From the NCBI RefSeq assembly GCF_014279895.1, contig NZ_CP047954.1, forward strand, positions 1,488,001 to 1,552,000: 64,000 nucleotides of DNA. The letters run 5' to 3'. Each line of letters begins with the position of its first letter. Within the stretch, counting starts at the first letter, position 1. This document shows positions 1 to 64,000 of this stretch, piece after piece. Source of the stretch: Synechococcus sp. M16.1 (GTDB lineage: Bacteria; Cyanobacteriota; Cyanobacteriia; PCC-6307; Cyanobiaceae). A program made the position numbers and the translations under genes. The notes beneath the pieces were generated by a model. It saw only the letters and a list, made by a program, of their open reading frames with translations. It did no database searches and was not told the DNA's origin.

Positions 1-1
1 G

Positions 2-565
2 CGACCGGCCCTGAGCGAAAGCCACAGCAGTGCCCTGATCGCCCTTCAGTTGACCTTGCTGGTGAGCCTGCAGTGGCCGGTGGGCCGATGGCTGGCGGAG
101 CGCAGCGTTGCCTTCGGCCTCGGCCTGAGCCTGGCGGGATTCAGCCTTGGCTGCAGCCTGATTGCCCTGTCCTCCTTGTTCGAGAACGGAACGATCCTGG
201 TGCTGGCAGCCCTGCTGCCAATGGCCTTCGCCCAGGCCGCTTTCCTGCCCACGGCCACAGAAGCCGTTATTGAAGGGACACCACCAGAACACTGTGGCTT
301 GGCGATGGCGCTGTTTTCCCAGTGCTTCGCCATCAGCGCCATTGTGGCCCCCCTCGCTGGTGGAGCCCTGCTGGACTTTCAAAACAATGGCCTGCTGCTC
401 TGGCTGCTGATGGGTGGGGCCTGCCTGGTCGTGCTCCCTACCCTGCGCAGCCTCAAGCCGCGCTACGGGGTGACAGAAACAGGCCAGGACATCGCCCCGC
501 CAGAACAACAACGCTTTGATGCTCTGGCACAGGCAGTTCAGGTCAACAACATCGTTGAGAGCTGA
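2..565 (+). CDS. MFS transporter, C-terminal part (5' end outside window)
   Basis: The reading frame is open from the first bases of the window, so the visible 187 codons are the C-terminal part of a longer gene. The protein has several hydrophobic stretches (about visible residues 15-60, 65-85 and 95-140) separated by short polar loops, followed by a polar tail. This matches the last helices of a major facilitator superfamily permease, probably of the drug-efflux type. The substrate cannot be inferred. The N-terminal domain and its signature motifs lie upstream of the window, so the family call rests only on helix pattern and composition. Confidence 0.6.
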   Translation, partial: RPALSESHSSALIALQLTLLVSLQWPVGRWLAERSVAFGLGLSLAGFSLGCSLIALSSLFENGTILVLAALLPMAFAQAAFLPTATEAVIEGTPPEHCGLAMALFSQCFAISAIVAPLAGGALLDFQNNGLLLWLLMGGACLVVLPTLRSLKPRYGVTETGQDIAPPEQQRFDALAQAVQVNNIVES

Positions 566-779
566 CGGCAGAGGATGAAGACCATCCGAGGACCAAGAGA
601 AAGCCATCTCTCAGTTAGATGCTGACTATAAATACTGAAGAAGACCTGACTCCTCTTTTTGCCCTAAAAATTGATCTCAACCAGAGAACAGATGTTCATG
701 CTCTATGGACGTACAAAGAATTGATCAGCAGCCAAACTGTGTTGACCACAACACCGCAAAAGCAAGATCAGATCGCTCA

Positions 780-1040
780 ATGAAATGGTTCACTGCGATG
801 CTGCTCACCGTCATATTTTCTCCGCTTGCCAGTGCCACTCAGCACGATGGACGGGCACTGGTGGCTCACGGAGAGCGCAAGAAAGCGGCTTACCTGGTTC
901 TAAGCACAATCACCCAGGAGATCGAACTCATTCCAGTTGAATCCCTGAATCAATGCGAGACAATTGGAAGTGAGATCATGAAGGGTGGAAAGTTGAGCAA
1001 GTTCCTCAAGGGATACAAATGCATTCCGGGCTTGCTCTAG
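780..1040 (+). CDS. small secreted protein of unknown function
   Basis: I start this 86-residue protein at the ATG at 780 because it begins with Met-Lys-Trp and a hydrophobic core of about 15 residues ending in Ala-Ser-Ala, a typical Sec signal peptide with signal peptidase I site. An upstream in-frame ATG at 705 would add 25 polar residues in front of the signal. The mature part is about 65 residues, mostly polar, with two cysteines (in 'NQCETIG' and 'YKCIPG') that could form a disulfide. A TATAAA box at 627-632 is a possible -10 element. I do not recognise the family. The region is more AT-rich than its neighbours. Confidence 0.55.
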   Translation: MKWFTAMLLTVIFSPLASATQHDGRALVAHGERKKAAYLVLSTITQEIELIPVESLNQCETIGSEIMKGGKLSKFLKGYKCIPGLL

Positions 1041-1061
1041 GCGAACCAACTAGAGATCACT

Positions 1062-1116
1062 GATATTCCCCCAATCAAGCACTCTTGAAAAGTCAAAGAG
1101 CGCTAGAGGGAATATC
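1062..1116. repeat. long imperfect palindrome between convergent genes
   Basis: GATATTCCC at 1062-1070 is the exact reverse complement of GGGAATATC at 1108-1116. Inside it, GCACTCTT and AAGAGCGC pair with one mismatch around a short A-rich loop. Transcripts from either strand could fold into a hairpin of about 55 nt. It lies between the stop codons of the small secreted protein (plus) and ychF (minus), where a bidirectional terminator would be expected, but there is no clear T tract. Confidence 0.5.
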
Positions 1117-1136
1117 TAGGGAATCAAATGCTTTGA

Positions 1137-2228
1137 CTAAACGTTAAACAAAAACTCCATCACATCGCCTTCATCCACCACATACTCCTTTCCTTCACTG
1201 CGCAGCCAGCCTTTGTTGCGGGCTTCTGCCAGTGAGCCGGCCTCCAGCAGCTTCTCCCAACCGATGGTCTGAGCGCGGATGAAGCCCCGCTCGAAATCGG
1301 TGTGAATCACACCGGCAGCCTGGGGAGCTGTCATCCCGGCTTTGAAAGTCCAGGCCCTTGTTTCCTTTTCACCGGTGGTGAAGTAGGTGCGCAGCCCGAG
1401 CAATCGATAGGTGGCCCGAATCAGGCTTTGCAGTCCACCTTCCGTTACCCCGAGACCTTCCAGATAGTCCGCGGTTTCCTCATCTCCCAGTTCCACCAGC
1501 TCCGCTTCCACCTGGGCAGAGATCCGCACCGTTTCGGCACCTTCCTTGGCGGCCAGTTCAACCACCTCGCTGCAGAAGGCATTGCCCCCAGCCAGATCGT
1601 CTTCACTCACATTGGTGGCGTAGATGATCGGCTTGGCGGTCAACAACCCCAAGGGCTTGATCATCGCCGCTTCTTCCTCGTTCAGCTCGACGCTGCGAGC
1701 CGCACCACCGTTCTCGAGCACCGCCTGAATCCGTTCAAGAGCAGCGTCTTCCACCTGCGCTTCTTTGCTGGTGCGCATCTGCTTCTTGAGACGCTCCCGG
1801 CGCTTCTCAATCTGAGCCAGATCCGCCAGACCCAGCTCAAGATTGATCACCTCCGCATCCCGGGAGGGACCAACTGACCCTGAAACGTGAATGACGTCAT
1901 CGTCCTCGAAGCAGCGGATCACGTGAACAATCGCGTCCACCTCACGGATGTTGGCCAGAAACTTGTTGCCCAGACCTTCGCCCTGGCTGGCGCCTTTCAC
2001 CAGACCAGCAATGTCGACAAACTCCATCCGGGTCGGAATGGTGTCCTGGCTTTTGCTCAGTTCTGTGAGCCGGTCCAGTCGCTCATCGGGCACCGCCACG
2101 GTGCCGACGTTGGGCTCGATCGTGCAGAACGGAAAATTGGCAGCCTGCGCCTGAGCGTTGGCGACCAACGCATTGAACAAGGTGGACTTGCCCACGTTGG
2201 GCAATCCGACAATTCCAGCTTTGAGCAT
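1137..2228 (-). CDS. ychF: redox-regulated ATPase YchF (OLA1/Obg-like family)
   Basis: This 363-residue protein is a full-length YchF, a ribosome-associated P-loop protein that prefers ATP to GTP. The P-loop GLPNVGKST is at residues 8-16, the G3 motif [10 protein letters not shown] is near residue 72, and the G4 position reads N-V-S-E (near 205) in place of the usual NKxD. This substitution explains ATP use in the family. The C-terminal TGS domain ([12 protein letters not shown], about 283-294, then [13 protein letters not shown]) is intact. It is divergent from the HlyD-like gene, with 51 bases between the two start codons. Confidence 0.97.
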
Positions 2229-2279
2229 CGGCGGAATCTACCGGCCAGCGGCGAGACTGTTGTGAAGTTTTGTGGGCCC

Positions 2280-3446
2280 ATGCTGCAGTCCTTGCGCTCC
2301 CCTGCGTCCCCATCGCCTGAAGCAGAGCTGGCCTCAGTGGCAAAAGCACGATCCAGCCGGCGCAAAACCGCAATGGTGGGAGTGCTACTGCTGGCCTTGG
2401 GCGGGGGTGGGCTGCTGCTGCGTTTCGGTCCCTGGAGCAACCGTCAACGGGATCTGACGCCCTTCACCACCACAGCTGAACGCGGCGTGCTCTCTGGAGT
2501 GATCAGCGCCAGCGGGGAACTGCAGGCCCAGCAGAAGGTGAACGTGAGTCCGCGCCAGCCGGGTCTGCTGGCGGAGCTGATGGTGGATGAGGGGGATGTG
2601 GTGGAGAACGAGCAGGTGCTGGCGGTGATGGATCGCGGCGATCTCGATGATCGGCTGCAGGAGAAGCAGGCTCTGCTGCGTCAGGCCGACGCCAACTATC
2701 AGAACAAGAGGGAGGATTTCGAACGTCGCAGCCAGCTGTATGCCAGCGGCGCGCTCAGCGCTGACGACTTCAGTGATGCGCGCTTCGAGATGCTGGCCAG
2801 GCAGGCGGGTCTGGTGGCAGCCCGGGAACGGGTGGAGCAACTGGAACAGGAGAGCCGCGAAAAGACGATCCGCGCCCCCTTCTCAGGAACGATCACAGCG
2901 CGCTACGCCGAACCGGGGTCATTTGTGACCCCCACTACAGCCGCCTCGGCCACAGCCGGTGCCACCAGCGCCTCGATCGTTGAGCTCTCGCAAGGCTTGG
3001 AGGTGAGGGCCCGCGTTCCGGAAAGCGACATCGGCCGCATCCAGCCCGGCCAAACCGCCGAGATCAGGGTGGATGCCTATCCCGATGAGCGCTTCCAGGC
3101 AACGGTGAGTGAGGTTGCCCCGCGCGCCGCGAAAGAAAACAGCGTCACCTCCTTTGAAGTGAAGCTGAACTTCGTCAACCCACAGAAGAAACTGAAGATC
3201 GGCATGACCGCCGACATCAATTTCCAAACCGGGCGCAGTGCGCCCGAAATCCTGGTGCCCACCGTGGCGATCACACTTGAAGACGGCCAACAGGGTGTGT
3301 TGCTGGTGGATGAAAACCAGCAACCACGTTTTCAGCCGGTGGAACTGGGCAACAGCAGCGGCGACAAGACTGCAATCCTGAACGGTCTCGAATCAGGAAC
3401 CCGCGTGTTCATCGATCTGCCCCCATGGGCCGATCGCCGCGATTGA
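2280..3446 (+). CDS. HlyD/MacA-type periplasmic adaptor subunit
   Basis: I start this 388-residue protein at the ATG at 2280; the frame is open far upstream, but that part lies antisense to ychF. After a basic N-terminus, a single membrane anchor spans about residues 31-48. A lipoyl/barrel-sandwich half-motif (VDEGDVVENEQVLAVMDRGDL) follows, then a coiled-coil hairpin (about 125-200) and a beta-barrel domain. This is the layout of membrane-fusion proteins that link an inner-membrane ABC or RND pump to an outer-membrane channel. No pump or TolC gene is next to it; polA follows after 24 bases. The partner pump and substrate are unknown. Confidence 0.85.
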   Translation: MLQSLRSPASPSPEAELASVAKARSSRRKTAMVGVLLLALGGGGLLLRFGPWSNRQRDLTPFTTTAERGVLSGVISASGELQAQQKVNVSPRQPGLLAELMVDEGDVVENEQVLAVMDRGDLDDRLQEKQALLRQADANYQNKREDFERRSQLYASGALSADDFSDARFEMLARQAGLVAARERVEQLEQESREKTIRAPFSGTITARYAEPGSFVTPTTAASATAGATSASIVELSQGLEVRARVPESDIGRIQPGQTAEIRVDAYPDERFQATVSEVAPRAAKENSVTSFEVKLNFVNPQKKLKIGMTADINFQTGRSAPEILVPTVAITLEDGQQGVLLVDENQQPRFQPVELGNSSGDKTAILNGLESGTRVFIDLPPWADRRD

Positions 3447-3470
3447 TCCACCCACACTTTCAACACCGTC

Positions 3471-6428
3471 ATGCCTGAGGCCCCCGCCAAGCCCCTTCTG
3501 CTGCTTGTGGATGGCCATTCCCTGGCATTCCGCAGCTTCTACGCCTTCAGCAAGGGGGGGGAAGGCGGTCTGGCCACCAAAGACGGCCGGCCCACCAGCG
3601 TGACCTACGGCTTTCTCAAAGCCCTGCTGGACAACAGCAAAACCCTGAAGCCAGAGGGCGTTGCCATCGCCTTCGACACAGCCGAGCCCACCTTCCGCCA
3701 CAAGGCGGACGCCAACTACAAGGCCCACCGGGATGTGGCCCCTGAGGTGTTCTTCCAGGACCTCGAACAGCTGCAGCAGATCCTCGAAACGCACCTGCAG
3801 CTCCCCCTCTGCATGGCACCGGGCTACGAAGCCGACGATGTGCTGGGAACCCTGGCGAACCGAGCGGCCGACTCGGGATGGGGCGTGCGGATCCTTTCGG
3901 GAGACCGCGACCTGTTCCAGCTGGTGGATGACAGCCGCGACATCGCAGTGCTCTACATGGGTGGCGGCCCCTACGCCAAAAGCAGTGGCCCAACACTGAT
4001 CCGCGAAGAGGGGGTGCTCGGCAAGCTCGGCGTGATGCCCGACAAGGTGGTGGACCTCAAGGCCCTCACAGGGGACAGCTCCGACAACATCCCCGGCGTA
4101 CGCGGGGTTGGCCCGAAAACAGCCATCAACCTGCTGAAGGACAACAGCGACCTCGACGCGGTGTACGCCACCCTCGAGCAAGTGGAAGCCGAAGGGCCGA
4201 AAGCCAGCCGGGGCGCCATCAAAGGTGCACTGAAAGGGAAGCTGCGCGCCGACCGCGACAACGCCTACCTGTCGCGCAAGCTGGCCGAGATTCTCGTGGA
4301 TGTTCCCCTGCCCAAGGAACCCAGCCTGCCGTTGTCGTCGGTGGATGCTGATGGCTTGAGCAGTTGCCTGGAAGACCTCGAACTCAACAGCCTGCTGCGC
4401 CAGGTGGGGGGCTTTGTGGCGGCCTTTTCCGCCGGCGGCTACGGGGCCAATGCGGGAGCCGCTGCAGCCAAGACCAACCATCAAGCCAGCTCAAAACAGG
4501 CGCCTGTCGAGGCCGCATCCGATCCGGCAACCAACGACGACGTGGGGCTGCCCGCGCTGAAACCCCAGTTGATCCAGACCGAAAAGGCCCTGGATGCATT
4601 GATGCAGACGCTGATGGCCTGCACCGACAGCGCCCTGCCCGTCGCCTTTGACACCGAGACCACCGATCTCAACCCATTCCGGGCCGAGTTGGTGGGCATT
4701 GGCGTCTGCTGGGGGGAGGCCCTGGACACCCTCGCCTACATCCCGCTGGGGCACAAAGGCAGCGACGACAGCAGCCCTGAGCAGCTGCCGTTGGAAACCG
4801 TGCTCACCGCCCTCTCCCAGTGGCTGGCCAGCAGCAACCACCCCAAAGCCCTGCAGAACGCCAAGTACGACCGCTTGATCCTGTTGCGGCATGGCGTTGC
4901 CCTGGAGGGCGTCGTGATCGACACGCTGCTGGCCGATTACCTGCGGGATGCCGCCGCAAAGCATGGCCTGGAGGTGATGGCCGAACGCGAATTCGGATTC
5001 CAGCCCACTGCCTTCACCGACCTGGTGGGCAAGAAGCAAACCTTCGCCGATGTGCCGCTGGAGCCCGCCAGCCTGTACTGCGGCATGGACGTGCACGTCA
5101 CCCGACGTCTCGCCCTGCTGCTGCGCGATCAGCTGGAGGCGATGGGTCCCCAGCTGCTGCCGCTGCTCAAACAGGTGGAGCAGCCCCTGGAACCGGTGCT
5201 GGCCCGGATGGAAGCCACCGGCATCCGCATCGATGTGCCCTACCTCCAGGGCCTCTCAAAGGAAATGGGCGCCACGCTGCAGCGACTGGAATCCGAGGCC
5301 AAGGCAGCTGCCGGGGTGGAGTTCAACCTCGCCTCGCCCAAACAGCTGGGGGAACTGCTGTTCGACACCCTTGGCCTGGATCGCAAGAAATCACGGCGCA
5401 CCAAAACCGGCTTCAGCACCGACGCCACCGTGCTGGAAAAACTCGGCAACGACCACCCGGTGGTGCCGCTCGTGCTGGAGCACCGGGTGCTCAGCAAGCT
5501 CAAGAGCACCTACATCGACGCCTTGCCGCAGCTGGTGGAAGCGGAAACCGGCCGGGTGCACACCGATTTCAACCAGGCGGTGACGGCAACGGGGCGGCTG
5601 AGCAGCAGCAACCCCAACCTGCAGAACATCCCGGTGCGCACCGAGTACAGCCGGCGCATCCGCAAGGCCTTCCTGCCGCAGGAGGGCTGGACCCTGCTCA
5701 GCGCTGATTACTCCCAGATCGAGCTGCGCATCCTCACCCACCTCTCGGGAGAAGAGGTGCTGCAGGAGGCCTACCGCAGCGGCGATGACGTGCACGCGTT
5801 GACGGCTCGGCTGCTGCTGGACAAAGACGAGGTCAGCCCAGACGAACGCCGCCTCGGCAAGACGATCAACTTCGGTGTGATCTATGGCATGGGCGCCCAG
5901 CGCTTTGCGCGGGAAACCGGCGTGAGCCAGGGCGAAGCCAAGGAGTTTCTGGCCAAGTACAAGCAGCGTTACCCGAAGGTGTTCGCCTTCCTCGAGCTGC
6001 AGGAGCGGCTCGCCCTCAGCCGCGGTTATGTGGAAACGATTCTCGGCCGCCGGCGGCCGTTCCACTTCGATCGCAACGGCCTGGGGCGGCTGCTGGGCAA
6101 GGACCCGCTGGAGATCGACCTGGACGTGGCCCGCCGCGGCGGCATGGAGGCGCAGCAACTGCGGGCGGCGGCCAATGCCCCGATTCAGGGCTCGAGTGCC
6201 GACATCATCAAAGTGGCGATGGTGCAGCTGCAAGACGCCCTGCAGCGTCAGGGCCTACGGGCCCAGCTGCTGCTGCAGGTGCACGACGAACTGGTGCTCG
6301 AGGTGGCGCCGGACGCCCTGGACGCCATCCGAGAGCTGGTGGTGCAGACCATGGAACAGGCCGTTGCGCTGAGTGTTCCCTTGGTGGTGGAGACCGGCGT
6401 CGGCGCGAACTGGATGGAGGCGAAATAA
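3471..6428 (+). CDS. polA: DNA polymerase I
   Basis: The 985-residue protein has all three PolA domains. The 5'-3' FEN-type exonuclease is at about residues 1-300, with the helix-hairpin-helix region GDSSDNIPGVRGVGPKTA. The 3'-5' proofreading domain is intact: ExoI DTET near 396, ExoII NAKYD near 463 and ExoIII YCGMD near 539. The palm domain carries motif A (LSADYSQIELRIL), motif B (RRLGKTINFGVIYG) and motif C (QVHDELVLEV). It therefore combines repair synthesis, primer removal and proofreading, unlike PolA enzymes that have lost the DxE residues. It is 24 bases downstream of the HlyD-like gene and 46 bases upstream of cysS. Confidence 0.98.
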   Translation: MPEAPAKPLLLLVDGHSLAFRSFYAFSKGGEGGLATKDGRPTSVTYGFLKALLDNSKTLKPEGVAIAFDTAEPTFRHKADANYKAHRDVAPEVFFQDLEQLQQILETHLQLPLCMAPGYEADDVLGTLANRAADSGWGVRILSGDRDLFQLVDDSRDIAVLYMGGGPYAKSSGPTLIREEGVLGKLGVMPDKVVDLKALTGDSSDNIPGVRGVGPKTAINLLKDNSDLDAVYATLEQVEAEGPKASRGAIKGALKGKLRADRDNAYLSRKLAEILVDVPLPKEPSLPLSSVDADGLSSCLEDLELNSLLRQVGGFVAAFSAGGYGANAGAAAAKTNHQASSKQAPVEAASDPATNDDVGLPALKPQLIQTEKALDALMQTLMACTDSALPVAFDTETTDLNPFRAELVGIGVCWGEALDTLAYIPLGHKGSDDSSPEQLPLETVLTALSQWLASSNHPKALQNAKYDRLILLRHGVALEGVVIDTLLADYLRDAAAKHGLEVMAEREFGFQPTAFTDLVGKKQTFADVPLEPASLYCGMDVHVTRRLALLLRDQLEAMGPQLLPLLKQVEQPLEPVLARMEATGIRIDVPYLQGLSKEMGATLQRLESEAKAAAGVEFNLASPKQLGELLFDTLGLDRKKSRRTKTGFSTDATVLEKLGNDHPVVPLVLEHRVLSKLKSTYIDALPQLVEAETGRVHTDFNQAVTATGRLSSSNPNLQNIPVRTEYSRRIRKAFLPQEGWTLLSADYSQIELRILTHLSGEEVLQEAYRSGDDVHALTARLLLDKDEVSPDERRLGKTINFGVIYGMGAQRFARETGVSQGEAKEFLAKYKQRYPKVFAFLELQERLALSRGYVETILGRRRPFHFDRNGLGRLLGKDPLEIDLDVARRGGMEAQQLRAAANAPIQGSSADIIKVAMVQLQDALQRQGLRAQLLLQVHDELVLEVAPDALDAIRELVVQTMEQAVALSVPLVVETGVGANWMEAK

Positions 6429-6474
6429 ACGCAGCCGAACAGGCCGTAGCCTCAGCCGCAGCTTCTGAACGGCT

Positions 6475-7956
6475 GTGTCCCTGCGGCTCACCAACACCCT
6501 CACCCGCCGCACCGAGCCGTTCACACCCCTAACCCCGGGGAAGGCGAGCATCTATTGCTGCGGCGTGACGGTCTACGACCTCTGCCACCTGGGCCATGCC
6601 CGCAGCTACATCAACTGGGATGTGCTGCGCCGCTATCTGATCTGGCGCGGCCTCGAGGTGACCTTCGTTCAGAACTTCACCGACATCGACGACAAGATCC
6701 TCAAACGGGCCGGCGAGGAGAACTCCTCGATGACGGAGGTGAGCGAGCGAAACATTGCCTCGTTCCACCAGGACATGGACGCCCTGGGGATCTTGCGGCC
6801 CGACCGGATGCCCCGCGCCACCCAGTGCCTGGATGGCATCCGCGCACTGATCGGCGAACTGGAAGCCAAGGGTGCGGCCTACAGCGCTGAAGGGGATGTG
6901 TATTTCGCGGTGATGAAGCATGCCGGTTACGGCAAGCTCAGCGGCCGCGACCTGAGCGAACAACAGGACAATGCCGCCGGGCGGGTGGCCGATGCCGAAG
7001 AGGCCCGCAAGCAGCACCCCTTCGATTTCGCGCTCTGGAAAGGGGCCAAACCCGGAGAGCCCAGCTTCCCCTCCCCCTGGGGTGAGGGACGCCCCGGCTG
7101 GCACATCGAATGTTCAGCCATGGTGCGGGCGGAACTCGGCGACACGATCGACATCCACCTGGGTGGTGCCGACCTGGTGTTCCCGCACCACGAAAACGAG
7201 ATCGCCCAATCCGAAGCCGCCACCGGTCAAGACCTGGCCCGGGTGTGGATGCACAACGGCATGGTCAATGTGGGCGGCCAGAAGATGAGCAAGTCGCTCG
7301 GCAACTTCACCACCATCCGTGCGCTGCTGGAGAGCGGGGTCTCGGCGATGACCCTGCGCCTGTTTGTGCTGCAGGCCCACTACCGCAAACCGCTTGATTT
7401 CACCGCCGAGGCCCTTGAGGCCGCAGCCACCGGCTGGAAGGGTCTGAATGCAGCCCTAAGCCTTGGCGATCGTCACGGCGAGAGCCTCGGCTGGAGCACG
7501 GCCGCACCGCTCACAGAGGGCGCCATCACGGCCGATGGAGGTCCAGCCGACACCGCTCTGGTGGAGCTCGAACAACGCTTCATCAGCGCCATGGACGATG
7601 ACCTGAACAGCTCGGGCGGACTGGCCGTGCTGTTCGATCTTGCCAAGCCCCTGCGGGCCCTCGCCAACCGGCTGGAACGGGGGGAAGACGCCACCCTGCC
7701 TGAGCCGGAGTTGAAGGGTCTGGAGGGGCGTTGGCAGCTGCTTCGACACCTGGCGGCAGTGCTGGGACTGCGCTCGGAAGCGGAAGCCGCCACCAGCCTC
7801 GACGACGGCGCGATTGATGCGGCCATCGCAGCCCGCAAGGCAGCGAAAGCAGCGAAGGATTACGCGGAAGCCGACCGGATCCGGGATGAGCTCGCCGCCC
7901 AAGGGGTGGAGCTGATCGACAAACCCGGCGGGGTGACGGAGTGGATCCGCGCCTGA
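6475..7956 (+). CDS. cysS: cysteinyl-tRNA synthetase
   Basis: This 493-residue class I synthetase charges tRNA-Cys. It has the HIGH-type motif HLGH (in [13 protein letters not shown], about residue 39), the zinc-ligand cysteine in CCGVTVYD, the pair HIECSAM and [10 protein letters not shown] that completes the zinc site, and the KMSKS loop [11 protein letters not shown]. The start is GTG at 6475 because no ATG lies near the conserved N-terminus. It follows polA on the same strand and precedes a small unknown gene, so the three may be co-transcribed. Confidence 0.97.
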
Positions 7957-7991
7957 TCCCGTCAGACTGAACCCCGATCCTGTTGCTCCCC

Positions 7992-8219
7992 ATGCTCTGG
8001 CTGAAGAAGCTGAACTTCATGGAAACCGCCAAGCTCGAGATGGAGCTGATGAAGGCCCTCGATGCCGGCGAGGATCTTGAGGCGAAGCTCACGGCTCAGA
8101 AGCAATTGGCCGCGTCCACGGGCGATGCGGAGCAAGCCTGGAAAGCAGAGGTGTGGGACAAGATGCTGCAGAGGATTCGCAAGATGGAATCCATGCTCAA
8201 TTCTTCGGATCAGCCGTAG
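7992..8219 (+). CDS. small helical protein of unknown function
   Basis: This 75-residue protein is short, charged and predicted to be almost entirely alpha-helical, with a Leu/Met-rich N-terminus (MLWLKKLNFME) and a Lys/Gln/Glu-rich body. There are no cysteines or catalytic motifs. I prefer the ATG at 7992 to a TTG at 7983. It lies 35 bases after cysS in the same direction and converges on the symporter gene that ends at 8240. Third-position GC is high, supporting real coding. I do not recognise the family. Confidence 0.6.
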   Translation: MLWLKKLNFMETAKLEMELMKALDAGEDLEAKLTAQKQLAASTGDAEQAWKAEVWDKMLQRIRKMESMLNSSDQP

Positions 8220-8239
8220 GCACTCGCCAGGCGAATCCT

Positions 8240-9559
8240 TCAGCTGGGGATCAGATCAACCACGCTGATCACCAGACCAACGGCGATCACCGGCGGCGAA
8301 ATCCAGCGCAGCATCACCAGCAGAAAACGCTGCAGCCAGATCGGACTCCCCGAATGGCTGAGCTCCTCCTGAAAACGGGCGGGGAGCACCCAACCCAGCA
8401 ACAGGGCCAGGAGCAAGCCCCCCAGAATCAGCAGCAGGCCCCCAAACACGGAATCCATCCAGCCGAGAACCTCCATGGAGGTGGCCGCGGGAAGACCGGC
8501 CACGAAGATCAATGCCGCGGACACCCAGACGGCCCGGGAGCGGCTCCACCCCAGGCGATCGATCAAACAGGCCACCGGCACCTCCAACAGCGACACCGCT
8601 GAGGTGATCGCTGCGATTAGGGCCAGTGCAAAAAAGAGCACCGCCACCAGCTGACCTGTGGCGCCCAGCGAGCCCAGGCCCGTAGGCAGCGCGATGAAGA
8701 TCGTGCCCAGGGTTGAGCCACTGATCACATCCTGGAGGCCAAAGCTCATCACCACGGGGAAGGTAACCATGCCGGCCAGCAAGCCCACAGCGGTGTCCAT
8801 CCCCACCACCGCCACGGCTTCCCGCGGCAGGTGGGCGCGCCGGCTCAGGTAGGCCGAATAGGCCAGGATGCAGCCGATACCCGTGCCAATCGAGAAGAAG
8901 GCCTGGGTGAAGGCATTACGAATCGTGGTGGGGTCCTGCAGCTGGCTGTTGTCCCAGCGGAGCAGGAAGGTGCGATAGCCCTCCGAGGCCCCATCAAGAC
9001 CAGCGGCCCAAACCGCAAGGCCAATCAGCAGCACAAACAAGAGCGGCAGCCCCCAGCGGGACAACCGCTCAATGCCTCCGCGCACGCCGGCCGCAACCAC
9101 AGCAGCAGTTGCCACCAGGCTGAGCAGCTGGCCGATCAAGGCGGAGCGGCCGCCACTGAGACCGGCAAAAAAGGCTTCCGCTGAAGCGATATCCGCTGGG
9201 AGCCCCTGGGTGAGGGTCTGCACCAGGGTGGCCCCGGTCCAACCCATCAACACGGCATAGAAGGCCAGGATTCCACTGGCCGCCAGCACGAACAGCCAAC
9301 CCATCGGCTGCCAACGGCGACCGGCGGCCGCCACTGGCGCGAGCAGGGGGCTTTGGCCGGTGCTGCGCCCCAGCACCATTTCGGCCACCAGCACCGGCAG
9401 GCAGACCAACAGCACAATCACCACGTAGAGCAGCAGGAAGGCGCCGCCACCTCCCTGGGAGGCGCGGTAGGCAAAGCCCCAGAGATTGCCCAGACCCACG
9501 GCACTGCCTGCAGCCGCCAGGACAAACCCCAGGCCCGATCGCCACTGTTCCTTCGCCAT
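8240..9559 (-). CDS. sodium-dependent transporter, SNF (LeuT-fold) family
   Basis: The 439-residue protein has about eleven or twelve membrane segments and the TM1 signature of the neurotransmitter:sodium symporter family, [10 protein letters not shown] followed by GGGGAFLL (about residues 17-39). Members use the sodium gradient to import amino acids or related solutes; the substrate is not predictable here. Compared with LeuT, the Na1 ligand Asn (GLGN) is kept, but the Arg of the external gate (NFLRFP) is Gly and the following Pro is Ala. It is divergent from dxr with 79 bases between start codons, which must hold both promoters. Confidence 0.88.
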
Positions 9560-9638
9560 GCGCTCTCCACAAGCTGTCCGCCAGCTTGCCAGCGTTCAAC
9601 GGTCCTGGTGGGAGACTTGTCGCAACTGCCGGAACAGC

Positions 9639-10886
9639 ATGAAAGCCATCAGCGTGCTGGGATCCACCGGTTCGATCGGCACCCAGACCCTCCAGATCGC
9701 CGAGGAGTTTCCGGAGCAGTTCCGCGTTGTGGCCCTGACGGCCGGCCGCAACCTGAAGCTTTTGGTTGACCAAGTTCAGAGGCATCGCCCTGAGGTGGTG
9801 GCCCTGGCCGATGCCGATCTCCTGCCCGAACTGCAGGAGCGTCTGCAGGATGCCGGCGTCACAGGCGCTGATGCACCCCAGTTAGTTGGAGGTGCTGACG
9901 GTCTCAACGTTGCTGCCGCCTGGGACAGCGCCGACCTTGTGGTGACGGGCATTGTTGGTTGCGCCGGTCTGTTGCCGACCCTGGCGGCGATCCGCGCCGG
10001 CAAAGACCTGGCTTTAGCGAACAAGGAAACGCTGATTGCAGCCGGCCCCGTGGTGCTGCCGGAGCTGAAGAAGAGCGGCAGCCGTCTGCTGCCGGCGGAT
10101 TCGGAGCACTCGGCAATTTTCCAGTGCCTGCAGGGAACCCCCTGGGCTGAAAACGCACGCCTCTCCACCGGCGTGCCCACACCGGGGCTGCGCCGGATTC
10201 AGCTCACAGCCTCCGGCGGCGCCTTCCGCGACTGGACGGCCGCCGACCTTGAAAAGGCCACCGTTGCTGATGCCACCAGTCATCCCAACTGGAGCATGGG
10301 CCGCAAGATCACCGTGGATTCCGCCTCCTTGATGAACAAGGGGCTGGAGGTGATCGAAGCCCACTACCTGTTCGGCCTGGATTACGACCACATCGAGATC
10401 GTGATCCATCCCCAGAGCATCATCCATTCGATGATCGAGCTGGCGGATTCCTCCGTGCTGGCCCAACTGGGCTGGCCCGATATGAAGCTGCCGATCCTCT
10501 ACTGCCTCAGCTGGCCTTCACGCCTCGAGACGCCATGGCGGCGACTGGATCTCACGGAAGTGGGTCAGCTCAGCTTCCGGGCCCCCGATCCCGCCAAGTA
10601 CCCCTGCATGGAGCTGGCCTACGCCGCTGGACGCGCCGGCGGCACCATGCCTGCGGTGATGAATGCTGCCAACGAGGAAGCCGTGGCGCAGTTCCTCGAA
10701 GAGAAGATTCACTTCCTCGATATCCCCACAGTGATCGAGGCCGCCTGCGAGCGTCATAAACCCGATCTGATGGCCCAACCCCAGTTGGACGACGTGCTGC
10801 GGGTGGATCAGTGGGCGCGAACCGCCGTGCGAGAACAGGTGAACCGCGGTGTGACCCGTTTGCCTATGGGAGCGCTCGCCGCTTAG
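9639..10886 (+). CDS. dxr: 1-deoxy-D-xylulose-5-phosphate reductoisomerase
   Basis: Dxr catalyses the first committed step of the MEP isoprenoid pathway, making 2-C-methyl-D-erythritol 4-phosphate for chlorophyll phytyl chains, carotenoids and quinones. The NADPH-binding GSTGSIG motif is at residues 7-13, [14 protein letters not shown] gives metal and substrate residues, [12 protein letters not shown] is the flexible-loop region, and NAANEEAV lies near the C-terminus. I start at the ATG at 9639, directly before the Rossmann strand; the open frame upstream runs into the divergent symporter promoter. The protein is 415 residues. Confidence 0.97.
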
Positions 10887-10888
10887 GC

Positions 10889-11251
10889 ATGCAACGGGTC
10901 AGCCATCACCTCCTGCTCTGCGCAACCGCCACCAAAGCCAAATGCTGCGATTCAGCGCTTGGGGCACAAACCTGGAATGAACTGAAGAGCGTTGTTCGCG
11001 AACTGAATCTCGAAAACACGGAACGCCCGGAGGGGATTGTTCTGCGCAGCAAAGCCGATTGCCTCAGGGTGTGCGAACGAGGGCCGATTCTTCTGGTCTG
11101 GCCAGACGGAATTTGGTACGCCGACGTTTCGCCTGATCGCGTCAAAAGAATCATCGAACAACACATCATCGGCCAACAACCCGTTGAAGAATGGATCCTC
11201 AAAAGAACACCATTCGAGACAACCACTGGCGCCCCTTCAGGCGAAATTTGA
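10889..11251 (+). CDS. thioredoxin-like [2Fe-2S] ferredoxin domain protein
   Basis: This 120-residue protein begins two bases after the dxr stop, so it is probably co-transcribed and translationally coupled. It has the cysteine layout of the thioredoxin-fold [2Fe-2S] ferredoxins: CATATKAKCC near residues 11-20, and CLRVC followed by a GPxLLVWPDG loop near 57-75. That pattern (C-x7/8-C ... C-x3-C) should bind one [2Fe-2S] cluster. An electron-donor role is inferred. A link to the iron-sulfur enzymes of the MEP pathway downstream of Dxr is attractive from context but unproven. Confidence 0.75.
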   Translation: MQRVSHHLLLCATATKAKCCDSALGAQTWNELKSVVRELNLENTERPEGIVLRSKADCLRVCERGPILLVWPDGIWYADVSPDRVKRIIEQHIIGQQPVEEWILKRTPFETTTGAPSGEI

Positions 11252-11474
11252 TCCCAAATAAATCCAGCAAAGCATGAGCGAAAGGCTCAATTTGCACCCA
11301 AGAGAAGGAACTCTGAGCAAAAAGAGCTTGAAATTCAGCCGTAATTCCAAACAACGAAATCCGAACAATTGCTATTGGGCTCTGGAGCACCATGCGCCCA
11401 CAGGTCGCAGCCCAAGCAATTATGATGAAAACCTTAAAGCGCTAACTCATGAGCGCTTGTCTTGAGGCTTCCAT
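11252..11474. other. intergenic region upstream of the desaturase
   Basis: This 223-base, relatively AT-rich gap holds no gene I can support. A TATGAT hexamer at 11421-11426 is a plausible -10 element for the desaturase, with about 45 bases of leader. Two copies of AGCGCT (about 11439 and 11453) form a short inverted repeat just before the gene. A 63-codon ORF at 11274-11465 has poor third-position GC and is probably accidental. Confidence 0.35.
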
Positions 11475-12620
11475 TTGGCATTTGCAACAGCGACCCGACC
11501 CGCAAATCCAGCCCCTGAAGACAGCGCTGAATCAATCCTCTACCCGAGCAAGGCTGAGCTGCTCAGCGCCTTGCCAGCCGAGCTCTCCAAGCTGAGCCCA
11601 GTGAAGTCATGGGCGAGCCTGGCCATGTCTTCTGGCCTTTCGCTTCTGGCCGTCGGCCTTGGAACCCTGATTCCGCTCTCGGCAGCCGCCATCCCCCTCT
11701 GGCTCCTCTACGGCGTGATCACCGGCACCATCTCGATGGGCTGCTGGGTGATCGCCCATGAATGCGGCCATCACGCCTTCCACCCCAACCGCCGGATTGA
11801 AGGCGTTGTGGGCTTTGTGCTGCACAGCATTTTGCTTGTGCCGTACTACAGCTGGGCCCACAGCCACGCGGTTCACCACGCCCACTGCAATCACCTGGAA
11901 CAGGGAGAAACCCATGTTCCGCCGCGGGCAACATCACCGATGGGGCGAACCACCGAAAAGCTCAAGCAGAGGTTGAATCCCACCGTCTTCGGGATCATTT
12001 CTCTGTTCAATCACCTCGTGATTGGCTGGCAGCTTTATCTCTTCCTGGGCGCCACCGGCGGCGAGGACTACGACTCCCCCACCTCTCATTTCTGGAATCG
12101 CAAGCGCAATTTCAACGGCAAACGCCGCCTTTTCCCTCAGTCCTTCGGCAAATGGATGCTGCGATCCAACCTGGGATTGCTCGCCATAATTGCCCTGTTG
12201 ATCATCGCCTCTGTGCAGTTTTCCCTGCTCCGTGTGCTGTGCGTCTATGGCCTGCCCTACCTGGTGATCAACATGTGGCTGACCACCTACACCTGGCTGC
12301 AGCACACCAACACCGATATCCCTCACTTCTCCAACGAAACCTGGACTTGGTCGAAGGGTGCCCTGCAAACGGTTGATCGTCCCTACGGGCCCATCCTCAA
12401 CCTGCTGCACCATGGAATCGGCTCAACCCACGTGTGCCATCACGTGAATTCATCGATTCCGCATTACAACGCCTGGCGTGGAACTCAACTGCTGAGGCAG
12501 AGGTTCCCTGAGCTGGTGCGCTACGACTCCACACCGATCCACAAAGCGCTGTGGAGGATTGCCACCCGCTGTGGTGGCGCTGTGTACCAGAACCCAAGCG
12601 ATCGGGCCTTCTACTACTGA
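11475..12620 (+). CDS. membrane fatty-acid desaturase (acyl-lipid, DesA-like)
   Basis: This 381-residue membrane protein introduces double bonds into membrane-lipid acyl chains using a di-iron centre. The three histidine boxes are clear: HECGHHAFH near residue 95, HSHAVHHAHCNH near 132 and HVCHH near 321. Hydrophobic pairs lie at about 48-90 and 165-265. The only plausible start is TTG at 11475: a stop in frame at 11463 excludes anything longer, and the first ATG would remove 51 residues. The box spacing resembles Delta-12 (DesA) enzymes, but regiospecificity cannot be read from sequence. A hairpin at 12630-12648 follows the gene. Confidence 0.92.
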   Translation: MAFATATRPANPAPEDSAESILYPSKAELLSALPAELSKLSPVKSWASLAMSSGLSLLAVGLGTLIPLSAAAIPLWLLYGVITGTISMGCWVIAHECGHHAFHPNRRIEGVVGFVLHSILLVPYYSWAHSHAVHHAHCNHLEQGETHVPPRATSPMGRTTEKLKQRLNPTVFGIISLFNHLVIGWQLYLFLGATGGEDYDSPTSHFWNRKRNFNGKRRLFPQSFGKWMLRSNLGLLAIIALLIIASVQFSLLRVLCVYGLPYLVINMWLTTYTWLQHTNTDIPHFSNETWTWSKGALQTVDRPYGPILNLLHHGIGSTHVCHHVNSSIPHYNAWRGTQLLRQRFPELVRYDSTPIHKALWRIATRCGGAVYQNPSDRAFYY

Positions 12621-12629
12621 AGTGCGGAG

Positions 12630-12648
12630 GCCCCACAACAAGTGGGGC
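12630..12648. terminator. hairpin between convergent desaturase and hydrolase genes
   Basis: GCCCCAC (12630-12636) and GTGGGGC (12642-12648) form a perfect 7-bp GC-rich stem with a 5-base loop. It starts 10 bases after the desaturase stop and ends 8 bases before the end of the minus-strand hydrolase gene. It lacks a T tract, so its role as a bidirectional terminator is inferred. Confidence 0.55.
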
Positions 12649-12655
12649 ACACGGC

Positions 12656-13690
12656 TTAACCAGCAACAACGTCCCTGAGCCAGGCCGCCGCCAGCTGGTC
12701 GCCCCAGCAGCCGTCGCGGCCATGGAAGCCGTTGTGCCCTCCCCGTGGCGTGAACAAGGTGCGAATCGCAGCCTCCGGCGGCAGCGCCTCTGCGAGATCC
12801 ATTGCAGAGGAAGCAGGAACCCAAGGATCATCCAGGGCCTGCAGCAGCAAGGTGGGCGGCATCGCTTTACAGGCGGGCACCAGATGCTGCAGGGGTGAAG
12901 CCTCGCGGTAGTAGGCCTCCACATCAGCAAACCCCCAGCGGGGAGCCGTCACGGCACTGTCGAAATCACGAATCGAACGAGGGGGCGTCGCCTGCAGCTT
13001 GGCTTCCTCGTCGGCGCTCACCCCAAAGGGATCTGCCAGGGTCTGACGCACCAACCGCTTGAGCAGCCAGCGTTGGTAAACCCGATTGCGCGGTCGCTCG
13101 ATCGAGGCGCTGCAGGCCGCCAGATCCAGGGGACTGCTGGCACAGAAGAGGCCATCAAGCACACCGGGGGAAGCCAGAGCGGCATTGAGCAGCATCGTGC
13201 CGCCCAGGGAGATGCCTGCCCCCAGCAGTGGGCGACCCGCCGCCAAGCTTCGGGCCCGAGCAATCACCGGCAGCAGATCGCTGTTGCAGCGTGCTGCATA
13301 CGTGCCACCCGCAAGGTGGCGGCCTGGATCAGCACCGCGCAGGTTGAGGCGCAGCACTGCAAAACCGGCGGCCTGGAGCGTCACACCCATCCGCCTCAGG
13401 CCTTCCCGGGAACTGGATCCACCCAGCCCATGGAGCAGCAAAACCAAGCCTTTGGGGTCCCCTTCCGGCAGATCGAGCAGGGCCAGCAACGACCCGGCAG
13501 CCGCCGCTCCACTGGGCAGGGCTGGCACGGGAATTTCAATCGGAACCCCTTGATCGTGGGGGAGATCCACCTCGCGCAGGGTGTCGCGCAGGGTTTGCAG
13601 GTCACCGCCAATCCAGGGCCAGCGCTGCTCAAACGACGGAACCCCCAGCCGCTCCCGCAGCTGGGGGTTATCCACGCCGCGGGCCATCAC
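12656..13690 (-). CDS. alpha/beta hydrolase, YheT family
   Basis: This 344-residue protein belongs to the YheT/ABHD1-3-like group of alpha/beta hydrolases. The oxyanion-hole motif HGLGGSS, the nucleophile elbow GISLGG (Ser), the acid in DDPWVP and the catalytic histidine in GGHNGF are all present and in order. The likely activity is carboxylester or lipid hydrolysis; the substrate is unknown. Its start overlaps the pntB stop by four bases, so it is the last gene of the pnt operon. Whether it acts with transhydrogenase is unknown. Confidence 0.85.
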   Translation of the reverse strand: MMARGVDNPQLRERLGVPSFEQRWPWIGGDLQTLRDTLREVDLPHDQGVPIEIPVPALPSGAAAAGSLLALLDLPEGDPKGLVLLLHGLGGSSSREGLRRMGVTLQAAGFAVLRLNLRGADPGRHLAGGTYAARCNSDLLPVIARARSLAAGRPLLGAGISLGGTMLLNAALASPGVLDGLFCASSPLDLAACSASIERPRNRVYQRWLLKRLVRQTLADPFGVSADEEAKLQATPPRSIRDFDSAVTAPRWGFADVEAYYREASPLQHLVPACKAMPPTLLLQALDDPWVPASSAMDLAEALPPEAAIRTLFTPRGGHNGFHGRDGCWGDQLAAAWLRDVVAG

Positions 13691-15108
13691 TTCTTGCCCA
13701 GTCCCAGATCCTTGAGTTCCACCAGGAGATCGCCAAGCACCTTCTTGGCATCGCCGAACAGCATCGAGGTGTTGGCCAGCTCGAACAGATCGTTCTTGAT
13801 GCCGGAGTAGCCAGCGCTCATGCCCCGTTTCACCACGAACACCGTGCGGGCGTCCTGCACATCCAGAACGGGCATGCCGTAGAGCGGCGAATTGGGGTCG
13901 TTCTTGGCCTGGGGATTGACCACATCATTGGCACCCAGCACCAACACCACGTCGGTGGCAGGGAACTCGGGATTGATCTGATCCATCTCCTGCAGCTGCT
14001 CGTAGGGCACATCGGCCTCAGCCAGGAGCACGTTCATGTGACCCGGCATACGACCGGCCACCGGGTGAATGGCATAGGCCACATCGATACCAGCGCTCTC
14101 CAGCACCCGAGTCACTTCCCTGAGCGTGTGTTGCGCCTGAGCCACGGCCAAGCCATAGCCCGGAACAATCACCACCCGTTCAGCGGCCTCAAGGGTGAGA
14201 GCGCACTCCTCAACACTGCAGCTGGTGATGTTGGTGTATTCACCGCCGCCACCGCCTGCAGCGGTCGTGGCACCCAGGGCGCCACCGAACAGCACAGACA
14301 CCAGGGAACGGTTCATGCCGTTGCACATCACCTGGGTGAGGATCAGGCCAGCAGCACCAACCATGGCGCCGGCCACGATCAGCAACTGGCTGCCCACCAC
14401 GAAACCGGCAGCAGCGGCAGCCACACCGGAATAGCTGTTCAGCAGGGAGATCACCACGGGCATGTCGGCGCCGCCGATCGGCAGCGTCACCCCGATTCCC
14501 AGCAGCCCGGAGGCCACCACCAGCAGCCAGAGGCCCGTGCTCGAATCAGCGTTGCGCAGCATCTCAACGGCACCCACAAGGGATGCCACCGCCAGCGCAA
14601 TATTCACGGCGTGGCGCGCCTTGCTCTGCATCCAAGCCGGCGTGGACAGCCAACCCTGCAGCTTGGCCATGGCCACGATCGAGCCGGTGAAGGTGATCGC
14701 ACCCACGAACACGGAGACAACGATCGACACCACGGCCACAGGGCCTGCCGCATCGAGGGCCGCCGGGTAAAGCGCAGCAGCCAGAGCCACCAGCAGTGAC
14801 GACATGCCACCGCAGCCGTTGAAGAGGGCGACCGTCTCCGGCATCGAGGTCATCGGCACCCGCTGGGCGGTGATGGCGCCGAGCACACCACCCACCAACG
14901 TTCCGGCGATGATCCAGGTCCAGGCGGCGATGCTGATGCCGCTGGTGCCGAGGTAGTTGATCAGCAGACCCAGCACCGCAAGGCCCATGGCCACAGCGGC
15001 CAGCTGGTTGGCGCCCCTGGCGGAACGCACCTTGGAGAGACCTTTGATGCCGAGGGCCAGCAGCAGAACCGCAACCAGCTCGATCGCGTATTTGAGAAGG
15101 TCAGTCAT
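13687..15108 (-). CDS. pntB: NAD(P) transhydrogenase, beta subunit
   Basis: PntB carries most of the proton channel (domain II) and the NADP(H)-binding domain III of the proton-translocating transhydrogenase, which makes NADPH from NADH using the proton gradient. The 473-residue protein has about nine membrane segments over its first 270 residues. The C-terminal Rossmann domain contains GYGLAVAQAQH, HPVAGRMPGHMNVLLAEA and VLVLGANDVVNP, all hallmarks of domain III. It begins where pntA2 ends, with a one-base overlap. Confidence 0.97.
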   Translation of the reverse strand: MTDLLKYAIELVAVLLLALGIKGLSKVRSARGANQLAAVAMGLAVLGLLINYLGTSGISIAAWTWIIAGTLVGGVLGAITAQRVPMTSMPETVALFNGCGGMSSLLVALAAALYPAALDAAGPVAVVSIVVSVFVGAITFTGSIVAMAKLQGWLSTPAWMQSKARHAVNIALAVASLVGAVEMLRNADSSTGLWLLVVASGLLGIGVTLPIGGADMPVVISLLNSYSGVAAAAAGFVVGSQLLIVAGAMVGAAGLILTQVMCNGMNRSLVSVLFGGALGATTAAGGGGGEYTNITSCSVEECALTLEAAERVVIVPGYGLAVAQAQHTLREVTRVLESAGIDVAYAIHPVAGRMPGHMNVLLAEADVPYEQLQEMDQINPEFPATDVVLVLGANDVVNPQAKNDPNSPLYGMPVLDVQDARTVFVVKRGMSAGYSGIKNDLFELANTSMLFGDAKKVLGDLLVELKDLGLGKK

Positions 15109-15404
15109 CAGCGGTTCTCCTTGCGAGCAGGCTTGCGGCTGAACATGGCCAGCATGCGATCGGTCACGAGGAAGCCACCGATCACGTTGAACAGGGCAAA
15201 GCCCAGCGAGACGGAACCGAGCAGCAACAGCACGGTGTTGTCGCCGGCTTTGATGATGGCGGTGAGTGCTGCCAACACGGTGATGCCCGAGATGGCATTG
15301 GCACCACTCATCAAAGGAGTGTGCAGGGTGGGGGGAACCTTGCCGATCAGCTCCAGCCCAAGCAGGCTGCCAAGCAGGAGAACCCAGAGGAATTCAACAA
15401 ACAT
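15108..15404 (-). CDS. pntA2: NAD(P) transhydrogenase, alpha subunit part 2 (membrane part)
   Basis: This 98-residue protein consists of three or four membrane helices and corresponds to the C-terminal membrane part of the E. coli PntA. In this genome PntA is split into two genes, an arrangement also known from Rhodospirillum. The sequence HTPLMSGANAISGI is the conserved membrane motif of domain II. It shares one base with both neighbours, giving strict co-translation of the three subunits. Confidence 0.95.
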   Translation of the reverse strand: MFVEFLWVLLLGSLLGLELIGKVPPTLHTPLMSGANAISGITVLAALTAIIKAGDNTVLLLLGSVSLGFALFNVIGGFLVTDRMLAMFSRKPARKENR

Positions 15405-16558
15405 CAGTTGGCACCTGGGGTAAGGACATCGCCACGACGGATGGTGCCGTCCTGGGCGATCAGACAGCCGGCGATCAGTTCATCCTCGGGATCAAGGCTG
15501 AGGACGCCGTCCTTCAAGGTGGGCTCCAGCAGAGCCACGAGGTTGCGGGCGTAGAGCGCACTGGCGTGATTGGGAACACTGCAGGGCAGGTCGTTACCAC
15601 CGATCAGCTTCACACCCTTGCGATCCACGGTCTTGCCAGGAACGGTGTCGGCACAGTTGCCGCCCTGGGCCACGGCCAGATCCACCACCACCGCGCCGGG
15701 GCGCATCCGATCGAGCATGTCCTCGCTGATCAGACGCGGAGCGCGGCGGCCGGGCACCTGGGCGGTGCAGATGGCCACGTCGGCCTCCGCCAGCTGATCC
15801 GACAGCTGCTGACGCTGGGCCGCCAGGAAGGCATCGGAGGCCTGTTTGGCATAGCCACCGGATTCCGAAGGCTTGTCCTCCATTTCCGGAGGCTCAATGA
15901 AACGGGCGCCGAGGGATTCCACCTGCTCCTTCACCGCAGGTCTGATGTCACTGACGTACACGACAGCACCCAGACGGCGCGCCGTGGCCACGGCCTGAAG
16001 GCCGGCCACACCGGCTCCAAGAATCACCACCTTGGCCGGCTGAACGGTGCCCGCCGCCGTCATCAGCATCGGGAAGTAACGGTCCAGCGCGGCGGAGGCC
16101 AGCAGCACAGACTTGTAGCCCGCGATGTTGGCCTGGGAAGACAGCGCATCGGCGGACTGCGCCCGGCTGATCCGGGGCAACAGCTCGAGCGCCATGGCTG
16201 AAAGGCCGCTGCGCTTCAGGGCGGCCGTCAGCTCTTCGTTGGCGTAGGGAGACAGCAGACCCACCACCAGCGCTCCCTGGCGCAGGCAGGCCAGGGTGGC
16301 TGCGCTCGGCGATTGAACGCAGAGGAGAACGTCGGCCTGACCCCAGGCCGACGTGTCTCCTTTCTCAATGAGATCTGCACCCTGCTCGGCGTAGGCCTCA
16401 TCGAGGTAACCGGAAGGGGTACCGGCTCCGCATTCGACTGCGACGCTGCAGCCCAATGAGATGAATTTTTTGACCGTGTCCGGCGTTGCCGCGACCCGGG
16501 TTTCTCCCGGTGTCGACTCCACCGGTATCAGAAGTCTGGGCAAGGCGAACACATCCAC
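15404..16558 (-). CDS. pntA1: NAD(P) transhydrogenase, alpha subunit part 1 (NAD-binding)
   Basis: This soluble 384-residue subunit is domain I of the transhydrogenase, related to alanine dehydrogenase, and binds NAD(H). It starts with the typical ETRVAATP segment near residue 19, and the NAD-binding fold shows VILGAGVAGLQAVATARRLG near residue 172. The family RQD-type loop that contacts domain III is not obvious in unaligned form. I use GTG at 16558; another GTG six bases inside would also fit. It opens the operon pntA1-pntA2-pntB-yheT. Confidence 0.95.
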   Translation of the reverse strand: MDVFALPRLLIPVESTPGETRVAATPDTVKKFISLGCSVAVECGAGTPSGYLDEAYAEQGADLIEKGDTSAWGQADVLLCVQSPSAATLACLRQGALVVGLLSPYANEELTAALKRSGLSAMALELLPRISRAQSADALSSQANIAGYKSVLLASAALDRYFPMLMTAAGTVQPAKVVILGAGVAGLQAVATARRLGAVVYVSDIRPAVKEQVESLGARFIEPPEMEDKPSESGGYAKQASDAFLAAQRQQLSDQLAEADVAICTAQVPGRRAPRLISEDMLDRMRPGAVVVDLAVAQGGNCADTVPGKTVDRKGVKLIGGNDLPCSVPNHASALYARNLVALLEPTLKDGVLSLDPEDELIAGCLIAQDGTIRRGDVLTPGAN

Positions 16559-16667
16559 CGACCCAAGCGAGGTTACGAGGTCGCCTTCTCGCGATCAGGA
16601 ACCTTCCTGAAGAAAGGCCCTCAGTTCTGTCGCTCTTGCTACGTGAAGTGCACCCTCTGTGCTCCCC

Positions 16668-17246
16668 ATGGGCCTCAGCGCAATCGAGTGTCCGGACGGC
16701 CTCTGCCACAGCCACCACGGTGGCCATGCCGTTGAACGAGAAACCATGCAGTCCACCCTCCAGTTGCACGGCAAAGACTGGTGTGAACGGCTGGCGGAGC
16801 GGATTTATGAAATCTCCGTCGACACCTTTTCGCAAAGCGTGATGCCGAGCCTGCACACGGCCGGCTGGCAGCGACGCCATCTCGACTGGGAGTTCAAGCT
16901 CAACGACGGCGAGAGCGAACCCGATCGCACCCTGGTGGACGGGATGATCAACGCCACGGAAAGCTTCCTGCGCAGCAGCGAGGTGCACCGCCTGTTCATC
17001 CAGGAACTCGTGCAGGGCACCTTCGCGGAGGCCGAAAACGACGACCTGCGCATTCAGGCGGTGCGCACCTTGGTGGAGACCGAGATCGTGGCGATGCTTG
17101 AGGAGCACAAAGAGGAGCTGCTGGATCGGCTCGCTCAGCAGCTGCTGGACACCGCCAAGGGGGATTTCACGGCAGCTCGCTCCGCCTCGGAGGAGGCCTT
17201 GAAGGAGGTGGAGCACCTGGTGGTTAACCACGCCGAAGCGCTCTGA
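16668..17246 (+). CDS. conserved protein of unknown function with Cys/His-rich N-terminus
   Basis: This 192-residue acidic protein is mainly helical. I start at the ATG at 16668, which gives an N-terminus containing CPDGLCHSHHGGH, a compact cluster of two Cys and four His. A later ATG at 16746 would remove it and leave a 166-residue protein starting at the LHGKDWCERLAERIYEIS segment. Third-position GC is high throughout the longer version, which supports it. No catalytic motif is recognisable. It is divergent from pntA1. Metal binding by the N-terminus is only a suggestion from composition. Confidence 0.65.
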   Translation: MGLSAIECPDGLCHSHHGGHAVERETMQSTLQLHGKDWCERLAERIYEISVDTFSQSVMPSLHTAGWQRRHLDWEFKLNDGESEPDRTLVDGMINATESFLRSSEVHRLFIQELVQGTFAEAENDDLRIQAVRTLVETEIVAMLEEHKEELLDRLAQQLLDTAKGDFTAARSASEEALKEVEHLVVNHAEAL

Positions 17247-17294
17247 AGCAGGCGCTCTACAGCAAGCGCTGAGGATCCAAGACTTGCTGCCGGA

Positions 17295-17471
17295 TCAGAC
17301 GATCGGCAGCACTTCCTGTTCGAGGCCGGCGGCCCCGTTCACCTCTCCGCGGCGGTGCAGGACGCGGGCCCGAAGAATCAACGGATCGATGTCGCATTCG
17401 AGTTGCCAGCAGCCATCGAGCTGGTCGCGCTGCTGATCGAGGGGGCTGCTGAAGAAACGACGTTGGGCCAT
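17295..17471 (-). CDS. small protein of unknown function
   Basis: A 58-codon frame runs from the ATG at 17471. Nearly every codon ends in G or C, unlike the two overlapping frames, which argues that it is translated. A GTG at 17528 would add 19 residues. The product is polar, with two cysteines (in GCWQLECD) and an Asp-rich segment. I do not recognise it. It is divergent from the helicase gene and convergent with the gene ending at 17246. Confidence 0.5.
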   Translation of the reverse strand: MAQRRFFSSPLDQQRDQLDGCWQLECDIDPLILRARVLHRRGEVNGAAGLEQEVLPIV

Positions 17472-17563
17472 GGCGATGGGCGGGACCCGATCCCGATGGA
17501 GCTGATGGCCGGACGGTAGAGATGCCACGGCGCAAAGGAATGGTTAAAAAGACTCATCTTCCC

Positions 17564-17573
17564 GGGAGGTGAT
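17564..17573 (+). promoter_or_regulatory. full-length Shine-Dalgarno sequence without a canonical start codon
   Basis: GGGAGGTGAT contains nine consecutive bases complementary to the 16S rRNA 3' end. The base after it begins ATC, which is in the helicase frame. No ATG, GTG or TTG follows in that frame until 17766. A short out-of-frame ORF (ATG 17540, 10 codons) ends with a TGA inside this motif. Confidence 0.6.
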
Positions 17574-17621
17574 ATCTCAGCCGTCAGCTTCAACCTCCCG
17601 GCCAGGCAAACCACGAACGAG

Positions 17622-17696
17622 GTCCAGGCCCGCCAGGTTCAACCAAGACAAGTTCAACCAAGGCACGTTCAACCAAGACACGTTCAACCAAGACAG
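17622..17696 (+). repeat. five 15-bp tandem repeats encoding V-Q-P-R-[QH]
   Basis: Five consecutive 15-base units start at 17622, 17637, 17652, 17667 and 17682. The last four are nearly identical (GTTCAACCAAGRCAN) and the first is diverged (GTCCAGGCCCGCCAG). In the frame of the downstream helicase they read VQARQ, VQPRQ, VQPRH, VQPRH, VQPRQ and run straight into WQQQLIQLL, the start of the helicase domain. The unit length keeps the frame, so copy number could vary without harm. Confidence 0.85.
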
Positions 17697-17765
17697 TGGC
17701 AGCAACAGCTGATCCAGCTGCTGCGGCGCAGGCTCGAGCTCGAGGGCAGCAGCCGCGACCTGCTG

Positions 17766-19073
17766 GTGTTTGCCGGCCCCGGGGCAGGCAAAACCCTCGG
17801 GGCCTTGCTGGGATTCCGCGCCATGCGCGATCAAGGCCGGCTGGACCATTTCCTGGTCTTCTGCCACCGAACCTCAATCCTCAATCAATGGAAATCCGCC
17901 GCGGCGCGTCTTGGCTTGCGGCTGGAGGAGTGGCCCTGCCCGCCGGAGCAAAGCCAGGACGCCGATGGCTTGTTGGTGACCTATCAGGGGGCCGGTCGCC
18001 AGCGCGAGGCTTTGGGGGCACGACTCGTGCAATGGGGCCTGAGCTCCTGCATGGCGATCGCCGATGAGGCCCATCATCTCGGCGTTGATCCCGACGAACC
18101 GGATGCCACCGCCTGGGGGCAGACCTTTCTGGAGCTGACCGGCAGCGTGCGGCTGCGCCTGGGGCTCACGGGCACCCCCTTTCGTGCCGACAACCTGGCG
18201 TTCTGCGCCGCCCGGCGCATGCGTGTGCGGCTCGATGACGGCGGGTGGGTTGAGCAGATCCGACCGGATCTCTGCGTTGAACCCAGGGACTTGATCGCCG
18301 CAGGGGATGTGCGCCCCCTGGAGTTCCGTTTTCAGGACGGCTGGGTGGAACACAGCCGCGAAGGACAACCCGACCGCGACGTTTCCCCCCTCTCGGCGGA
18401 ACAACGGGAAAGCTGGCGCGCGCGAAACCTGCGTCGCGCCATCCGCCTGGCCGACAGCAGCAGCATTGGCCAGCAGGTGCTGCTGCGCGCCCAGCAGAAG
18501 CTGAACCTGTTGCGTGAGCGACAGCCGCAGGCTGCTGGTCTTGTGATCGCCCGCGACATCAGCCACGCCGAAGCCATCAGCCGGGTGTTGATTGACGACG
18601 GCAACCGAGTGGAGTTGATCCATTCCCAGAGTCCCCAAGCTACGGAGCGCTTGAACGCCTTCCAAAGCGGTGACGCCGATTGGCTGGTGAGCATCGACAT
18701 GTGCGCGGAAGGCTTTGATGCGCCACGTCTGCGGGTGGTGGCCTACCTGACCACCGTGGTGACCCGAAGCCGTTTCGTGCAGGGCATCACCCGGGCCGTG
18801 CGGATGACGCCCGAACTGGCCGCCCGCGAAGCCATTCCCAGAGAAGCCTCCTACGTCTTTGCTCCAGCAGACCCACTGCTGATGGACTACGCCCGCTCAT
18901 GGTCGGTGGCCGAGCCCTATGTGCTGCGGCCTCAGGAGCAGGAGGCCGAAGACGAGCAGCCGGGGGTTGGAACATGGCGCGGACCGAGCCTTCCCCTGGA
19001 AGCGGTGGAGGACGGAGCCGGTGCCGTGATCCGGCTGAAAACGCCCGAATTGCCCGCTTTTTTGCAGCGCTGA
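17766..19073 (+). CDS. superfamily 2 DEAD/DEAH-type helicase (true 5' end uncertain)
   Basis: The protein is an SF2 helicase of the SSL2/type III restriction-like group. It has Walker A GPGAGKT, Walker B DEAHHLG, motif III LGLTGTPFRAD, and motif VI QGITRAVR in the second RecA domain. The coordinates use the first canonical in-frame start, GTG at 17766, but that codon lies only three residues before Walker A and cannot be the true beginning. The open frame continues upstream to 17520 and encodes the expected helicase N-terminus WQQQLIQLLRRRLELE, preceded by a pentapeptide repeat, but contains no ATG, GTG or TTG. Initiation at a rare codon (ATC at 17574 behind a full Shine-Dalgarno), a frameshift, or a damaged gene are all possible. 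Confidence 0.8.
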   Translation: MFAGPGAGKTLGALLGFRAMRDQGRLDHFLVFCHRTSILNQWKSAAARLGLRLEEWPCPPEQSQDADGLLVTYQGAGRQREALGARLVQWGLSSCMAIADEAHHLGVDPDEPDATAWGQTFLELTGSVRLRLGLTGTPFRADNLAFCAARRMRVRLDDGGWVEQIRPDLCVEPRDLIAAGDVRPLEFRFQDGWVEHSREGQPDRDVSPLSAEQRESWRARNLRRAIRLADSSSIGQQVLLRAQQKLNLLRERQPQAAGLVIARDISHAEAISRVLIDDGNRVELIHSQSPQATERLNAFQSGDADWLVSIDMCAEGFDAPRLRVVAYLTTVVTRSRFVQGITRAVRMTPELAAREAIPREASYVFAPADPLLMDYARSWSVAEPYVLRPQEQEAEDEQPGVGTWRGPSLPLEAVEDGAGAVIRLKTPELPAFLQR

Positions 19074-19170
19074 GCACAGCATTGGCCAGAGGAAAATGCG
19101 AACTTGTGCAAATGGGCGCCCTCAAAGGGACCCCTGGTCCGCCAACCTGATCAACAACGAGGAGAGAGCC

Positions 19171-19419
19171 ATGGATGCCGCAATGGAACGCCGGATCGTC
19201 GTTGCAACAGGCTGGGCATCCACGCGCATCGCAGTCCTGGACAAGGAAGAGCGCTATGAAGACAGTTATGCGATAACGCAAGAATTCTGCGAGTGGATCA
19301 CAACCATCGGCGAAAACATGGAGATGCTCGAGGCCAATGTTTTGGCGGCTCCGCGCAACCCGAGCAAACGGCGCCCGATTCACGACCCAAGCTCCAACGA
19401 CTCACAAGTTGAAATCTGA
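19171..19419 (+). CDS. small protein of unknown function
   Basis: This 82-residue protein starts at the ATG at 19171, behind a clear GAGGAGAG ribosome binding site at 19159-19166. It has an N-terminal half with a possible beta-alpha pattern (RRIVVATGWASTRIAVLDKEE) and a polar C-terminal tail. No motif is recognisable. It lies about 100 bases after the helicase on the same strand. After its stop there is a weak inverted repeat (GAAGTTT 19418-19424, AAACTTC 19440-19446) and an AT-rich stretch before the next gene. Confidence 0.6.
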   Translation: MDAAMERRIVVATGWASTRIAVLDKEERYEDSYAITQEFCEWITTIGENMEMLEANVLAAPRNPSKRRPIHDPSSNDSQVEI

Positions 19420-19526
19420 AGTTTTTCTTAAATTCCTCGAAACTTCATTCATTCATTTCCAAGCCTTTGCTCACGTCGGCTTCCAACAGGGCTTTAGATT
19501 TAACTCATAGTCAATTCGCTTAAGCG

Positions 19527-20909
19527 GTGGGTCAAGATGGTACGGATCACGTCGAAAACCTGGTCATTGTTGGGTCGGGGCCAGCCGGGTACACAGCCGC
19601 CATCTACGCAGCACGAGCCAACCTGCAACCGCTGCTGATCACTGGGTTCCAGCGCGGTGGCATCCCCGGTGGCCAGCTGATGACCACCACCCATGTGGAG
19701 AATTTTCCGGGCTTCCCTGATGGTGTGCTCGGGCCCGACCTGATGGACCTTATGAAGTCCCAAGCCGTGCGTTGGGGCACCCAACTGCTGGAAGCAGATG
19801 CCGACAGCATTGATCTCAGCTCCAAGCCTTATTGCATTGAGGTGGAAGGCCAGACCATCCGCACCCACGCCCTGGTGATCGCCACCGGCGCCAGTGCCAA
19901 CCGCCTCCAACTTCCCTCAGAGCAAACCTTCTGGAGCAAAGGCATCAGCGCCTGTGCGATCTGTGACGGCGCCACACCGCAGTTCCGCAATGAGGAACTC
20001 GCCGTGGTGGGCGGCGGCGACTCCGCCTGCGAGGAGGCGGTGTACCTCACCAAGTACGGAAGCCATGTGCATCTGGTGGTGCGCTCCGACAAGCTCCGCG
20101 CCAGTGCCGCGATGGCTGATCGGGTGTTGGCCAACGACGCGATCACGGTGCACTGGAACAGCGAAATCGAGGACGTGAGCGGGGACGACTGGATGCAGTC
20201 GATGACCCTGCGCAATCGCATCGAGGCCAGTTCATCCACCATCGCCGTTAAGGGGCTCTTCTATGCCATCGGCCACACCCCCAACACCGATCTGCTTCAG
20301 GGGCAAATCGATCTGGACGACAAGGGTTACCTGACAACGCAACCCGGACGACCGGAAACATCCATGGAAGGCGTTTTCGCGGCCGGCGATGTGGCCGATG
20401 CCGAATGGCGACAGGGCATCACCGCAGCTGGCAGCGGCTGCAAGGCGGCCTTGGCAGCGGAGCGCTGGCTGAGTCACCACAACCTGGCCACCCGGGTGCA
20501 GCGTGAGCAGGTGGAGCCGGCGGTGGCCGAACGCCCGGTCAATGTGGATGTCACCACGGAAGCCACCTACGACCCCCAAGGGCTTTGGCAGAAAGGGAGC
20601 TTTGCCCTGCGCAAGCTGTATCACGACAGCGCCAAGCCGCTGCTGGTGATTTACACCTCACCGAGTTGTGGACCTTGCCACGTGCTGAAACCCCAGTTGC
20701 AACGAGTGATTGAAGAACTGGATGGATCCGCCCAAGCCGTTGTGATCGACATCGAAGCCGATCAGGAGATCGCTGAACAGGCAGGAGTGAACGGCACACC
20801 CACAGTGCAGCTATTCCACAACAAGGCCATGGTGAAGCAGTGGCGCGGCGTGAAGCAGCGCAGTGAATTCAAAGCTGCGATTGAAGCTTGCCTTCAGGCT
20901 GCTACCTGA
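19527..20909 (+). CDS. NADPH-thioredoxin reductase fused to thioredoxin (NTRC type)
   Basis: The 460-residue protein joins a flavoprotein thioredoxin reductase (about residues 10-325) to a thioredoxin domain (about 350-460). It shows the FAD motif [10 protein letters not shown], the redox pair CAIC near residue 145, the NADPH motif [10 protein letters not shown], the second FAD motif FAAGDVAD, and the thioredoxin active site CGPC near residue 387. This is the NTRC arrangement of plants and cyanobacteria, which passes NADPH electrons to 2-Cys peroxiredoxin and other targets, especially in the dark. The start is GTG at 19527. The upstream AT-rich gap probably holds its promoter. Confidence 0.93.
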
Positions 20910-20924
20910 GGGCGACAGCCCTCA
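20907..20924. terminator. perfect hairpin containing both stop codons of convergent genes
   Basis: TGAGGGC (20907-20913), loop GACA, and GCCCTCA (20918-20924) form a perfect 7-bp stem. The first three bases are the TGA of the NTRC gene, and the last three read TGA on the minus strand, the stop of infA. The hairpin is therefore shared by two convergent genes whose stops lie 12 bases apart. It has no T tract; a terminator or mRNA 3'-end function is inferred. Confidence 0.6.
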
Positions 20925-21191
20925 GCGGCGGCGCGGTCCGCCGGGGCGGTTGCCGCCGGGACGACCGCCGGGAGCACCGGCATTGCGCTCGCGGTAGGTG
21001 ATGCGGCCGCGGGTGAGGTCGTAGGGGCTGATCTCCACCAGCACCTTGTCACCAGCGAGCAATTTGATCCGGAACTTGGTGAGCTTTCCAGCGGCTCTGC
21101 AGAGGCATTGGTGGCCAGCAGGCTGCTCGAGGGTGACCAGATAGAACCCGTTGCCCTGTTCCTTCTCGATCACGCCCGAGGTTTCGATCAT
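20922..21191 (-). CDS. infA: translation initiation factor IF-1
   Basis: IF-1 binds the A site of the 30S subunit during initiation. The 89-residue protein starts at the ATG at 21191 (MIETSGVIEKEQGNGFYLV) and ends its S1-type OB fold with ISPYDLTRGRITYRER, the best-conserved IF-1 segment. The middle, CLCRAAGKLTKFRIKLLAGDKV, differs from the usual cHISGKmRknyIRILpGD pattern. About 20 extra residues rich in Gly, Arg and Pro extend the C-terminus beyond the usual 72 or so. It is divergent from the small membrane ORF at 21300. Confidence 0.9.
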   Translation of the reverse strand: MIETSGVIEKEQGNGFYLVTLEQPAGHQCLCRAAGKLTKFRIKLLAGDKVLVEISPYDLTRGRITYRERNAGAPGGRPGGNRPGGPRRR

Positions 21192-21299
21192 GCGCTGGTG
21201 GCCAGTTCTGTCTTGCTGCGGCCAGTTTAGAAGGCCACTTGCACCCCGCAGAGACAACACAGCCCTTAGGCTCCAACGCCGACACACATCCCCCCTGCC

Positions 21300-21392
21300 G
21301 TGATTCTCCCCCCGTTGAGCCTGGATCTCGGCCTGCTGTTGATCTCCATTGGCGTGGTCAACCTGTGGAGGATGCGCGAAAACGCAAGCTGA
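21300..21392 (+). CDS. 30-residue single-helix membrane protein (candidate)
   Basis: A GTG at 21300 opens a 30-codon frame with strong G/C preference at third positions. The product is a short polar start, one hydrophobic stretch of about 16 residues (LDLGLLLISIGVVNLW) and a charged end, RMRENAS, as in small single-span subunits of thylakoid complexes. Its stop is one base before the TTG start of the pseudouridine synthase, so translation may be coupled. A stop in frame at 21267 limits the N-terminus. I cannot assign it to a known small subunit. Confidence 0.45.
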   Translation: MILPPLSLDLGLLLISIGVVNLWRMRENAS

Positions 21393-21393
21393 C

Positions 21394-22056
21394 TTGACGA
21401 CGCTGCTGCTGAACAAGCCCTACGGGGTTTTGAGTCAATTCACGCCGGAGGAAGGAAGCCTCTGGCGTTGCCTGAGCGACTTTGTTGATGTGCCCCAGGT
21501 GTATGCCGCGGGCCGACTCGATGCCGACAGCGAGGGGCTGCTGATCCTCACCAGCAACGGACGTTTGCAACAGCGCCTCACCGACCCTCGCTTTGGCCAT
21601 TGGCGCAGCTACTGGGCGCAGGTGGAAGGGACGCCCAACGCCGCTCAACTGCAACAGCTCTGCGATGGGGTTGTGGTTCAGGGGCGCCGGACCTTGCCGG
21701 CGAAGGCGCGCTGGCTTCAGGGCCAAGACCAACCGCAGTTGCCCGAACGAACACCTCCGATTCGTTTTCGCGCTGCGATTCCCACCAGTTGGTTGCAGCT
21801 GTCCCTCACCGAGGGGCGCAACCGGCAGGTGCGCCGGATGACGGCGGCTGTTGGCCTGCCGACGTTGCGTCTGGTGCGCTGCTGCATCGATCTGATGGAC
21901 AACGGTCCCCCTCTGGACCTCACGGGCCTTCAACCCGGCAGTTGGCGAGTGGTGACTGCAGCTGAACAGGAACGGCTCAACCGGCTGATCAGCAGCAGCT
22001 CAAGGGCTGGTGCTCAGCGGGGAGGACATCGGCGGGGAGGGCACCGACGAGGGTGA
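21394..22056 (+). CDS. pseudouridine synthase, RsuA/RluE family
   Basis: This 220-residue enzyme isomerises a uridine in rRNA. The N-terminal LLLNKPYGVLSQF and the catalytic-Asp motif GRLDADSEGLLILTSNG (about residues 36-52) are diagnostic, followed by EGRNRQVRRM near 145. The family usually begins immediately before LLLNKPYG, so I use TTG at 21394. There is no S4 domain, which favours RluE over RsuA. The C-terminal tail RRGGHRRG is unusual and overlaps the end of the convergent methyltransferase gene by 68 bases. Confidence 0.9.
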   Translation: MTTLLLNKPYGVLSQFTPEEGSLWRCLSDFVDVPQVYAAGRLDADSEGLLILTSNGRLQQRLTDPRFGHWRSYWAQVEGTPNAAQLQQLCDGVVVQGRRTLPAKARWLQGQDQPQLPERTPPIRFRAAIPTSWLQLSLTEGRNRQVRRMTAAVGLPTLRLVRCCIDLMDNGPPLDLTGLQPGSWRVVTAAEQERLNRLISSSSRAGAQRGGHRRGGHRRG

Positions 22057-22819
22057 CCGCCCGGAATTCAATGCCCTCCACCACACGCCAGGGCTGCTCA
22101 CTGCGATCGGCGTAGCGAACCTGCTCAAAGCCAAGAGCTTCGAAGGCCTCCAGGAAGGCCTGCTCCTGCCATGCGCCGCTGATGCAGCCACTCCAGAGAT
22201 CAGGGTCCTGCTGCAAACGCAGGGGCACCACCTGATCGCAAACAATGTCGCTGATGGCAACGCGACCATTGGGGGCCAGGACCCGGCGAATGTTGGCCAG
22301 GAGCCTGTCGCGTGCTGATGGGTTCACAAGGTTGAGCACACAGTTGCTCAGCACCACATCGATCGAAGCGTCAGCGATCAGGGGTTCACCTGTGGCCGTG
22401 GGGGCATCCAGGGCTTCGATGGCCCCATCAACAAAACGGACGTTGTCGAAGCCCACGGCTGAAGCAACAACCGGGATCGCTTGACGCGACAAGGCCAGCA
22501 TGTCGGCGTTGCGGTCCACACCGGTCACACGGCCGGATGCACCGACAATTTGGCTGCAGATGAAGGCGTTTTTTCCGCTACCGCTGCCCAGGTCCAGCAC
22601 GCGGTCCCCTTGCTTCACCCAGCGGGTGGGGTCACCACAGCCGTAATCCCGTTCAACGACTGCATCAGGAATCACCTTGAGCAGGGCAGGGTCGAAGCCG
22701 ACCGGGGTGCAAAGGCAGGCTTCCTGCTCTTGGGCCGCAGCCCCGTAGCGGGCTTCCACCGCCTGGGTTTGATCCAGCGACTGGGGCACTGGGGACGAAC
22801 AACACGGTTCCGCCATCAA
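21989..22819 (-). CDS. ArsM-type arsenite methyltransferase (SAM-dependent)
   Basis: The 276-residue protein has a class I SAM-binding domain (VLDLGSGSGKN near residues 74-84, GVDRNADML, SNCVLNL). Three cysteines match the catalytic triad of ArsM: Cys61 in YGCGDP, Cys160 in LSNCVL and Cys212 in SGCISG. ArsM methylates arsenite, and marine cyanobacteria meet arsenate as a phosphate analogue. Extra Cys-Cys pairs occur at both termini (residues 6-7 and 275-276). The start codon overlaps the stop of the upstream 71-residue gene, so the two form an operon. Confidence 0.82.
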   Translation of the reverse strand: MMAEPCCSSPVPQSLDQTQAVEARYGAAAQEQEACLCTPVGFDPALLKVIPDAVVERDYGCGDPTRWVKQGDRVLDLGSGSGKNAFICSQIVGASGRVTGVDRNADMLALSRQAIPVVASAVGFDNVRFVDGAIEALDAPTATGEPLIADASIDVVLSNCVLNLVNPSARDRLLANIRRVLAPNGRVAISDIVCDQVVPLRLQQDPDLWSGCISGAWQEQAFLEAFEALGFEQVRYADRSEQPWRVVEGIEFRAVTLVGALPADVLPAEHQPLSCC

Positions 22820-23031
22820 CCGATCGACTCCTGCAGCTCACGCACCACATTCCACTGGCCGTACCAGTAGTTGGCCTCAGCCCGTCGATCGGGGTCCTCC
22901 ACACCATCCACCGCATCGGGGCCCACCGACTTCCACAACTCATGGCCACAGACGCGGTTGAGGCCTTGTTCCGCCTCATCCGACAACAACTGCAGACGCC
23001 GCTGCAGATTTTTGAGCTGAGCGACAGCCAT
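22816..23031 (-). CDS. small conserved protein of unknown function
   Basis: This 71-residue protein has a helical N-terminus (QLKNLQRRLQLLSDEAEQGLNR), a central segment containing the single cysteine, and a Trp/Tyr-rich end (ANYWYGQWNVVREL). I recognise no domain. It starts with ATG at 23031 and its stop overlaps the ArsM-type start by four bases, the usual sign of translational coupling. Whether it has a role in arsenic handling is not known. Confidence 0.65.
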   Translation of the reverse strand: MAVAQLKNLQRRLQLLSDEAEQGLNRVCGHELWKSVGPDAVDGVEDPDRRAEANYWYGQWNVVRELQESIG

Positions 23032-23084
23032 CAGAACAGGAGCAATTGAGGCGATAGTACAAAAGAACCAAGAGGGATCAAGGT

Positions 23085-24047
23085 TCAGAAGGGCAGCTTT
23101 TTCTTCGCGTCCTTGTCGAGATCGGCTTCCATCTCGCGAAGGCGCTTCAGGATCGTGTCGTAGTACTCACCGATGTAGCCCTCCATGTCCGTGGTCTCCG
23201 AGGCCTCAAGACCGAAGGCGGCGTAGCTGTTCTGCATGGGGGCATCCAGGGTCTGACCGCTGCCGGTGACCTCAGCAAAAGCCAAGCGCTCCGCCACGTT
23301 GACGGCGGGTTCGAAGAAGGACGCCACCCCCTGCATCAGGTTCATCAGGACGGGCTGCACACGAAACACGCGGGCTGTCTTGCCACTGCAGCGTTCACAG
23401 AGCTGCACCAGTTCGCCGGTGTTCCAGGCCTTGGGGCCAACAACGGGGTAGGTGCCACGCACGGTTTCCTCCCGCTCGAGCGCCGCAACGGCGAAGCGGG
23501 CCATGTCCTGAGTGTTCATGTAGGCGATGGCCGTGGGGCTGCCACTGACCCACACCGTCTGGCTCTCCAGAACAGGAATGGCGAACTGACTGATCACCCC
23601 CTGCATGAAGGCGGCACCCTGCAGGATCGTGTAGTCGAAATCCGACGACTCCAGCAGTTTCTCGGTGCAGGCCTTGATGTCCATCAAGGGAACCTGCCGG
23701 TGCTGATGCGCACCCAGCAGTGAGAGAAAGACAAAGCGCTTCACCTCTGCCCGCTCACAGGCACGAAGCAGATTGAGCTTTCCGTCCCAATCCGTTTCGT
23801 AGATGCTGCGGGGGTCGTTGGGGCGACTGGTGGATGCATCGATCACGGCATCCATGCCCTCAAGGGCGTAATCGAGGCTGTCGGGCTCCAACAGGTCACC
23901 CCGGGTCAGCTCACAACCCCATTCCTGCAGAAAGGCAGCCTTGCGAGGGGTCCGCACCATGCAGCGCACCTGGTGGCCGGCATCAAGGGCACGACGGGCG
24001 ACCTGTCGTCCCAGGGTGCCGGTGCCACCCACCACAAGCACTTGCAT
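23085..24047 (-). CDS. ycf39: photosystem II assembly factor Ycf39 (NmrA/SDR-like)
   Basis: The 320-residue protein is an atypical short-chain dehydrogenase with the NAD(P)-binding motif GGTGTLGRQVAR at residues 7-18. It lacks the usual catalytic YxxxK; the aligned region reads LMDIKACTEKLL. Ycf39 (HCF244 in plants) works with small Hlip proteins to deliver chlorophyll to newly made D1 in photosystem II assembly. I start at the ATG at 24047, directly before the Rossmann strand; a GTG at 24062 would add five residues. petM is just upstream on the same strand. Confidence 0.9.
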   Translation of the reverse strand: MQVLVVGGTGTLGRQVARRALDAGHQVRCMVRTPRKAAFLQEWGCELTRGDLLEPDSLDYALEGMDAVIDASTSRPNDPRSIYETDWDGKLNLLRACERAEVKRFVFLSLLGAHQHRQVPLMDIKACTEKLLESSDFDYTILQGAAFMQGVISQFAIPVLESQTVWVSGSPTAIAYMNTQDMARFAVAALEREETVRGTYPVVGPKAWNTGELVQLCERCSGKTARVFRVQPVLMNLMQGVASFFEPAVNVAERLAFAEVTGSGQTLDAPMQNSYAAFGLEASETTDMEGYIGEYYDTILKRLREMEADLDKDAKKKLPF

Positions 24048-24103
24048 CGGCGCCTTCCTCACGAAGGGTGGAGCTTAATGGCCCCAGTACCAAAGCGACT
24101 GCT

Positions 24104-24205
24104 TCAGTCGTCGCCCTGCAGTTTCAGGAGCAGAGCACCACCAGCAAGGCCGACGGGAATCAAGACCCAGAAGATCGCAGCAGTTCCAAAAATCTCAGCA
24201 GCCAT
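24104..24205 (-). CDS. petM: cytochrome b6f complex subunit PetM
   Basis: A 33-codon frame on the minus strand encodes a single hydrophobic helix flanked by a short polar start ([10 protein letters not shown]) and an acidic end (LKLQGDD). The sequence, including [20 protein letters not shown], matches PetM, subunit VII of the cytochrome b6f complex, whose usual length is 32-35 residues. It sits 56 bases upstream of ycf39 on the same strand, so two photosynthesis genes may share a transcript. The gene is short enough to be overlooked by automated gene finding. Confidence 0.9.
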
Positions 24206-24233
24206 GGTCTGGGCAAAGCGATCACCCGCCTAT

Positions 24234-25364
24234 TTAAATCCCTTCCCCCCGCAGGCTGGCGCAGATCTGTAACAGCTGCGGTAATTCCGCATCAGTTCGC
24301 ACCTGGCCCGGCATGACGCCACTGGCACTGGCGCGATAACCCGCCGCCTGGAGCGCCTGCACCAATGGCCCCAGAGCTGGTGGTCCACCGATGTCCAGCC
24401 GTCGAGCCAGCTCATCAGTGGGCCAAACCGTGGGGCGATCACCGGGATCCGCCTGCAGGCGCTGCATCAATCGAAGGGTGACAGGGATGATCTGCTGACG
24501 CCCCAGCTGTTGAGCCTCGGCAATCAGCTGCTGCAACAACTGCGGCTCCTGCAAAGGACCGATCCACAGCGGGCCGCTGATGCTCCAGCGCCCCCGCCCA
24601 GCCACGCAATCACAGGCGGGCCAACCGCTGAGCTTGAGCAGGGGCTGCACCCGCTGGGCTCCGCAGCGTTCGCAACGGGCCACAAGCCCCAGCTTCTGTT
24701 CATCGCCCGCGGGGATCTGACGCCGCAGGCGCAGGGCGAGGCGAAAGGTGCGGCCTTCACTGAAGCTGAACAGCGGCTGCAGTCCGCGACCCAGCATCCA
24801 GGCCTGCCTCGCCACCAGCCCGATCTGCTGCCGCAGGGCCATTTCCCAGCTGGAAGGATGGGCGCGAGCGGCAGCCCCGAGGCTGCGGATAGCGCCCGGC
24901 CGGTCATGGCCGGTGGGGGAGCGACCATCCGTGGAGGCCAGAAACAAAACGCCCTCGAAGCGCAGAGCCTGAAGGGCCGGCTGAATCAGAGGCCCAGGAG
25001 CACCAAAGGCATCAAGGTCGATGAAATCGAACCAGTGGCGCTCAACAATCGAGCGGTGCAGCAGCAGGTCTGCAGCCTCAGCCGTGAGCCGGGTTGAACA
25101 CCCCAGTCCCGCCGCATTGGCCTGGATCAGCGACAGCCGGTCGGGATCCCCATCATTGATCCAAAGCTCCGTTTCAACGGCCGGGTTGGCCAGCGCCTCC
25201 AACCCCCAGCGCAGGGCCCTGATCCCGCAACCGGCCATCAGATCAAGCCATCGCAGGGGGCGCGTGGCGTGGAGGCTCTGGTGACGAGCCAGCAACACCG
25301 AAAGGTCCCGGGCCGGACGCGACTCAGGCCTGAAAAAGCCTGGGCCAAGGCTGAGTTCAGCCAA
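24234..25364 (-). CDS. Trm1-type tRNA (guanine-26) dimethyltransferase
   Basis: The 376-residue protein has the Trm1 layout. The SAM motif DLMAGCGIRALRWG is near residue 41, the catalytic-type segment DFIDLDAFGAPGPLIQPAL near 112, and a zinc-ribbon-like domain (CERCG ... ACDC, about 229-253) follows. Trm1 makes N2,N2-dimethylguanosine at position 26 of tRNA in eukaryotes and archaea; among bacteria it is confined to a few groups, including Aquifex and cyanobacteria. The usual DPFGSP motif reads DLDAFGAP here. Target position is inferred from family. Confidence 0.88.
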   Translation of the reverse strand: MAELSLGPGFFRPESRPARDLSVLLARHQSLHATRPLRWLDLMAGCGIRALRWGLEALANPAVETELWINDGDPDRLSLIQANAAGLGCSTRLTAEAADLLLHRSIVERHWFDFIDLDAFGAPGPLIQPALQALRFEGVLFLASTDGRSPTGHDRPGAIRSLGAAARAHPSSWEMALRQQIGLVARQAWMLGRGLQPLFSFSEGRTFRLALRLRRQIPAGDEQKLGLVARCERCGAQRVQPLLKLSGWPACDCVAGRGRWSISGPLWIGPLQEPQLLQQLIAEAQQLGRQQIIPVTLRLMQRLQADPGDRPTVWPTDELARRLDIGGPPALGPLVQALQAAGYRASASGVMPGQVRTDAELPQLLQICASLRGEGI

Positions 25365-25401
25365 ACCTTCGCGATAGTGATGATCGGTTGAGGTCAGAAG
25401 G

Positions 25402-26367
25402 GTGCCGCCTGCTGCTGTCCAGACTGCCGAGTGGGGTGTTCAGAGCACCTGGCAGTGGAGGGGCTGGCCCTGCCACTGGCGGGTCAGCGGCCCTGAAGCG
25501 GGCCCTGCCCTGCTGCTGTTGCACGGTTTCGGCGCCGCCAGCGGACACTGGCGCCACTGCGCGCCGCGCCTGGCTGACCAGGGCTGGCGGGTCTACAGCC
25601 TGGACCTACTGGGTTTCGGTCAATCCGCCCAGCCGGCGCGGCCGATGGACAACCGGCTCTGGGCCCTGCAGGTGTGCGCCTTCCTCGACCAGGTGGTGCA
25701 AGGGCCAGCGGTGGTGATCGGCAATTCGCTGGGGGGCCTGACCGCACTCACCGCGGCGGTGCTGGCGCCGAACCGGGTGCGAGCAGTGGTCGCCGCGCCC
25801 CTGCCGGACCCTGCCCTGATTCAACCGTTGCCGAAACGGCGGGCGCCCTGGCGACGGCGCTGGCAGCGGCGCCTGCTCGCCCTGGTGCTGCACGTGCTCC
25901 CGCTTGAACTTGTGGTGCCCTTGATCGCGCGCACGGGCTTGCTCAAAGCCGGGCTTCAGGGGGCCTACTGGCATTCGATCCAATCGGATCAAGAGCTGCT
26001 GCAGCTGATTGCCCGTCCTGCCCGGCGCCCGACAGCAGCTCGGGCTCTGCGGGGCATGAGCCTGGGCATGGCCAACCGTCCCCGAGGCGCCACCGCCCCA
26101 GCCCTGCTCGAGCAACTGCGGGTGCCCATGCTGCTGATCTGGGGCCGTCAGGATCGGTTTGTGCCCCTGGCCATCGGGGAATCCGTGGCCGCCAGCCACC
26201 CAGAACTCGAGCTGAGGGTGCTCGATCGCTGCGGCCACTGCCCCCATGACGAAGCGCCTGATCGCTTCCTGGCTGTGTTGTTGCCCTGGCTGGACCGTAA
26301 CTTGGGAGGACCAGACCGGCAGGGGACGACCAGCGGCGATGAAACACACCCTTTCGGTGGTGGTTGA
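25402..26367 (+). CDS. alpha/beta hydrolase
   Basis: This 321-residue protein has a complete hydrolase triad: nucleophile elbow GNSLGG near residue 108, acid in WGRQDRFVP near 249 and His in CGHCPHDE near 277. The oxyanion region is [12 protein letters not shown] near 39. A basic insertion ([12 protein letters not shown]) begins the lid domain. Similar proteins in cyanobacteria are loosely annotated as esterases or haloperoxidase-like, and the substrate is unknown. It starts with GTG at 25402, and its last 29 bases overlap ilvN in another frame. Confidence 0.83.
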
Positions 26368-26869
26368 AGACGAATCCGGCGCACTCAGCCGGATCGCAGG
26401 ACTCTTCGCCCGACGCGGCTTCAACATCGACAGCCTGGCTGTCGGCCCAGCAGAGGCCGAAGGGCAATCGCGCCTGACCATGGTGGTCGAGGGCGATGAC
26501 CAGACGCTCCAGCAGATGACCAAACAGCTGGACAAGCTGGTGAATGTGCTTCAGGTGCTCGACCTGACCCAGCGCCCGGCGGTGGAGCGGGAGCTGATGC
26601 TGCTCAAAGTTTCTGCACCGGCGGCATCCCGGGGCGCCGTGATCGAACTCGTTCAGGTGTTCAGGGCCAAGGTTGTGGATGTGGCCGATGAAGCCCTGAC
26701 CCTGGAGGTGGTGGGGGATCCCGGAAAGCTGGTGGCCCTTGAACGGTTGATGGCCCCCTTCGGCATTCTCGAAATCGCCCGCACCGGCAAGGTGGCCCTG
26801 GAGCGGGCCTCAGGCGTGAACACCGAAATGCTCAAGGTGTCACCCAGCCACAGCCGGGTGCCCGCCTGA
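26339..26869 (+). CDS. ilvN: acetolactate synthase, small (regulatory) subunit
   Basis: The 176-residue subunit activates acetolactate synthase and confers valine feedback inhibition in branched-chain amino-acid synthesis. The N-terminal ACT domain ([22 protein letters not shown], residues about 5-26) and the following [12 protein letters not shown] are diagnostic. The C-terminal domain is complete, with ELMLLKV and [12 protein letters not shown]. The gene starts 29 bases before the end of the hydrolase gene, so they are probably co-transcribed although functionally unrelated. The catalytic subunit gene is not in the window. Confidence 0.96.
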
Positions 26870-26870
26870 G

Positions 26871-27542
26871 TTACTGCGTGATCGCAGCCTTGGTAATGCG
26901 ATCTCCCTGTTGGATCGCATCCACCACCTCCATGCCGTCCACCACACGGCCGAAAACGGCGTAACGACCGTCGAGTTCCGGCAAGGGACGCAAGGCCACA
27001 TAGAACTGGGCGCTGGCGGAATCAGGAGCCTGAGAGCGGGCCATGGCCACCGCTCCACGCTCATGGGTCAACTCCAGGCCATCAAGTTCCGCCGGATTGG
27101 TGCTCACCCTGCTGTAGCGGGGCTGCGGCTCGGATCGGAACTTGATCTCCAGCGGGATCATCCGCGCCTGGCCGTTGTCGGGATCCACAAAACTGCCGGT
27201 ACCGAGCTGTCCCAGAGGAACCGATCGATCACTGGATTGCGGATCGCCCCCTTGCACCACAAAGGGAACGGGCTCGCGAACAACGCGGTGGAACATGGTT
27301 CCGTCGTAGGTGCCACGCCGCACCAGATCGATGAAATTGCCGGAGGTGAGGGGAGCGGCATCGCCGTTCACTTCAATCGTGAACTCGCCCTGGCTCGTCT
27401 GCATGGTGACGGTGGCCAAGCCCTGCAGGCAGGCCGCCTGAGCATCGGCACAACCGGTCACCACCGATGCTCGCGGGGAAGGGCTGCAGCTCACCAACAA
27501 CGGGATGAGCAGCAGCAGCGCCCAGGAACGAAGACGACGCAT
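26871..27542 (-). CDS. cyclophilin-type peptidyl-prolyl isomerase, lipoprotein
   Basis: The 223-residue protein begins with a signal peptide ending in a lipobox (LLVSC, Cys near residue 19), so it should be lipid-anchored at the outer face of the inner or thylakoid membrane. The rest is a cyclophilin domain with FIDLVRRGTYDGTMFHRV, FVVQGGDPQ and AVFGRVVDGMEVV. The second half resembles cyanobacterial cyclophilins with an insertion after GGDPQ. It is assumed to help fold exported proteins. It converges with ilvN, one base apart, and precedes no gene in its own operon except possibly ycf4 upstream, four bases away. Confidence 0.9.
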   Translation of the reverse strand: MRRLRSWALLLLIPLLVSCSPSPRASVVTGCADAQAACLQGLATVTMQTSQGEFTIEVNGDAAPLTSGNFIDLVRRGTYDGTMFHRVVREPVPFVVQGGDPQSSDRSVPLGQLGTGSFVDPDNGQARMIPLEIKFRSEPQPRYSRVSTNPAELDGLELTHERGAVAMARSQAPDSASAQFYVALRPLPELDGRYAVFGRVVDGMEVVDAIQQGDRITKAAITQ

Positions 27543-27546
27543 CGGA

Positions 27547-28271
<725 letters not shown>

Positions 28272-29327
28272 ATGACGATCGCTGTAGGACGCGCGCCACA
28301 GCGGGGATGGTTTGACGTCCTCGATGACTGGCTCAAGCGCGACCGCTTCGTTTTTGTCGGCTGGTCCGGCATCCTTCTTCTCCCAACGGCCTACCTGGCC
28401 ATCGGTGGCTGGCTGACAGGCACCACCTTTGTTACCTCCTGGTACACCCACGGCATTGCCTCCTCGTACCTGGAAGGTTGCAACTTCCTGACCGCTGCTG
28501 TGTCCACCCCCGCTGATGCGATGGGTCACAGCCTGCTGCTGCTCTGGGGCCCTGAAGCCCAGGGCGACTTCGTTCGCTGGTGTCAGCTCGGCGGCCTCTG
28601 GGCCTTCGTGGCCCTGCACGGCGCCTTCGCACTGATCGGTTTCATGCTCCGTCAGTTCGAGATCGCTCGTCTGGTCGGCATCCGCCCCTACAACGCCATC
28701 GCCTTCTCCGGTCCGATTGCGGTGTTCGTCAGCGTCTTCCTGATGTACCCCCTCGGCCAGAGCAGCTGGTTCTTCGCGCCATCCTTCGGTGTGGCTGCGA
28801 TCTTCCGCTTCCTTCTCTTCCTCCAGGGCTTCCACAACTGGACCCTGAACCCCTTCCACATGATGGGTGTCGCCGGCATCCTCGGCGGTGCACTCCTCTG
28901 CGCCATTCACGGCGCCACCGTGGAAAACACCCTGTTTGAGGACGGTGAGCAGGCCAACACCTTCAAGGCGTTCGAGCCCACTCAGGAAGAAGAGACCTAT
29001 TCCATGGTCACCGCCAACCGCTTCTGGAGTCAGATCTTCGGTATCGCCTTCTCCAACAAGCGCTGGCTGCACTTCTTCATGCTGTTCGTGCCTGTGATGG
29101 GCCTGTGGACCAGCTCCATCGGCATCATCGGCCTGGCCCTCAACCTGCGCGCCTATGACTTCGTGTCACAGGAAATCCGCGCTGCAGAAGATCCCGAATT
29201 TGAGACCTTCTACACCAAGAACATCCTTCTGAATGAAGGTCTGCGTGCCTGGATGGCACCGGCTGACCAGCCGCACGAAAACTTCGTCTTCCCTGAAGAG
29301 GTTCTGCCCCGTGGTAACGCTCTCTAA
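28272..29327 (+). CDS. psbD: photosystem II reaction centre protein D2
   Basis: D2 binds the P680 chlorophylls, pheophytin and plastoquinone QA together with D1. The 351-residue protein is full length, with five membrane spans. It contains the QA-site region ([18 protein letters not shown]), the non-haem iron and QA histidines ([19 protein letters not shown]), and the conserved C-terminus ([20 protein letters not shown]). The start is the ATG at 28272 before TIAVGRAP. The last 17 bases overlap psbC, a classic cyanobacterial and chloroplast arrangement. Confidence 0.98.
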
Positions 29328-30699
29328 TCCCGGTCTTGGCGCCACTGGCGGCAAAGACCTTCCCTCCACCGGGTATGCCTGGTGGTCCGGCAACGCCCGC
29401 CTGATCAACCTGTCCGGCCGTCTGCTTGGTGCCCACGTGGCCCACGCTGGTCTGATGGTCTTCTGGGCCGGCGCAATGATGCTGTTCGAGGTGAGCCACT
29501 TCACCTTCGACAAGCCCATGTACGAGCAGGGCTTCATCTGCATGCCCCACGTCGCCACCCTTGGCTACGGCGTGGGCCCCGGCGGTGAGGTCACTGATCT
29601 CTTCCCATTCTTCGTGGTCGGTGTCCTGCACCTGATCAGCTCCGCTGTGCTCGGCCTCGGCGGCCTTTATCACGCCCTGCGTGGTCCGGAGATCCTGGAG
29701 AACTATTCCTCCTTCTTCTCCCAGGACTGGCGTGACAAGAATCAGATGACCAACATCATTGGTTATCACCTCATCCTTCTGGGCGTCGGCTGCCTGCTGC
29801 TGGTCTTCAAGGCCATGTTCTTCGGCGGCGTCTACGACACCTGGGCCCCCGGCGGCGGTGACGTCCGCATGATCACCAACCCGACCCTCGATCCGGGCGT
29901 GATCTTCGGTTACCTGTTCCGCGCTCCCTTCGGTGGCGAGGGCTGGATCATCGGTGTGAACTCCATGGAGGACATCATCGGTGGCCACATCTGGCTGGGT
30001 CTGACCCTGATCTTCGGTGGCATCTGGCACGCCATCACCAAGCCTTTCGGCTGGGTGCGTCGCGCCTTCATCTGGAACGGTGAGGCCTACCTGAGCTACA
30101 GCCTTGGCGCTCTGAGCTTCATGAGCTTCATCGCTTCGGCCTACATCTGGTTCAACAACACCGCTTATCCCTCCGAGTTCTGGGGCCCCACCAACGCTGA
30201 GGCATCCCAGGCTCAGAGCTTCACCTTCCTGGTGCGTGACCAGCGCCTTGGCGCCAACATCGGTTCCGCCATGGGCCCCACCGGCCTTGGTAAGTACCTG
30301 ATGCGCTCACCCACCGGTGAAATCATCTTTGGCGGTGAAACCATGCGCTTCTGGGACTTCCGTGGTCCCTGGCTGGAGCCCCTGCGTGGCCCCAACGGTC
30401 TCAGCCTCGACAAGCTGCAGAACGACATTCAGCCCTGGCAAGTGCGCCGTGCGGCTGAGTACATGACCCACGCGCCCAACGCCTCGATCAACTCCGTGGG
30501 CGGCATCATCACCGAGCCCAACTCGGTGAACTACGTGAACCTCCGCCAGTGGCTGGGTGCAACGCAGTTCGTGCTCGCCTTCTTCTTCCTGGTTGGTCAC
30601 CTCTGGCACGCCGGCCGCGCTCGCGCTGCTGCTGCTGGATTCGAGAAAGGCATCGACCGCAAGGCTGAGCCTGTGCTCGGCATGCCCGACCTCGACTGA
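29311..30699 (+). CDS. psbC: photosystem II core antenna CP43
   Basis: CP43 is the inner antenna that binds about 13 chlorophylls and contributes ligands to the Mn4CaO5 cluster. The family starts at GTG, here 29311, giving [14 protein letters not shown], rather than at an upstream ATG. The 462-residue product has six membrane helices, and the large lumenal loop contains [20 protein letters not shown], with the Glu and Arg that contact the Mn cluster. It is co-transcribed with psbD. A strong intrinsic terminator follows at 30730-30758. Confidence 0.98.
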
Positions 30700-30729
30700 T
30701 CCACAGGTTCAACCCAAACGATCGTCATC

Positions 30730-30758
30730 AACCCTCGCCACACGGCGGGGGTTTTTTA
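30730..30758 (+). terminator. intrinsic terminator of psbD-psbC
   Basis: A 10-bp stem (30730-30739 with 30744-30753, one G-U pair) with an ACAC loop is followed by a run of six T. It lies 30 bases after the psbC stop and is the clearest rho-independent terminator in the window. Confidence 0.9.
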
Positions 30759-30808
30759 TTGGGATGGGAGAGGCGATTTCTTAGCCTGTCCGAATCGATG
30801 GATCGTCC

Positions 30809-31951
30809 GTGAACACAGGCCTGAACACCCGGGTGATCCACCACGGCGACAGCTTTGCGGGAGACACCGGCACGGTGATGCCGCCGATCTTCCCCACCAG
30901 CACCTTTGCCCATGGCAACGCTGGCGGATTTGATTACACCCGTTCCGGCAACCCCAACTTCCGCATCCTTGATGGGGTGCTCGCTTCGGTTGAAGGTTGC
31001 GCCCACGCCACCGTGTTCGCCTCCGGCGTCAGCGCCATCACCGCCGTGGTCTCCCAGCTGAAGCAGGGCGATCTGGTGCTCTGCGAAGAGAACCTCTACG
31101 GCTGCACCGTGCGGCTGTTCGAGCAGGTGTTCGCCAAGTTCGGCCTGAAAACCGCGTGGGTGGACTTCACCCAACCAGCCGCACTCGAGCAGATCAAAGC
31201 CCAGAAGCCGGCGATGGTGTGGCTGGAGAGCCCGACCAACCCTCTGCTCAAGGTGATCGACCTGCAGGCGGTCTGCGCCATCACCCAACCCCTCGGCATC
31301 CCCGTGGTGGTGGACAACACCTTCGCCACCGCCCTGGTGCAGCGCCCTCTGGAGCTGGGCGCCACCCTCTCACTTACCAGCACGACCAAGTACATCAACG
31401 GCCACTCCGATGCCCTCGGGGGAGCCGTGTGCACCAACGATCCTGAGTGGCACCAAAAAATGGTGTTCTCCCAGAAGGCCCTGGGCCTGCAGCCCTCCCC
31501 CTTTGATTGCTGGCTGATCACGCGGGGCATCAAGACCCTGCCGCTGCGGCTCAAGCAGCAGATGGCCAATGCCGCGGCCCTGGCCGATCAGCTGGCGGGG
31601 CACGCCAAGGTGAACTGGGTGCGTTACCCACACCGCAGTGATCACCCCCAGCATCAGGTGGCAACCCGTCAGATGCGTGCCGGTGGCGCCATCGTGACGG
31701 TGAGCTTCAACGCCAGCCAGGAGCAGACCTATGCCCTCTGCAAACAACTGCGCTGGTTCACCATGGCCGAAAGCCTGGGCGGCATCGAAAGCCTGATCTG
31801 CCACCCCGCCACCATGACCCACGCGGCGGTATCCGCCGATGTGAAGGCCAAGCTGGGCATCGACGACGGCTTGGTGCGCTTCTCGGTGGGCTGCGAAGAC
31901 CTCGCCGATCTACAGGCCGATCTGGACCAGGCCCTGGAGCTGCTGGCGTGA
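30809..31951 (+). CDS. transsulfuration-family PLP enzyme (cystathionine gamma-synthase type)
   Basis: This 380-residue enzyme belongs to the Cys/Met metabolism PLP family. The PLP-binding lysine is in STTKYINGHSD (near residue 198), with the family motif DNTFATALVQRP just before it and GVSAITAVVSQL near the N-terminus. It probably acts as cystathionine gamma-synthase or an O-acylhomoserine sulfhydrylase-like enzyme in methionine synthesis, though gamma-lyase cannot be excluded. It begins with GTG at 30809. A second, divergent family member overlaps its stop, and cysK follows. Confidence 0.9.
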   Translation: MNTGLNTRVIHHGDSFAGDTGTVMPPIFPTSTFAHGNAGGFDYTRSGNPNFRILDGVLASVEGCAHATVFASGVSAITAVVSQLKQGDLVLCEENLYGCTVRLFEQVFAKFGLKTAWVDFTQPAALEQIKAQKPAMVWLESPTNPLLKVIDLQAVCAITQPLGIPVVVDNTFATALVQRPLELGATLSLTSTTKYINGHSDALGGAVCTNDPEWHQKMVFSQKALGLQPSPFDCWLITRGIKTLPLRLKQQMANAAALADQLAGHAKVNWVRYPHRSDHPQHQVATRQMRAGGAIVTVSFNASQEQTYALCKQLRWFTMAESLGGIESLICHPATMTHAAVSADVKAKLGIDDGLVRFSVGCEDLADLQADLDQALELLA

Positions 31952-33444
31952 GTCCCCGCAATCTGCTGAGCGATCCGGCCTGGCAGGGCTCTGATCTCGG
32001 CCATCCCCTGCCCGACTCCCCCCATGCGGTGTCTGTGGCGCTGCCGCGCTGGCGCGATGTGATCGCCTACGAGGAGAAGGATCCGGCCTGCCGCGATGCC
32101 CTGCAGACGATCTATCCCCGCTTCGGCCTGCATCCGCTGATCCGACAACTGGTTCAGCCTTCAGAACTTGCAGGCACCACGGTCTGGCCCTACCCCACCG
32201 AAGCGGCAGCCCAAGCAGCCCTGGCCCACTGCCAACGCAAGGCACCGGAGAGCCGCTCGGAGCTGATTGCCATTGCTGGGCTGACCTGCCTGCGCAGTGA
32301 TGCAGCGGCGAGCGCCCATGCCAAAGCGTTCTGGCAGCACACCGGCCTGGGCCTCTCCTCCCGCCAGGCCGCCATCGCCCTGGGGAAAGAGACATCCCCC
32401 AGCAGCACATCCGGCGACGCGGCCCGCGAGCTGATTCGAAAGCGCCTGGCTGGCATCCATGGCGTCGACGCCCAGCAGATCAGCCTGCATCCAGCGGGAA
32501 TGGCCGGCCTGTATGCGGCCCTCAGCGCCATCCAAACGCTGCGGCCGGGGAAGCCCACGCTGCAGCTGGGCTTCCCCTATGTGGATGTGCTGAAGCAGCC
32601 GCAGGTGGTGTTTCACGGTGGCGAGCTGTTGCAACCGCAGAGCCTCGCCGAGGTGGAAGCGGCCCTGGATCAGCTCCAGCCGGCGGCCGTGATTGTGGAG
32701 CTGCCCAGCAATCCGCTGCTGCGCTGCATGGATCTGCCGGGCGTGTCGGCCCTGGCCCGCAGCCGCGGCATCCCAGTGATTGCCGATGACACGATCGGCA
32801 CCGGCATCAACCTCAACGCCCTGCCCTACGCCGATCTGATCTTCACCTCACTCACCAAGAGCTTCGCCGGCCGCGGTGATGTGATGGCTGGCAGTGTGCT
32901 GGTGAGCCCGCAGTCGCCCTGGGCGGCCTCCCTGCTGGCGGCGGTTCCAGCCATCGCCCCCCTCAGCGATGCCGATGCCATCTCCCTGGAGATCGCCAGC
33001 CGGGATGTGCTCCAGCGGGTGCCGCAACTCGATGCGAACGCCCTGCTTCTGGCGGAACGGCTCGAAGCCCATCCAGCCGTGAAGCGGGTGCTGCATCCAA
33101 AGAGCTGCCCCAACTTCCGCGCCTTGATGCGCAGCGGAGCTGGCCACGGCTGCCTGCTCTCCTTTGAACTGAAGGGAGGCCAAGAGCACTCCAAACGGGT
33201 TTACGACGCGCTTCGGATCAGCAAAGGCCCCAGCCTTGGCACCGATTTCAGTCTGGTGTGCCCCTACACCCAGCTGGCCCACTACGACGAACTGAGCTGG
33301 GCGGAGCAATGCGGTGTGCCGGCTGATCTGCTCCGGGTGTCCGTCGGTCTGGAAGACCCCGAGGCACTGTGGATGCGATTTGAGCAAGCGTTTGCTGACG
33401 AAGAGTCCGGTGAGACTCTGAAAAAGCCCTTAACAACTGGGTGA
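31948..33444 (+). CDS. divergent cystathionine gamma-synthase-like PLP enzyme
   Basis: This 498-residue protein is a second family member with an N-terminal extension of about 150 residues that has no counterpart in the preceding enzyme. The PLP lysine is in FTSLTKSFAGRGD (near residue 307), and the nearby Asp is in VIADDTIGTG. The long N-terminus and motifs recall fungal cystathionine gamma-synthase (STR2 type) more than bacterial MetB. It starts with a GTG that overlaps the previous stop by four bases. The pair may represent the two transsulfuration steps, or synthase and regulator; sequence does not decide. Confidence 0.85.
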   Translation: MSPRNLLSDPAWQGSDLGHPLPDSPHAVSVALPRWRDVIAYEEKDPACRDALQTIYPRFGLHPLIRQLVQPSELAGTTVWPYPTEAAAQAALAHCQRKAPESRSELIAIAGLTCLRSDAAASAHAKAFWQHTGLGLSSRQAAIALGKETSPSSTSGDAARELIRKRLAGIHGVDAQQISLHPAGMAGLYAALSAIQTLRPGKPTLQLGFPYVDVLKQPQVVFHGGELLQPQSLAEVEAALDQLQPAAVIVELPSNPLLRCMDLPGVSALARSRGIPVIADDTIGTGINLNALPYADLIFTSLTKSFAGRGDVMAGSVLVSPQSPWAASLLAAVPAIAPLSDADAISLEIASRDVLQRVPQLDANALLLAERLEAHPAVKRVLHPKSCPNFRALMRSGAGHGCLLSFELKGGQEHSKRVYDALRISKGPSLGTDFSLVCPYTQLAHYDELSWAEQCGVPADLLRVSVGLEDPEALWMRFEQAFADEESGETLKKPLTTG

Positions 33445-33498
33445 GGAGAGGCTTTCGATCATTAGCTTGTTTTCTTCGGGCCCCTCTACAGCAGCTCC

Positions 33499-34485
<987 letters not shown>

Positions 34486-34507
34486 GCTGGCTCCACCAGA
34501 AGCCTTG

Positions 34508-34533
34508 GCCCCGTCGTTGACGGGGCTTTTTTT
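34508..34533 (+). terminator. intrinsic terminator after cysK
   Basis: GCCCCGTC (34508-34515) and GACGGGGC (34519-34526) form a perfect 8-bp stem around GTT, followed by seven T. It lies 22 bases after the cysK stop. Confidence 0.9.
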
Positions 34534-34560
34534 ATGGCCTCAGCGTGAACCGTTCAGGTC

Positions 34561-35661
34561 TCAGCGTGCTGGTGGGCGGGCCTGGGGCTGCACCGCCGCT
34601 GCATCAATCCACATGGCATCGCCATAGGAGAAGAAGCGATAGCTCCTTTCAATCGCTTCGGCGTAGAGCTTCAACAGGGTTTCCCGGCCGATCAGGGCAC
34701 TCACCAACAGCAGCAGAGAGCTTTTGGGCAGATGGAAGTTGGTGAGCAGGGCTTGAATCACCTTGAACTGATAGCCCGGCTGAATCACCAGATCCACCGG
34801 CCCGGTGTAGGGCTTGAGAACACCGCCATGGGCTTGAGCGGCCCCCTCCAGGGCACGAACACTCGTGGTGCCCACCGCAATCACCCGGCCTCGACAAGCC
34901 TGCACCGCCTCCACTACAGCAGGGCTGACATCCACCCATTCACTGTGCAACTCCAAGGCGGTGAGGTCTTCCGTTTCAACGGGGCGAAAGGTGCCGAGGC
35001 CCACATGCAGGGTGATCCGGGCCAGATCCACCCCTTTCTTCTGCAAGCCCGCCAGCAGTTCATCACTGAAATGCAACCCCGCCGTCGGGGCGGCCACCGC
35101 ACCGGGGCGGTCGGCGTAACGGGTCTGATAGCGCTGGCTGTCGCTGGGGTCGTGCCGTTCGATGTAGGGCGGTAGAGGCACCTCGCCCACGTCATTGAGC
35201 AAACCCTCAATGGTTTCGGCATCCCTGCAATCACTGGGGAACTGCACCACCCGTCCACCACTGGCGGGGTCTTCTGCAAGCACCGTCAGGCTGATCGAGG
35301 TGCCATCAATCGTGAGGCTGTCGCCGGGCCGCATGCGCTTGGCAGGACGGGCCAGGCAAAGCCAGCGGCCCTCCCCCCGCGGCTCCAGCACCAGCAACTC
35401 GGACAGCCCACCCCCGGAACGACGCACCGCCAGGCGGGCCTTCAACACCCGGGTGTCGTTCACCACCAGCAGATCACCAGGCTGCAGCTGCTCGAGCAGA
35501 TCCCACACCTGGCCGTGAGCAGCATCCATTGATGGCTCCCCCTGGGGGGGAGCCATCAACAAGCGAGCGCTGTGGCGGGGCTCAACCGGTGCCTGAGCGA
35601 TGCGCTCAGGCGGCAGCGGGTAGTCGTAGCTGCTGAGTTGCAGGTCCCTGGGGTCAGGCAC
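34561..35661 (-). CDS. queA: S-adenosylmethionine:tRNA ribosyltransferase-isomerase
   Basis: QueA transfers the ribosyl group of SAM to 7-aminomethyl-7-deazaguanine in tRNA, making epoxyqueuosine. The 366-residue protein has the conserved start [17 protein letters not shown], the segment [18 protein letters not shown] and the C-terminal [15 protein letters not shown]. It is full length. It is the last gene of a minus-strand run lipB-aas-ylqD-pdhC-queA, although its function is unrelated to lipoate metabolism. Confidence 0.96.
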
Positions 35662-35673
35662 GCGGGCGACCGA

Positions 35674-36999
35674 TCAGAGCGCCAGGCTTTCTGGACGGTT
35701 CTCGATCAGATCGGCGAGATCCTTCAGGAATGCGGCACCGTCGGCGCCGTAAATCACGCGGTGATCCGCCGTGAGGTTCACCTGCATCTGACGCTTGACG
35801 GCGATGGAGCCGTCCTTGTTCGCCACCACCGTGGGGCGTGATGCCGCCACGGCGAGAATGGCCCCGGTGCCTGGGGGAAGGATCGCGTCGAAGCGATCAA
35901 CACCGAACATGCCGAGGTTGGAGAGGGTGAAGGTGCCCGTGGAATACTCCTCCGGCTGCAGCTGCTTGCTGCGGGAGCGCTTGACCAGATCACCCCACTG
36001 ACGCGACATCTCGTAGAGATCGGTGCGATCGGCATTGCGCAGCACCGGCGTGATCAAGCCACCGTCTTCCATCGCCACGGCAACAGCCACGTTCACATCG
36101 GCTGGATAGGCCATGCCTGCAGCGGTGGTGGCGGCATTCACCTGGGGATGACGCGCCAGGGTGGCGGCCACAGCCTTGGCCAGCAGCGCCGTCATCGTGA
36201 CGCCCTTGGGCTTCACCTGTTTGTAGAAGGCATCCAGCTTGTCGGTGGTGATGGTGTAACCAACGCGGAAGCAGGGAACCGCCAGGCTCGCCTCCATGTT
36301 TTTGTTCACCGCACCCTGGAGGGTGTTGAAGGCCACGGTTTCGCCGGGCCGACCAAAACTGTTGCCCGCAGGCGCTGCTGGGGCCCCTGCTGCTGCAGCG
36401 CCTACCGAGGCAGCAGCGGGAGCCGTTCCTTCCGCCACCCTGGGCACGGAGATGGGCTGACCGGAGGCTTGCTCCACGTCTTCGGCCTGAATCCGGCCAT
36501 GGGGGCCGCTGCCGCGCACGGTGGCCAGGTCCACACCCATCTGGGAGGCGAGCTTCTTGGCCCGGGGGCTGGCCACGATGCGACCGTCGTTCACCACCGG
36601 TGCCGACGGTGCAGGGGCAGCAACAGGTGCCGGGGCGGGGGCAGGAGTCGGAGCTGGGGTCTGAACCGCAGCTTGAGTGGGCGCCGGAGCCGGTGCAGGG
36701 GCGGGCGCCGCAGCAGGAGCGCTGGGGGCCTTGGCCTGGGCGTCGGCGATTTCAGCCTCTGTTTCGACAATCAGACCGATGGTTTCGCCCACCGGTGCCG
36801 TGCTTCCAGCAGGCATCAGGACCGCTGCGAGGTAGCCGTCCTGGAACGACTCAACGTCCATGTCCGCTTTGTCGGACTCAACGACAAGAACCGACTCGCC
36901 CCGAGCCACCTTGTCTCCGGGCTGTTTCAGCCACTCCACGATCTTCCCCTCCGTCATGGTGGAGCTGAGGGCAGGCATGAAGATGTCTGTGGTCGCCAA
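35674..36999 (-). CDS. pdhC: pyruvate dehydrogenase E2 (dihydrolipoamide acetyltransferase)
   Basis: This 441-residue protein has the E2 modular layout. A single lipoyl domain is at about residues 1-80 with the modified lysine in ESDKADMDV. An Ala/Pro-rich flexible linker spans about 85-135. The E3-binding peripheral-subunit domain (ASPRAKKLASQMGVDL) lies near 142-160, a second linker follows, and the catalytic core ends with DHRVIYGADGAAFL. It converts acetyl groups to acetyl-CoA for fatty-acid synthesis. lipB is in the same gene run, putting octanoyl transfer next to its likely acceptor. Confidence 0.95.
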   Translation of the reverse strand: MATTDIFMPALSSTMTEGKIVEWLKQPGDKVARGESVLVVESDKADMDVESFQDGYLAAVLMPAGSTAPVGETIGLIVETEAEIADAQAKAPSAPAAAPAPAPAPAPTQAAVQTPAPTPAPAPAPVAAPAPSAPVVNDGRIVASPRAKKLASQMGVDLATVRGSGPHGRIQAEDVEQASGQPISVPRVAEGTAPAAASVGAAAAGAPAAPAGNSFGRPGETVAFNTLQGAVNKNMEASLAVPCFRVGYTITTDKLDAFYKQVKPKGVTMTALLAKAVAATLARHPQVNAATTAAGMAYPADVNVAVAVAMEDGGLITPVLRNADRTDLYEMSRQWGDLVKRSRSKQLQPEEYSTGTFTLSNLGMFGVDRFDAILPPGTGAILAVAASRPTVVANKDGSIAVKRQMQVNLTADHRVIYGADGAAFLKDLADLIENRPESLAL

Positions 37000-37055
37000 A
37001 ACCGTCTCCGGGAGGGCAGATCAGGGGAGTTTACGAGTCAGCAGAGGCCAGCCGA

Positions 37056-37499
37056 TCAGGCTTCCTCAATCGACTGCACAACGCCATCCTTCACAACGAT
37101 GGCCACCTGCATCTTCTGCACCAGGTTGTCGCCGACCTTCAGCTCACAGCTGCTCTCCAGCTGACCCTGCTCAACGATCTGGTCCATCTCCAGCTCACGC
37201 ACCTGGGCCTGCTGCTGAAGCAGGTTGCGCTTCTGCTCCTCCAGCTCGGCGCGCTTGGCCGCCACCTGCTGTTGGATCTGCGCCACCTGATCCTGCACGC
37301 GGGGATCAAGGGGGTTGGCGCTCTGACGACGCACCTGGTCCACCACGTCCTGACCTTCCTGTTCCAGCTGAGCCAGCTGTTGGTCAGCGGTGGCGATGCC
37401 ATTGCTGAGCTCGCGCTCTGCTTCTTCTTTCCAAGTGGGCGTCACGACGGCGCGGACGGTGATCGGACGCTTGATCGTCAGGGAGGTGCCGTCGGACAT
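37056..37499 (-). CDS. YlqD family protein
   Basis: The 147-residue protein has a beta-rich start (LTIKRPITVRAVVTP), a long Gln/Glu-rich coiled coil (about residues 35-105) and a beta-rich end (KVGDNLVQKMQVAIVVKDGVV). This layout fits the YlqD family, whose function is unknown. I start at the ATG at 37499 before SDGTSL; an upstream start at 37520 would add seven residues. It sits 56 bases upstream of pdhC. Confidence 0.78.
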   Translation of the reverse strand: MSDGTSLTIKRPITVRAVVTPTWKEEAERELSNGIATADQQLAQLEQEGQDVVDQVRRQSANPLDPRVQDQVAQIQQQVAAKRAELEEQKRNLLQQQAQVRELEMDQIVEQGQLESSCELKVGDNLVQKMQVAIVVKDGVVQSIEEA

Positions 37500-37591
37500 G
37501 GGTTCTTGGGAGACGGCCAAAGCGTGTCAGCCCTTCCACGTGGGGTCAATCACCGGACAACCGACCACCCGCAAAGCCTCGTCAGCCGCGG

Positions 37592-39505
37592 TCAACGTCC
37601 GTAAAGGCCATCGATCAACTGCTGATCGCGGCTGGTGATGCGATCACGGCGCTGCTTCAGGGTCTGGGTCAGGAGTCCGTTCTCAATGCTGAAGGGATCC
37701 ACAAGCACCACCCCGGCCAGCCGTTCATCACCCCGGGAACCCGACCGCTGCTTGAGCAAGCGGTTGCATTCGCGCATCAACAAACGAAGCAGGGCCGGAT
37801 CACCGGGTTGGCCGCCCAGATCCTGCGCCACGCTCACGCCGGCTTCAGCCGCCCAGGCCACGATCGCCTCAGCACGGGGAACGATCAGGCCACCGAGCTG
37901 GCGTTCGTCCTGACCCACCAGCATCACCTGCTCGATCAGGGGGCTGGCCACCAGGGCCTCTTCCAGGGGGCCGGGCTCGATATTCTCGCCACTGCTCAAC
38001 ACAATCGTGTCCTTGGCCCGTCCGGTAAGGGCCACCGAACCATCCGGCAAGAGCATGCCGAGATCGCCGGTGTCAAACCATCCCGCGGCATCGAGAACCT
38101 TTGCGCTGGCCTCGGGTTTGCCGAGGTAGCCCGCCATCACCTGGGGGCCCCGCACCATCACCCGCCCCCGTTGCCGGAAGCCCAGGGGCTGGCCGTTGTC
38201 GGGATCGACGATCCGGAATTCGGTCTGGGGCATCGGCAGCCCGGAGCTGCCGCGGATGTTGCGCCAGGGCCTGCGGCAACTCACCACAGGGCTGGTTTCG
38301 GTGAGGCCATAGCCCACCAGCAGCTCAATCCCCACCGCTTCAAAAAAGGCATCGATGTGGGGGGCGATAGCACCGCCACCACTGATCGGATAGGCGAGCT
38401 GACCGCCACTGAGCTGGCGACGCAGCTTCGGCCAGATCAAGGTCGAGGCCAGGGCATGCAGGGGCCAGCGCAGGGCCGCGGAGCCGCAGGCACGCAGCCG
38501 GCCGGCCGCTGACACCGGTTCCAGCAGGAGGTTGCGCGCCGTGCGCACGGCTTTGCGCTGGGCAGCGCTGTTGGCCAACGCCGCCCGCAGCAGGCGCTGC
38601 CGGGAGGGGGGGAAGGTCTTGAGCACATCCTCAAATCCAGCCTGAACCGCCTCCCACAGCCGCGGCACGGTGGCCATCGCGATCGGCCGGACCCGCGGCA
38701 GATCCTTCTTGAGTTGCTTGATGGTTGTGTAGGTCTGCGTGCAGGCGCAGGAGAGGAAGAAGTAGCTGGCACTGCGCTCGTAGGCATGCCAGATGGGCAA
38801 CACACTCAGCACCGGAGCACCGGGATCGGGATAGGCCACACAGGCCAGTGATCTCATCTGATGCAGCAGGTTGGCGTGGGTCAACGGGACCCCTTTGGGT
38901 TGGCCGGTCGTACCCGAGGTGTACAGAACAGTGGCCACGGCGTCTCGCCCCCCCGCCGGGCCAACGGGATCAAGGCCGGCCCCTGACGCCAGAAACGCCT
39001 CCCAGCCCATGGCGCCCTCGGCAGGCTCCCCTTCCAGCTGAAGCACGAAACGGAGCTGAGCCCTTTGCTCTGGGAGAAGGGCCAGACGACGCCACACATC
39101 AGCGTTCTGCACCACCAGGGCCGTCGCCCGGCAATCCGAAAGGATGTAGCGCAGCTCCTCCACCGGGGCCGAGGCACCGCGCACGGCATCAGCGGCACCG
39201 GCACGCATCAGGCCCTGATCCGCCACCAGCCAGCGGGGGCTGTTCTCAGCAAACAGAGCCACCACATCGCCATCGTTCACGCCATGGCGCCGGAAGGCGG
39301 CGGCAGCGGTGGCGATGCGCTCCGCCAGTTCGCCGAAATTGAAGCGTTCGGGATGCGCCACATGGGGCGCATCGACGGCGGCAATCAGCCCGTGGCGGTC
39401 GGCGAGCCAGGGCCACACCGCATCGACCCTCTGCAACTTCTGAACGTGGGCATGACGCTGCAAAGCGTCCGTTTCACGGGTTGTCGGGCTCCAGCTGGCC
39501 GTCAT
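37592..39505 (-). CDS. aas: acyl-acyl carrier protein synthetase / long-chain acyl-CoA ligase family
   Basis: This 637-residue adenylate-forming enzyme activates free fatty acids. The P-loop-like motif YTSGTTGQPKGVPLTH (about residue 196), GYGLTETSPVV, the ribose-binding DTGDLG and the C-terminal KDTIVLSSGENIEP are intact. In cyanobacteria the enzyme of this type is an acyl-ACP synthetase (Aas) that recycles fatty acids released from membranes; the assignment as ACP-specific is from the family in cyanobacteria. I start at the ATG at 39505; the open frame upstream is antisense to lipB's end and has no homology signature. Confidence 0.88.
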   Translation of the reverse strand: MTASWSPTTRETDALQRHAHVQKLQRVDAVWPWLADRHGLIAAVDAPHVAHPERFNFGELAERIATAAAAFRRHGVNDGDVVALFAENSPRWLVADQGLMRAGAADAVRGASAPVEELRYILSDCRATALVVQNADVWRRLALLPEQRAQLRFVLQLEGEPAEGAMGWEAFLASGAGLDPVGPAGGRDAVATVLYTSGTTGQPKGVPLTHANLLHQMRSLACVAYPDPGAPVLSVLPIWHAYERSASYFFLSCACTQTYTTIKQLKKDLPRVRPIAMATVPRLWEAVQAGFEDVLKTFPPSRQRLLRAALANSAAQRKAVRTARNLLLEPVSAAGRLRACGSAALRWPLHALASTLIWPKLRRQLSGGQLAYPISGGGAIAPHIDAFFEAVGIELLVGYGLTETSPVVSCRRPWRNIRGSSGLPMPQTEFRIVDPDNGQPLGFRQRGRVMVRGPQVMAGYLGKPEASAKVLDAAGWFDTGDLGMLLPDGSVALTGRAKDTIVLSSGENIEPGPLEEALVASPLIEQVMLVGQDERQLGGLIVPRAEAIVAWAAEAGVSVAQDLGGQPGDPALLRLLMRECNRLLKQRSGSRGDERLAGVVLVDPFSIENGLLTQTLKQRRDRITSRDQQLIDGLYGR

Positions 39506-39533
39506 CCGAGACAGGGGTTCAAACAGCTCAGGT

Positions 39534-40232
39534 CTATCTCGCTTCCTCCTCCCAGACCAGACCGAAACGATGGGCCAGTGCTTGCCGAAGCAACGGCTGC
39601 ACCTCAGCCGACGTGAGCCCTGGCAACCAGTCTGCAAGCCGCCCAACCGCACGACCGGTGAGCCCACAGGGGGTGACCTGCTCAAACCCCTGCATCGAAC
39701 AATCAACGTTCAGGGCCAGGCCGTGCTGGGTGATCCAGCGACGACAACCCACACCGATGGCGGCGACCTTGCGGTTGTCCAACCAGAGGCCGGTCAACCC
39801 CGGCAGACGCTGACCCTCCAGGCCCAACTCCGCCAGAACATCAAGAACGACTTGTTCCAGCTGCCGCAGATACCAGTGCAAATCGGGCGTGCGGCGCTGA
39901 AGGTCCAACACCGGGTAGGCCACCAGTTGGCCGGGCAGGTGATGGGTCACCTCCCCGCCCCGATCGATCCGGTACAAAGGTGCCGGTGGCTCAGCGGGAT
40001 CGAAATGCAGGTGCTCCTCGCTGGCACCACGGCCAAGGGTGTAACAGGTCTGGTGCTGCAGGATCCAGACCGCCTCCGGAGCCGATGGATCAGCAAGAAG
40101 AGTGCTCTGCCAGCGCTGTTGCGCCGACCAGGCGGCATCGAATCGAACCGGATCACCGGGCTCGAAAAGAAATGCACGCTGGGGGTGGGCCGAATCGTGC
40201 GCCGTATCTAATTTGCCGATAACAACCGGCAC
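39534..40232 (-). CDS. lipB: lipoyl(octanoyl) transferase
   Basis: LipB moves octanoyl groups from ACP to lipoyl domains of E2 proteins and GcvH. The 232-residue protein has the conserved [21 protein letters not shown], the catalytic lysine in [10 protein letters not shown] and the catalytic cysteine in VTPCGLTG. It starts with GTG at 40232, only 11 bases from the ATG of the divergent lrtA gene, so its promoter must overlap that gene or its ribosome binding site. It is first in the run lipB-aas-ylqD-pdhC-queA. Confidence 0.92.
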
Positions 40233-40243
40233 AGGAGTGAGGC

Positions 40244-40831
40244 ATGAAGTTGCTGATCCATGGTCGCAACCTCGAGATCACGCCGGCGTTGCGGGATTAC
40301 ACCCAAACCAAATTGGAGCGGGCCACATCGCACTTCGGTGATGCTGTTCGCGAGGCCGACGTCCATCTCTCCGTGGCCCGCAATCCCCGTGTGCCGCAAC
40401 AGACCGCCGAGGTGACGGTCTTTGCCAACGGCACGGTGATCCGCGCCCAAGAACGCAGTGAAAACCTGTACGCCAGCATCGATCTGGCCGCCGGGAAACT
40501 GGCCCGCCAACTGCGCCGCTGGAAGGAACGCCACAGCGATCACCATCACAGCCACGGCCACAGCGCCAGCCACACCCCCAGCACGGATGTGGTCAACGAT
40601 GCATCCCCCGTTGAAGCCTCCCTTTTGCAAGGGCGCGAGGCGGAACTGCCGGATCCAGGTGTGCGACGAAAATATTTCGCCATGCCGCCCATGGGCCTGG
40701 AGGAGGCACGCCGTCAATTGGATCTGATCGACCACGACTTCTACCTGTTCCGGGAGAAGGAAAGCGATCAGTTGCAGGTGATCTACCGACGCAACCACGG
40801 GGGGTATGGGGTGATTCAGGCTCGTGAGTGA
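40244..40831 (+). CDS. lrtA: long-form ribosome hibernation promoting factor (LrtA)
   Basis: The 195-residue protein has the N-terminal HPF domain that sits in the decoding centre (about residues 1-95) and the C-terminal dimerisation domain (about 135-192, [11 protein letters not shown]) that joins two 70S ribosomes into 100S particles. In cyanobacteria this light-repressed transcript gave the name lrtA. The linker carries seven histidines between residues 97 and 110 ([14 protein letters not shown]). A good Shine-Dalgarno (AGGAG) precedes the ATG at 40244. Confidence 0.94.
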
Positions 40832-40845
40832 CCTCCCGGCCCGCC

Positions 40846-41526
40846 ATGGCTGATTCAGCCCAAGAGCTCCCCGACCTACCCCCCCGGCTTGATCAGGCGA
40901 TACTCGACCCCCTGCTGACCCGGGACCAGCTTCAAGCCCTCTGTGATTCCGGAATGCAGGAGGGCGTGCGGGCCATCTGCACCACACCCCGTCAGCTGCC
41001 GCTGCTGCGGGAACGCATCGGGACGACCGACGCAGGTCCTCGCCTGGTGGCGGTCATCGGCTTTCCCTTCGGAACCATTCCCGCTGAGCTCAAGCTGGCG
41101 GAAGCGGAGTGGTGTGCCGCCCATGGCGCCCAGGAACTCGATGTCGTGCCCGATTTCAGCGCTTTGGCGAACGGCGATTCAGGCGCGTTTGCCGAGGAAC
41201 TCGCCGCACTCTGCGAGCTGGGGCTTCCCGTGCGGGCCGTCCTGGACATGGCCCGTCTGGAGAATGAACAGCTGGAACTGGCCGTGGAGGCCGCCATTGA
41301 TGCTGGCGCTGCGGGACTGCAGACCAGCAACGGCTTTGGCCCGGCTTGCCATGCCGATCAGATCCTTGCGTTGAAACAGCTGATCCGCAAACGCTGCGCC
41401 ATCAAGGCAGCCGGTGGTATCCACAGCCTCAGCCATGCAGGAGACCTGCTGTTGGCGGGGGCCGATCTGCTGGGCACCAGCAGCGCGCCGGCTCTTCTGC
41501 AGGCCCAGCGCCGCCCCGCGGCCTGA
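40846..41526 (+). CDS. DeoC-like TIM-barrel protein lacking the Schiff-base lysine
   Basis: The 226-residue protein follows deoxyribose-phosphate aldolase (DeoC) over its whole length: GFPFGTIP, ELDVVPDFSAL, GLQTSNGFGP, AIKAAGGIHSL and ADLLGTSSAP line up with the family. The Asp of the EVDVV-type motif (Asp99) and the second lysine (Lys187) are kept. The Schiff-base lysine of KTSTGF is Gln159, and the N-terminal DHTLLKP reads DQAILDP. Aldolase activity by the known mechanism is therefore unlikely. I start at the ATG at 40846; a GTG at 40828 overlapping the lrtA stop is also possible. Confidence 0.8.
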   Translation: MADSAQELPDLPPRLDQAILDPLLTRDQLQALCDSGMQEGVRAICTTPRQLPLLRERIGTTDAGPRLVAVIGFPFGTIPAELKLAEAEWCAAHGAQELDVVPDFSALANGDSGAFAEELAALCELGLPVRAVLDMARLENEQLELAVEAAIDAGAAGLQTSNGFGPACHADQILALKQLIRKRCAIKAAGGIHSLSHAGDLLLAGADLLGTSSAPALLQAQRRPAA

Positions 41527-42300
41527 ATGGCAGAACGACGCCTCACCGGACTCGCCCTCAAAGTGGGACCCCTCGGCGAGCACGACCGCCTGCTGAGCCT
41601 GCTCAGTGATGCGGAGGGCGTCAGTCGCTTCGCCGTTCCCGGAGCGCGCCGCCCCAAGAGCAGTCTGGCCGCCGCGGCCCCCCTCACCCTGCTGGAACTG
41701 CAGGTGGGAGGACGCAGCGGCCTGGCCCGGGTGCGACAACTGCGGGTGCTGCGCAGTTTTTCCGGCCTCGGGCAACAGCTGGAAACCCTGGCTGCGGCGC
41801 AGGCGCTTTGTGATCTGTGCCTTCAACTGGCGGCCCAGGACCCTGTGGACGGGCTGCTGGACACGATGCAGCTGCACCTGGAACGCCTGGAGGAGCACCG
41901 AGCTGACCCGGAGCTGGTGCTGGCCGGAACGGTCCAGGCCTGCATCCATCTGCTCACCCTGGGGGGTTATGGACTGCCGTTGCAAACCTGCTGCATCACG
42001 GGCGATCCCCTCGAGCCACCGCTTGGCCAGTGGGACTGGCGCTGCAGCCTGCTGCCGCAGGACGGCTTTGCGATCGATGAGCAGCCTGGGGCGGCGATTC
42101 AGCTGAATCCCTCCGAACTGGCCCTGCTCCAGCGACTGACCCGGGCCGAACTGCCCCGTCGCCGGGACGGTGCGCTGATGGGCCCCCCAGCCGTGTGGCG
42201 CCGGCTGCTGCGGGTGGTTGAGATCTGGAGCCGGACGCATCTGAATCGACCCAGCAAAGCCCTGGCCATGCTGCGAGAGACGCTCCTGGAAGGCGCGTGA
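41527..42300 (+). CDS. recO: DNA repair protein RecO
   Basis: RecO loads RecA onto single-stranded DNA with RecF and RecR. The 257-residue protein has the N-terminal OB fold (LTGLALKVGPLGEHDRLLSLLS) and a helical C-terminal domain. The gene starts with ATG immediately after the DeoC-like stop codon, so the two are co-transcribed. A zinc site typical of some RecO proteins is not evident, as only a pair of cysteines (QTCCIT, near residue 155) is present. Confidence 0.9.
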   Translation: MAERRLTGLALKVGPLGEHDRLLSLLSDAEGVSRFAVPGARRPKSSLAAAAPLTLLELQVGGRSGLARVRQLRVLRSFSGLGQQLETLAAAQALCDLCLQLAAQDPVDGLLDTMQLHLERLEEHRADPELVLAGTVQACIHLLTLGGYGLPLQTCCITGDPLEPPLGQWDWRCSLLPQDGFAIDEQPGAAIQLNPSELALLQRLTRAELPRRRDGALMGPPAVWRRLLRVVEIWSRTHLNRPSKALAMLRETLLEGA

Positions 42301-42328
42301 GCCATCATGGCCGCGATGCAATTGCCCC

Positions 42329-43708
42329 TTGAGCGGACCGAGCCTCACCACCCCTGAACCCGCTCTGCCCACCGGCAGCAATCCGGAGGGAAAGCGTGGC
42401 TTGGAAGCCGTGCTGCGCCTCAAGGACTTCCGCAAACTCTGGCTGGGCCAGATCTTCTCGCAGCTGGCGGACAAGTTCTACATCGTGCTGATGGTCTTCC
42501 TGATCGATCAGCACCTGCTGCTGAAGGGGCAGGGAAGCGGCGTGCTGGCGGAGATGGCCTCGGATTACGGCCTCGACATCAGCACACGCACCCAGGTGAT
42601 CACCCTGCTGGCCACAGGCATTTTTGTGGCCAACACCATCCCGGCCATGCTGCTGGGAACGGTGGCTGGGGTCTGGGCGGACCGCTGGCCCAAGCGTCGG
42701 GTGATGGTGGCCAGCAATGCCATCCGAGCCCTGTTGGTGGTGTTCGCACCGCTCTGTCTGCTGCCGGGGCCCATCTGGCTTGGTCTGCCCTGGGGCTACT
42801 GGGGGCTGGTGGGGATGACCTTCCTGGAATCGATCCTGACCCAGTTTTTCGCCCCCTCGGAACAGGCCACGATTCCTGTGGTGGTGCCGGGGGATCATCT
42901 GTTGGCGGCCAACTCCCTCTACCAAGCCACCAGCATGGGGGCGACGATCCTGGGATTCGCGCTGGGGGAACCGATTCTTCGTGCCCTGCACAGCAGCCTG
43001 GCGATCATCGGCATCGATGGCGGCGAGTTTCTGCTACTTCCGCTCTGTTACGGCCTCGCGGCCCTCAGCCTGTCGCGCCTGAAGCTGCAGGAAGCCCCCA
43101 AGCCCCCCTCAAATACATCGGTGTGGACGGAGATCGGCGAAGGATTGCAGGTGCTGCGCCGGGTGCCTTCAGTGCGTGGCGCCATGATTCATCTGGTGCT
43201 GCTCTACAGCCTATTGGCAGCGCTTTACGTGTTGGCGCTCCAGCTGGCTGCCCTGATCGAGAACCTGGGGCCCTCAGGCTTTGGTGCCCTGCTGGCCATG
43301 AGTGGACTGGGCATGGCGATCGGAGCTGTGGTGATCGCCCAACTGGGCCATCGGTTCAGCCGCCGCCGGCTCACGGCAGCAGGCCTGGGAACCATCACCT
43401 GGACCCTGGTGCTGCTCAGCCAGCTGCGGGGATCCCTGGCCTTCACCCTGAGCCTCTGCGGAATCCTGGGCATCGGCGCAGCTCTTGTGGCGATCCCCGC
43501 GCAGACCACGATTCAGGAAGAAACCCCCGAAACCGAGCGCGGCAGGGTGTTCGGACTACAGAACAACCTGATCAACATCGCCCTGAGCCTGCCGCTTGTG
43601 CTGGCGGGCACCCTGGTGAGCAGCATTGGTCTTCAACCGGTGCTGTGGCTGCTGGCGGGGTTGGCCCTGGTGGCAGCGTTGATCGAACGACCGTGGCAGC
43701 GCTGCTAA
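42329..43708 (+). CDS. MFS permease
   Basis: The 459-residue protein has about ten to twelve membrane segments and the MFS loop motif GVWADRWPKRRVM (near residue 112), a variant of the Gly-x-x-x-Asp-Arg signature. A long first half (to residue 230) and second half are joined by a polar linker (KLQEAPKPPSN). The substrate is unknown. The only in-frame start near the beginning is TTG at 42329. It lies 28 bases after recO and 32 bases before a glycosyltransferase on the same strand. Confidence 0.83.
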   Translation: MSGPSLTTPEPALPTGSNPEGKRGLEAVLRLKDFRKLWLGQIFSQLADKFYIVLMVFLIDQHLLLKGQGSGVLAEMASDYGLDISTRTQVITLLATGIFVANTIPAMLLGTVAGVWADRWPKRRVMVASNAIRALLVVFAPLCLLPGPIWLGLPWGYWGLVGMTFLESILTQFFAPSEQATIPVVVPGDHLLAANSLYQATSMGATILGFALGEPILRALHSSLAIIGIDGGEFLLLPLCYGLAALSLSRLKLQEAPKPPSNTSVWTEIGEGLQVLRRVPSVRGAMIHLVLLYSLLAALYVLALQLAALIENLGPSGFGALLAMSGLGMAIGAVVIAQLGHRFSRRRLTAAGLGTITWTLVLLSQLRGSLAFTLSLCGILGIGAALVAIPAQTTIQEETPETERGRVFGLQNNLINIALSLPLVLAGTLVSSIGLQPVLWLLAGLALVAALIERPWQRC

Positions 43709-43740
43709 CTTGCCTTTTCGCCTGAGGAGGCCCAACCCGC

Positions 43741-44910
43741 TTGGCGCAGATTGCGTGGCTCGGCAAGAAGTCTCCCTTCTGCGGGAATGTGTCCTACGGG
43801 ATCAGCACCACGGAGGCCCTGCGCAAACGCGGGCATCAGGTGCACTTCATCCATTTCGATAACCCGCGCAGCCCGGAGCGCGACAACACATCGCTGCTTG
43901 CCAACGACCCGGACGTCAGCCTGCCTTATCTGGTCAAATCGCAGGTCTACACGATCCCTTCACCCGGGGCGCAGCGGGAGCTGAGGGAATCCCTGGAGCG
44001 GCTGCAGCCCGATCTCGTGCACGCCAGCCTCACCCTTTCGCCTCTGGATTTCCGCCTGCCTGAGCTGTGTCAGCAGCTGGGCGTGCCCCTGGTGGCCACC
44101 TTTCATCCCCCCTTCGATGCAGGCCTGCGCAACCTGACGGCGGGCACCCAACAGCTCACGTACCAGCTGTATGCACCGGCCCTGGCCCGCTACGACCGGG
44201 TGATCGTGTTTTCACAGCTTCAGTCGGACTTTCTCGAGCGCCTGGGCGTTCCCGCCGATCGACTGACGGTGATTCCCAATGGTGTGGACCCCGACCGCTG
44301 GTGCCCCACCAGCCCCGGCACCCTTTCGCTGATGCATCAGCAGGTGCGGCAACGGCTGGGGCGAGAACGGATTTTCCTCTACATGGGACGTCTTGCAACG
44401 GAGAAGAACGTTGAAGCCCTGCTACGGGCCTGGCGGCTGGTTTCACCGGAGGGCTGCCGATTGGTGATCGTCGGCGACGGGCCACTGCGCAACAGCCTGA
44501 TGAACCAGTTCAACGACGATCGGATCCTCTGGTGGGGCCACGAGCCAGACCTGGACACCCGGGTTGCTCTTCTCCAGTGCGCTGAGGTCTTCATCCTGCC
44601 GAGCCTTGTGGAGGGCCTGTCGCTGGCCTTGCTGGAGGCGATGGCCAGCGGAACAGCCTGCGTGGCCACCGATGCCGGTGCCGATGGCGAGGCGCTGGAG
44701 CAAGGGGCGGGAATCGTGCTGAGTACCCAGGGCGTCACCACCCAGTTGCGCACACTGCTGCCGGTGCTCAGGGACCAGCCGGTGCTGACCGCGGAACTGG
44801 GCCGCAAAGCCCGCCTCCGCGCCTTGGAGCGCTACACGATTTCCAGCAACATCGACGCCCTCGAACAGCTCTATGCCGACCTGATGCAAACCAGCACGGT
44901 CGCCGCCTGA
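43741..44910 (+). CDS. glycosyltransferase, GT4 family (GT-B fold)
   Basis: The 389-residue protein has the GT4 two-domain layout. The N-terminal acceptor domain contains LVATFHPPFDAG near 118-129, and the C-terminal donor domain begins at IPNGVD near 179. It continues with FLYMGRLATEKNVEALL (about 216), IVGDGPLRNSL and the E-x7-E type segment PSLVEGLSLALLEAMASG (near 287). This retaining family adds sugars from nucleotide-sugars to lipids or polysaccharides; donor and acceptor are unknown. It starts with TTG at 43741. A link to the MFS permease upstream is only positional. Confidence 0.88.
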   Translation: MAQIAWLGKKSPFCGNVSYGISTTEALRKRGHQVHFIHFDNPRSPERDNTSLLANDPDVSLPYLVKSQVYTIPSPGAQRELRESLERLQPDLVHASLTLSPLDFRLPELCQQLGVPLVATFHPPFDAGLRNLTAGTQQLTYQLYAPALARYDRVIVFSQLQSDFLERLGVPADRLTVIPNGVDPDRWCPTSPGTLSLMHQQVRQRLGRERIFLYMGRLATEKNVEALLRAWRLVSPEGCRLVIVGDGPLRNSLMNQFNDDRILWWGHEPDLDTRVALLQCAEVFILPSLVEGLSLALLEAMASGTACVATDAGADGEALEQGAGIVLSTQGVTTQLRTLLPVLRDQPVLTAELGRKARLRALERYTISSNIDALEQLYADLMQTSTVAA

Positions 44911-44919
44911 GCCAGGCCC

Positions 44920-45438
44920 TCAGCGCCAGTCCAAGCCAGGAACCCAGTCCACAATCGCTGGGGTAACTGCGGCGTATTGGCTGTAATCCGGATGCAGCAC
45001 CCGCAACCCCTGCTCCTCGAAGCGGGCTTTGCCCCGCAGCACAGCCGCCAGGCTGACCAACAGCAACAGATGCAGCGGGCTGCCTGTGGCCAGCACCACT
45101 CCTGCGGAACACAGCAACACCGCCCGGTACAAGGGATGCCGACAGATGGCGTAGGAACCTGTGGCGATCAACTGATTCGCCGGCTTGGGCGCCGGCAGCG
45201 GCGAAAGGCTGGCCCCGAGACAGCGAAACGCCTCAAGGGCCCGAAACAGACCAAAAGCCAACAGCAGCAGGCCCAGCCCGAACAGGGGTTTGGGCCAAAT
45301 CGCCACACCGAAGCTGGCGGGAGCTGGCCAGACCGGCAGCAGATGGGCCGTGATCAGCAGCAGCTGGGCCAGCAGCCACCACTCACCCCGGCGGTTGTCC
45401 AACCAGCCGCCCCAACTGAAGCCCCAATCGGAGAACAT
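44920..45438 (-). CDS. membrane methyltransferase-like protein (ICMT/PEMT family)
   Basis: The 172-residue protein has four or five membrane segments and the hallmark of the isoprenylcysteine/phospholipid methyltransferase superfamily near residue 97: GSYAICRHPLYRAVLL. The partner motif at the C-terminus (RFEEQGLRVLHPDYSQYAA) is also present. Proteins of this type methylate isoprenoid or lipid substrates, but no specific function can be named. It overlaps nothing but is adjacent to the start of the next minus-strand gene region, with one base between. Confidence 0.75.
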   Translation of the reverse strand: MFSDWGFSWGGWLDNRRGEWWLLAQLLLITAHLLPVWPAPASFGVAIWPKPLFGLGLLLLAFGLFRALEAFRCLGASLSPLPAPKPANQLIATGSYAICRHPLYRAVLLCSAGVVLATGSPLHLLLLVSLAAVLRGKARFEEQGLRVLHPDYSQYAAVTPAIVDWVPGLDWR

Positions 45439-46005
45439 TCACTCGCTCACCACCAATGTTCGGACGTTACGGCGCTGCACCAAACCCGCCAGGGTCTGCA
45501 TGTCGTCCCAGCGAATCAAGCCCACACAGCCGAGTGTGCCGCTGTTGGCGTTGCGGTTGGCACTGGGGTCGAGATGGATGCCCAGATGGCCTCGCCCCGT
45601 GGGGAACTGCGGTTCAATCCCAATCCAGATCGGCCCGAGCTCCCGCGGATCCGCGGGGCCCAGGGGCTCCACCGGCCCAAGGACGTAGCGACCGGCGGGA
45701 AGCGGCGCGCGGGTGCCGGAGCGATAGCGATCGGCGTTCTGACGGTGGGCCCGACCGCTGACGGCATCGAAGTGCTGCACGGGCTGACCTGGGGTTTCCA
45801 AACGCAGACTCCAGATGGGATCGCCCGTGCGCGGGAGCGATCGCGTGGTGCGGTTCAGCACCAAGACCGACTCGTTGGCGGAGGTGGAGATGGATGGCGA
45901 CGTGGTGGGGAGCCTGGAGGCAGAGGCCAGATCCATCTCAGCGGCAGAACAGGGCACAACCAACAGCGCCAGCAGCTTCAACGCGAGACACGACCGAACG
46001 ACCAC
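45439..46005 (-). CDS. secreted L,D-transpeptidase-like (YkuD-type) protein
   Basis: The 188-residue protein begins with a signal sequence (LALKLLALLVVPCSAAE) and ends with a domain resembling YkuD. A histidine in HLGIHLDPS and, about 15 residues later, SGTLGCVGL correspond to the H ... [ST]xGC core of L,D-transpeptidases, which cross-link or attach to peptidoglycan. The usual SHGCIR arginine is Gly here, and one residue is inserted before the Gly-Cys. Activity is therefore uncertain. It precedes the membrane methyltransferase-like gene in the same direction. Confidence 0.6.
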   Translation of the reverse strand: MVVRSCLALKLLALLVVPCSAAEMDLASASRLPTTSPSISTSANESVLVLNRTTRSLPRTGDPIWSLRLETPGQPVQHFDAVSGRAHRQNADRYRSGTRAPLPAGRYVLGPVEPLGPADPRELGPIWIGIEPQFPTGRGHLGIHLDPSANRNANSGTLGCVGLIRWDDMQTLAGLVQRRNVRTLVVSE

Positions 46006-46039
46006 AGCAGCCAGGCAAAGAGGCCGGAACCCTATGGGC

Positions 46040-46068
46040 GGTTTTTATTCGCTGAGAAAATAAAAACC
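46040..46068. repeat. 10-bp perfect inverted repeat
   Basis: GGTTTTTATT (46040-46049) and AATAAAAACC (46059-46068) are separated by 9 bases. It lies 35 bases upstream of the transpeptidase-like start and 45 bases downstream of the next gene's stop, both on the minus strand. It could be an operator or an mRNA hairpin; no T tract follows on either strand. Confidence 0.5.
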
Positions 46069-46112
46069 AGCACTCTCACTGTCCCCTTCTGAGACCCAGC
46101 TCGAGAAAAGGC

Positions 46113-46499
46113 TCAGAGCTCGTTTTCGGCCAGCCGCAGCGCTTCAGCCTCCTTGGTTGGATCCAGGGCGCAGCTGTCATCCAGCAGGCGCTGCAGGCGC
46201 AGGCTGACGGCGACCACCAGGGGATTGGTCAGCACGCGCCGGCTGATGCCCAACTCCTCGAGCGAAATCGCCAGGGCTTGGCCGGCCTGGCGGCGCGGCA
46301 AACGCCCCTTCTCCACCTGACAGTCGCTGCTGGCCTTGGCCATGGCGGCATAGCCGCGAATGCGGCGGGCCAGCACCACCACGGCAACCCGGCGCTGAAC
46401 CTCGGGTGCCAAAGGAGCATCCTCGGCAGCAACAGGAATGGGTGTTGCCATCGGCAGACCCAACAACAGCGCAGCCAGGAAGCGGTGGAGACGCATCAA
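46113..46499 (-). CDS. small secreted protein of unknown function
   Basis: The 128-residue protein begins with a signal peptide (LHRFLAALLLGLPMA, cleavage near AAE at 24-26). The mature part is helical and carries two cysteines (in SSDCQVEKG and DDSCALDP) that could form a disulfide. I recognise no family. An alternative start one codon later, at 46496, changes nothing. It is the next gene downstream of the acireductone dioxygenase on the same strand. Confidence 0.6.
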   Translation of the reverse strand: MMRLHRFLAALLLGLPMATPIPVAAEDAPLAPEVQRRVAVVVLARRIRGYAAMAKASSDCQVEKGRLPRRQAGQALAISLEELGISRRVLTNPLVVAVSLRLQRLLDDSCALDPTKEAEALRLAENEL

Positions 46500-46517
46500 G
46501 GTGTCTGGAACGCCCCC

Positions 46518-47078
46518 TCAGTCAAGCCTGGGAAATCGCTGGGCGATGCTGCTGCCGGTGTACTGCGCCACCCATCCCTCGGGGTTGTTGAACCAACGCA
46601 CAGCACAGAACTGAGGCTGAGAGCCCATGTCAAACCAATGACGGGTCCCGGCAGGGACCCGCATCAGGTCGCCCCGTTCGCACAGCACGCTGAGCACCTC
46701 GGAACCGATGTGCAGCACAAACAGGCCGCACCCTTCCACAAAAAAGCGCACTTCGTCTTCGGCATGGGTGTGCTCCTCAAGGAACTTGCGGCGCAGGGGC
46801 TCGCGATCGGGGTGATCCGGCGTCATCCGAATCGCGTCGACCGTGGCGTAACCGCCATCGCGTTGAACCCGAGCGATGGCATCGGCATAGGCCTGGAGAA
46901 TGGTGGCCTGGTCGGCTCCCTCCGGCAGACCCTGCTCCGCCAGCCATTGCTCAAAGCCGATGCCCCGGCGGCTGAGCTCCGACTGAATCACGGCCGGATC
47001 GTTGCTCTCCAGCGCAGGCATGGGCCCATTCGCAGCATGGGCTGAGCTTTCGTCTGGAAAGATGCTGAGACGACTCAT
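46518..47078 (-). CDS. mtnD: acireductone dioxygenase (cupin)
   Basis: The 186-residue enzyme belongs to the ARD family of the methionine salvage pathway, which turns acireductone into ketomethiobutyrate. The metal site is readable: HTHAEDEVRFF near residue 103 supplies two histidines and a glutamate, and RHWFDMG near 144 the third histidine. The N-terminal and C-terminal extensions are typical of the family. Other methionine-salvage genes are not in the window. It is divergent from cobI. Confidence 0.9.
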   Translation of the reverse strand: MSRLSIFPDESSAHAANGPMPALESNDPAVIQSELSRRGIGFEQWLAEQGLPEGADQATILQAYADAIARVQRDGGYATVDAIRMTPDHPDREPLRRKFLEEHTHAEDEVRFFVEGCGLFVLHIGSEVLSVLCERGDLMRVPAGTRHWFDMGSQPQFCAVRWFNNPEGWVAQYTGSSIAQRFPRLD

Positions 47079-47146
47079 CGTCTGGACCCCGGGCGCATCG
47101 ACTGCTGACCATCATCGATCCCGCCACGACTGGGGGTCTCACACTG

Positions 47147-47857
47147 GTGGGGGTCGGCCCCGGCGATCCTTCCCTGCTCACCCTGGCCGCCGTTGAAGCC
47201 ATCCGCCAAGCGGAGGTGGTGGCCTACCCGGTCGGACGACCGGGGGCCGACAGCATGGCCGCCAAAATCGCCGCAGCCTGGATCCGCAGCGACCATCAGC
47301 GTCTGCCCTTGTTGTTCCCGATGGTGGAAGCCCCCGAACCGCGTCGCACCGCCTGGGGAGCAGCGGCGCAGGAGCTGCAGCAGGCCATCCGTTCCGGCCA
47401 GCAGGTGGCACTGCTGTGTGAGGGAGATGCCTCGCTGTTTGCGAGTTGCAGCTACGTGCTGCTGGCCCTGCGTCAGGCGTGGCCCGACTGTCCCATCAGC
47501 GTGATTCCCGGCATCACCTCCTGCTCGGCAGCCGCGGCTGCGGGCCTCTGGCCCCTCGCTCTGCAGCAGGACCAACTGCTGTTGCGCCCTTGCCCAGACA
47601 CACCCGAGGAGCTGGAGCGGGTGCTGGACACCGCCGCGGCAGCGGGGCAAGTTCTGGCCCTGCTGAAGCTGGGTCGGCGCTGGAGTTGGGTGCAACCCCT
47701 TCTGAAGCAGCGAGGCCTGCTGCAACAAGCCCTGTTTGCCGAGCGGGTCGGCTGGCCCGACCAGCAGATCTGTTGCGCGGATGCAGTGGCAGCCGACCCT
47801 CGCCCCTACTTCTCGCTGCTGCTGATCCGGCAGGGATGGCCGGAGGTGCTGCCCTAG
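47147..47857 (+). CDS. cobI: precorrin-2 C20-methyltransferase
   Basis: CobI/CbiL methylates precorrin-2 at C20 in cobalamin (or pseudocobalamin) synthesis. The 236-residue protein has the SAM-binding start GVGPGDPSLLTL, the second motif ALLCEGDASLFASCSYVL (near 88) and the family-typical VIPGITSCSAAAA (near 118). The coordinates use GTG at 47147, but this leaves only one residue before the GVGPGDP motif; the frame is open to a stop at 47066 without another canonical start. Its 3' end overlaps the convergent proC by four bases. Confidence 0.88.
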   Translation: MGVGPGDPSLLTLAAVEAIRQAEVVAYPVGRPGADSMAAKIAAAWIRSDHQRLPLLFPMVEAPEPRRTAWGAAAQELQQAIRSGQQVALLCEGDASLFASCSYVLLALRQAWPDCPISVIPGITSCSAAAAAGLWPLALQQDQLLLRPCPDTPEELERVLDTAAAAGQVLALLKLGRRWSWVQPLLKQRGLLQQALFAERVGWPDQQICCADAVAADPRPYFSLLLIRQGWPEVLP

Positions 47858-48666
47858 GCCAACTCCCGGCTGCGTTCCGCAGCAGCGACAACCGCTTCGA
47901 TCAAGGCGGAGCGCAGGCCGATGCGTTCGAGCGCGCGGACGCCGGCGATGGTGGTGCCCCCCGGGGAGGTGACCATGTCCTTGAGCTGGGCAGGGTGCAG
48001 ATCGCGACGGTCCAGCAGCTCAGCCGTTCCAGCCAGGGTGCGGTGGCTCAGCCGCAGGGCCAGGTGCCTGGGAAGACCGGCAGCAACAGCCCCATCGGCC
48101 ATGGCTTCCGCCACCAGGGCCACAAAGGCAGGGCCCGACGAGGTGAGGGCAAGGAACGCATCGAGCTTGGCTTCCGCCAACTCCAGAACTTCGCCCACAT
48201 CGGCGAACAGCTGCCGCACCTGATCCCGTTGCCCTTGGTCGATCCCCTCCCCCCAGGCCAGAGCTGTCAAACCAGCTCCCACCAGCGCAGGGGTGTTGGG
48301 CACCGCCCGCACACAGCGATGACCGGGAAACAAATGCTGCAACCGCGCCAGAGACACCCCCGCCAACACAGAGATCAACAGCGGTTGACCCACAACAGGT
48401 CCTGCAGCTGCCGCAACGGCATCGAGTTGCTGCGGCTTCACCGCAAGCAGCTGGATCGGAGCCGTCCAGACCTGCTGAGCGGAAGGATCATCAGCGGCAA
48501 CCAAACCGATGCCAGCTGGAAGGCCCCCACGTCGTTGCTCAAGCGAGCCGGATCCTCCGACCACTGCCAACAGCTGGTCGGCCGAAATCCGTCCACGCTC
48601 CAGGAGAGGAACCACAAGGGCCTGAGCCATGCGACCCAGGCCGATCACACCGAAAGCGGGCTGCAC
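47854..48666 (-). CDS. proC: pyrroline-5-carboxylate reductase
   Basis: ProC makes proline from pyrroline-5-carboxylate using NAD(P)H. The 270-residue protein has the Rossmann start FGVIGLGRMAQAL, the CVRAVPNTPALVGAGLTAL segment and the substrate and dimer signature TSSGPAFVAL with DMVTSPGGTTIAGV near the C-terminus. It is the last gene of the run der-cbiQ-pipX-pipY-sepF-proC. The association of proC with sepF and pipY (yggS) is conserved in many bacteria. Confidence 0.95.
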   Translation of the reverse strand: MQPAFGVIGLGRMAQALVVPLLERGRISADQLLAVVGGSGSLEQRRGGLPAGIGLVAADDPSAQQVWTAPIQLLAVKPQQLDAVAAAAGPVVGQPLLISVLAGVSLARLQHLFPGHRCVRAVPNTPALVGAGLTALAWGEGIDQGQRDQVRQLFADVGEVLELAEAKLDAFLALTSSGPAFVALVAEAMADGAVAAGLPRHLALRLSHRTLAGTAELLDRRDLHPAQLKDMVTSPGGTTIAGVRALERIGLRSALIEAVVAAAERSRELA

Positions 48667-48674
48667 TGCGGGCT

Positions 48675-49241
48675 TCAGAGAGCGGCTGCCCCCCAGGCGG
48701 GAGAGGGTGCGCTGGCGGATTCGTCGACATCCGCCACATCGGCCTCACGGCTCACCACCGTTGGAGCCGAGGCTTCGTCTTGACCGGTGTTGGTCACGGT
48801 GACGCAGCTGGGGGCGAACAGGAAGATGCTCTCGCCGACGCGCTCCTGGTGTCCATCGATCGCGAAGGTGCCACCAGCAACGAAATCAACAGCACGCTGG
48901 GCCTGGTCGGGCTCCATCATCGTGAGGTTGAGGATCACCGTCTTGCGCTCCCGCAGCGCCTGAATGGCCCGAGGCATTTCATCGAAGCTGCGGGGTTCCA
49001 TCACATTCACCTCGGACACAGCATTGCTGATGCCGGGCATGCCGATCACGTTGGATCCAGGCAGATCACCACCCAGGTCAAACGGGTTGGAGTCTCCAAT
49101 GGTGGCCAGTGCACCACCGTCAGCCTGCAGGGCGCGCTGGTCCTGGTCATCTTGCTCGTCGTCGTAGGCGAAATCATCCAATTCGCCATCGAGGTAGTCA
49201 TCGCCAGCGACGACGGCACGGAGACGGGAGATCAGCGACAC
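48675..49241 (-). CDS. sepF: cell division protein SepF (Cdv2)
   Basis: SepF anchors FtsZ to the membrane; in cyanobacteria it is also called Cdv2. The 188-residue protein has an N-terminal amphipathic membrane-binding segment ([12 protein letters not shown]) and an acidic linker (about residues 14-45). The conserved beta-sandwich core (about 75-150) includes [21 protein letters not shown] and [20 protein letters not shown] low-complexity Ala/Ser tail ends the protein. It is 75 bases downstream of pipY and 8 bases upstream of proC. Confidence 0.93.
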
Positions 49242-49316
49242 CTTGGGATTCCTCTCGGTCTGAATGTGGTTCGAAAACCATGTCCCTGGATACCGTTTTC
49301 GCTGCGGCGGGGCAAG

Positions 49317-49979
49317 TCAATTCGCAGCGTCTGTTGACACCAATCTCGAACCGAACAGGGCCGAACCGATCCTGAGCCAGGTGCTGCCCGCTTCAGCAGC
49401 CTCTTTCCAGTCCGTGCTCATCCCCATCGAGCACTCCGCCAAGGCCAGCCGATCCGCCAGGGCGCGGCAGTCGGAAAACAACGCCTTGCGCTGCCCTGGG
49501 GCCATCTCGAGCGGCGCCATGGTCATCAGACCCGAGATCCGCAACCCCGGCAGAGCCTGCAGATCAGACCAAATGGCACCGAGTTCATCGGCCGACAGCC
49601 CCCCTTTGCTGGGATCGGGCCGCAGTTTCACCTGCAGCAGCACTTCAGGCTGACGGCCCTCCTCCACGGCGATGCGCGACACCCGTTCGGCCAGCGCCAG
49701 AGAATCCACCGAGTGAATGACGTCAAAGGCCTTCACCACCGGCCGCACCTTGTTGCTTTGCAGGCGACCAATGAAATGCCAGCGCAAGTTCAGATCGATC
49801 AGCTCCTCCTGCTTCGGTAGAGCCTCCTGAACGCGGCTTTCCCCGAAATCACGCTGACCAAGCTTCGCCACGCAACGCACGGACGCGGCTGGATGCCCTT
49901 TGCTCACGGCCAGAAGCCTGGATGAAGAGGGGAGGTCTGTCTGGAGCGCCTGCCAACGCGCCGCGAAGGAATCGGTCAA
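49317..49979 (-). CDS. pipY: YggS-type PLP homeostasis protein (PipY)
   Basis: This fold-type III PLP protein keeps free pyridoxal phosphate in balance and has no known catalytic reaction. The 220-residue protein has the PLP lysine in LLAVSKGHPA (near residue 25), followed by RDFGESRVQEALPK and HFIGRLQSNKVRPV. I start at TTG 49979, the only in-frame codon near the conserved N-terminus; it lies four bases after the pipX stop. The pipX-pipY pair is characteristic of cyanobacteria, and the two are co-regulated. Confidence 0.92.
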   Translation of the reverse strand: MTDSFAARWQALQTDLPSSSRLLAVSKGHPAASVRCVAKLGQRDFGESRVQEALPKQEELIDLNLRWHFIGRLQSNKVRPVVKAFDVIHSVDSLALAERVSRIAVEEGRQPEVLLQVKLRPDPSKGGLSADELGAIWSDLQALPGLRISGLMTMAPLEMAPGQRKALFSDCRALADRLALAECSMGMSTDWKEAAEAGSTWLRIGSALFGSRLVSTDAAN

Positions 49980-49983
49980 GGGT

Positions 49984-50268
49984 TCAGATGAACGTCTGAT
50001 CGAACAGCTGACTCCAGGACTCAAGCTCGTCCGAGCCATCACGACGGCAACGGCCCAGATGCACCTCAGCGTGGTGACGCGCATCCCCGTAGGGAATCAC
50101 TTCGAACTGGGCACCACGGGGCTGCAAGGTGACCAGGAAAAACATGCGCTGGGCGTACAACGTGGCATAGACGTCACGGCCCTCACCTGCCGGAGCCACC
50201 CGGTAGAGCATCCCGAAGGTGGGGTGATTCAAATATCGCTCGGACGCCATGCCGTGATCGGAGCTCAT
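49984..50268 (-). CDS. pipX: nitrogen regulatory coactivator PipX
   Basis: PipX binds PII when nitrogen is plentiful, and NtcA when 2-oxoglutarate is high, thereby coupling nitrogen status to transcription. It is recognisable from ERYLNHPTFGMLYRV and TLYAQRMFFLVTL near the N-terminus of a tudor-like domain. I use ATG at 50268, which overlaps the cbiQ stop by four bases and gives 94 residues; an internal ATG at 50250 gives the 88-residue form usual in the family. The arrangement with pipY supports the call. Confidence 0.9.
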   Translation of the reverse strand: MSSDHGMASERYLNHPTFGMLYRVAPAGEGRDVYATLYAQRMFFLVTLQPRGAQFEVIPYGDARHHAEVHLGRCRRDGSDELESWSQLFDQTFI

Positions 50269-51173
50269 AGAGCACCGTACTGACCGCGGAGCCCAATCAC
50301 CAACACAAGAACGACCAACGCCAGGCCGTTCAACAGGGGAGCAGCCCGATCGGAAGGGATGCGGAAGTACGACGGACCGAGAATTCGCCCACCACGGGCG
50401 ACCAGAGCATCGGCCCCCTGCTCAGCCCTGAGAAGGATGTTGGCCAGCAGCCGCTCTCCGACCGCCAGCACCAGGCCGAAACCCGCCTTGAAGCCAAGCT
50501 GGCGCAGGTTGACCGCACGGCTGGCGAGAGAACGCAGCAGATTCTGGAGCTCCTCCTGCACCAGAGGCAGAAAGCGAAGTGCCAGCAGCAGTTGAAACCC
50601 CAGTCGCTCCACTGGACACCCCAGCCACTTCAATGGCGCCAGGCACCAGCTGAGGGCCCAGACCAGATCCTCAGGAGGGGTCGTGATCAGCATCAGGTTG
50701 ACGCTGTGAATCACGGTGAAGGTCAAGGTGGACGTGCGCAGCCCCAGCAGCGCCGAGGCCCGATCCACCACCAGCGGCCCCAGCTGGAGACCGCCCAGCT
50801 GCAGGGGCCCTAGGCGCAACAGATCCCAGGAGGGGCCTTCCATCTCAAGCCCCGGAAGCTCAGCCGGACTGCGCAGCGGGAAGGCCGCAGGGGGATCCAC
50901 AGCCGGCAACAACATCGAGAGGAGACCCACCAAAACAGCCAAGGCCGTCAGCACCAGCACAGACCTCCACCACAGCGAGCGAGCCAGGCCACTGCCAAGG
51001 GTGATCAGCACCAGAGCCACCACCAGGCCAACGCGCCAGAGGGGCCCCGCCAGAACAGGCGTGAGCAGAAAGACAAGGGACCAGGCCAGCTTCAGGCGAG
51101 GGTCCAAGCGCCGGAGCCAACCCGTGGAGCCATCGACGTACTGGCCCATCGGGACCTGGCGCAACCAGTCCAT
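50265..51173 (-). CDS. cbiQ: energy-coupling factor transporter T component (CbiQ/EcfT family)
   Basis: The 302-residue membrane protein has about six spans. The coupling-helix signature PLVQEELQNLLRSLASRAV (near residue 205) is a variant of the Ala-Arg-Gly motif that contacts ECF ATPases, and RRLDPRLKLAWSL stands near the N-terminus. ECF modules import vitamins or metals; no EcfA or S component is in the window, so substrate is unknown. A long insertion of about 45 residues (residues 90-140, rich in Pro, Gly and Leu) follows the third span. It lies between der and pipX. Confidence 0.85.
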   Translation of the reverse strand: MDWLRQVPMGQYVDGSTGWLRRLDPRLKLAWSLVFLLTPVLAGPLWRVGLVVALVLITLGSGLARSLWWRSVLVLTALAVLVGLLSMLLPAVDPPAAFPLRSPAELPGLEMEGPSWDLLRLGPLQLGGLQLGPLVVDRASALLGLRTSTLTFTVIHSVNLMLITTPPEDLVWALSWCLAPLKWLGCPVERLGFQLLLALRFLPLVQEELQNLLRSLASRAVNLRQLGFKAGFGLVLAVGERLLANILLRAEQGADALVARGGRILGPSYFRIPSDRAAPLLNGLALVVLVLVIGLRGQYGAL

Positions 51174-51176
51174 GGT

Positions 51177-52544
51177 TCAGCCTTTACGACTCTGCTGACG
51201 GGCCAGGTCGCGTTCGGCATCGCGCTGTTGCTTACCGCGCCAGAACAGACGCAACGGGCTGCCATCGAAACCGAGGCCCTCGCGGATCTGACGCTCCACA
51301 TAGCGCCGGTAGGTCTCTCCGAACAATTTGGGGTCGTTGACGAACAGGGTGAAGCTGGGCGGCCGGCTGGCCACCTGGGTGCCGTAATACAGCTTTCCTT
51401 GGCGTCCACCGCGAGTGGTGGGGGGACTGCGCCAGCTCAGCGCTTCCTTGAGCACCTCGTTGACAACGGATGTACTGACGCGGCGACGGTGCTGCTCAAC
51501 CGCCAGGGCAGCCAAGGCAAAGATGCTCTCCACGCGCTGGCCGGTGAGCGCCGAGGTGAACAGCATCGGAGCCCAGTCGAGGAAATAGAGCTTGGAGCGC
51601 AGCTCCTTTTCCATCGCCGTCATGGTGTGGCTGTCTTTTTCCACCGCGTCCCACTTGTTGACGACCACCACGCAGGCACGGCCGTCCTCTTCAATGCGAC
51701 CCGCCAGGCGCTGATCCTGCTCGGTCACCCCATCGAGGGCATCGATCACCAGAACACACACATCACTGCGTTCAATGGCCTTGAAACTCCTGTTGATGCC
51801 GAAGAATTCCGGGCCGTAGTTGACGCTGCGCCGCCGGCGGATGCCCGCCGTGTCCACCAGGCGCCAGGGACGATTCTCACGAATGATGCTGGTGTCAATC
51901 GTGTCGCGGGTGGTGCCGCGGATCGGGCTGACAATCGCCCGCTGCTCTCCGCAGATGGCATTCAGCAGACTGGATTTCCCGACATTCGGCCGTCCGATGA
52001 TGGCCATCTGAATCGGCTCCTCCTCGTCACCCTCCTGATCCTTCGGGGGGAAAAAGGTGAGCACCTGATCCAGCAGTTCTCCGGTGCCGGCGCCGTGGAT
52101 GGCCGAGATCGGATGGGGTTCACCCAGGCCAAGGCCCCAGAATTCGCCGGCCATCGCCAGGCCCTGTTCCGGCGACTCGCACTTGTTCACCGCCAACAGC
52201 GTGGGACAGCGGTGACTGCGTAGAAATTCCGCGATGGACTCGTCAGCGGCCGTTAGCCCCTGCTGACCGTCCACGATCACCAGAGCCACACTGGCTTCCT
52301 CGAGCGCCAGAGCCGCCTGCTCCCGGATCTCCGGCAGGAACTCGCTGTCGTCGTCGAACACCAGTCCACCGGTGTCGACGACCTTGAACTCCCGATCGCC
52401 CCAGTAGCCGTCCTGGTATGTGCGATCACGCGTCACGCCAGGCTGATCGTGAACGATGGCTTCCCGGCTGCGGCACAGCCGATTCACCAAGGTCGACTTA
52501 CCGACATTGGGGCGTCCGATAATTGCGACGACAGGACGCGCCAA
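51177..52544 (-). CDS. der: ribosome-associated GTPase Der (EngA)
   Basis: Der is essential for 50S subunit assembly and is recognised by two consecutive GTPase domains: G1 motifs GRPNVGKST (residues 8-16) and GRPNVGKSS (near 186), with NKxD motifs NKCES and NKWDA. A C-terminal KH-like domain ([25 protein letters not shown], a long segment near 400) is present. The 455-residue length is normal. It begins the six-gene minus-strand run that includes cbiQ and pipX. Confidence 0.97.
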
Positions 52545-52618
52545 GGGTCTGCTCAGGCCAATCTTTCACCCTACAGAGACGGCATAAAGCCGCTGGAAAA
52601 CCGAAATTCTTTCGGGGC

Positions 52619-52643
52619 GAGACTAATAAGTCTCAACTGAGAC
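52619..52643. repeat. overlapping palindromes GAGACT-AGTCTCA-TGAGAC
   Basis: GAGACT (52619-52624) pairs with AGTCTC (52629-52634), and GTCTCA (52630-52635) pairs with TGAGAC (52638-52643), so two hairpins compete for the middle arm. The element lies between divergent der and the L,D-transpeptidase gene. It could be an operator or a switchable leader for the transpeptidase. Confidence 0.45.
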
Positions 52644-52673
52644 GGCCAGGGCGAGTTCAGTTGTTCCCTCGCC

Positions 52674-53057
52674 ATGCTCGAGCTCGTCGCCAGCCTTGTG
52701 GTCGACCTCTCCGACCAACGCCTGACCGTCTACAACAGCGATCAGGAGGTGGTTCGCGTGATTCCGGTCAGTACCGGCAAAGCCTCAACGCCAACACCGA
52801 TCTTCAACAGCAAGGTTTATACGAAGTACCGATCCACCACGATGTATGGACGCACCTACACCGTTCCCGGGGTGCCGTTCACGATGTGTGTGAGCGCGAA
52901 CGAGTCCATCTGCCTCCACGCCGCCCCCTGGCAGGAGAACGCCGGGAAACCCTTCGGCGTGCCCCGCAGCCATGGCTGTGTGCGCATGCCGCTGAACCAC
53001 GCCCGTTGGCTGTTCCACAACACCCCGAAAGGCACACCCATCACGATTCAGGCCTGA
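52674..53057 (+). CDS. L,D-transpeptidase (YkuD domain), no visible signal peptide
   Basis: The 127-residue protein is a nearly bare YkuD catalytic domain: it starts with ELVASLVVDLSDQRLTVY, has the conserved histidine in CLHAAPW and the nucleophile motif SHGCVRM (near residue 100). L,D-transpeptidases form 3-3 cross-links in peptidoglycan or link proteins to it, in the periplasm. No signal peptide is visible, and a stop codon in frame at 52638 excludes a longer N-terminus. Export would have to use the hydrophobic start itself or another route. Confidence 0.85.
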   Translation: MLELVASLVVDLSDQRLTVYNSDQEVVRVIPVSTGKASTPTPIFNSKVYTKYRSTTMYGRTYTVPGVPFTMCVSANESICLHAAPWQENAGKPFGVPRSHGCVRMPLNHARWLFHNTPKGTPITIQA

Positions 53058-53071
53058 GTTAGGCCACCAGA

Positions 53072-53539
53072 TCACTTCACCGGCAGATCGCCGGGGTGCC
53101 CCTGCACCGGATCGGTAGGAGGGGGAAGCTCAGGGCCCAGGGGCCCCTGCTCCGGCAGGGGCTCGCTCCGCTGGGCCAGCCAGGCCAACAGCCAGTTCAC
53201 GGCGGTGGCCCGTCGGGTTCGGCGGGGGTACAACTCACCGATGCGGTACCCCGCGAAATTGAGCTGTTGTTTGAGCAGCTGTTTGTGTTCCTTGGGAACC
53301 GAGCGGGTTAAACGAACCGACGCCGGACGCTCCGCGATCAGCTCGGGAGCCTTAGGGAAAGCATCGGCCCATTCGGGGGGTGTGTCGGGACCGGCGCACC
53401 ACTGCGGTTCAGCAGGCTGATAGCCCAGACGTTCCCAGATCCTTTCGCAGACAAAGCGATCGCTGCAGCGGTCCTCGAGGATCTGCAACAGCAACGAACG
53501 ACTGAGCGGCCAGGGCATGTCGGTTGCGTTGTGCAGCAT
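53072..53539 (-). CDS. DUF1823 family protein
   Basis: The 155-residue protein is recognised as the cyanobacterial and plastid DUF1823 family by its SRSLLLQILEDRCSDRFVCERIWERLGY start and the central RSVPKEHKQLLKQQL. The C-terminal tail is Pro-rich and probably disordered. No function is known. The start could be ATG at 53539 or 53518 (MPWPLS); the former is only six bases from the divergent dus start. It converges with the transpeptidase gene. Confidence 0.75.
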   Translation of the reverse strand: MLHNATDMPWPLSRSLLLQILEDRCSDRFVCERIWERLGYQPAEPQWCAGPDTPPEWADAFPKAPELIAERPASVRLTRSVPKEHKQLLKQQLNFAGYRIGELYPRRTRRATAVNWLLAWLAQRSEPLPEQGPLGPELPPPTDPVQGHPGDLPVK

Positions 53540-53545
53540 GGACCC

Positions 53546-54550
53546 ATGATTGCTTCACCCCCTCTGCAGCTTCCCGGCAATGGAACCGCGCGTCAGCTGC
53601 GCTGCCGCGTGTTGCAGTCGCCGCTGGCAGGGGTGAGCGATCGAATCTTCCGCGGCCTGGTGCGGCGCTGGGCGCCCGACGCGCTGCTGTTCACCGAAAT
53701 GGTGAACGCCACCAGCCTCGAGATGGGGCATGGACTCTGCAAGGTGGAGTCGCTCGCCGAGGAATCCGGCCCCATCGGCGTGCAACTGTTCGACCATCGC
53801 CCCCAGGCCATGGCTGATGCGGCACGACGGGCCGAAGCCAGTGGTGCCTTCCTGATCGACATCAACATGGGTTGCCCTGTTCGCAAGATCGCCCGCAAGG
53901 GGGGTGGTTCCGGCTTGATCCGTGATCCCGAGCTGGCCATCAAGATCGTGGAAGCGGTGGCAGACGCCGTGGCCGTGCCCGTCACGGTGAAGACACGCCT
54001 GGGTTGGTGTGGCAGTGATGCCGATCCCGTGCACTGGTGCCAACAGCTGGAACAAGCCGGTGCACAACTGCTCACGCTGCATGGACGCACCCGCGAACAG
54101 GGCTTCAAGGGCGCTGCGGACTGGAGCGCGATAACTAACGTCCGAAAAGCCCTCACGATCCCCCTGATCGCGAACGGCGACATCAACAGCCCCGATGATG
54201 CCCTGCGCTGCCTGGATCAGACCGGCGCAGCGGGAGTGATGGTGGGCCGAGGCACGATGGGAGCTCCATGGCTGGTGGGACAGATCGACGCCGCCTTGGC
54301 CGGTCGTGCAATCCCCGCCACACCCAACCCGTCAGCACGGCTTGCACTGGCCCGCGATCAACTGGACGGTCTGGTGGAGGATCGCGGCGACCATGGGCTG
54401 CTGATCGCCCGCAAACACATGGGCTGGACCTGCACGGGCTTCCCCGGCGCCTCACGACTGCGGCATGCCCTCATGCGAGCCCCCACGCCCGCCCTGGCCA
54501 GGGAGCTGCTGACGCAGCAGATCGACGCCCTTGCCGCGTCCGCCGCATGA
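53546..54550 (+). CDS. dus: tRNA-dihydrouridine synthase
   Basis: Dus enzymes reduce uridines in the D-loop of tRNA using FMN and NADPH. The protein has the TIM-barrel start QSPLAGVSDRIFR, the catalytic cysteine in MGCPVRKIARKGGGSGLI (near 108), KTRLGW, HGRTREQGFKG and GDINSPDD for FMN binding. I start at the ATG at 53546 (334 residues), five codons after another ATG at 53531. The subgroup resembles DusB. Confidence 0.94.
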   Translation: MIASPPLQLPGNGTARQLRCRVLQSPLAGVSDRIFRGLVRRWAPDALLFTEMVNATSLEMGHGLCKVESLAEESGPIGVQLFDHRPQAMADAARRAEASGAFLIDINMGCPVRKIARKGGGSGLIRDPELAIKIVEAVADAVAVPVTVKTRLGWCGSDADPVHWCQQLEQAGAQLLTLHGRTREQGFKGAADWSAITNVRKALTIPLIANGDINSPDDALRCLDQTGAAGVMVGRGTMGAPWLVGQIDAALAGRAIPATPNPSARLALARDQLDGLVEDRGDHGLLIARKHMGWTCTGFPGASRLRHALMRAPTPALARELLTQQIDALAASAA

Positions 54551-54673
54551 CAACGGCAGACAACTCCACATGAGGAGCGATCTGTTGCAACGGCTTTGCG
54601 ATCGCCTCAAATGAAGTGATCGCAAGGGGTCTCATGCTGTAATGGCGCCGACTTCACGCCGGTGAGCCAGCCG
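54551..54673. promoter_or_regulatory. leader of the dTDP-rhamnose operon
   Basis: The 123-base gap before rfbA contains a GCGATCGC octamer at 54598-54605 (the HIP1-type palindrome common in cyanobacteria). It also has a GC-poor segment AAATGAAGTGATCGCAAGG. No clear -35/-10 pair is visible. A promoter is expected here because rfbA starts a four-gene operon. Confidence 0.3.
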
Positions 54674-55612
54674 ATGAGCACCGCATCCAAGCGACGGGGA
54701 ATCATCCTGGCTGGCGGGAGCGGCACTCGGCTGCATCCGATCACCCAGGCCGTCAGCAAACAACTGCTGCCGGTTTACGACAAGCCAATGATTTATTACC
54801 CGCTCAGCACCCTGATGCTGGCGGGAATCCGCGAGGTGCTGATCATCACCACCCCCCACGACCGGGAGTCCTTCCAGCGCTTGCTCGGTGATGGCAGACG
54901 CTGGGGGATGACCATCGAGTACGCCGTGCAACCGAGCCCGGATGGCTTAGCTCAGGCGTTCTTGATTGGTGCCGACTTCCTGGCGGGCCACCCCGCTGCC
55001 CTGGTTCTGGGAGACAACCTCTTCCACGGGCATGATCTGGTGCCCCAGCTGGTGAACAGCAACGCTCAGGCCCTAGGAGCGACGGTGTTTGCCTACCCCG
55101 TCAGTGATCCAGAGCGTTATGGCGTGGCCGAGTTTGATGCCGATGGCCGCGTGCTGAGCCTGGAGGAAAAACCTCAGCAGCCCAAGAGCCGCTACGCGGT
55201 CACCGGGTTGTACTTCTACGACGACAGCGTCGTGGAACGAGCTCGTCAGGTAAAGCCATCAGCACGTGGCGAGCTGGAGATCACCGATCTCAATCAGATG
55301 TATCTGAATGAAGGGCTGCTGCGGGTGGAGCTGATGGGCCGGGGCATGGCTTGGCTCGACACCGGCACCTGCGATTCCCTCAACGATGCCGGCGGCTACA
55401 TCCGCACGCTCGAACATCGCCAGGGACTGAAGGTGGGTTGCCCGGAGGAGGTGGCCTGGCGCCAGGGCTGGATCACAGCAGAACAGTTGAGTCAGCTGGC
55501 GCAGCCCCTCAAGAAAAGTGGCTACGGCTCCTATCTCCTGCAAATGCTTGAGGAAAGCGTGAGCGATCACGCGGCTCTGCAAACCAGTCTGGAGGTGAGC
55601 CATGCAGGTTGA
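54674..55612 (+). CDS. rfbA: glucose-1-phosphate thymidylyltransferase
   Basis: RfbA makes dTDP-glucose, the first step of dTDP-L-rhamnose synthesis. The 312-residue protein has the nucleotidyltransferase motif [16 protein letters not shown] and the sugar-binding segment [18 protein letters not shown] near the N-terminus, then [11 protein letters not shown] (near residue 115), [20 protein letters not shown] and [11 protein letters not shown] start at the ATG at 54674; a GTG at 54662 is possible. It is the first gene of rfbA-rfbC-rfbD-rfbB. Confidence 0.96.
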
Positions 55613-56192
55613 ACAACTCAAAACACCGTCCGGTGCGGTGATGCAGGGTCCCCTGCTGATCACGCCCCAGGCCTTCGGCGATGACCGTGGCTGGTTTTAC
55701 GAAAGCTGGAACCAACGAAAGTTCGATGAAGCCGTCGGCGAATCGGTGCTGTTCTCGCAGGACAACCACTCCCGCTCGATTCAAGGCGTGCTGCGTGGAC
55801 TGCACTACCAGCTCGCACCGGAACCCCAGGCCAAGCTGGTGCGTGCCTCGGTCGGGGTGATCTACGACGTCGCCGTCGATATCCGACGCAACTCACCAAC
55901 CTTTGGCACCTGGGTCGGCGCCGAACTGAGTGCCGAGAACAAATGCCAGCTTTGGATTCCTGAGGGCTTCGCCCACGGCTTTCTCACCCTCAGTGACGTT
56001 GCTGAGGTGCAATACAAGGCACGAGGGTTCTGGAACAAATCCTGTGAACGGGCCATCGTCTGGAATGATCCAGATCTGGTCATTGCCTGGCCGATCGATC
56101 GGCTGCAGGGTGCCGAGGTGAGCCTCTCGAGCAAAGATGCCGAAGCAGCAGGGTTCAAAGCCGCTGAAGCCGCCGGAGACGTTTTCCCATGA
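55602..56192 (+). CDS. rfbC: dTDP-4-dehydrorhamnose 3,5-epimerase
   Basis: RfbC epimerises C3 and C5 of dTDP-4-keto-6-deoxyglucose. The 196-residue cupin has the conserved segments [35 protein letters not shown] (catalytic His in LRGLHYQ near residue 67) and [15 protein letters not shown]. The start overlaps the end of rfbA by 11 bases. The end overlaps rfbD by four bases, so the whole operon is translationally coupled. Confidence 0.96.
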
Positions 56193-57073
56193 AAGTGCTG
56201 CTCACCGGAGCTGGCGGTCAGCTGGGTCAGGCTCTGATCACTTCCGCCCCTGAGGGACTCGAGCTGGTGGCCACCAGCCGTGAGCAGCTTGACCTGGCGG
56301 ACCCTGAAGCCTGCCGCAGCGCCGTGGAACAGCACCAGCCCGACTGGGTGCTCAACTCCGGTGCTTACACAGCGGTGGACAAGGCTGAGTCGGAGCCCGA
56401 ACTGGCCCACGCCGTGAATGCCGGGGCACCGGAGGCCTTCGCCCGCGCTCTTGATCAACAAGGGGGACGCCTGCTCCAGATCAGCACCGACTTCGTCTTC
56501 AACGGAACCCAGGGAACGCCGTATCAACCCGAGCAGGCCCGCGACCCTCTCGGTGCTTACGGCGCCAGCAAAGCTGCTGGAGAAGCTGCGGTCCAATCGA
56601 TTTTTGGAGCAGGAGGCCGTGGCCTGATCCTGCGCACCAGCTGGGTGATCGGGCCCGTGGGCAGAAACTTCGCCCTCACCATGCTCCGCCTCCACCGGGA
56701 ACGGGATCAACTGGGTGTTGTCGCCGATCAGGTGGGCTGTCCCACCAGCACCCTCAACCTTGCTCAAGCCTGCTGGCAAACCCTTCAGAGCGCTGGTGAC
56801 CGGGAATTACCAGCCGTCATGCACTGGAGTGATGCCGGCGCCGCCAGCTGGTACGACGTGGCGGTGGCCGTGGGCCAAATCGGTGCTGACCTGGGGCTCA
56901 TCGACACTCCCGCAGCCGTTCAACCGATCACAACAGCGGACTACCCGACCCCTGCTGAACGGCCGGCCTATTCCCTTCTGGACTGCACAGCAACCCGAGC
57001 CGCCCTGGAACTCAACGGTGAGCACTGGCAACAAGCCCTCAAAACCGTGTTGCAGCAGGCCAAAACGCCATGA
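56189..57073 (+). CDS. rfbD: dTDP-4-dehydrorhamnose reductase
   Basis: RfbD reduces the keto group with NADPH to form dTDP-L-rhamnose. The 294-residue SDR protein has LLTGAGGQLGQAL at residues 3-15, the catalytic YGASKAAGE (near residue 127) with ISTDFVFNG before it, and RTSWVIGP. The start overlaps rfbC by four bases. Confidence 0.95.
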   Translation: MKVLLTGAGGQLGQALITSAPEGLELVATSREQLDLADPEACRSAVEQHQPDWVLNSGAYTAVDKAESEPELAHAVNAGAPEAFARALDQQGGRLLQISTDFVFNGTQGTPYQPEQARDPLGAYGASKAAGEAAVQSIFGAGGRGLILRTSWVIGPVGRNFALTMLRLHRERDQLGVVADQVGCPTSTLNLAQACWQTLQSAGDRELPAVMHWSDAGAASWYDVAVAVGQIGADLGLIDTPAAVQPITTADYPTPAERPAYSLLDCTATRAALELNGEHWQQALKTVLQQAKTP

Positions 57074-57130
57074 ACGGCCACTGAGTTCAACACCCCAGCC
57101 CCAAACAACCCCCAATCCACGCTCACACCA

Positions 57131-58276
57131 ATGGTTTCGTCCATGCCCTCCGCCTCCGACCTGCTGGGAGATCGCCGCAGAGTTCTGGTCACCGGAGGTG
57201 CCGGCTTCATTGGCGGCGCTGTTGTGCGCAGACTTCTGCGGGAGACCAAGGTCACCGTCTTCAACCTCGACAAGATGGGCTATGCCAGCGACCTTTCCTC
57301 AATTGAGGAGGTGCTGAGCGAGCTGGGCGAAGAGGCGAACGATCGCCACAGACTGCAGAAGGTGGATCTGACCGATGCAGCAGCCGTTGAGGCTGCGGTG
57401 CATGAAGCCGATCCTGATCTGGTGATGCACCTGGCAGCGGAAAGCCACGTGGATCGATCCATCTCCGGCCCCGGAGTGTTCATCGAGAGCAACGTCAACG
57501 GCACCTACAACCTCCTGCAGGCGGTGCGGAGCCACTACGAGGGCCTAAGCGGTGAACGCCGGGATGCCTTCCGGATGCACCACATCAGCACCGACGAAGT
57601 CTTTGGGTCCCTGGGCGCCGAGGGGCGTTTCTCAGAGACAACGCCCTACGACCCCCGCAGCCCCTACTCCGCCAGCAAGGCAGCGAGCGATCACCTCGTT
57701 CAGGCATGGCACCACACCTTTGGGCTTCCTGTGGTGCTCACCAACTGCTCAAACAATTACGGCCCCTGGCAGTTCCCGGAAAAACTCATCCCTGTGGTCA
57801 CCTTGAAGGCCGCTGGAGGTGAGTCGATTCCTCTCTACGGAGATGGGCTGAATGTGCGGGATTGGTTGTACGTGGAAGACCACGTCGATGCATTGCTTCT
57901 GGCGGCCTGCAACGGAGCCTCGGGCCGCAGTTACTGCGTTGGCGGCCACGGTGAACGCACCAACAAGGAGGTTGTTCACGCCATCTGCCAACAGTTGGAT
58001 CAAAGCCGCCCTGCATCGGCTCCCCACGCCGACCTGATCACGCCGGTGACCGACCGTCCTGGCCACGATCGCCGCTACGCGATTGACCCAGGCCGCATCA
58101 GTTCCGAGCTGGGCTGGAGGCCTCGCCACAATGTGGAACAGGGCTTGGCGGAGACCGTGCACTGGTACCTGTCCCATCAGAAATGGTGCAGCAAGGTGCG
58201 AGAGCGGGCGGGATATGACGGCAGCAGATTGGGCATTGAAACGGTGAAGCATCAAGGCACAACACCGGACCGTTGA
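57131..58276 (+). CDS. rfbB: dTDP-glucose 4,6-dehydratase
   Basis: RfbB oxidises and dehydrates dTDP-glucose to the 4-keto-6-deoxy sugar, the second step of the pathway although it is last in the operon. The 381-residue protein has the NAD motif VTGGAGFIGGAVVRRLL (near 19), HLAAESHVDRSISGP (near 98), the catalytic STDEVFG and YSASKAASDHLV motifs (near 154 and 178), and NNYGPWQFPEKLIP. It starts at ATG 57131, with a second ATG at 57143 also possible. The 57-base gap to rfbD holds no obvious promoter. Confidence 0.96.
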   Translation: MVSSMPSASDLLGDRRRVLVTGGAGFIGGAVVRRLLRETKVTVFNLDKMGYASDLSSIEEVLSELGEEANDRHRLQKVDLTDAAAVEAAVHEADPDLVMHLAAESHVDRSISGPGVFIESNVNGTYNLLQAVRSHYEGLSGERRDAFRMHHISTDEVFGSLGAEGRFSETTPYDPRSPYSASKAASDHLVQAWHHTFGLPVVLTNCSNNYGPWQFPEKLIPVVTLKAAGGESIPLYGDGLNVRDWLYVEDHVDALLLAACNGASGRSYCVGGHGERTNKEVVHAICQQLDQSRPASAPHADLITPVTDRPGHDRRYAIDPGRISSELGWRPRHNVEQGLAETVHWYLSHQKWCSKVRERAGYDGSRLGIETVKHQGTTPDR

Positions 58277-58350
58277 TGCGGACCGACGCCACGACCACCG
58301 GACAGTGATCACGGATGATCGATGGAACGCTCGATCGCGCCGTGGATCCG

Positions 58351-59748
58351 ATGACGCAGCCGTTCAGGATTGAAACCGACAGCCTGGGGGGCATTGAGGT
58401 GATGTCCGAGGCGCTCTGGGGAGCACAGACCCAGCGGTCGCTTCAGAACTTCGCCATCAGCGACGAACGGATCCCGCTTGAAATCATCCAGGCCCTGGCC
58501 TGGATCAAGCGCTCCTGCGCCACGGTGAACGGCCAGCATGCGCTTCTGAACCCACAACAGGTGGAGCTGATCTGCACGGCGGCCGATGCCATTGCCGCTG
58601 GCCAGCACAACGATCAGTTCCCACTGCGGGTCTGGCAGACCGGAAGCGGGACCCAGACCAACATGAACATCAACGAGGTGATCAGCAATCTGGCGTCTCA
58701 GGCCTCAGGCACCGCCCTCGGCAGCCACAGCCCAGTGCACCCGAATGACCACGTCAATCGGTCGCAATCCACCAATGATGTGTTTCCCGCAGCGATTCAC
58801 GTCGCCGCGGCCAAGCACCTGAAGGACGGGCTGCTGCCGGCGCTCGATGCCCTGGTGCAGGCCTTGGATGCCAAAGCCCAGGCCTGGATGCCCATCGTCA
58901 AGATTGGCCGCACCCATCTGCAGGATGCGGTGCCCCTGCGTCTGGGCGATGAAGTGGGCGCCTGGCGGGATCAACTCAAACAAGCCCAGGCATGGCTGGA
59001 GGACTGTCTGGTCAGCCTCGGCGATCTTCCCCTGGGGGGCACCGCCGTGGGCACGGGGTTGAACACGCCGCCGGGCTTCCGCCATGCCGTTGCGGACGAG
59101 CTGAGCCGGGTCGCCGGCGTCAAGGTTCGTCCCGCTGACAACCTCTTCGCTGTGATGGCCGGCCATGACGCCCTCGTTCAAGCGATGGGCCAACTTCGCC
59201 TGCTGGCGGTGGCCCTGCTCCGGATCGCCAACGACGTACGGCTGCTTGGGTGTGGCCCCCGGGCAGGTCTGGGCGAGTTGCGGCTGCCCGCCAACGAACC
59301 CGGCAGCTCGATCATGCCGGGAAAAATCAATCCCACCCAGTGCGAAGCCATGGCCATGGTCTGCACCCAGGTGATCGGTCTCGATGGCGCCGTGGCAGCC
59401 GCTGGCGCAGGAGGCCATCTGCAGATGAATGTCTACAAGCCCTTGATCGGCTTCAACCTGCTGCAGTCGATCCGCATGCTCAAGGACGCCATGACCAGCT
59501 TCCGCCAGAACCTGGTGGAGGGTTTGGAGCCGGATCGGGAGCAGATTCAGCGGTTCGTGGATCGCTCCTTGATGCTGGTCACCGCCTTGACCCCCAGCAT
59601 TGGTTACGAAAAGGCCAGTTCCATCGCTCAGCATGCCCACCATCAGGGGTTGACGCTGAAGCAGGCGGCCCTGGAGCTCGGCCACATCAGCGAAGTCGAC
59701 TTTGATCAGCAGGTGAATCCCGGCGCCATGGCCGCTCCGGAGGCCTGA
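58351..59748 (+). CDS. fumC: fumarate hydratase, class II
   Basis: FumC interconverts fumarate and malate, which in cyanobacteria recycles fumarate released in nucleotide and arginine synthesis. The protein has the aspartase/fumarase signature GSSIMPGKINPTQ (near 312) and the catalytic loops SQSTNDVFPAAIH (near 130) and KIGRTHLQDAVPLRLG (near 183). I start at the ATG at 58351 (MTQPFRIETDSLG, 465 residues), which matches the family; an ATG at 58315 would add 12 residues. It follows rfbB by about 75 bases. Confidence 0.96.
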   Translation: MTQPFRIETDSLGGIEVMSEALWGAQTQRSLQNFAISDERIPLEIIQALAWIKRSCATVNGQHALLNPQQVELICTAADAIAAGQHNDQFPLRVWQTGSGTQTNMNINEVISNLASQASGTALGSHSPVHPNDHVNRSQSTNDVFPAAIHVAAAKHLKDGLLPALDALVQALDAKAQAWMPIVKIGRTHLQDAVPLRLGDEVGAWRDQLKQAQAWLEDCLVSLGDLPLGGTAVGTGLNTPPGFRHAVADELSRVAGVKVRPADNLFAVMAGHDALVQAMGQLRLLAVALLRIANDVRLLGCGPRAGLGELRLPANEPGSSIMPGKINPTQCEAMAMVCTQVIGLDGAVAAAGAGGHLQMNVYKPLIGFNLLQSIRMLKDAMTSFRQNLVEGLEPDREQIQRFVDRSLMLVTALTPSIGYEKASSIAQHAHHQGLTLKQAALELGHISEVDFDQQVNPGAMAAPEA

Positions 59749-59750
59749 CC

Positions 59751-62525
59751 TCAGGCGGCCCGCTCCGTTGCCGGGTTGAGCGCAGCGGAAGCCGGCACCA
59801 GATCCTCGGCTTCAGCCACGGGGAAGCGGTTGATCGCTTTCAGCGCCTGACGGGCATGGCTGCGCAGTTGCTCGCTGATCGCTTCGCAGTAGGGCACCTG
59901 GGCCAGAAGGTCCACGGTGCGGCGCATGATGCGCACCACATCGCCCTCATCCAGCGAGGTATTGGCGATCAGATCGCTCCAGGAGGTTCCCCGCGCCCAG
60001 GCATCCACAAGGCCCATGAGCTCGGGTTCCCACCAGGCCGGCACCACCACACCGGCGCGTTCCTGGGCCCGCAGCAGCTCGCGACGCAGACCCGAAAGAT
60101 CCTGCAGGGCTTCCTCAGCTGCAGCAGGCGGTGGAAAGCCACTCCACAGGTCGGGGCGGTTGACCTCGGTGCTGATCGCCTCGAACACCGCTGCCAGGTC
60201 TGGGGGGGAAAGGTCATCGAGATGGCCACTCATCAGCGCCAGCCCCAGCCAGAGTTCGTTGTCGCCCCGCAAGGCAGCAACGGTGCGGCCGATCTCCGTG
60301 GGATCCAGCTCATCGAGGCATCCGAAGTGCTGGAGGATCTCCATCAAAGCCAGGAAGGTCTCCCAGTGGCGGTTGGCCCGCTGATGCAACAGCTGCTGCC
60401 GTTCAGCGATCTCCAGCTCCAGATCTTCCATGCGCCGGCGGTGCTTCTTCAGCTGTTTGCGATCTCCCCAGCGATGGGCCGGATGCTGCTCCTGCTCCTG
60501 CTCCAGATCCCGCACCAGCCGGGCCTGGGTCAACACCTCCCCAGCCAGGTCGTATTGCGGGGTGGTCATGTCGTGGCGCCGGGCCATGTGGGCCACGGCT
60601 AACGCCAAACCACCACTGGCCTGATCGCCATGGCGCAACTCACCGGAGCGGGAGAGCTCCGGGACATCCAGGCCATCCACCTGCAGGCAACTGAGCTCCG
60701 CATGGATGCTCACCACGGCCTGACAGGGCAGCAGGATCCAGACGTTTTCATCGGTCAGGCAGAGCAGCAGCGGGAACTGACCGGGCCCCTTCACCTTCTC
60801 AACGATCACCGCGGGCGCGACGCGCCCCCGCAGCTGCGGCGATTTGAGGCTGACCAGGGTGCCGGTGCTGGCGAACTGCAGGGCCATCGTCAGCTCATTG
60901 GCCAGCGTCTCCTCGGCCTGCTGCTGAAGGATGCGGAGCAAGCGCCGCTCTTCGCGGAGCCGCCCACGCATTTTTTCGTAGTCCTCAAAATCTTCCCAGG
61001 GGATGTCACCGGCGACACCCTCCAGCTGGCTGAGTTGCAACCGCAGCTGCGACAGGTTCTCCTCGTCCTCCACGAGGTCCAGCCCCGCCAGGTAGCGGCC
61101 AAAACTGCGCTCCACCAGCTCCCTGGCCTTGGCCAGATCGTGGCGCTGCAGCAGGTTGAGAACCATGCCGTAGCTGGGGGTGAACTGGCTCACCAGGGGG
61201 TCGGCGGGACTTGTCGCCAGTTGACCTGCCTCACGCACACCTTCAAACCGGCTTTGCACCGTCACGACGTAGCCCTGAGAATCGAGGCCCCGCCGTCCGG
61301 CCCGGCCGGCCATCTGGAGGAACTCACTGCCCATCAGCGGGCGATGCCCCCGCTCGGTGCGTTTGGAGAGGGCCGCAATCACCGTGCTGCGGGCCGGCAT
61401 GTTGATGCCTGCCGCCAGGGTCTCCGTGGCGAAGACCACCTTCACCAACCCCTGCTGGAAGAGCTCTTCGATCAACTCCTTCCAGGCGGGCAGAACACCG
61501 GCGTGGTGGGCAGCGATGCCCCGCAGCAGCGCATCAGCGTGAATTCCATCCCGAACGGCCTCGGGGTTGTTGTGGCTGTAGGCGGTTAGGCGTTCCTTGA
61601 TCCGCGCCTGCTCCTCCTGGGTCACCAGGCATTGCACCCCCAGATCACGCACCGCCTTGTCACAACCGCGGCGGCTGAAGATGAAATAAATGGCCGGGAG
61701 CATCTGCCGCTCCGCCATCTGAGCCACAACAAAGCTGATCGGTGGTGGCTCGGGTTGCGGCGGCCTCTGGGAACGCCCTTTGCGCTTGTGCCCCTTGGGC
61801 GCGCGCCAGACCTTGCAGTTGGGATGAAGACCCGTACCGGCTTCGTTGAGCAGTGGATGCAACCCCTTGGCACTGCAGAAGCTGAACTGCAGCGGTACCG
61901 GCCGGTGATCACTCATCACCAACGTGGTCGGACCATGCACCTTCTCGATCCAGTCGGTCAGCTGCCCGGCATTGGCCACGGTCGCGGAGAGCGCCACCAG
62001 CTGCACCGTGGGTGGGCAGTGAATGATCGACTCCTCCCAGACCGTGCCGCGCTGGGAATCGTTCATGTAATGGCACTCATCGAGCACCACCGCTTCCACA
62101 TCAGCCAGGGGATCGTCATGCTCATCCGCCTCGGCGTAGAGCATGTTGCGGAAGATCTCCGTGGTCATCACCACGATCGAGGCCTCGCGATTCACGCTGA
62201 GGTCACCGGTCATCAAACCCACGTTCTCCGCACCGAAGTGATCGCGGAAATCGCGCAGTTTCTGGTTGGACAGAGCCTTCAGCGGTGTTGTGTAAAAGAC
62301 CTTCTGGCCATGGGCCAGGGCGCGATGAATGGCGTATTCCCCGATCAGCGTCTTACCGGATCCCGTAGGGGCACTGACCACGACCGAGTGCCCCTGGTTG
62401 AGGGCATCCGTGGCCTCCAGCTGGAAATCATCCAGGGGGAAAGGAAAGATGTCTGAAGCCTTCAGCGGAGCACTGGAATCGACATCGGACTCGGATCGGG
62501 GGGTGACCGGTGTCGATTGGTTCAT
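59751..62525 (-). CDS. Ski2/Mtr4-like DEAD-box RNA helicase (HelY-type)
   Basis: The 924-residue helicase has Walker A APTGSGKT (near 53), DECHYMND in place of DEAD (near 149), SATVANA (motif III), a CxxC-free insertion rich in Lys and Pro (about 235-260), the second-domain motifs FSRRGCDK and AGRAGRRGLD, and a C-terminal DSHCT-like region. This is the superfamily of RNA-exosome helicases. It is present in cyanobacteria and plastids (ISE2-like), where it acts in RNA processing. It converges with fumC, two bases apart. The start is ATG at 62525. Confidence 0.9.
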   Translation of the reverse strand: MNQSTPVTPRSESDVDSSAPLKASDIFPFPLDDFQLEATDALNQGHSVVVSAPTGSGKTLIGEYAIHRALAHGQKVFYTTPLKALSNQKLRDFRDHFGAENVGLMTGDLSVNREASIVVMTTEIFRNMLYAEADEHDDPLADVEAVVLDECHYMNDSQRGTVWEESIIHCPPTVQLVALSATVANAGQLTDWIEKVHGPTTLVMSDHRPVPLQFSFCSAKGLHPLLNEAGTGLHPNCKVWRAPKGHKRKGRSQRPPQPEPPPISFVVAQMAERQMLPAIYFIFSRRGCDKAVRDLGVQCLVTQEEQARIKERLTAYSHNNPEAVRDGIHADALLRGIAAHHAGVLPAWKELIEELFQQGLVKVVFATETLAAGINMPARSTVIAALSKRTERGHRPLMGSEFLQMAGRAGRRGLDSQGYVVTVQSRFEGVREAGQLATSPADPLVSQFTPSYGMVLNLLQRHDLAKARELVERSFGRYLAGLDLVEDEENLSQLRLQLSQLEGVAGDIPWEDFEDYEKMRGRLREERRLLRILQQQAEETLANELTMALQFASTGTLVSLKSPQLRGRVAPAVIVEKVKGPGQFPLLLCLTDENVWILLPCQAVVSIHAELSCLQVDGLDVPELSRSGELRHGDQASGGLALAVAHMARRHDMTTPQYDLAGEVLTQARLVRDLEQEQEQHPAHRWGDRKQLKKHRRRMEDLELEIAERQQLLHQRANRHWETFLALMEILQHFGCLDELDPTEIGRTVAALRGDNELWLGLALMSGHLDDLSPPDLAAVFEAISTEVNRPDLWSGFPPPAAAEEALQDLSGLRRELLRAQERAGVVVPAWWEPELMGLVDAWARGTSWSDLIANTSLDEGDVVRIMRRTVDLLAQVPYCEAISEQLRSHARQALKAINRFPVAEAEDLVPASAALNPATERAA

Positions 62526-62613
62526 CGAATGATCTTAAGGAGCCTGGCTGAGCACTCTTTTCAACCAAGCGATAAGCCACGCCAATGCAATCAATCAGAT
62601 GTGCCGACCTCCT

Positions 62614-62642
62614 TTGACGGGACCCAACCGAATCATTAAAAA
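62614..62642 (+). promoter_or_regulatory. sigma70-like promoter
   Basis: TTGACG (62614-62619) and TAAAAA (62637-62642) are separated by exactly 17 bases, matching the consensus at five and four positions. Transcription would begin near 62649 toward the terminator at 62662 and the small gene at 62772. Confidence 0.5.
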
Positions 62643-62661
62643 TGTTGAAGAGAATGTATCG

Positions 62662-62691
62662 AGCTCTGGCAAGCACACCAGAGCTTTTTTT
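62662..62691 (+). terminator. intrinsic terminator with no upstream gene on its strand
   Basis: AGCTCTGG (62662-62669) and CCAGAGCT (62678-62685) form a perfect 8-bp stem with an 8-base loop, followed by a run of seven T (62685-62691). The nearest upstream plus-strand gene (fumC) ends almost 3 kb away, so this must end a short RNA starting nearby or attenuate transcription of the downstream gene. Confidence 0.75.
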
Positions 62692-62742
62692 GTGCCTGCA
62701 ATTAAGCGGTCGAAATGGTGACAGCGGCACTTCGCCGGTGCC

Positions 62743-62775
62743 ATGACAGAGGAGAACGAACGCCACGGCCTGTGA
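62743..62775 (+). other. possible 10-codon leader ORF overlapping the next start
   Basis: ATG at 62743 opens a ten-codon frame encoding MTEENERHGL, whose TGA (62773-62775) overlaps the GTG start at 62772. The overlap is of the GTGA type seen between translationally coupled genes. The peptide is very short and could be accidental. Confidence 0.3.
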
Positions 62776-63002
62776 CCAGCACCCAGCTCACCAAGCCGCG
62801 GCCGGCTGAAGACACCCTGATCGATGCCCTGAGGGGCTGCCGCGACGTGAAGGAGCTGAAGGCCCTCGAACAACGCCTGGCATCCACAACCGATGCGCCG
62901 CCGCTGTTCACCTGGATCTGCGATCTGCTCGTGGCACGACGCATCTCCCGTGGCCTCGCCGCCCGCCTGCTGTTTGAACTCCACAACGGGGACTCGACCT
63001 AG
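62772..63002 (+). CDS. small helical protein of unknown function
   Basis: This 76-residue protein starts with GTG at 62772 and encodes TSTQLTKPRPAEDTLIDALRGC and a mainly helical body, with two cysteines. The frame is open to an ATG at 62715, which would add 19 residues of basic sequence, but the GTG fits a coupling overlap with a preceding short ORF. I recognise no family. Its last codons overlap the end of the convergent BASS transporter gene by four bases. Confidence 0.55.
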   Translation: MTSTQLTKPRPAEDTLIDALRGCRDVKELKALEQRLASTTDAPPLFTWICDLLVARRISRGLAARLLFELHNGDST

Positions 63003-63919
63003 GGCGAGCGGCGCCTCCACACGGCAGCAAGGGCACTGCCGATCAGGCAGTGAATCACTGCAGAGATGGCACCCGGCAACGCCGTAAGGGGACTGGCGAA
63101 CCCGCCACTGCGGGCGAGCACCACGGCCAGTCCCGAGTTCTGCATGCCCACCTCGATGCTGATGGTGCGCTGAGCCTGCACGCTCTGCCCCGCCAGCAGG
63201 GGAATCAGCCAGCCGAGCAGGAAGCCGCCGCCATGCAGCAGCAGGCAAGCCAGGATCAGCACAGGCCCCTGCTGACGCAGCACAGCCGTCTGGCTGCCCA
63301 CGATGCTGGAGACGATCATCACGATGGCCATCACCGCCAGGGGAGGCATCACCGGCTCAATCCGCTGGGCCACACCAGGCAGACCACGCTTGAGTACAAC
63401 CCCAACGGTGACCGGCAGCAACACCACCTGAAGCACGGCCAGGAACAGAGCCCAACCGTCCACCGGCACGTACTGGCTGGCCAACACCTGCGTGAGACGC
63501 GGGGTCAACACCACCGCCGCCAGGGTGCTGATCGTGGTCATGACCACCGACAGCGCCACATCGCCACGGCCGATCAGAGCCACCACATTGCTGGCGGTCC
63601 CCCCCGGGCAGCAGCCGACCAGAATCAAGCCCACCGCAAGCGGGGCAGGCAGATGAAGAGCCGCCGCGATCCCAGCGGCAAGGCCCGGCATCACCAGAAA
63701 CTGCACCAGCACCCCCAGCAGCATGGCGCGGGGGCGTCGACCCACCCGGACGAAATCAGCGGGTGTCAACCCAACGCCCATGCCGAGCATGATCACGCCG
63801 AGTCCAAGGGCGATCAGTGGCCCCTTGAACCAGATGAACAGCGGGGGATGCAGCAAGGCCAGCAGAGCTCCCAGCAACGTCCAAAGCGGAAAGAGCAGAG
63901 TGAAACGCTCCCAGGTCAT
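62999..63919 (-). CDS. BASS-family (bile acid:Na+ symporter-like) transporter
   Basis: The 306-residue membrane protein has about nine or ten spans and the BASS motifs LVGCCPGGTASNVVALIGRGDVALS (near 111-135) and EVGMQNSGLAVVLA (near 263). The Gly-Gly-x-x-Ser/Asn segments line the sodium and substrate sites. Family members move pyruvate, pantothenate or other acids with sodium; SbtA-type bicarbonate transport belongs to a different family. I start at the ATG at 63919; an upstream start at 63985 would add 22 polar residues. The substrate is unknown. Confidence 0.87.
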   Translation of the reverse strand: MTWERFTLLFPLWTLLGALLALLHPPLFIWFKGPLIALGLGVIMLGMGVGLTPADFVRVGRRPRAMLLGVLVQFLVMPGLAAGIAAALHLPAPLAVGLILVGCCPGGTASNVVALIGRGDVALSVVMTTISTLAAVVLTPRLTQVLASQYVPVDGWALFLAVLQVVLLPVTVGVVLKRGLPGVAQRIEPVMPPLAVMAIVMIVSSIVGSQTAVLRQQGPVLILACLLLHGGGFLLGWLIPLLAGQSVQAQRTISIEVGMQNSGLAVVLARSGGFASPLTALPGAISAVIHCLIGSALAAVWRRRSP

Positions 63920-64000
63920 GACGATCAGAGGACTGCGGCCATCCTTGTTCAGGGCGGATTCCAGACTGTTGTGATGCGGGACCACGCTTCTCCCATCCCC

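Follow-up and report, generated by a model that had tools for sequence, protein, structure and literature searches.

The locus described here raises the question of what a protein recognised as a deoxyribose-phosphate aldolase (DERA; EC 4.1.2.4, TIGR00126) does when the lysine that forms the Schiff base of this enzyme has been replaced. The gene is located in the window, which is the whole 64,000 nucleotide stretch of Synechococcus sp. M16.1 DNA that was analysed, and its product is referred to below as P0001. The features on which the argument draws are as follows:

40244..40831, + strand: hpf, ribosome hibernation-promoting factor, directly upstream of deoC (TIGR00741, PF02482)
40846..41526, + strand: deoC-like gene for protein P0001 (226 aa) (reading frame, TIGR00126 match)
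40891..40896, + strand: Asp16-Gln17 (residue counts in both clades)
41140..41142, + strand: Asp99, counterpart of the E. coli proton-relay residue Asp102 (alignment)
41233..41235, + strand: Arg130, counterpart of E. coli Lys137 (alignment)
41320..41322, + strand: Gln159, codon CAG, at the position of the E. coli Schiff-base Lys167 (alignment)
41329..41331, + strand: Asn162 codon, counterpart of E. coli Thr170 (alignment)
41404..41406, + strand: Lys187, counterpart of E. coli Lys201 (alignment)
41527..42300, + strand: recO, DNA repair protein, its first base directly following the stop codon of deoC (TIGR00613, PF02565, PF11967)

The NCBIfam model TIGR00126 scored P0001 at 122.2 bits, above its cut-off of 117.3, and the best match of the protein in the PDB was a solved DERA (E 8e-25). 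By these scores the match to the DERA family is beyond chance, and the initial annotation was right in aligning the protein with deoxyribose-phosphate aldolase. In the complete 2.11 Mb genome TIGR00126 matches P0001 alone, and no second DeoC was found with either this model or PF01791, although the Pfam model is blind to P0001 too and also misses its Lys-bearing relative L237. Alignment with the DeoC of E. coli MG1655 (L162) pairs Gln159 with Lys167, Asp99 with Asp102 and Lys187 with Lys201, while further pairs are Asp16 with Asp16, Cys45 with Cys47, Arg130 with Lys137 and Asn162 with Thr170. The same counterparts for Gln159 and Lys187 were obtained in a HMMER alignment to the Thermus DERA 1j2w. 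The reading frame, the coordinates, the CAG codon and the E. coli and Thermus alignments all agree with the claim that Gln159, within the motif QTSNGFG, replaces the Schiff-base lysine, and the counterparts of Asp102 and Lys201 are kept as had been described. An artefact or misreading of Gln159 was ruled out by the CAG codon and by the occurrence of Gln in 69/99 loci of the family. P0001 contains four lysines (83, 177, 182 and 187), of which Lys187 alone is the counterpart of an active-site lysine. In the predicted model Lys177 and Lys182 fall in the helix and turn that precede strand 7, and thus the check for another lysine at the Lys167 position, which the initial annotation had proposed, returned none in either alignment or model. 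The further difference pointed out there, DQAILDP in place of DHTLLKP, is present but only partly special, as many Lys-bearing relatives read DHALLDPH. The loss of Lys137, where P0001 has Arg130, is an additional change that had not been noted before.

According to PMC6016325, the Schiff base of the E. coli enzyme is formed on Lys167, whose pKa is lowered by Lys201; Lys201 and Asp102 are both members of a proton relay, and no exchange of Lys167 is tolerated without loss of function. P0001 has Gln159 where the strand-6 Schiff-base lysine stands in DERA, and retains the relay pair as Asp99 and Lys187. Like DERA it has the barrel, the counterparts of Asp102, Lys201 and Cys47, the phosphate-loop glycines and a score just over the cut-off, and unlike DERA it has Gln for Lys167, Arg for Lys137 and Asn for Thr170. 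On the alignments P0001 is thus to be placed within the DeoC fold and sequence family, yet without the catalytic lysine by which a DERA is identified.

The AlphaFold model of P0001, built with 73 aligned sequences, had a mean pLDDT of 94.2 and a pTM of 0.90 and its strands alternate with helices as in a barrel, so that a DERA-type TIM-barrel fold is predicted with confidence. The best 48 rows of the VIA list for this model are DERAs or designed E. coli DERA variants (Z 25-33), with 1mzh superposing at Z 33.0 and an rmsd of 1.4 over 215 residues. The first structure beneath this DERA block is MJ1099 (4rc1; Z 19.1, 191 residues, rmsd 2.6), which we take to be an MfnB-type enzyme of the methanofuran pathway, and which differs from the DERAs in its far lower Z and shares 15 % identity with P0001. 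These structural matches, together with the score just over the cut-off of the equivalog model TIGR00126, would be expected if P0001 were still a deoxyribose-phosphate aldolase acting by another route, with weak or rescued activity and a correct annotation. This is considered very improbable, given that Lys167 and Lys137 are both gone, that no other lysine stands at position 167, and that exchange of Lys167 abolishes function in the account of PMC6016325. Gly171, Gly204 and Gly205, listed as phosphate-site residues of the E. coli enzyme in PMC7671976, have their counterparts in Gly163, Gly190 and Gly191 of P0001. Together with Gly210 and Thr211, these three residues show no variation across the 64 Gln-clade rows outside genus g17, a genus on a very long branch that is dealt with below. 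Lys172, which provides the phosphate counter-charge in E. coli, is Phe164 in P0001, as it is in many canonical short DERAs, and Phe or Trp is also found here in canonical cyanobacterial DeoC. The phosphate site may still be working, as a few conserved glycines suggest.

A homologue of deoC was found in 283/300 genomes sampled from the family (Cyanobiaceae) and in 195/196 of its good-quality genomes, with good quality defined as completeness of at least 90 % and contamination of at most 5 %. Residues were read in 100 family loci, comprising all 23 from the genus of the strain itself together with one or more from each of 50 among the 52 other genera with a match; this represents 51/53 matching genera, with G055 and G057 left out. 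The sequence of one locus (L061) ends before site 159, and among the remaining 99 loci this position is occupied by Gln in 69, Ile in one (L047) and Lys in 29. The initial annotation had proposed a survey of whether the substitution is fixed among relatives, and the answer is clear-cut at the level of the genus: in the 99 loci the lysine is absent throughout 32 genera and present throughout 19, and no genus is mixed. A set of 80 named loci, which overlaps with the 99 and includes several of the same genomes, comprised 57 Gln and 23 Lys types. Every Prochlorococcus-named locus has Gln, and the Lys type occurs under the names Cyanobium, Vulcanococcus, Candidatus Synechococcus spongiarum, SynAce01, several other Synechococcus and unspecified cyanobacteria. 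The genus name Synechococcus therefore covers both types. Read from the organism names, the Gln branch would correspond to the marine branch. The Lys-bearing DeoC of the family, such as that of Vulcanococcus limneticus (L237; 54 % identity to P0001), resembles P0001 in its lipB-hpf-deoC-recO gene order and differs from it in having Lys159, Lys130, His17 and Ser or Thr162.

For the phylogeny, a tree of 106 rows was constructed with column 159 deleted beforehand, 24 loci from outside the family serving as outgroup and 18 near-identical or partial family rows omitted. All 57 lysine-free family rows in this tree (56 Gln and one Ile) form one clade (SH-aLRT 100; inner branch 0.55), and the loss of the lysine in the Gln clade has a single origin on the gene tree. 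Four changes of state at position 159 are sufficient on the tree, that to Ile being one of them. Of 90 loci read from other families of the class, 87 have Lys, while Gln (L155), Met (L149) and Glu (L274) occur once each; two of the 90 rows (L279 and L304) are truncated in the alignment, and Asp-Lys-Lys was read for them separately. The Gln occurs in family f10 (L155, L247 and L248), where 2/2 genomes combine it with Asn at the Asp102 position and His at that of Lys201. The Met occurs in family f25 (L249-L255), where 7/8 genomes have it in place of the Schiff-base lysine with the counterparts of Asp102 and Lys201 kept. L274, from a single genome of genus g98 in family f6, has Glu for Lys167 and Ala for Asp102, while L270 and L307, both read from the same genus, are canonical and have the Lys. 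L155 and L149 represent separate branches of the tree. In an AU test, a tree constrained to join the sequence from f10 to the Gln clade was rejected (p-AU 0.0002) at a cost of 89 log-likelihood units, for a sample of 37 hand-chosen rows in which the tested group was named after inspection of the tree. The losses in f10, f25 and f6, taken with the one in the Gln clade and with this rejection, imply a minimum of four separate losses of the lysine within the Cyanobacteria. The DeoC proteins of f10, f25 and L274 resemble P0001 in that the Schiff-base lysine is gone and the gene is kept, with a RecO-like gene near L155, L149 and L274, and differ from it in retaining Lys137 and Thr170 and in the absence of Asp102 and Lys201 from f10 and of Asp102 from L274. 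L155 scores 209 bits as deoC despite the replacement of all three catalytic residues, and is directly followed by recO.

Selection on the gene was gauged from dN/dS ratios obtained by simple Nei-Gojobori counting, using pairs with dS of 0.05-1.5. The median was 0.152 in the Gln-type genus of the strain itself (131/253 pairs usable) and 0.19 (9/55 pairs), 0.205 (15/15) and 0.177 (2/10) in three other Gln groups, two of which thus consist of nine and two pairs only, and 0.294 (10/10 pairs), 0.263 (21/21) and 0.307 (55/55) in three Lys groups. With slightly different trimming, values of 0.076 for HPF, 0.138 for DeoC and 0.131 for RecO were obtained in the strain's own genus. The Gln clade is under purifying selection, with dN/dS of about 0.14-0.2. 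A decaying pseudogene was ruled out for most of this clade by these ratios and by the retention of the gene. The loss of a catalytic residue from a protein of the DeoC fold that is kept by selection, as observed in the Gln clade, would be expected of a pseudoenzyme.

Residue changes in the Gln clade extend beyond position 159. Among the 64 Gln-clade rows outside genus g17, Gln159 is found in 63, Gln17 in 62, Cys184 in 62, Asn162 in 61 and Lys187 in 61, while the 29 Lys-clade rows have His17 (28/29), Lys130 (29/29) and Ser or Thr162 (29/29). Position 130 is Lys in 60/60 rows from outside the family, in 29/29 of the Lys clade and in 0/70 of the Gln clade, where it is variable. The newly fixed residues and the freed position 130 indicate that this pocket and its surroundings have been relieved of earlier constraints and placed under new ones. 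At position 99 the 70 Gln-clade rows are divided between Asp (55) and Glu (15), and Lys187 is present in 67/70, being replaced in L112, L038 and L128 (by Gln, Gln and Thr, respectively). Genus g17 (L055-L060) stands apart on a very long branch (4.9), with the motif QFGDGFG, Glu99 and Ser45 at the Cys47 counterpart. Its member L055 scores 56 bits, under the deoC cut-off of 117. Gln159 and Lys187 are retained in all six g17 rows that cover those sites, and a homologue is present in 23/23 of the small g17 genomes. The extreme length of the branch fits a relaxation of constraint in this genus.

Profile matches confirm the hibernation factor upstream and recO downstream, and the recO start abuts the deoC stop, in line with the coupling described in the initial annotation. 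The order lipB (on the - strand), hpf, deoC, recO is common to nearly all family loci of both the Lys and Gln types: HPF adjoins deoC in 99/100 (the exception being L049) and RecO lies beside it in 98/100 (the exceptions being L034 and L061, the latter at a contig end). A RecO-like match was also found in 75/108 further stretches, a set that includes six loci from outside the class, two weak secondary matches and repeats of the same genomes. As the order is identical in the Lys clade, the hpf/recO context does not point to a new role or to the residue change. It bears on the proposal that the frame survives mainly for the coupled translation of recO, with the protein itself being of little import. 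Such a relic would agree with the short distance that separates the RecO start from the stop codon of deoC in most family loci, down to the very next base in the window, with the very long g17 branch, and with PMC5464585, which lists the DERA of S. elongatus PCC 7942 as conserved yet not essential. It is nevertheless improbable, considering the amino acid constraint evident from dN/dS and the newly fixed residues, since a mere leader frame would not keep Gln159 and Asn162.

It had also been suggested that Lys187 may be used instead of the missing lysine. In its full form this means that the strand-7 Lys187 forms the imine, with Gln159 and Asp99 positioning water, and that P0001 still works as an aldolase or lyase of class I, possibly on a different substrate. 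The retention of Lys187 (67/70) and of Asp or Glu99 (70/70) in the Gln clade is consistent with such a relocated Schiff base. A precedent is a laboratory-evolved KDPG aldolase in which the strand-6 lysine was changed to Gln and a new lysine introduced on strand 7, and which is reportedly active. The roles assigned in PMC6016325 to E. coli Lys201, in the pKa of Lys167 and in the relay with Asp102, also speak for it. The suggestion is weakened, however, by the Gln187 of two rows and the Thr187 of one, 3/70 of the rows free of the lysine at 167, which indicate that Lys187 is dispensable in the clade, and by the f10 lineage, where both Lys167 and Lys201 are absent. The use of Lys187 is thus possible and rather unlikely.

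On balance, P0001 is probably a repurposed former DERA whose target, as a substrate or as a signal, is a phosphorylated ligand, with no Schiff base formed at position 167. P0001 would be the orthologue of the cyanobacterial DERA, and the class I aldolase chemistry of Lys167, presumably together with the DERA activity, would have disappeared in the common ancestor of the Prochlorococcus/Synechococcus branch. The pocket would then have been rebuilt, with Gln17, Gln159, Asn162, Asp or Asn134 and Cys184 becoming fixed or nearly so and Lys137 being released, while the barrel would have been retained, as would the glycine loops, which in DERA hold the phosphate. A small phosphorylated ligand would most likely still be bound, either by an enzyme of other chemistry or by a ligand-sensing pseudo-aldolase, and P0001 may be expressed together with hpf and recO. 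The preservation of Asp or Glu99 in 70/70 and of Lys187 in 67/70 rows counts against this repurposing, as it would be odd were all carbonyl chemistry gone, and so does the absence from P0001 of the Lys172 counter-charge for the phosphate. A more far-reaching conjecture, put forward tentatively, is that cyanobacterial DeoC has an old second function that is independent of the aldolase lysine, and that the pocket of the Prochlorococcus/Synechococcus branch, with its Gln17, Gln159, Asn162 and Cys184, was rebuilt into a new enzyme or sensor which even the smallest genomes keep. An old function of this kind would explain why the gene has survived the loss of Lys167 on at least four occasions. The argument of the initial annotation, that the lysine is needed by DeoC chemistry and that another role is therefore probable, gains indirect support from the clade-wide fixation, the purifying selection, the newly fixed residues and the retention of the gene. 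A gene named as an aldolase that is without its essential lysine across the Prochlorococcus/Synechococcus branch, and that is under selection with new conserved residues, probably has another function.

The wider pathway was searched for differences between the two types. Matches to the nucleoside phosphorylase model PF01048 occurred in 23/23 genomes of both types and do not discriminate Lys from Gln types, while PF02885, likewise matched in 23/23 genomes, was uninformative, with mostly frames of 345-412 aa that are taken as TrpD-like genes. DeoB (TIGR01696) was found over its cut-off in 0/24 cyanobacterial genomes of the Lys and Gln types, by which only an E. coli-type DeoB is unfound in both. 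Weak TIGR01696 matches in 11/24 genomes, with frames of 541-691 aa, are taken as another mutase. A tblastn search gave 14 records of the phage collection, named for Listeria, Salmonella, Enterococcus, Staphylococcus or simply 'Bacteriophage', with no cyanophage name among them. In the literature searched, where subscription journals are thinly covered, no account of a lysine-free DeoC in cyanobacteria was found, and the accessible part of PMC2431125 is silent on such proteins.

The naming model scores P0001 as an aldolase, and metabolic models of these cyanobacteria may thus hold a reaction that the cell is unable to run through the established mechanism. The substitutions, if confirmed, would provide a natural series of Lys, Gln, Met and Glu at one catalytic position, with at least four losses, in which to follow the repurposing of a class I aldolase barrel, and would pose a specific and testable puzzle in a gene that almost every good-quality genome of the family contains.

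Two minor observations may be added. Within genus g5, the protein of L092 has Lys at the position of Lys167 and Glu at the Lys201 counterpart. In the window, an in-frame GTG shares bases with the stop codon of hpf in the sequence GTGA at 40828-40831, 18 bases before the deoC ATG, and the GTG at 40828 is a possible alternative, translationally coupled start of deoC.
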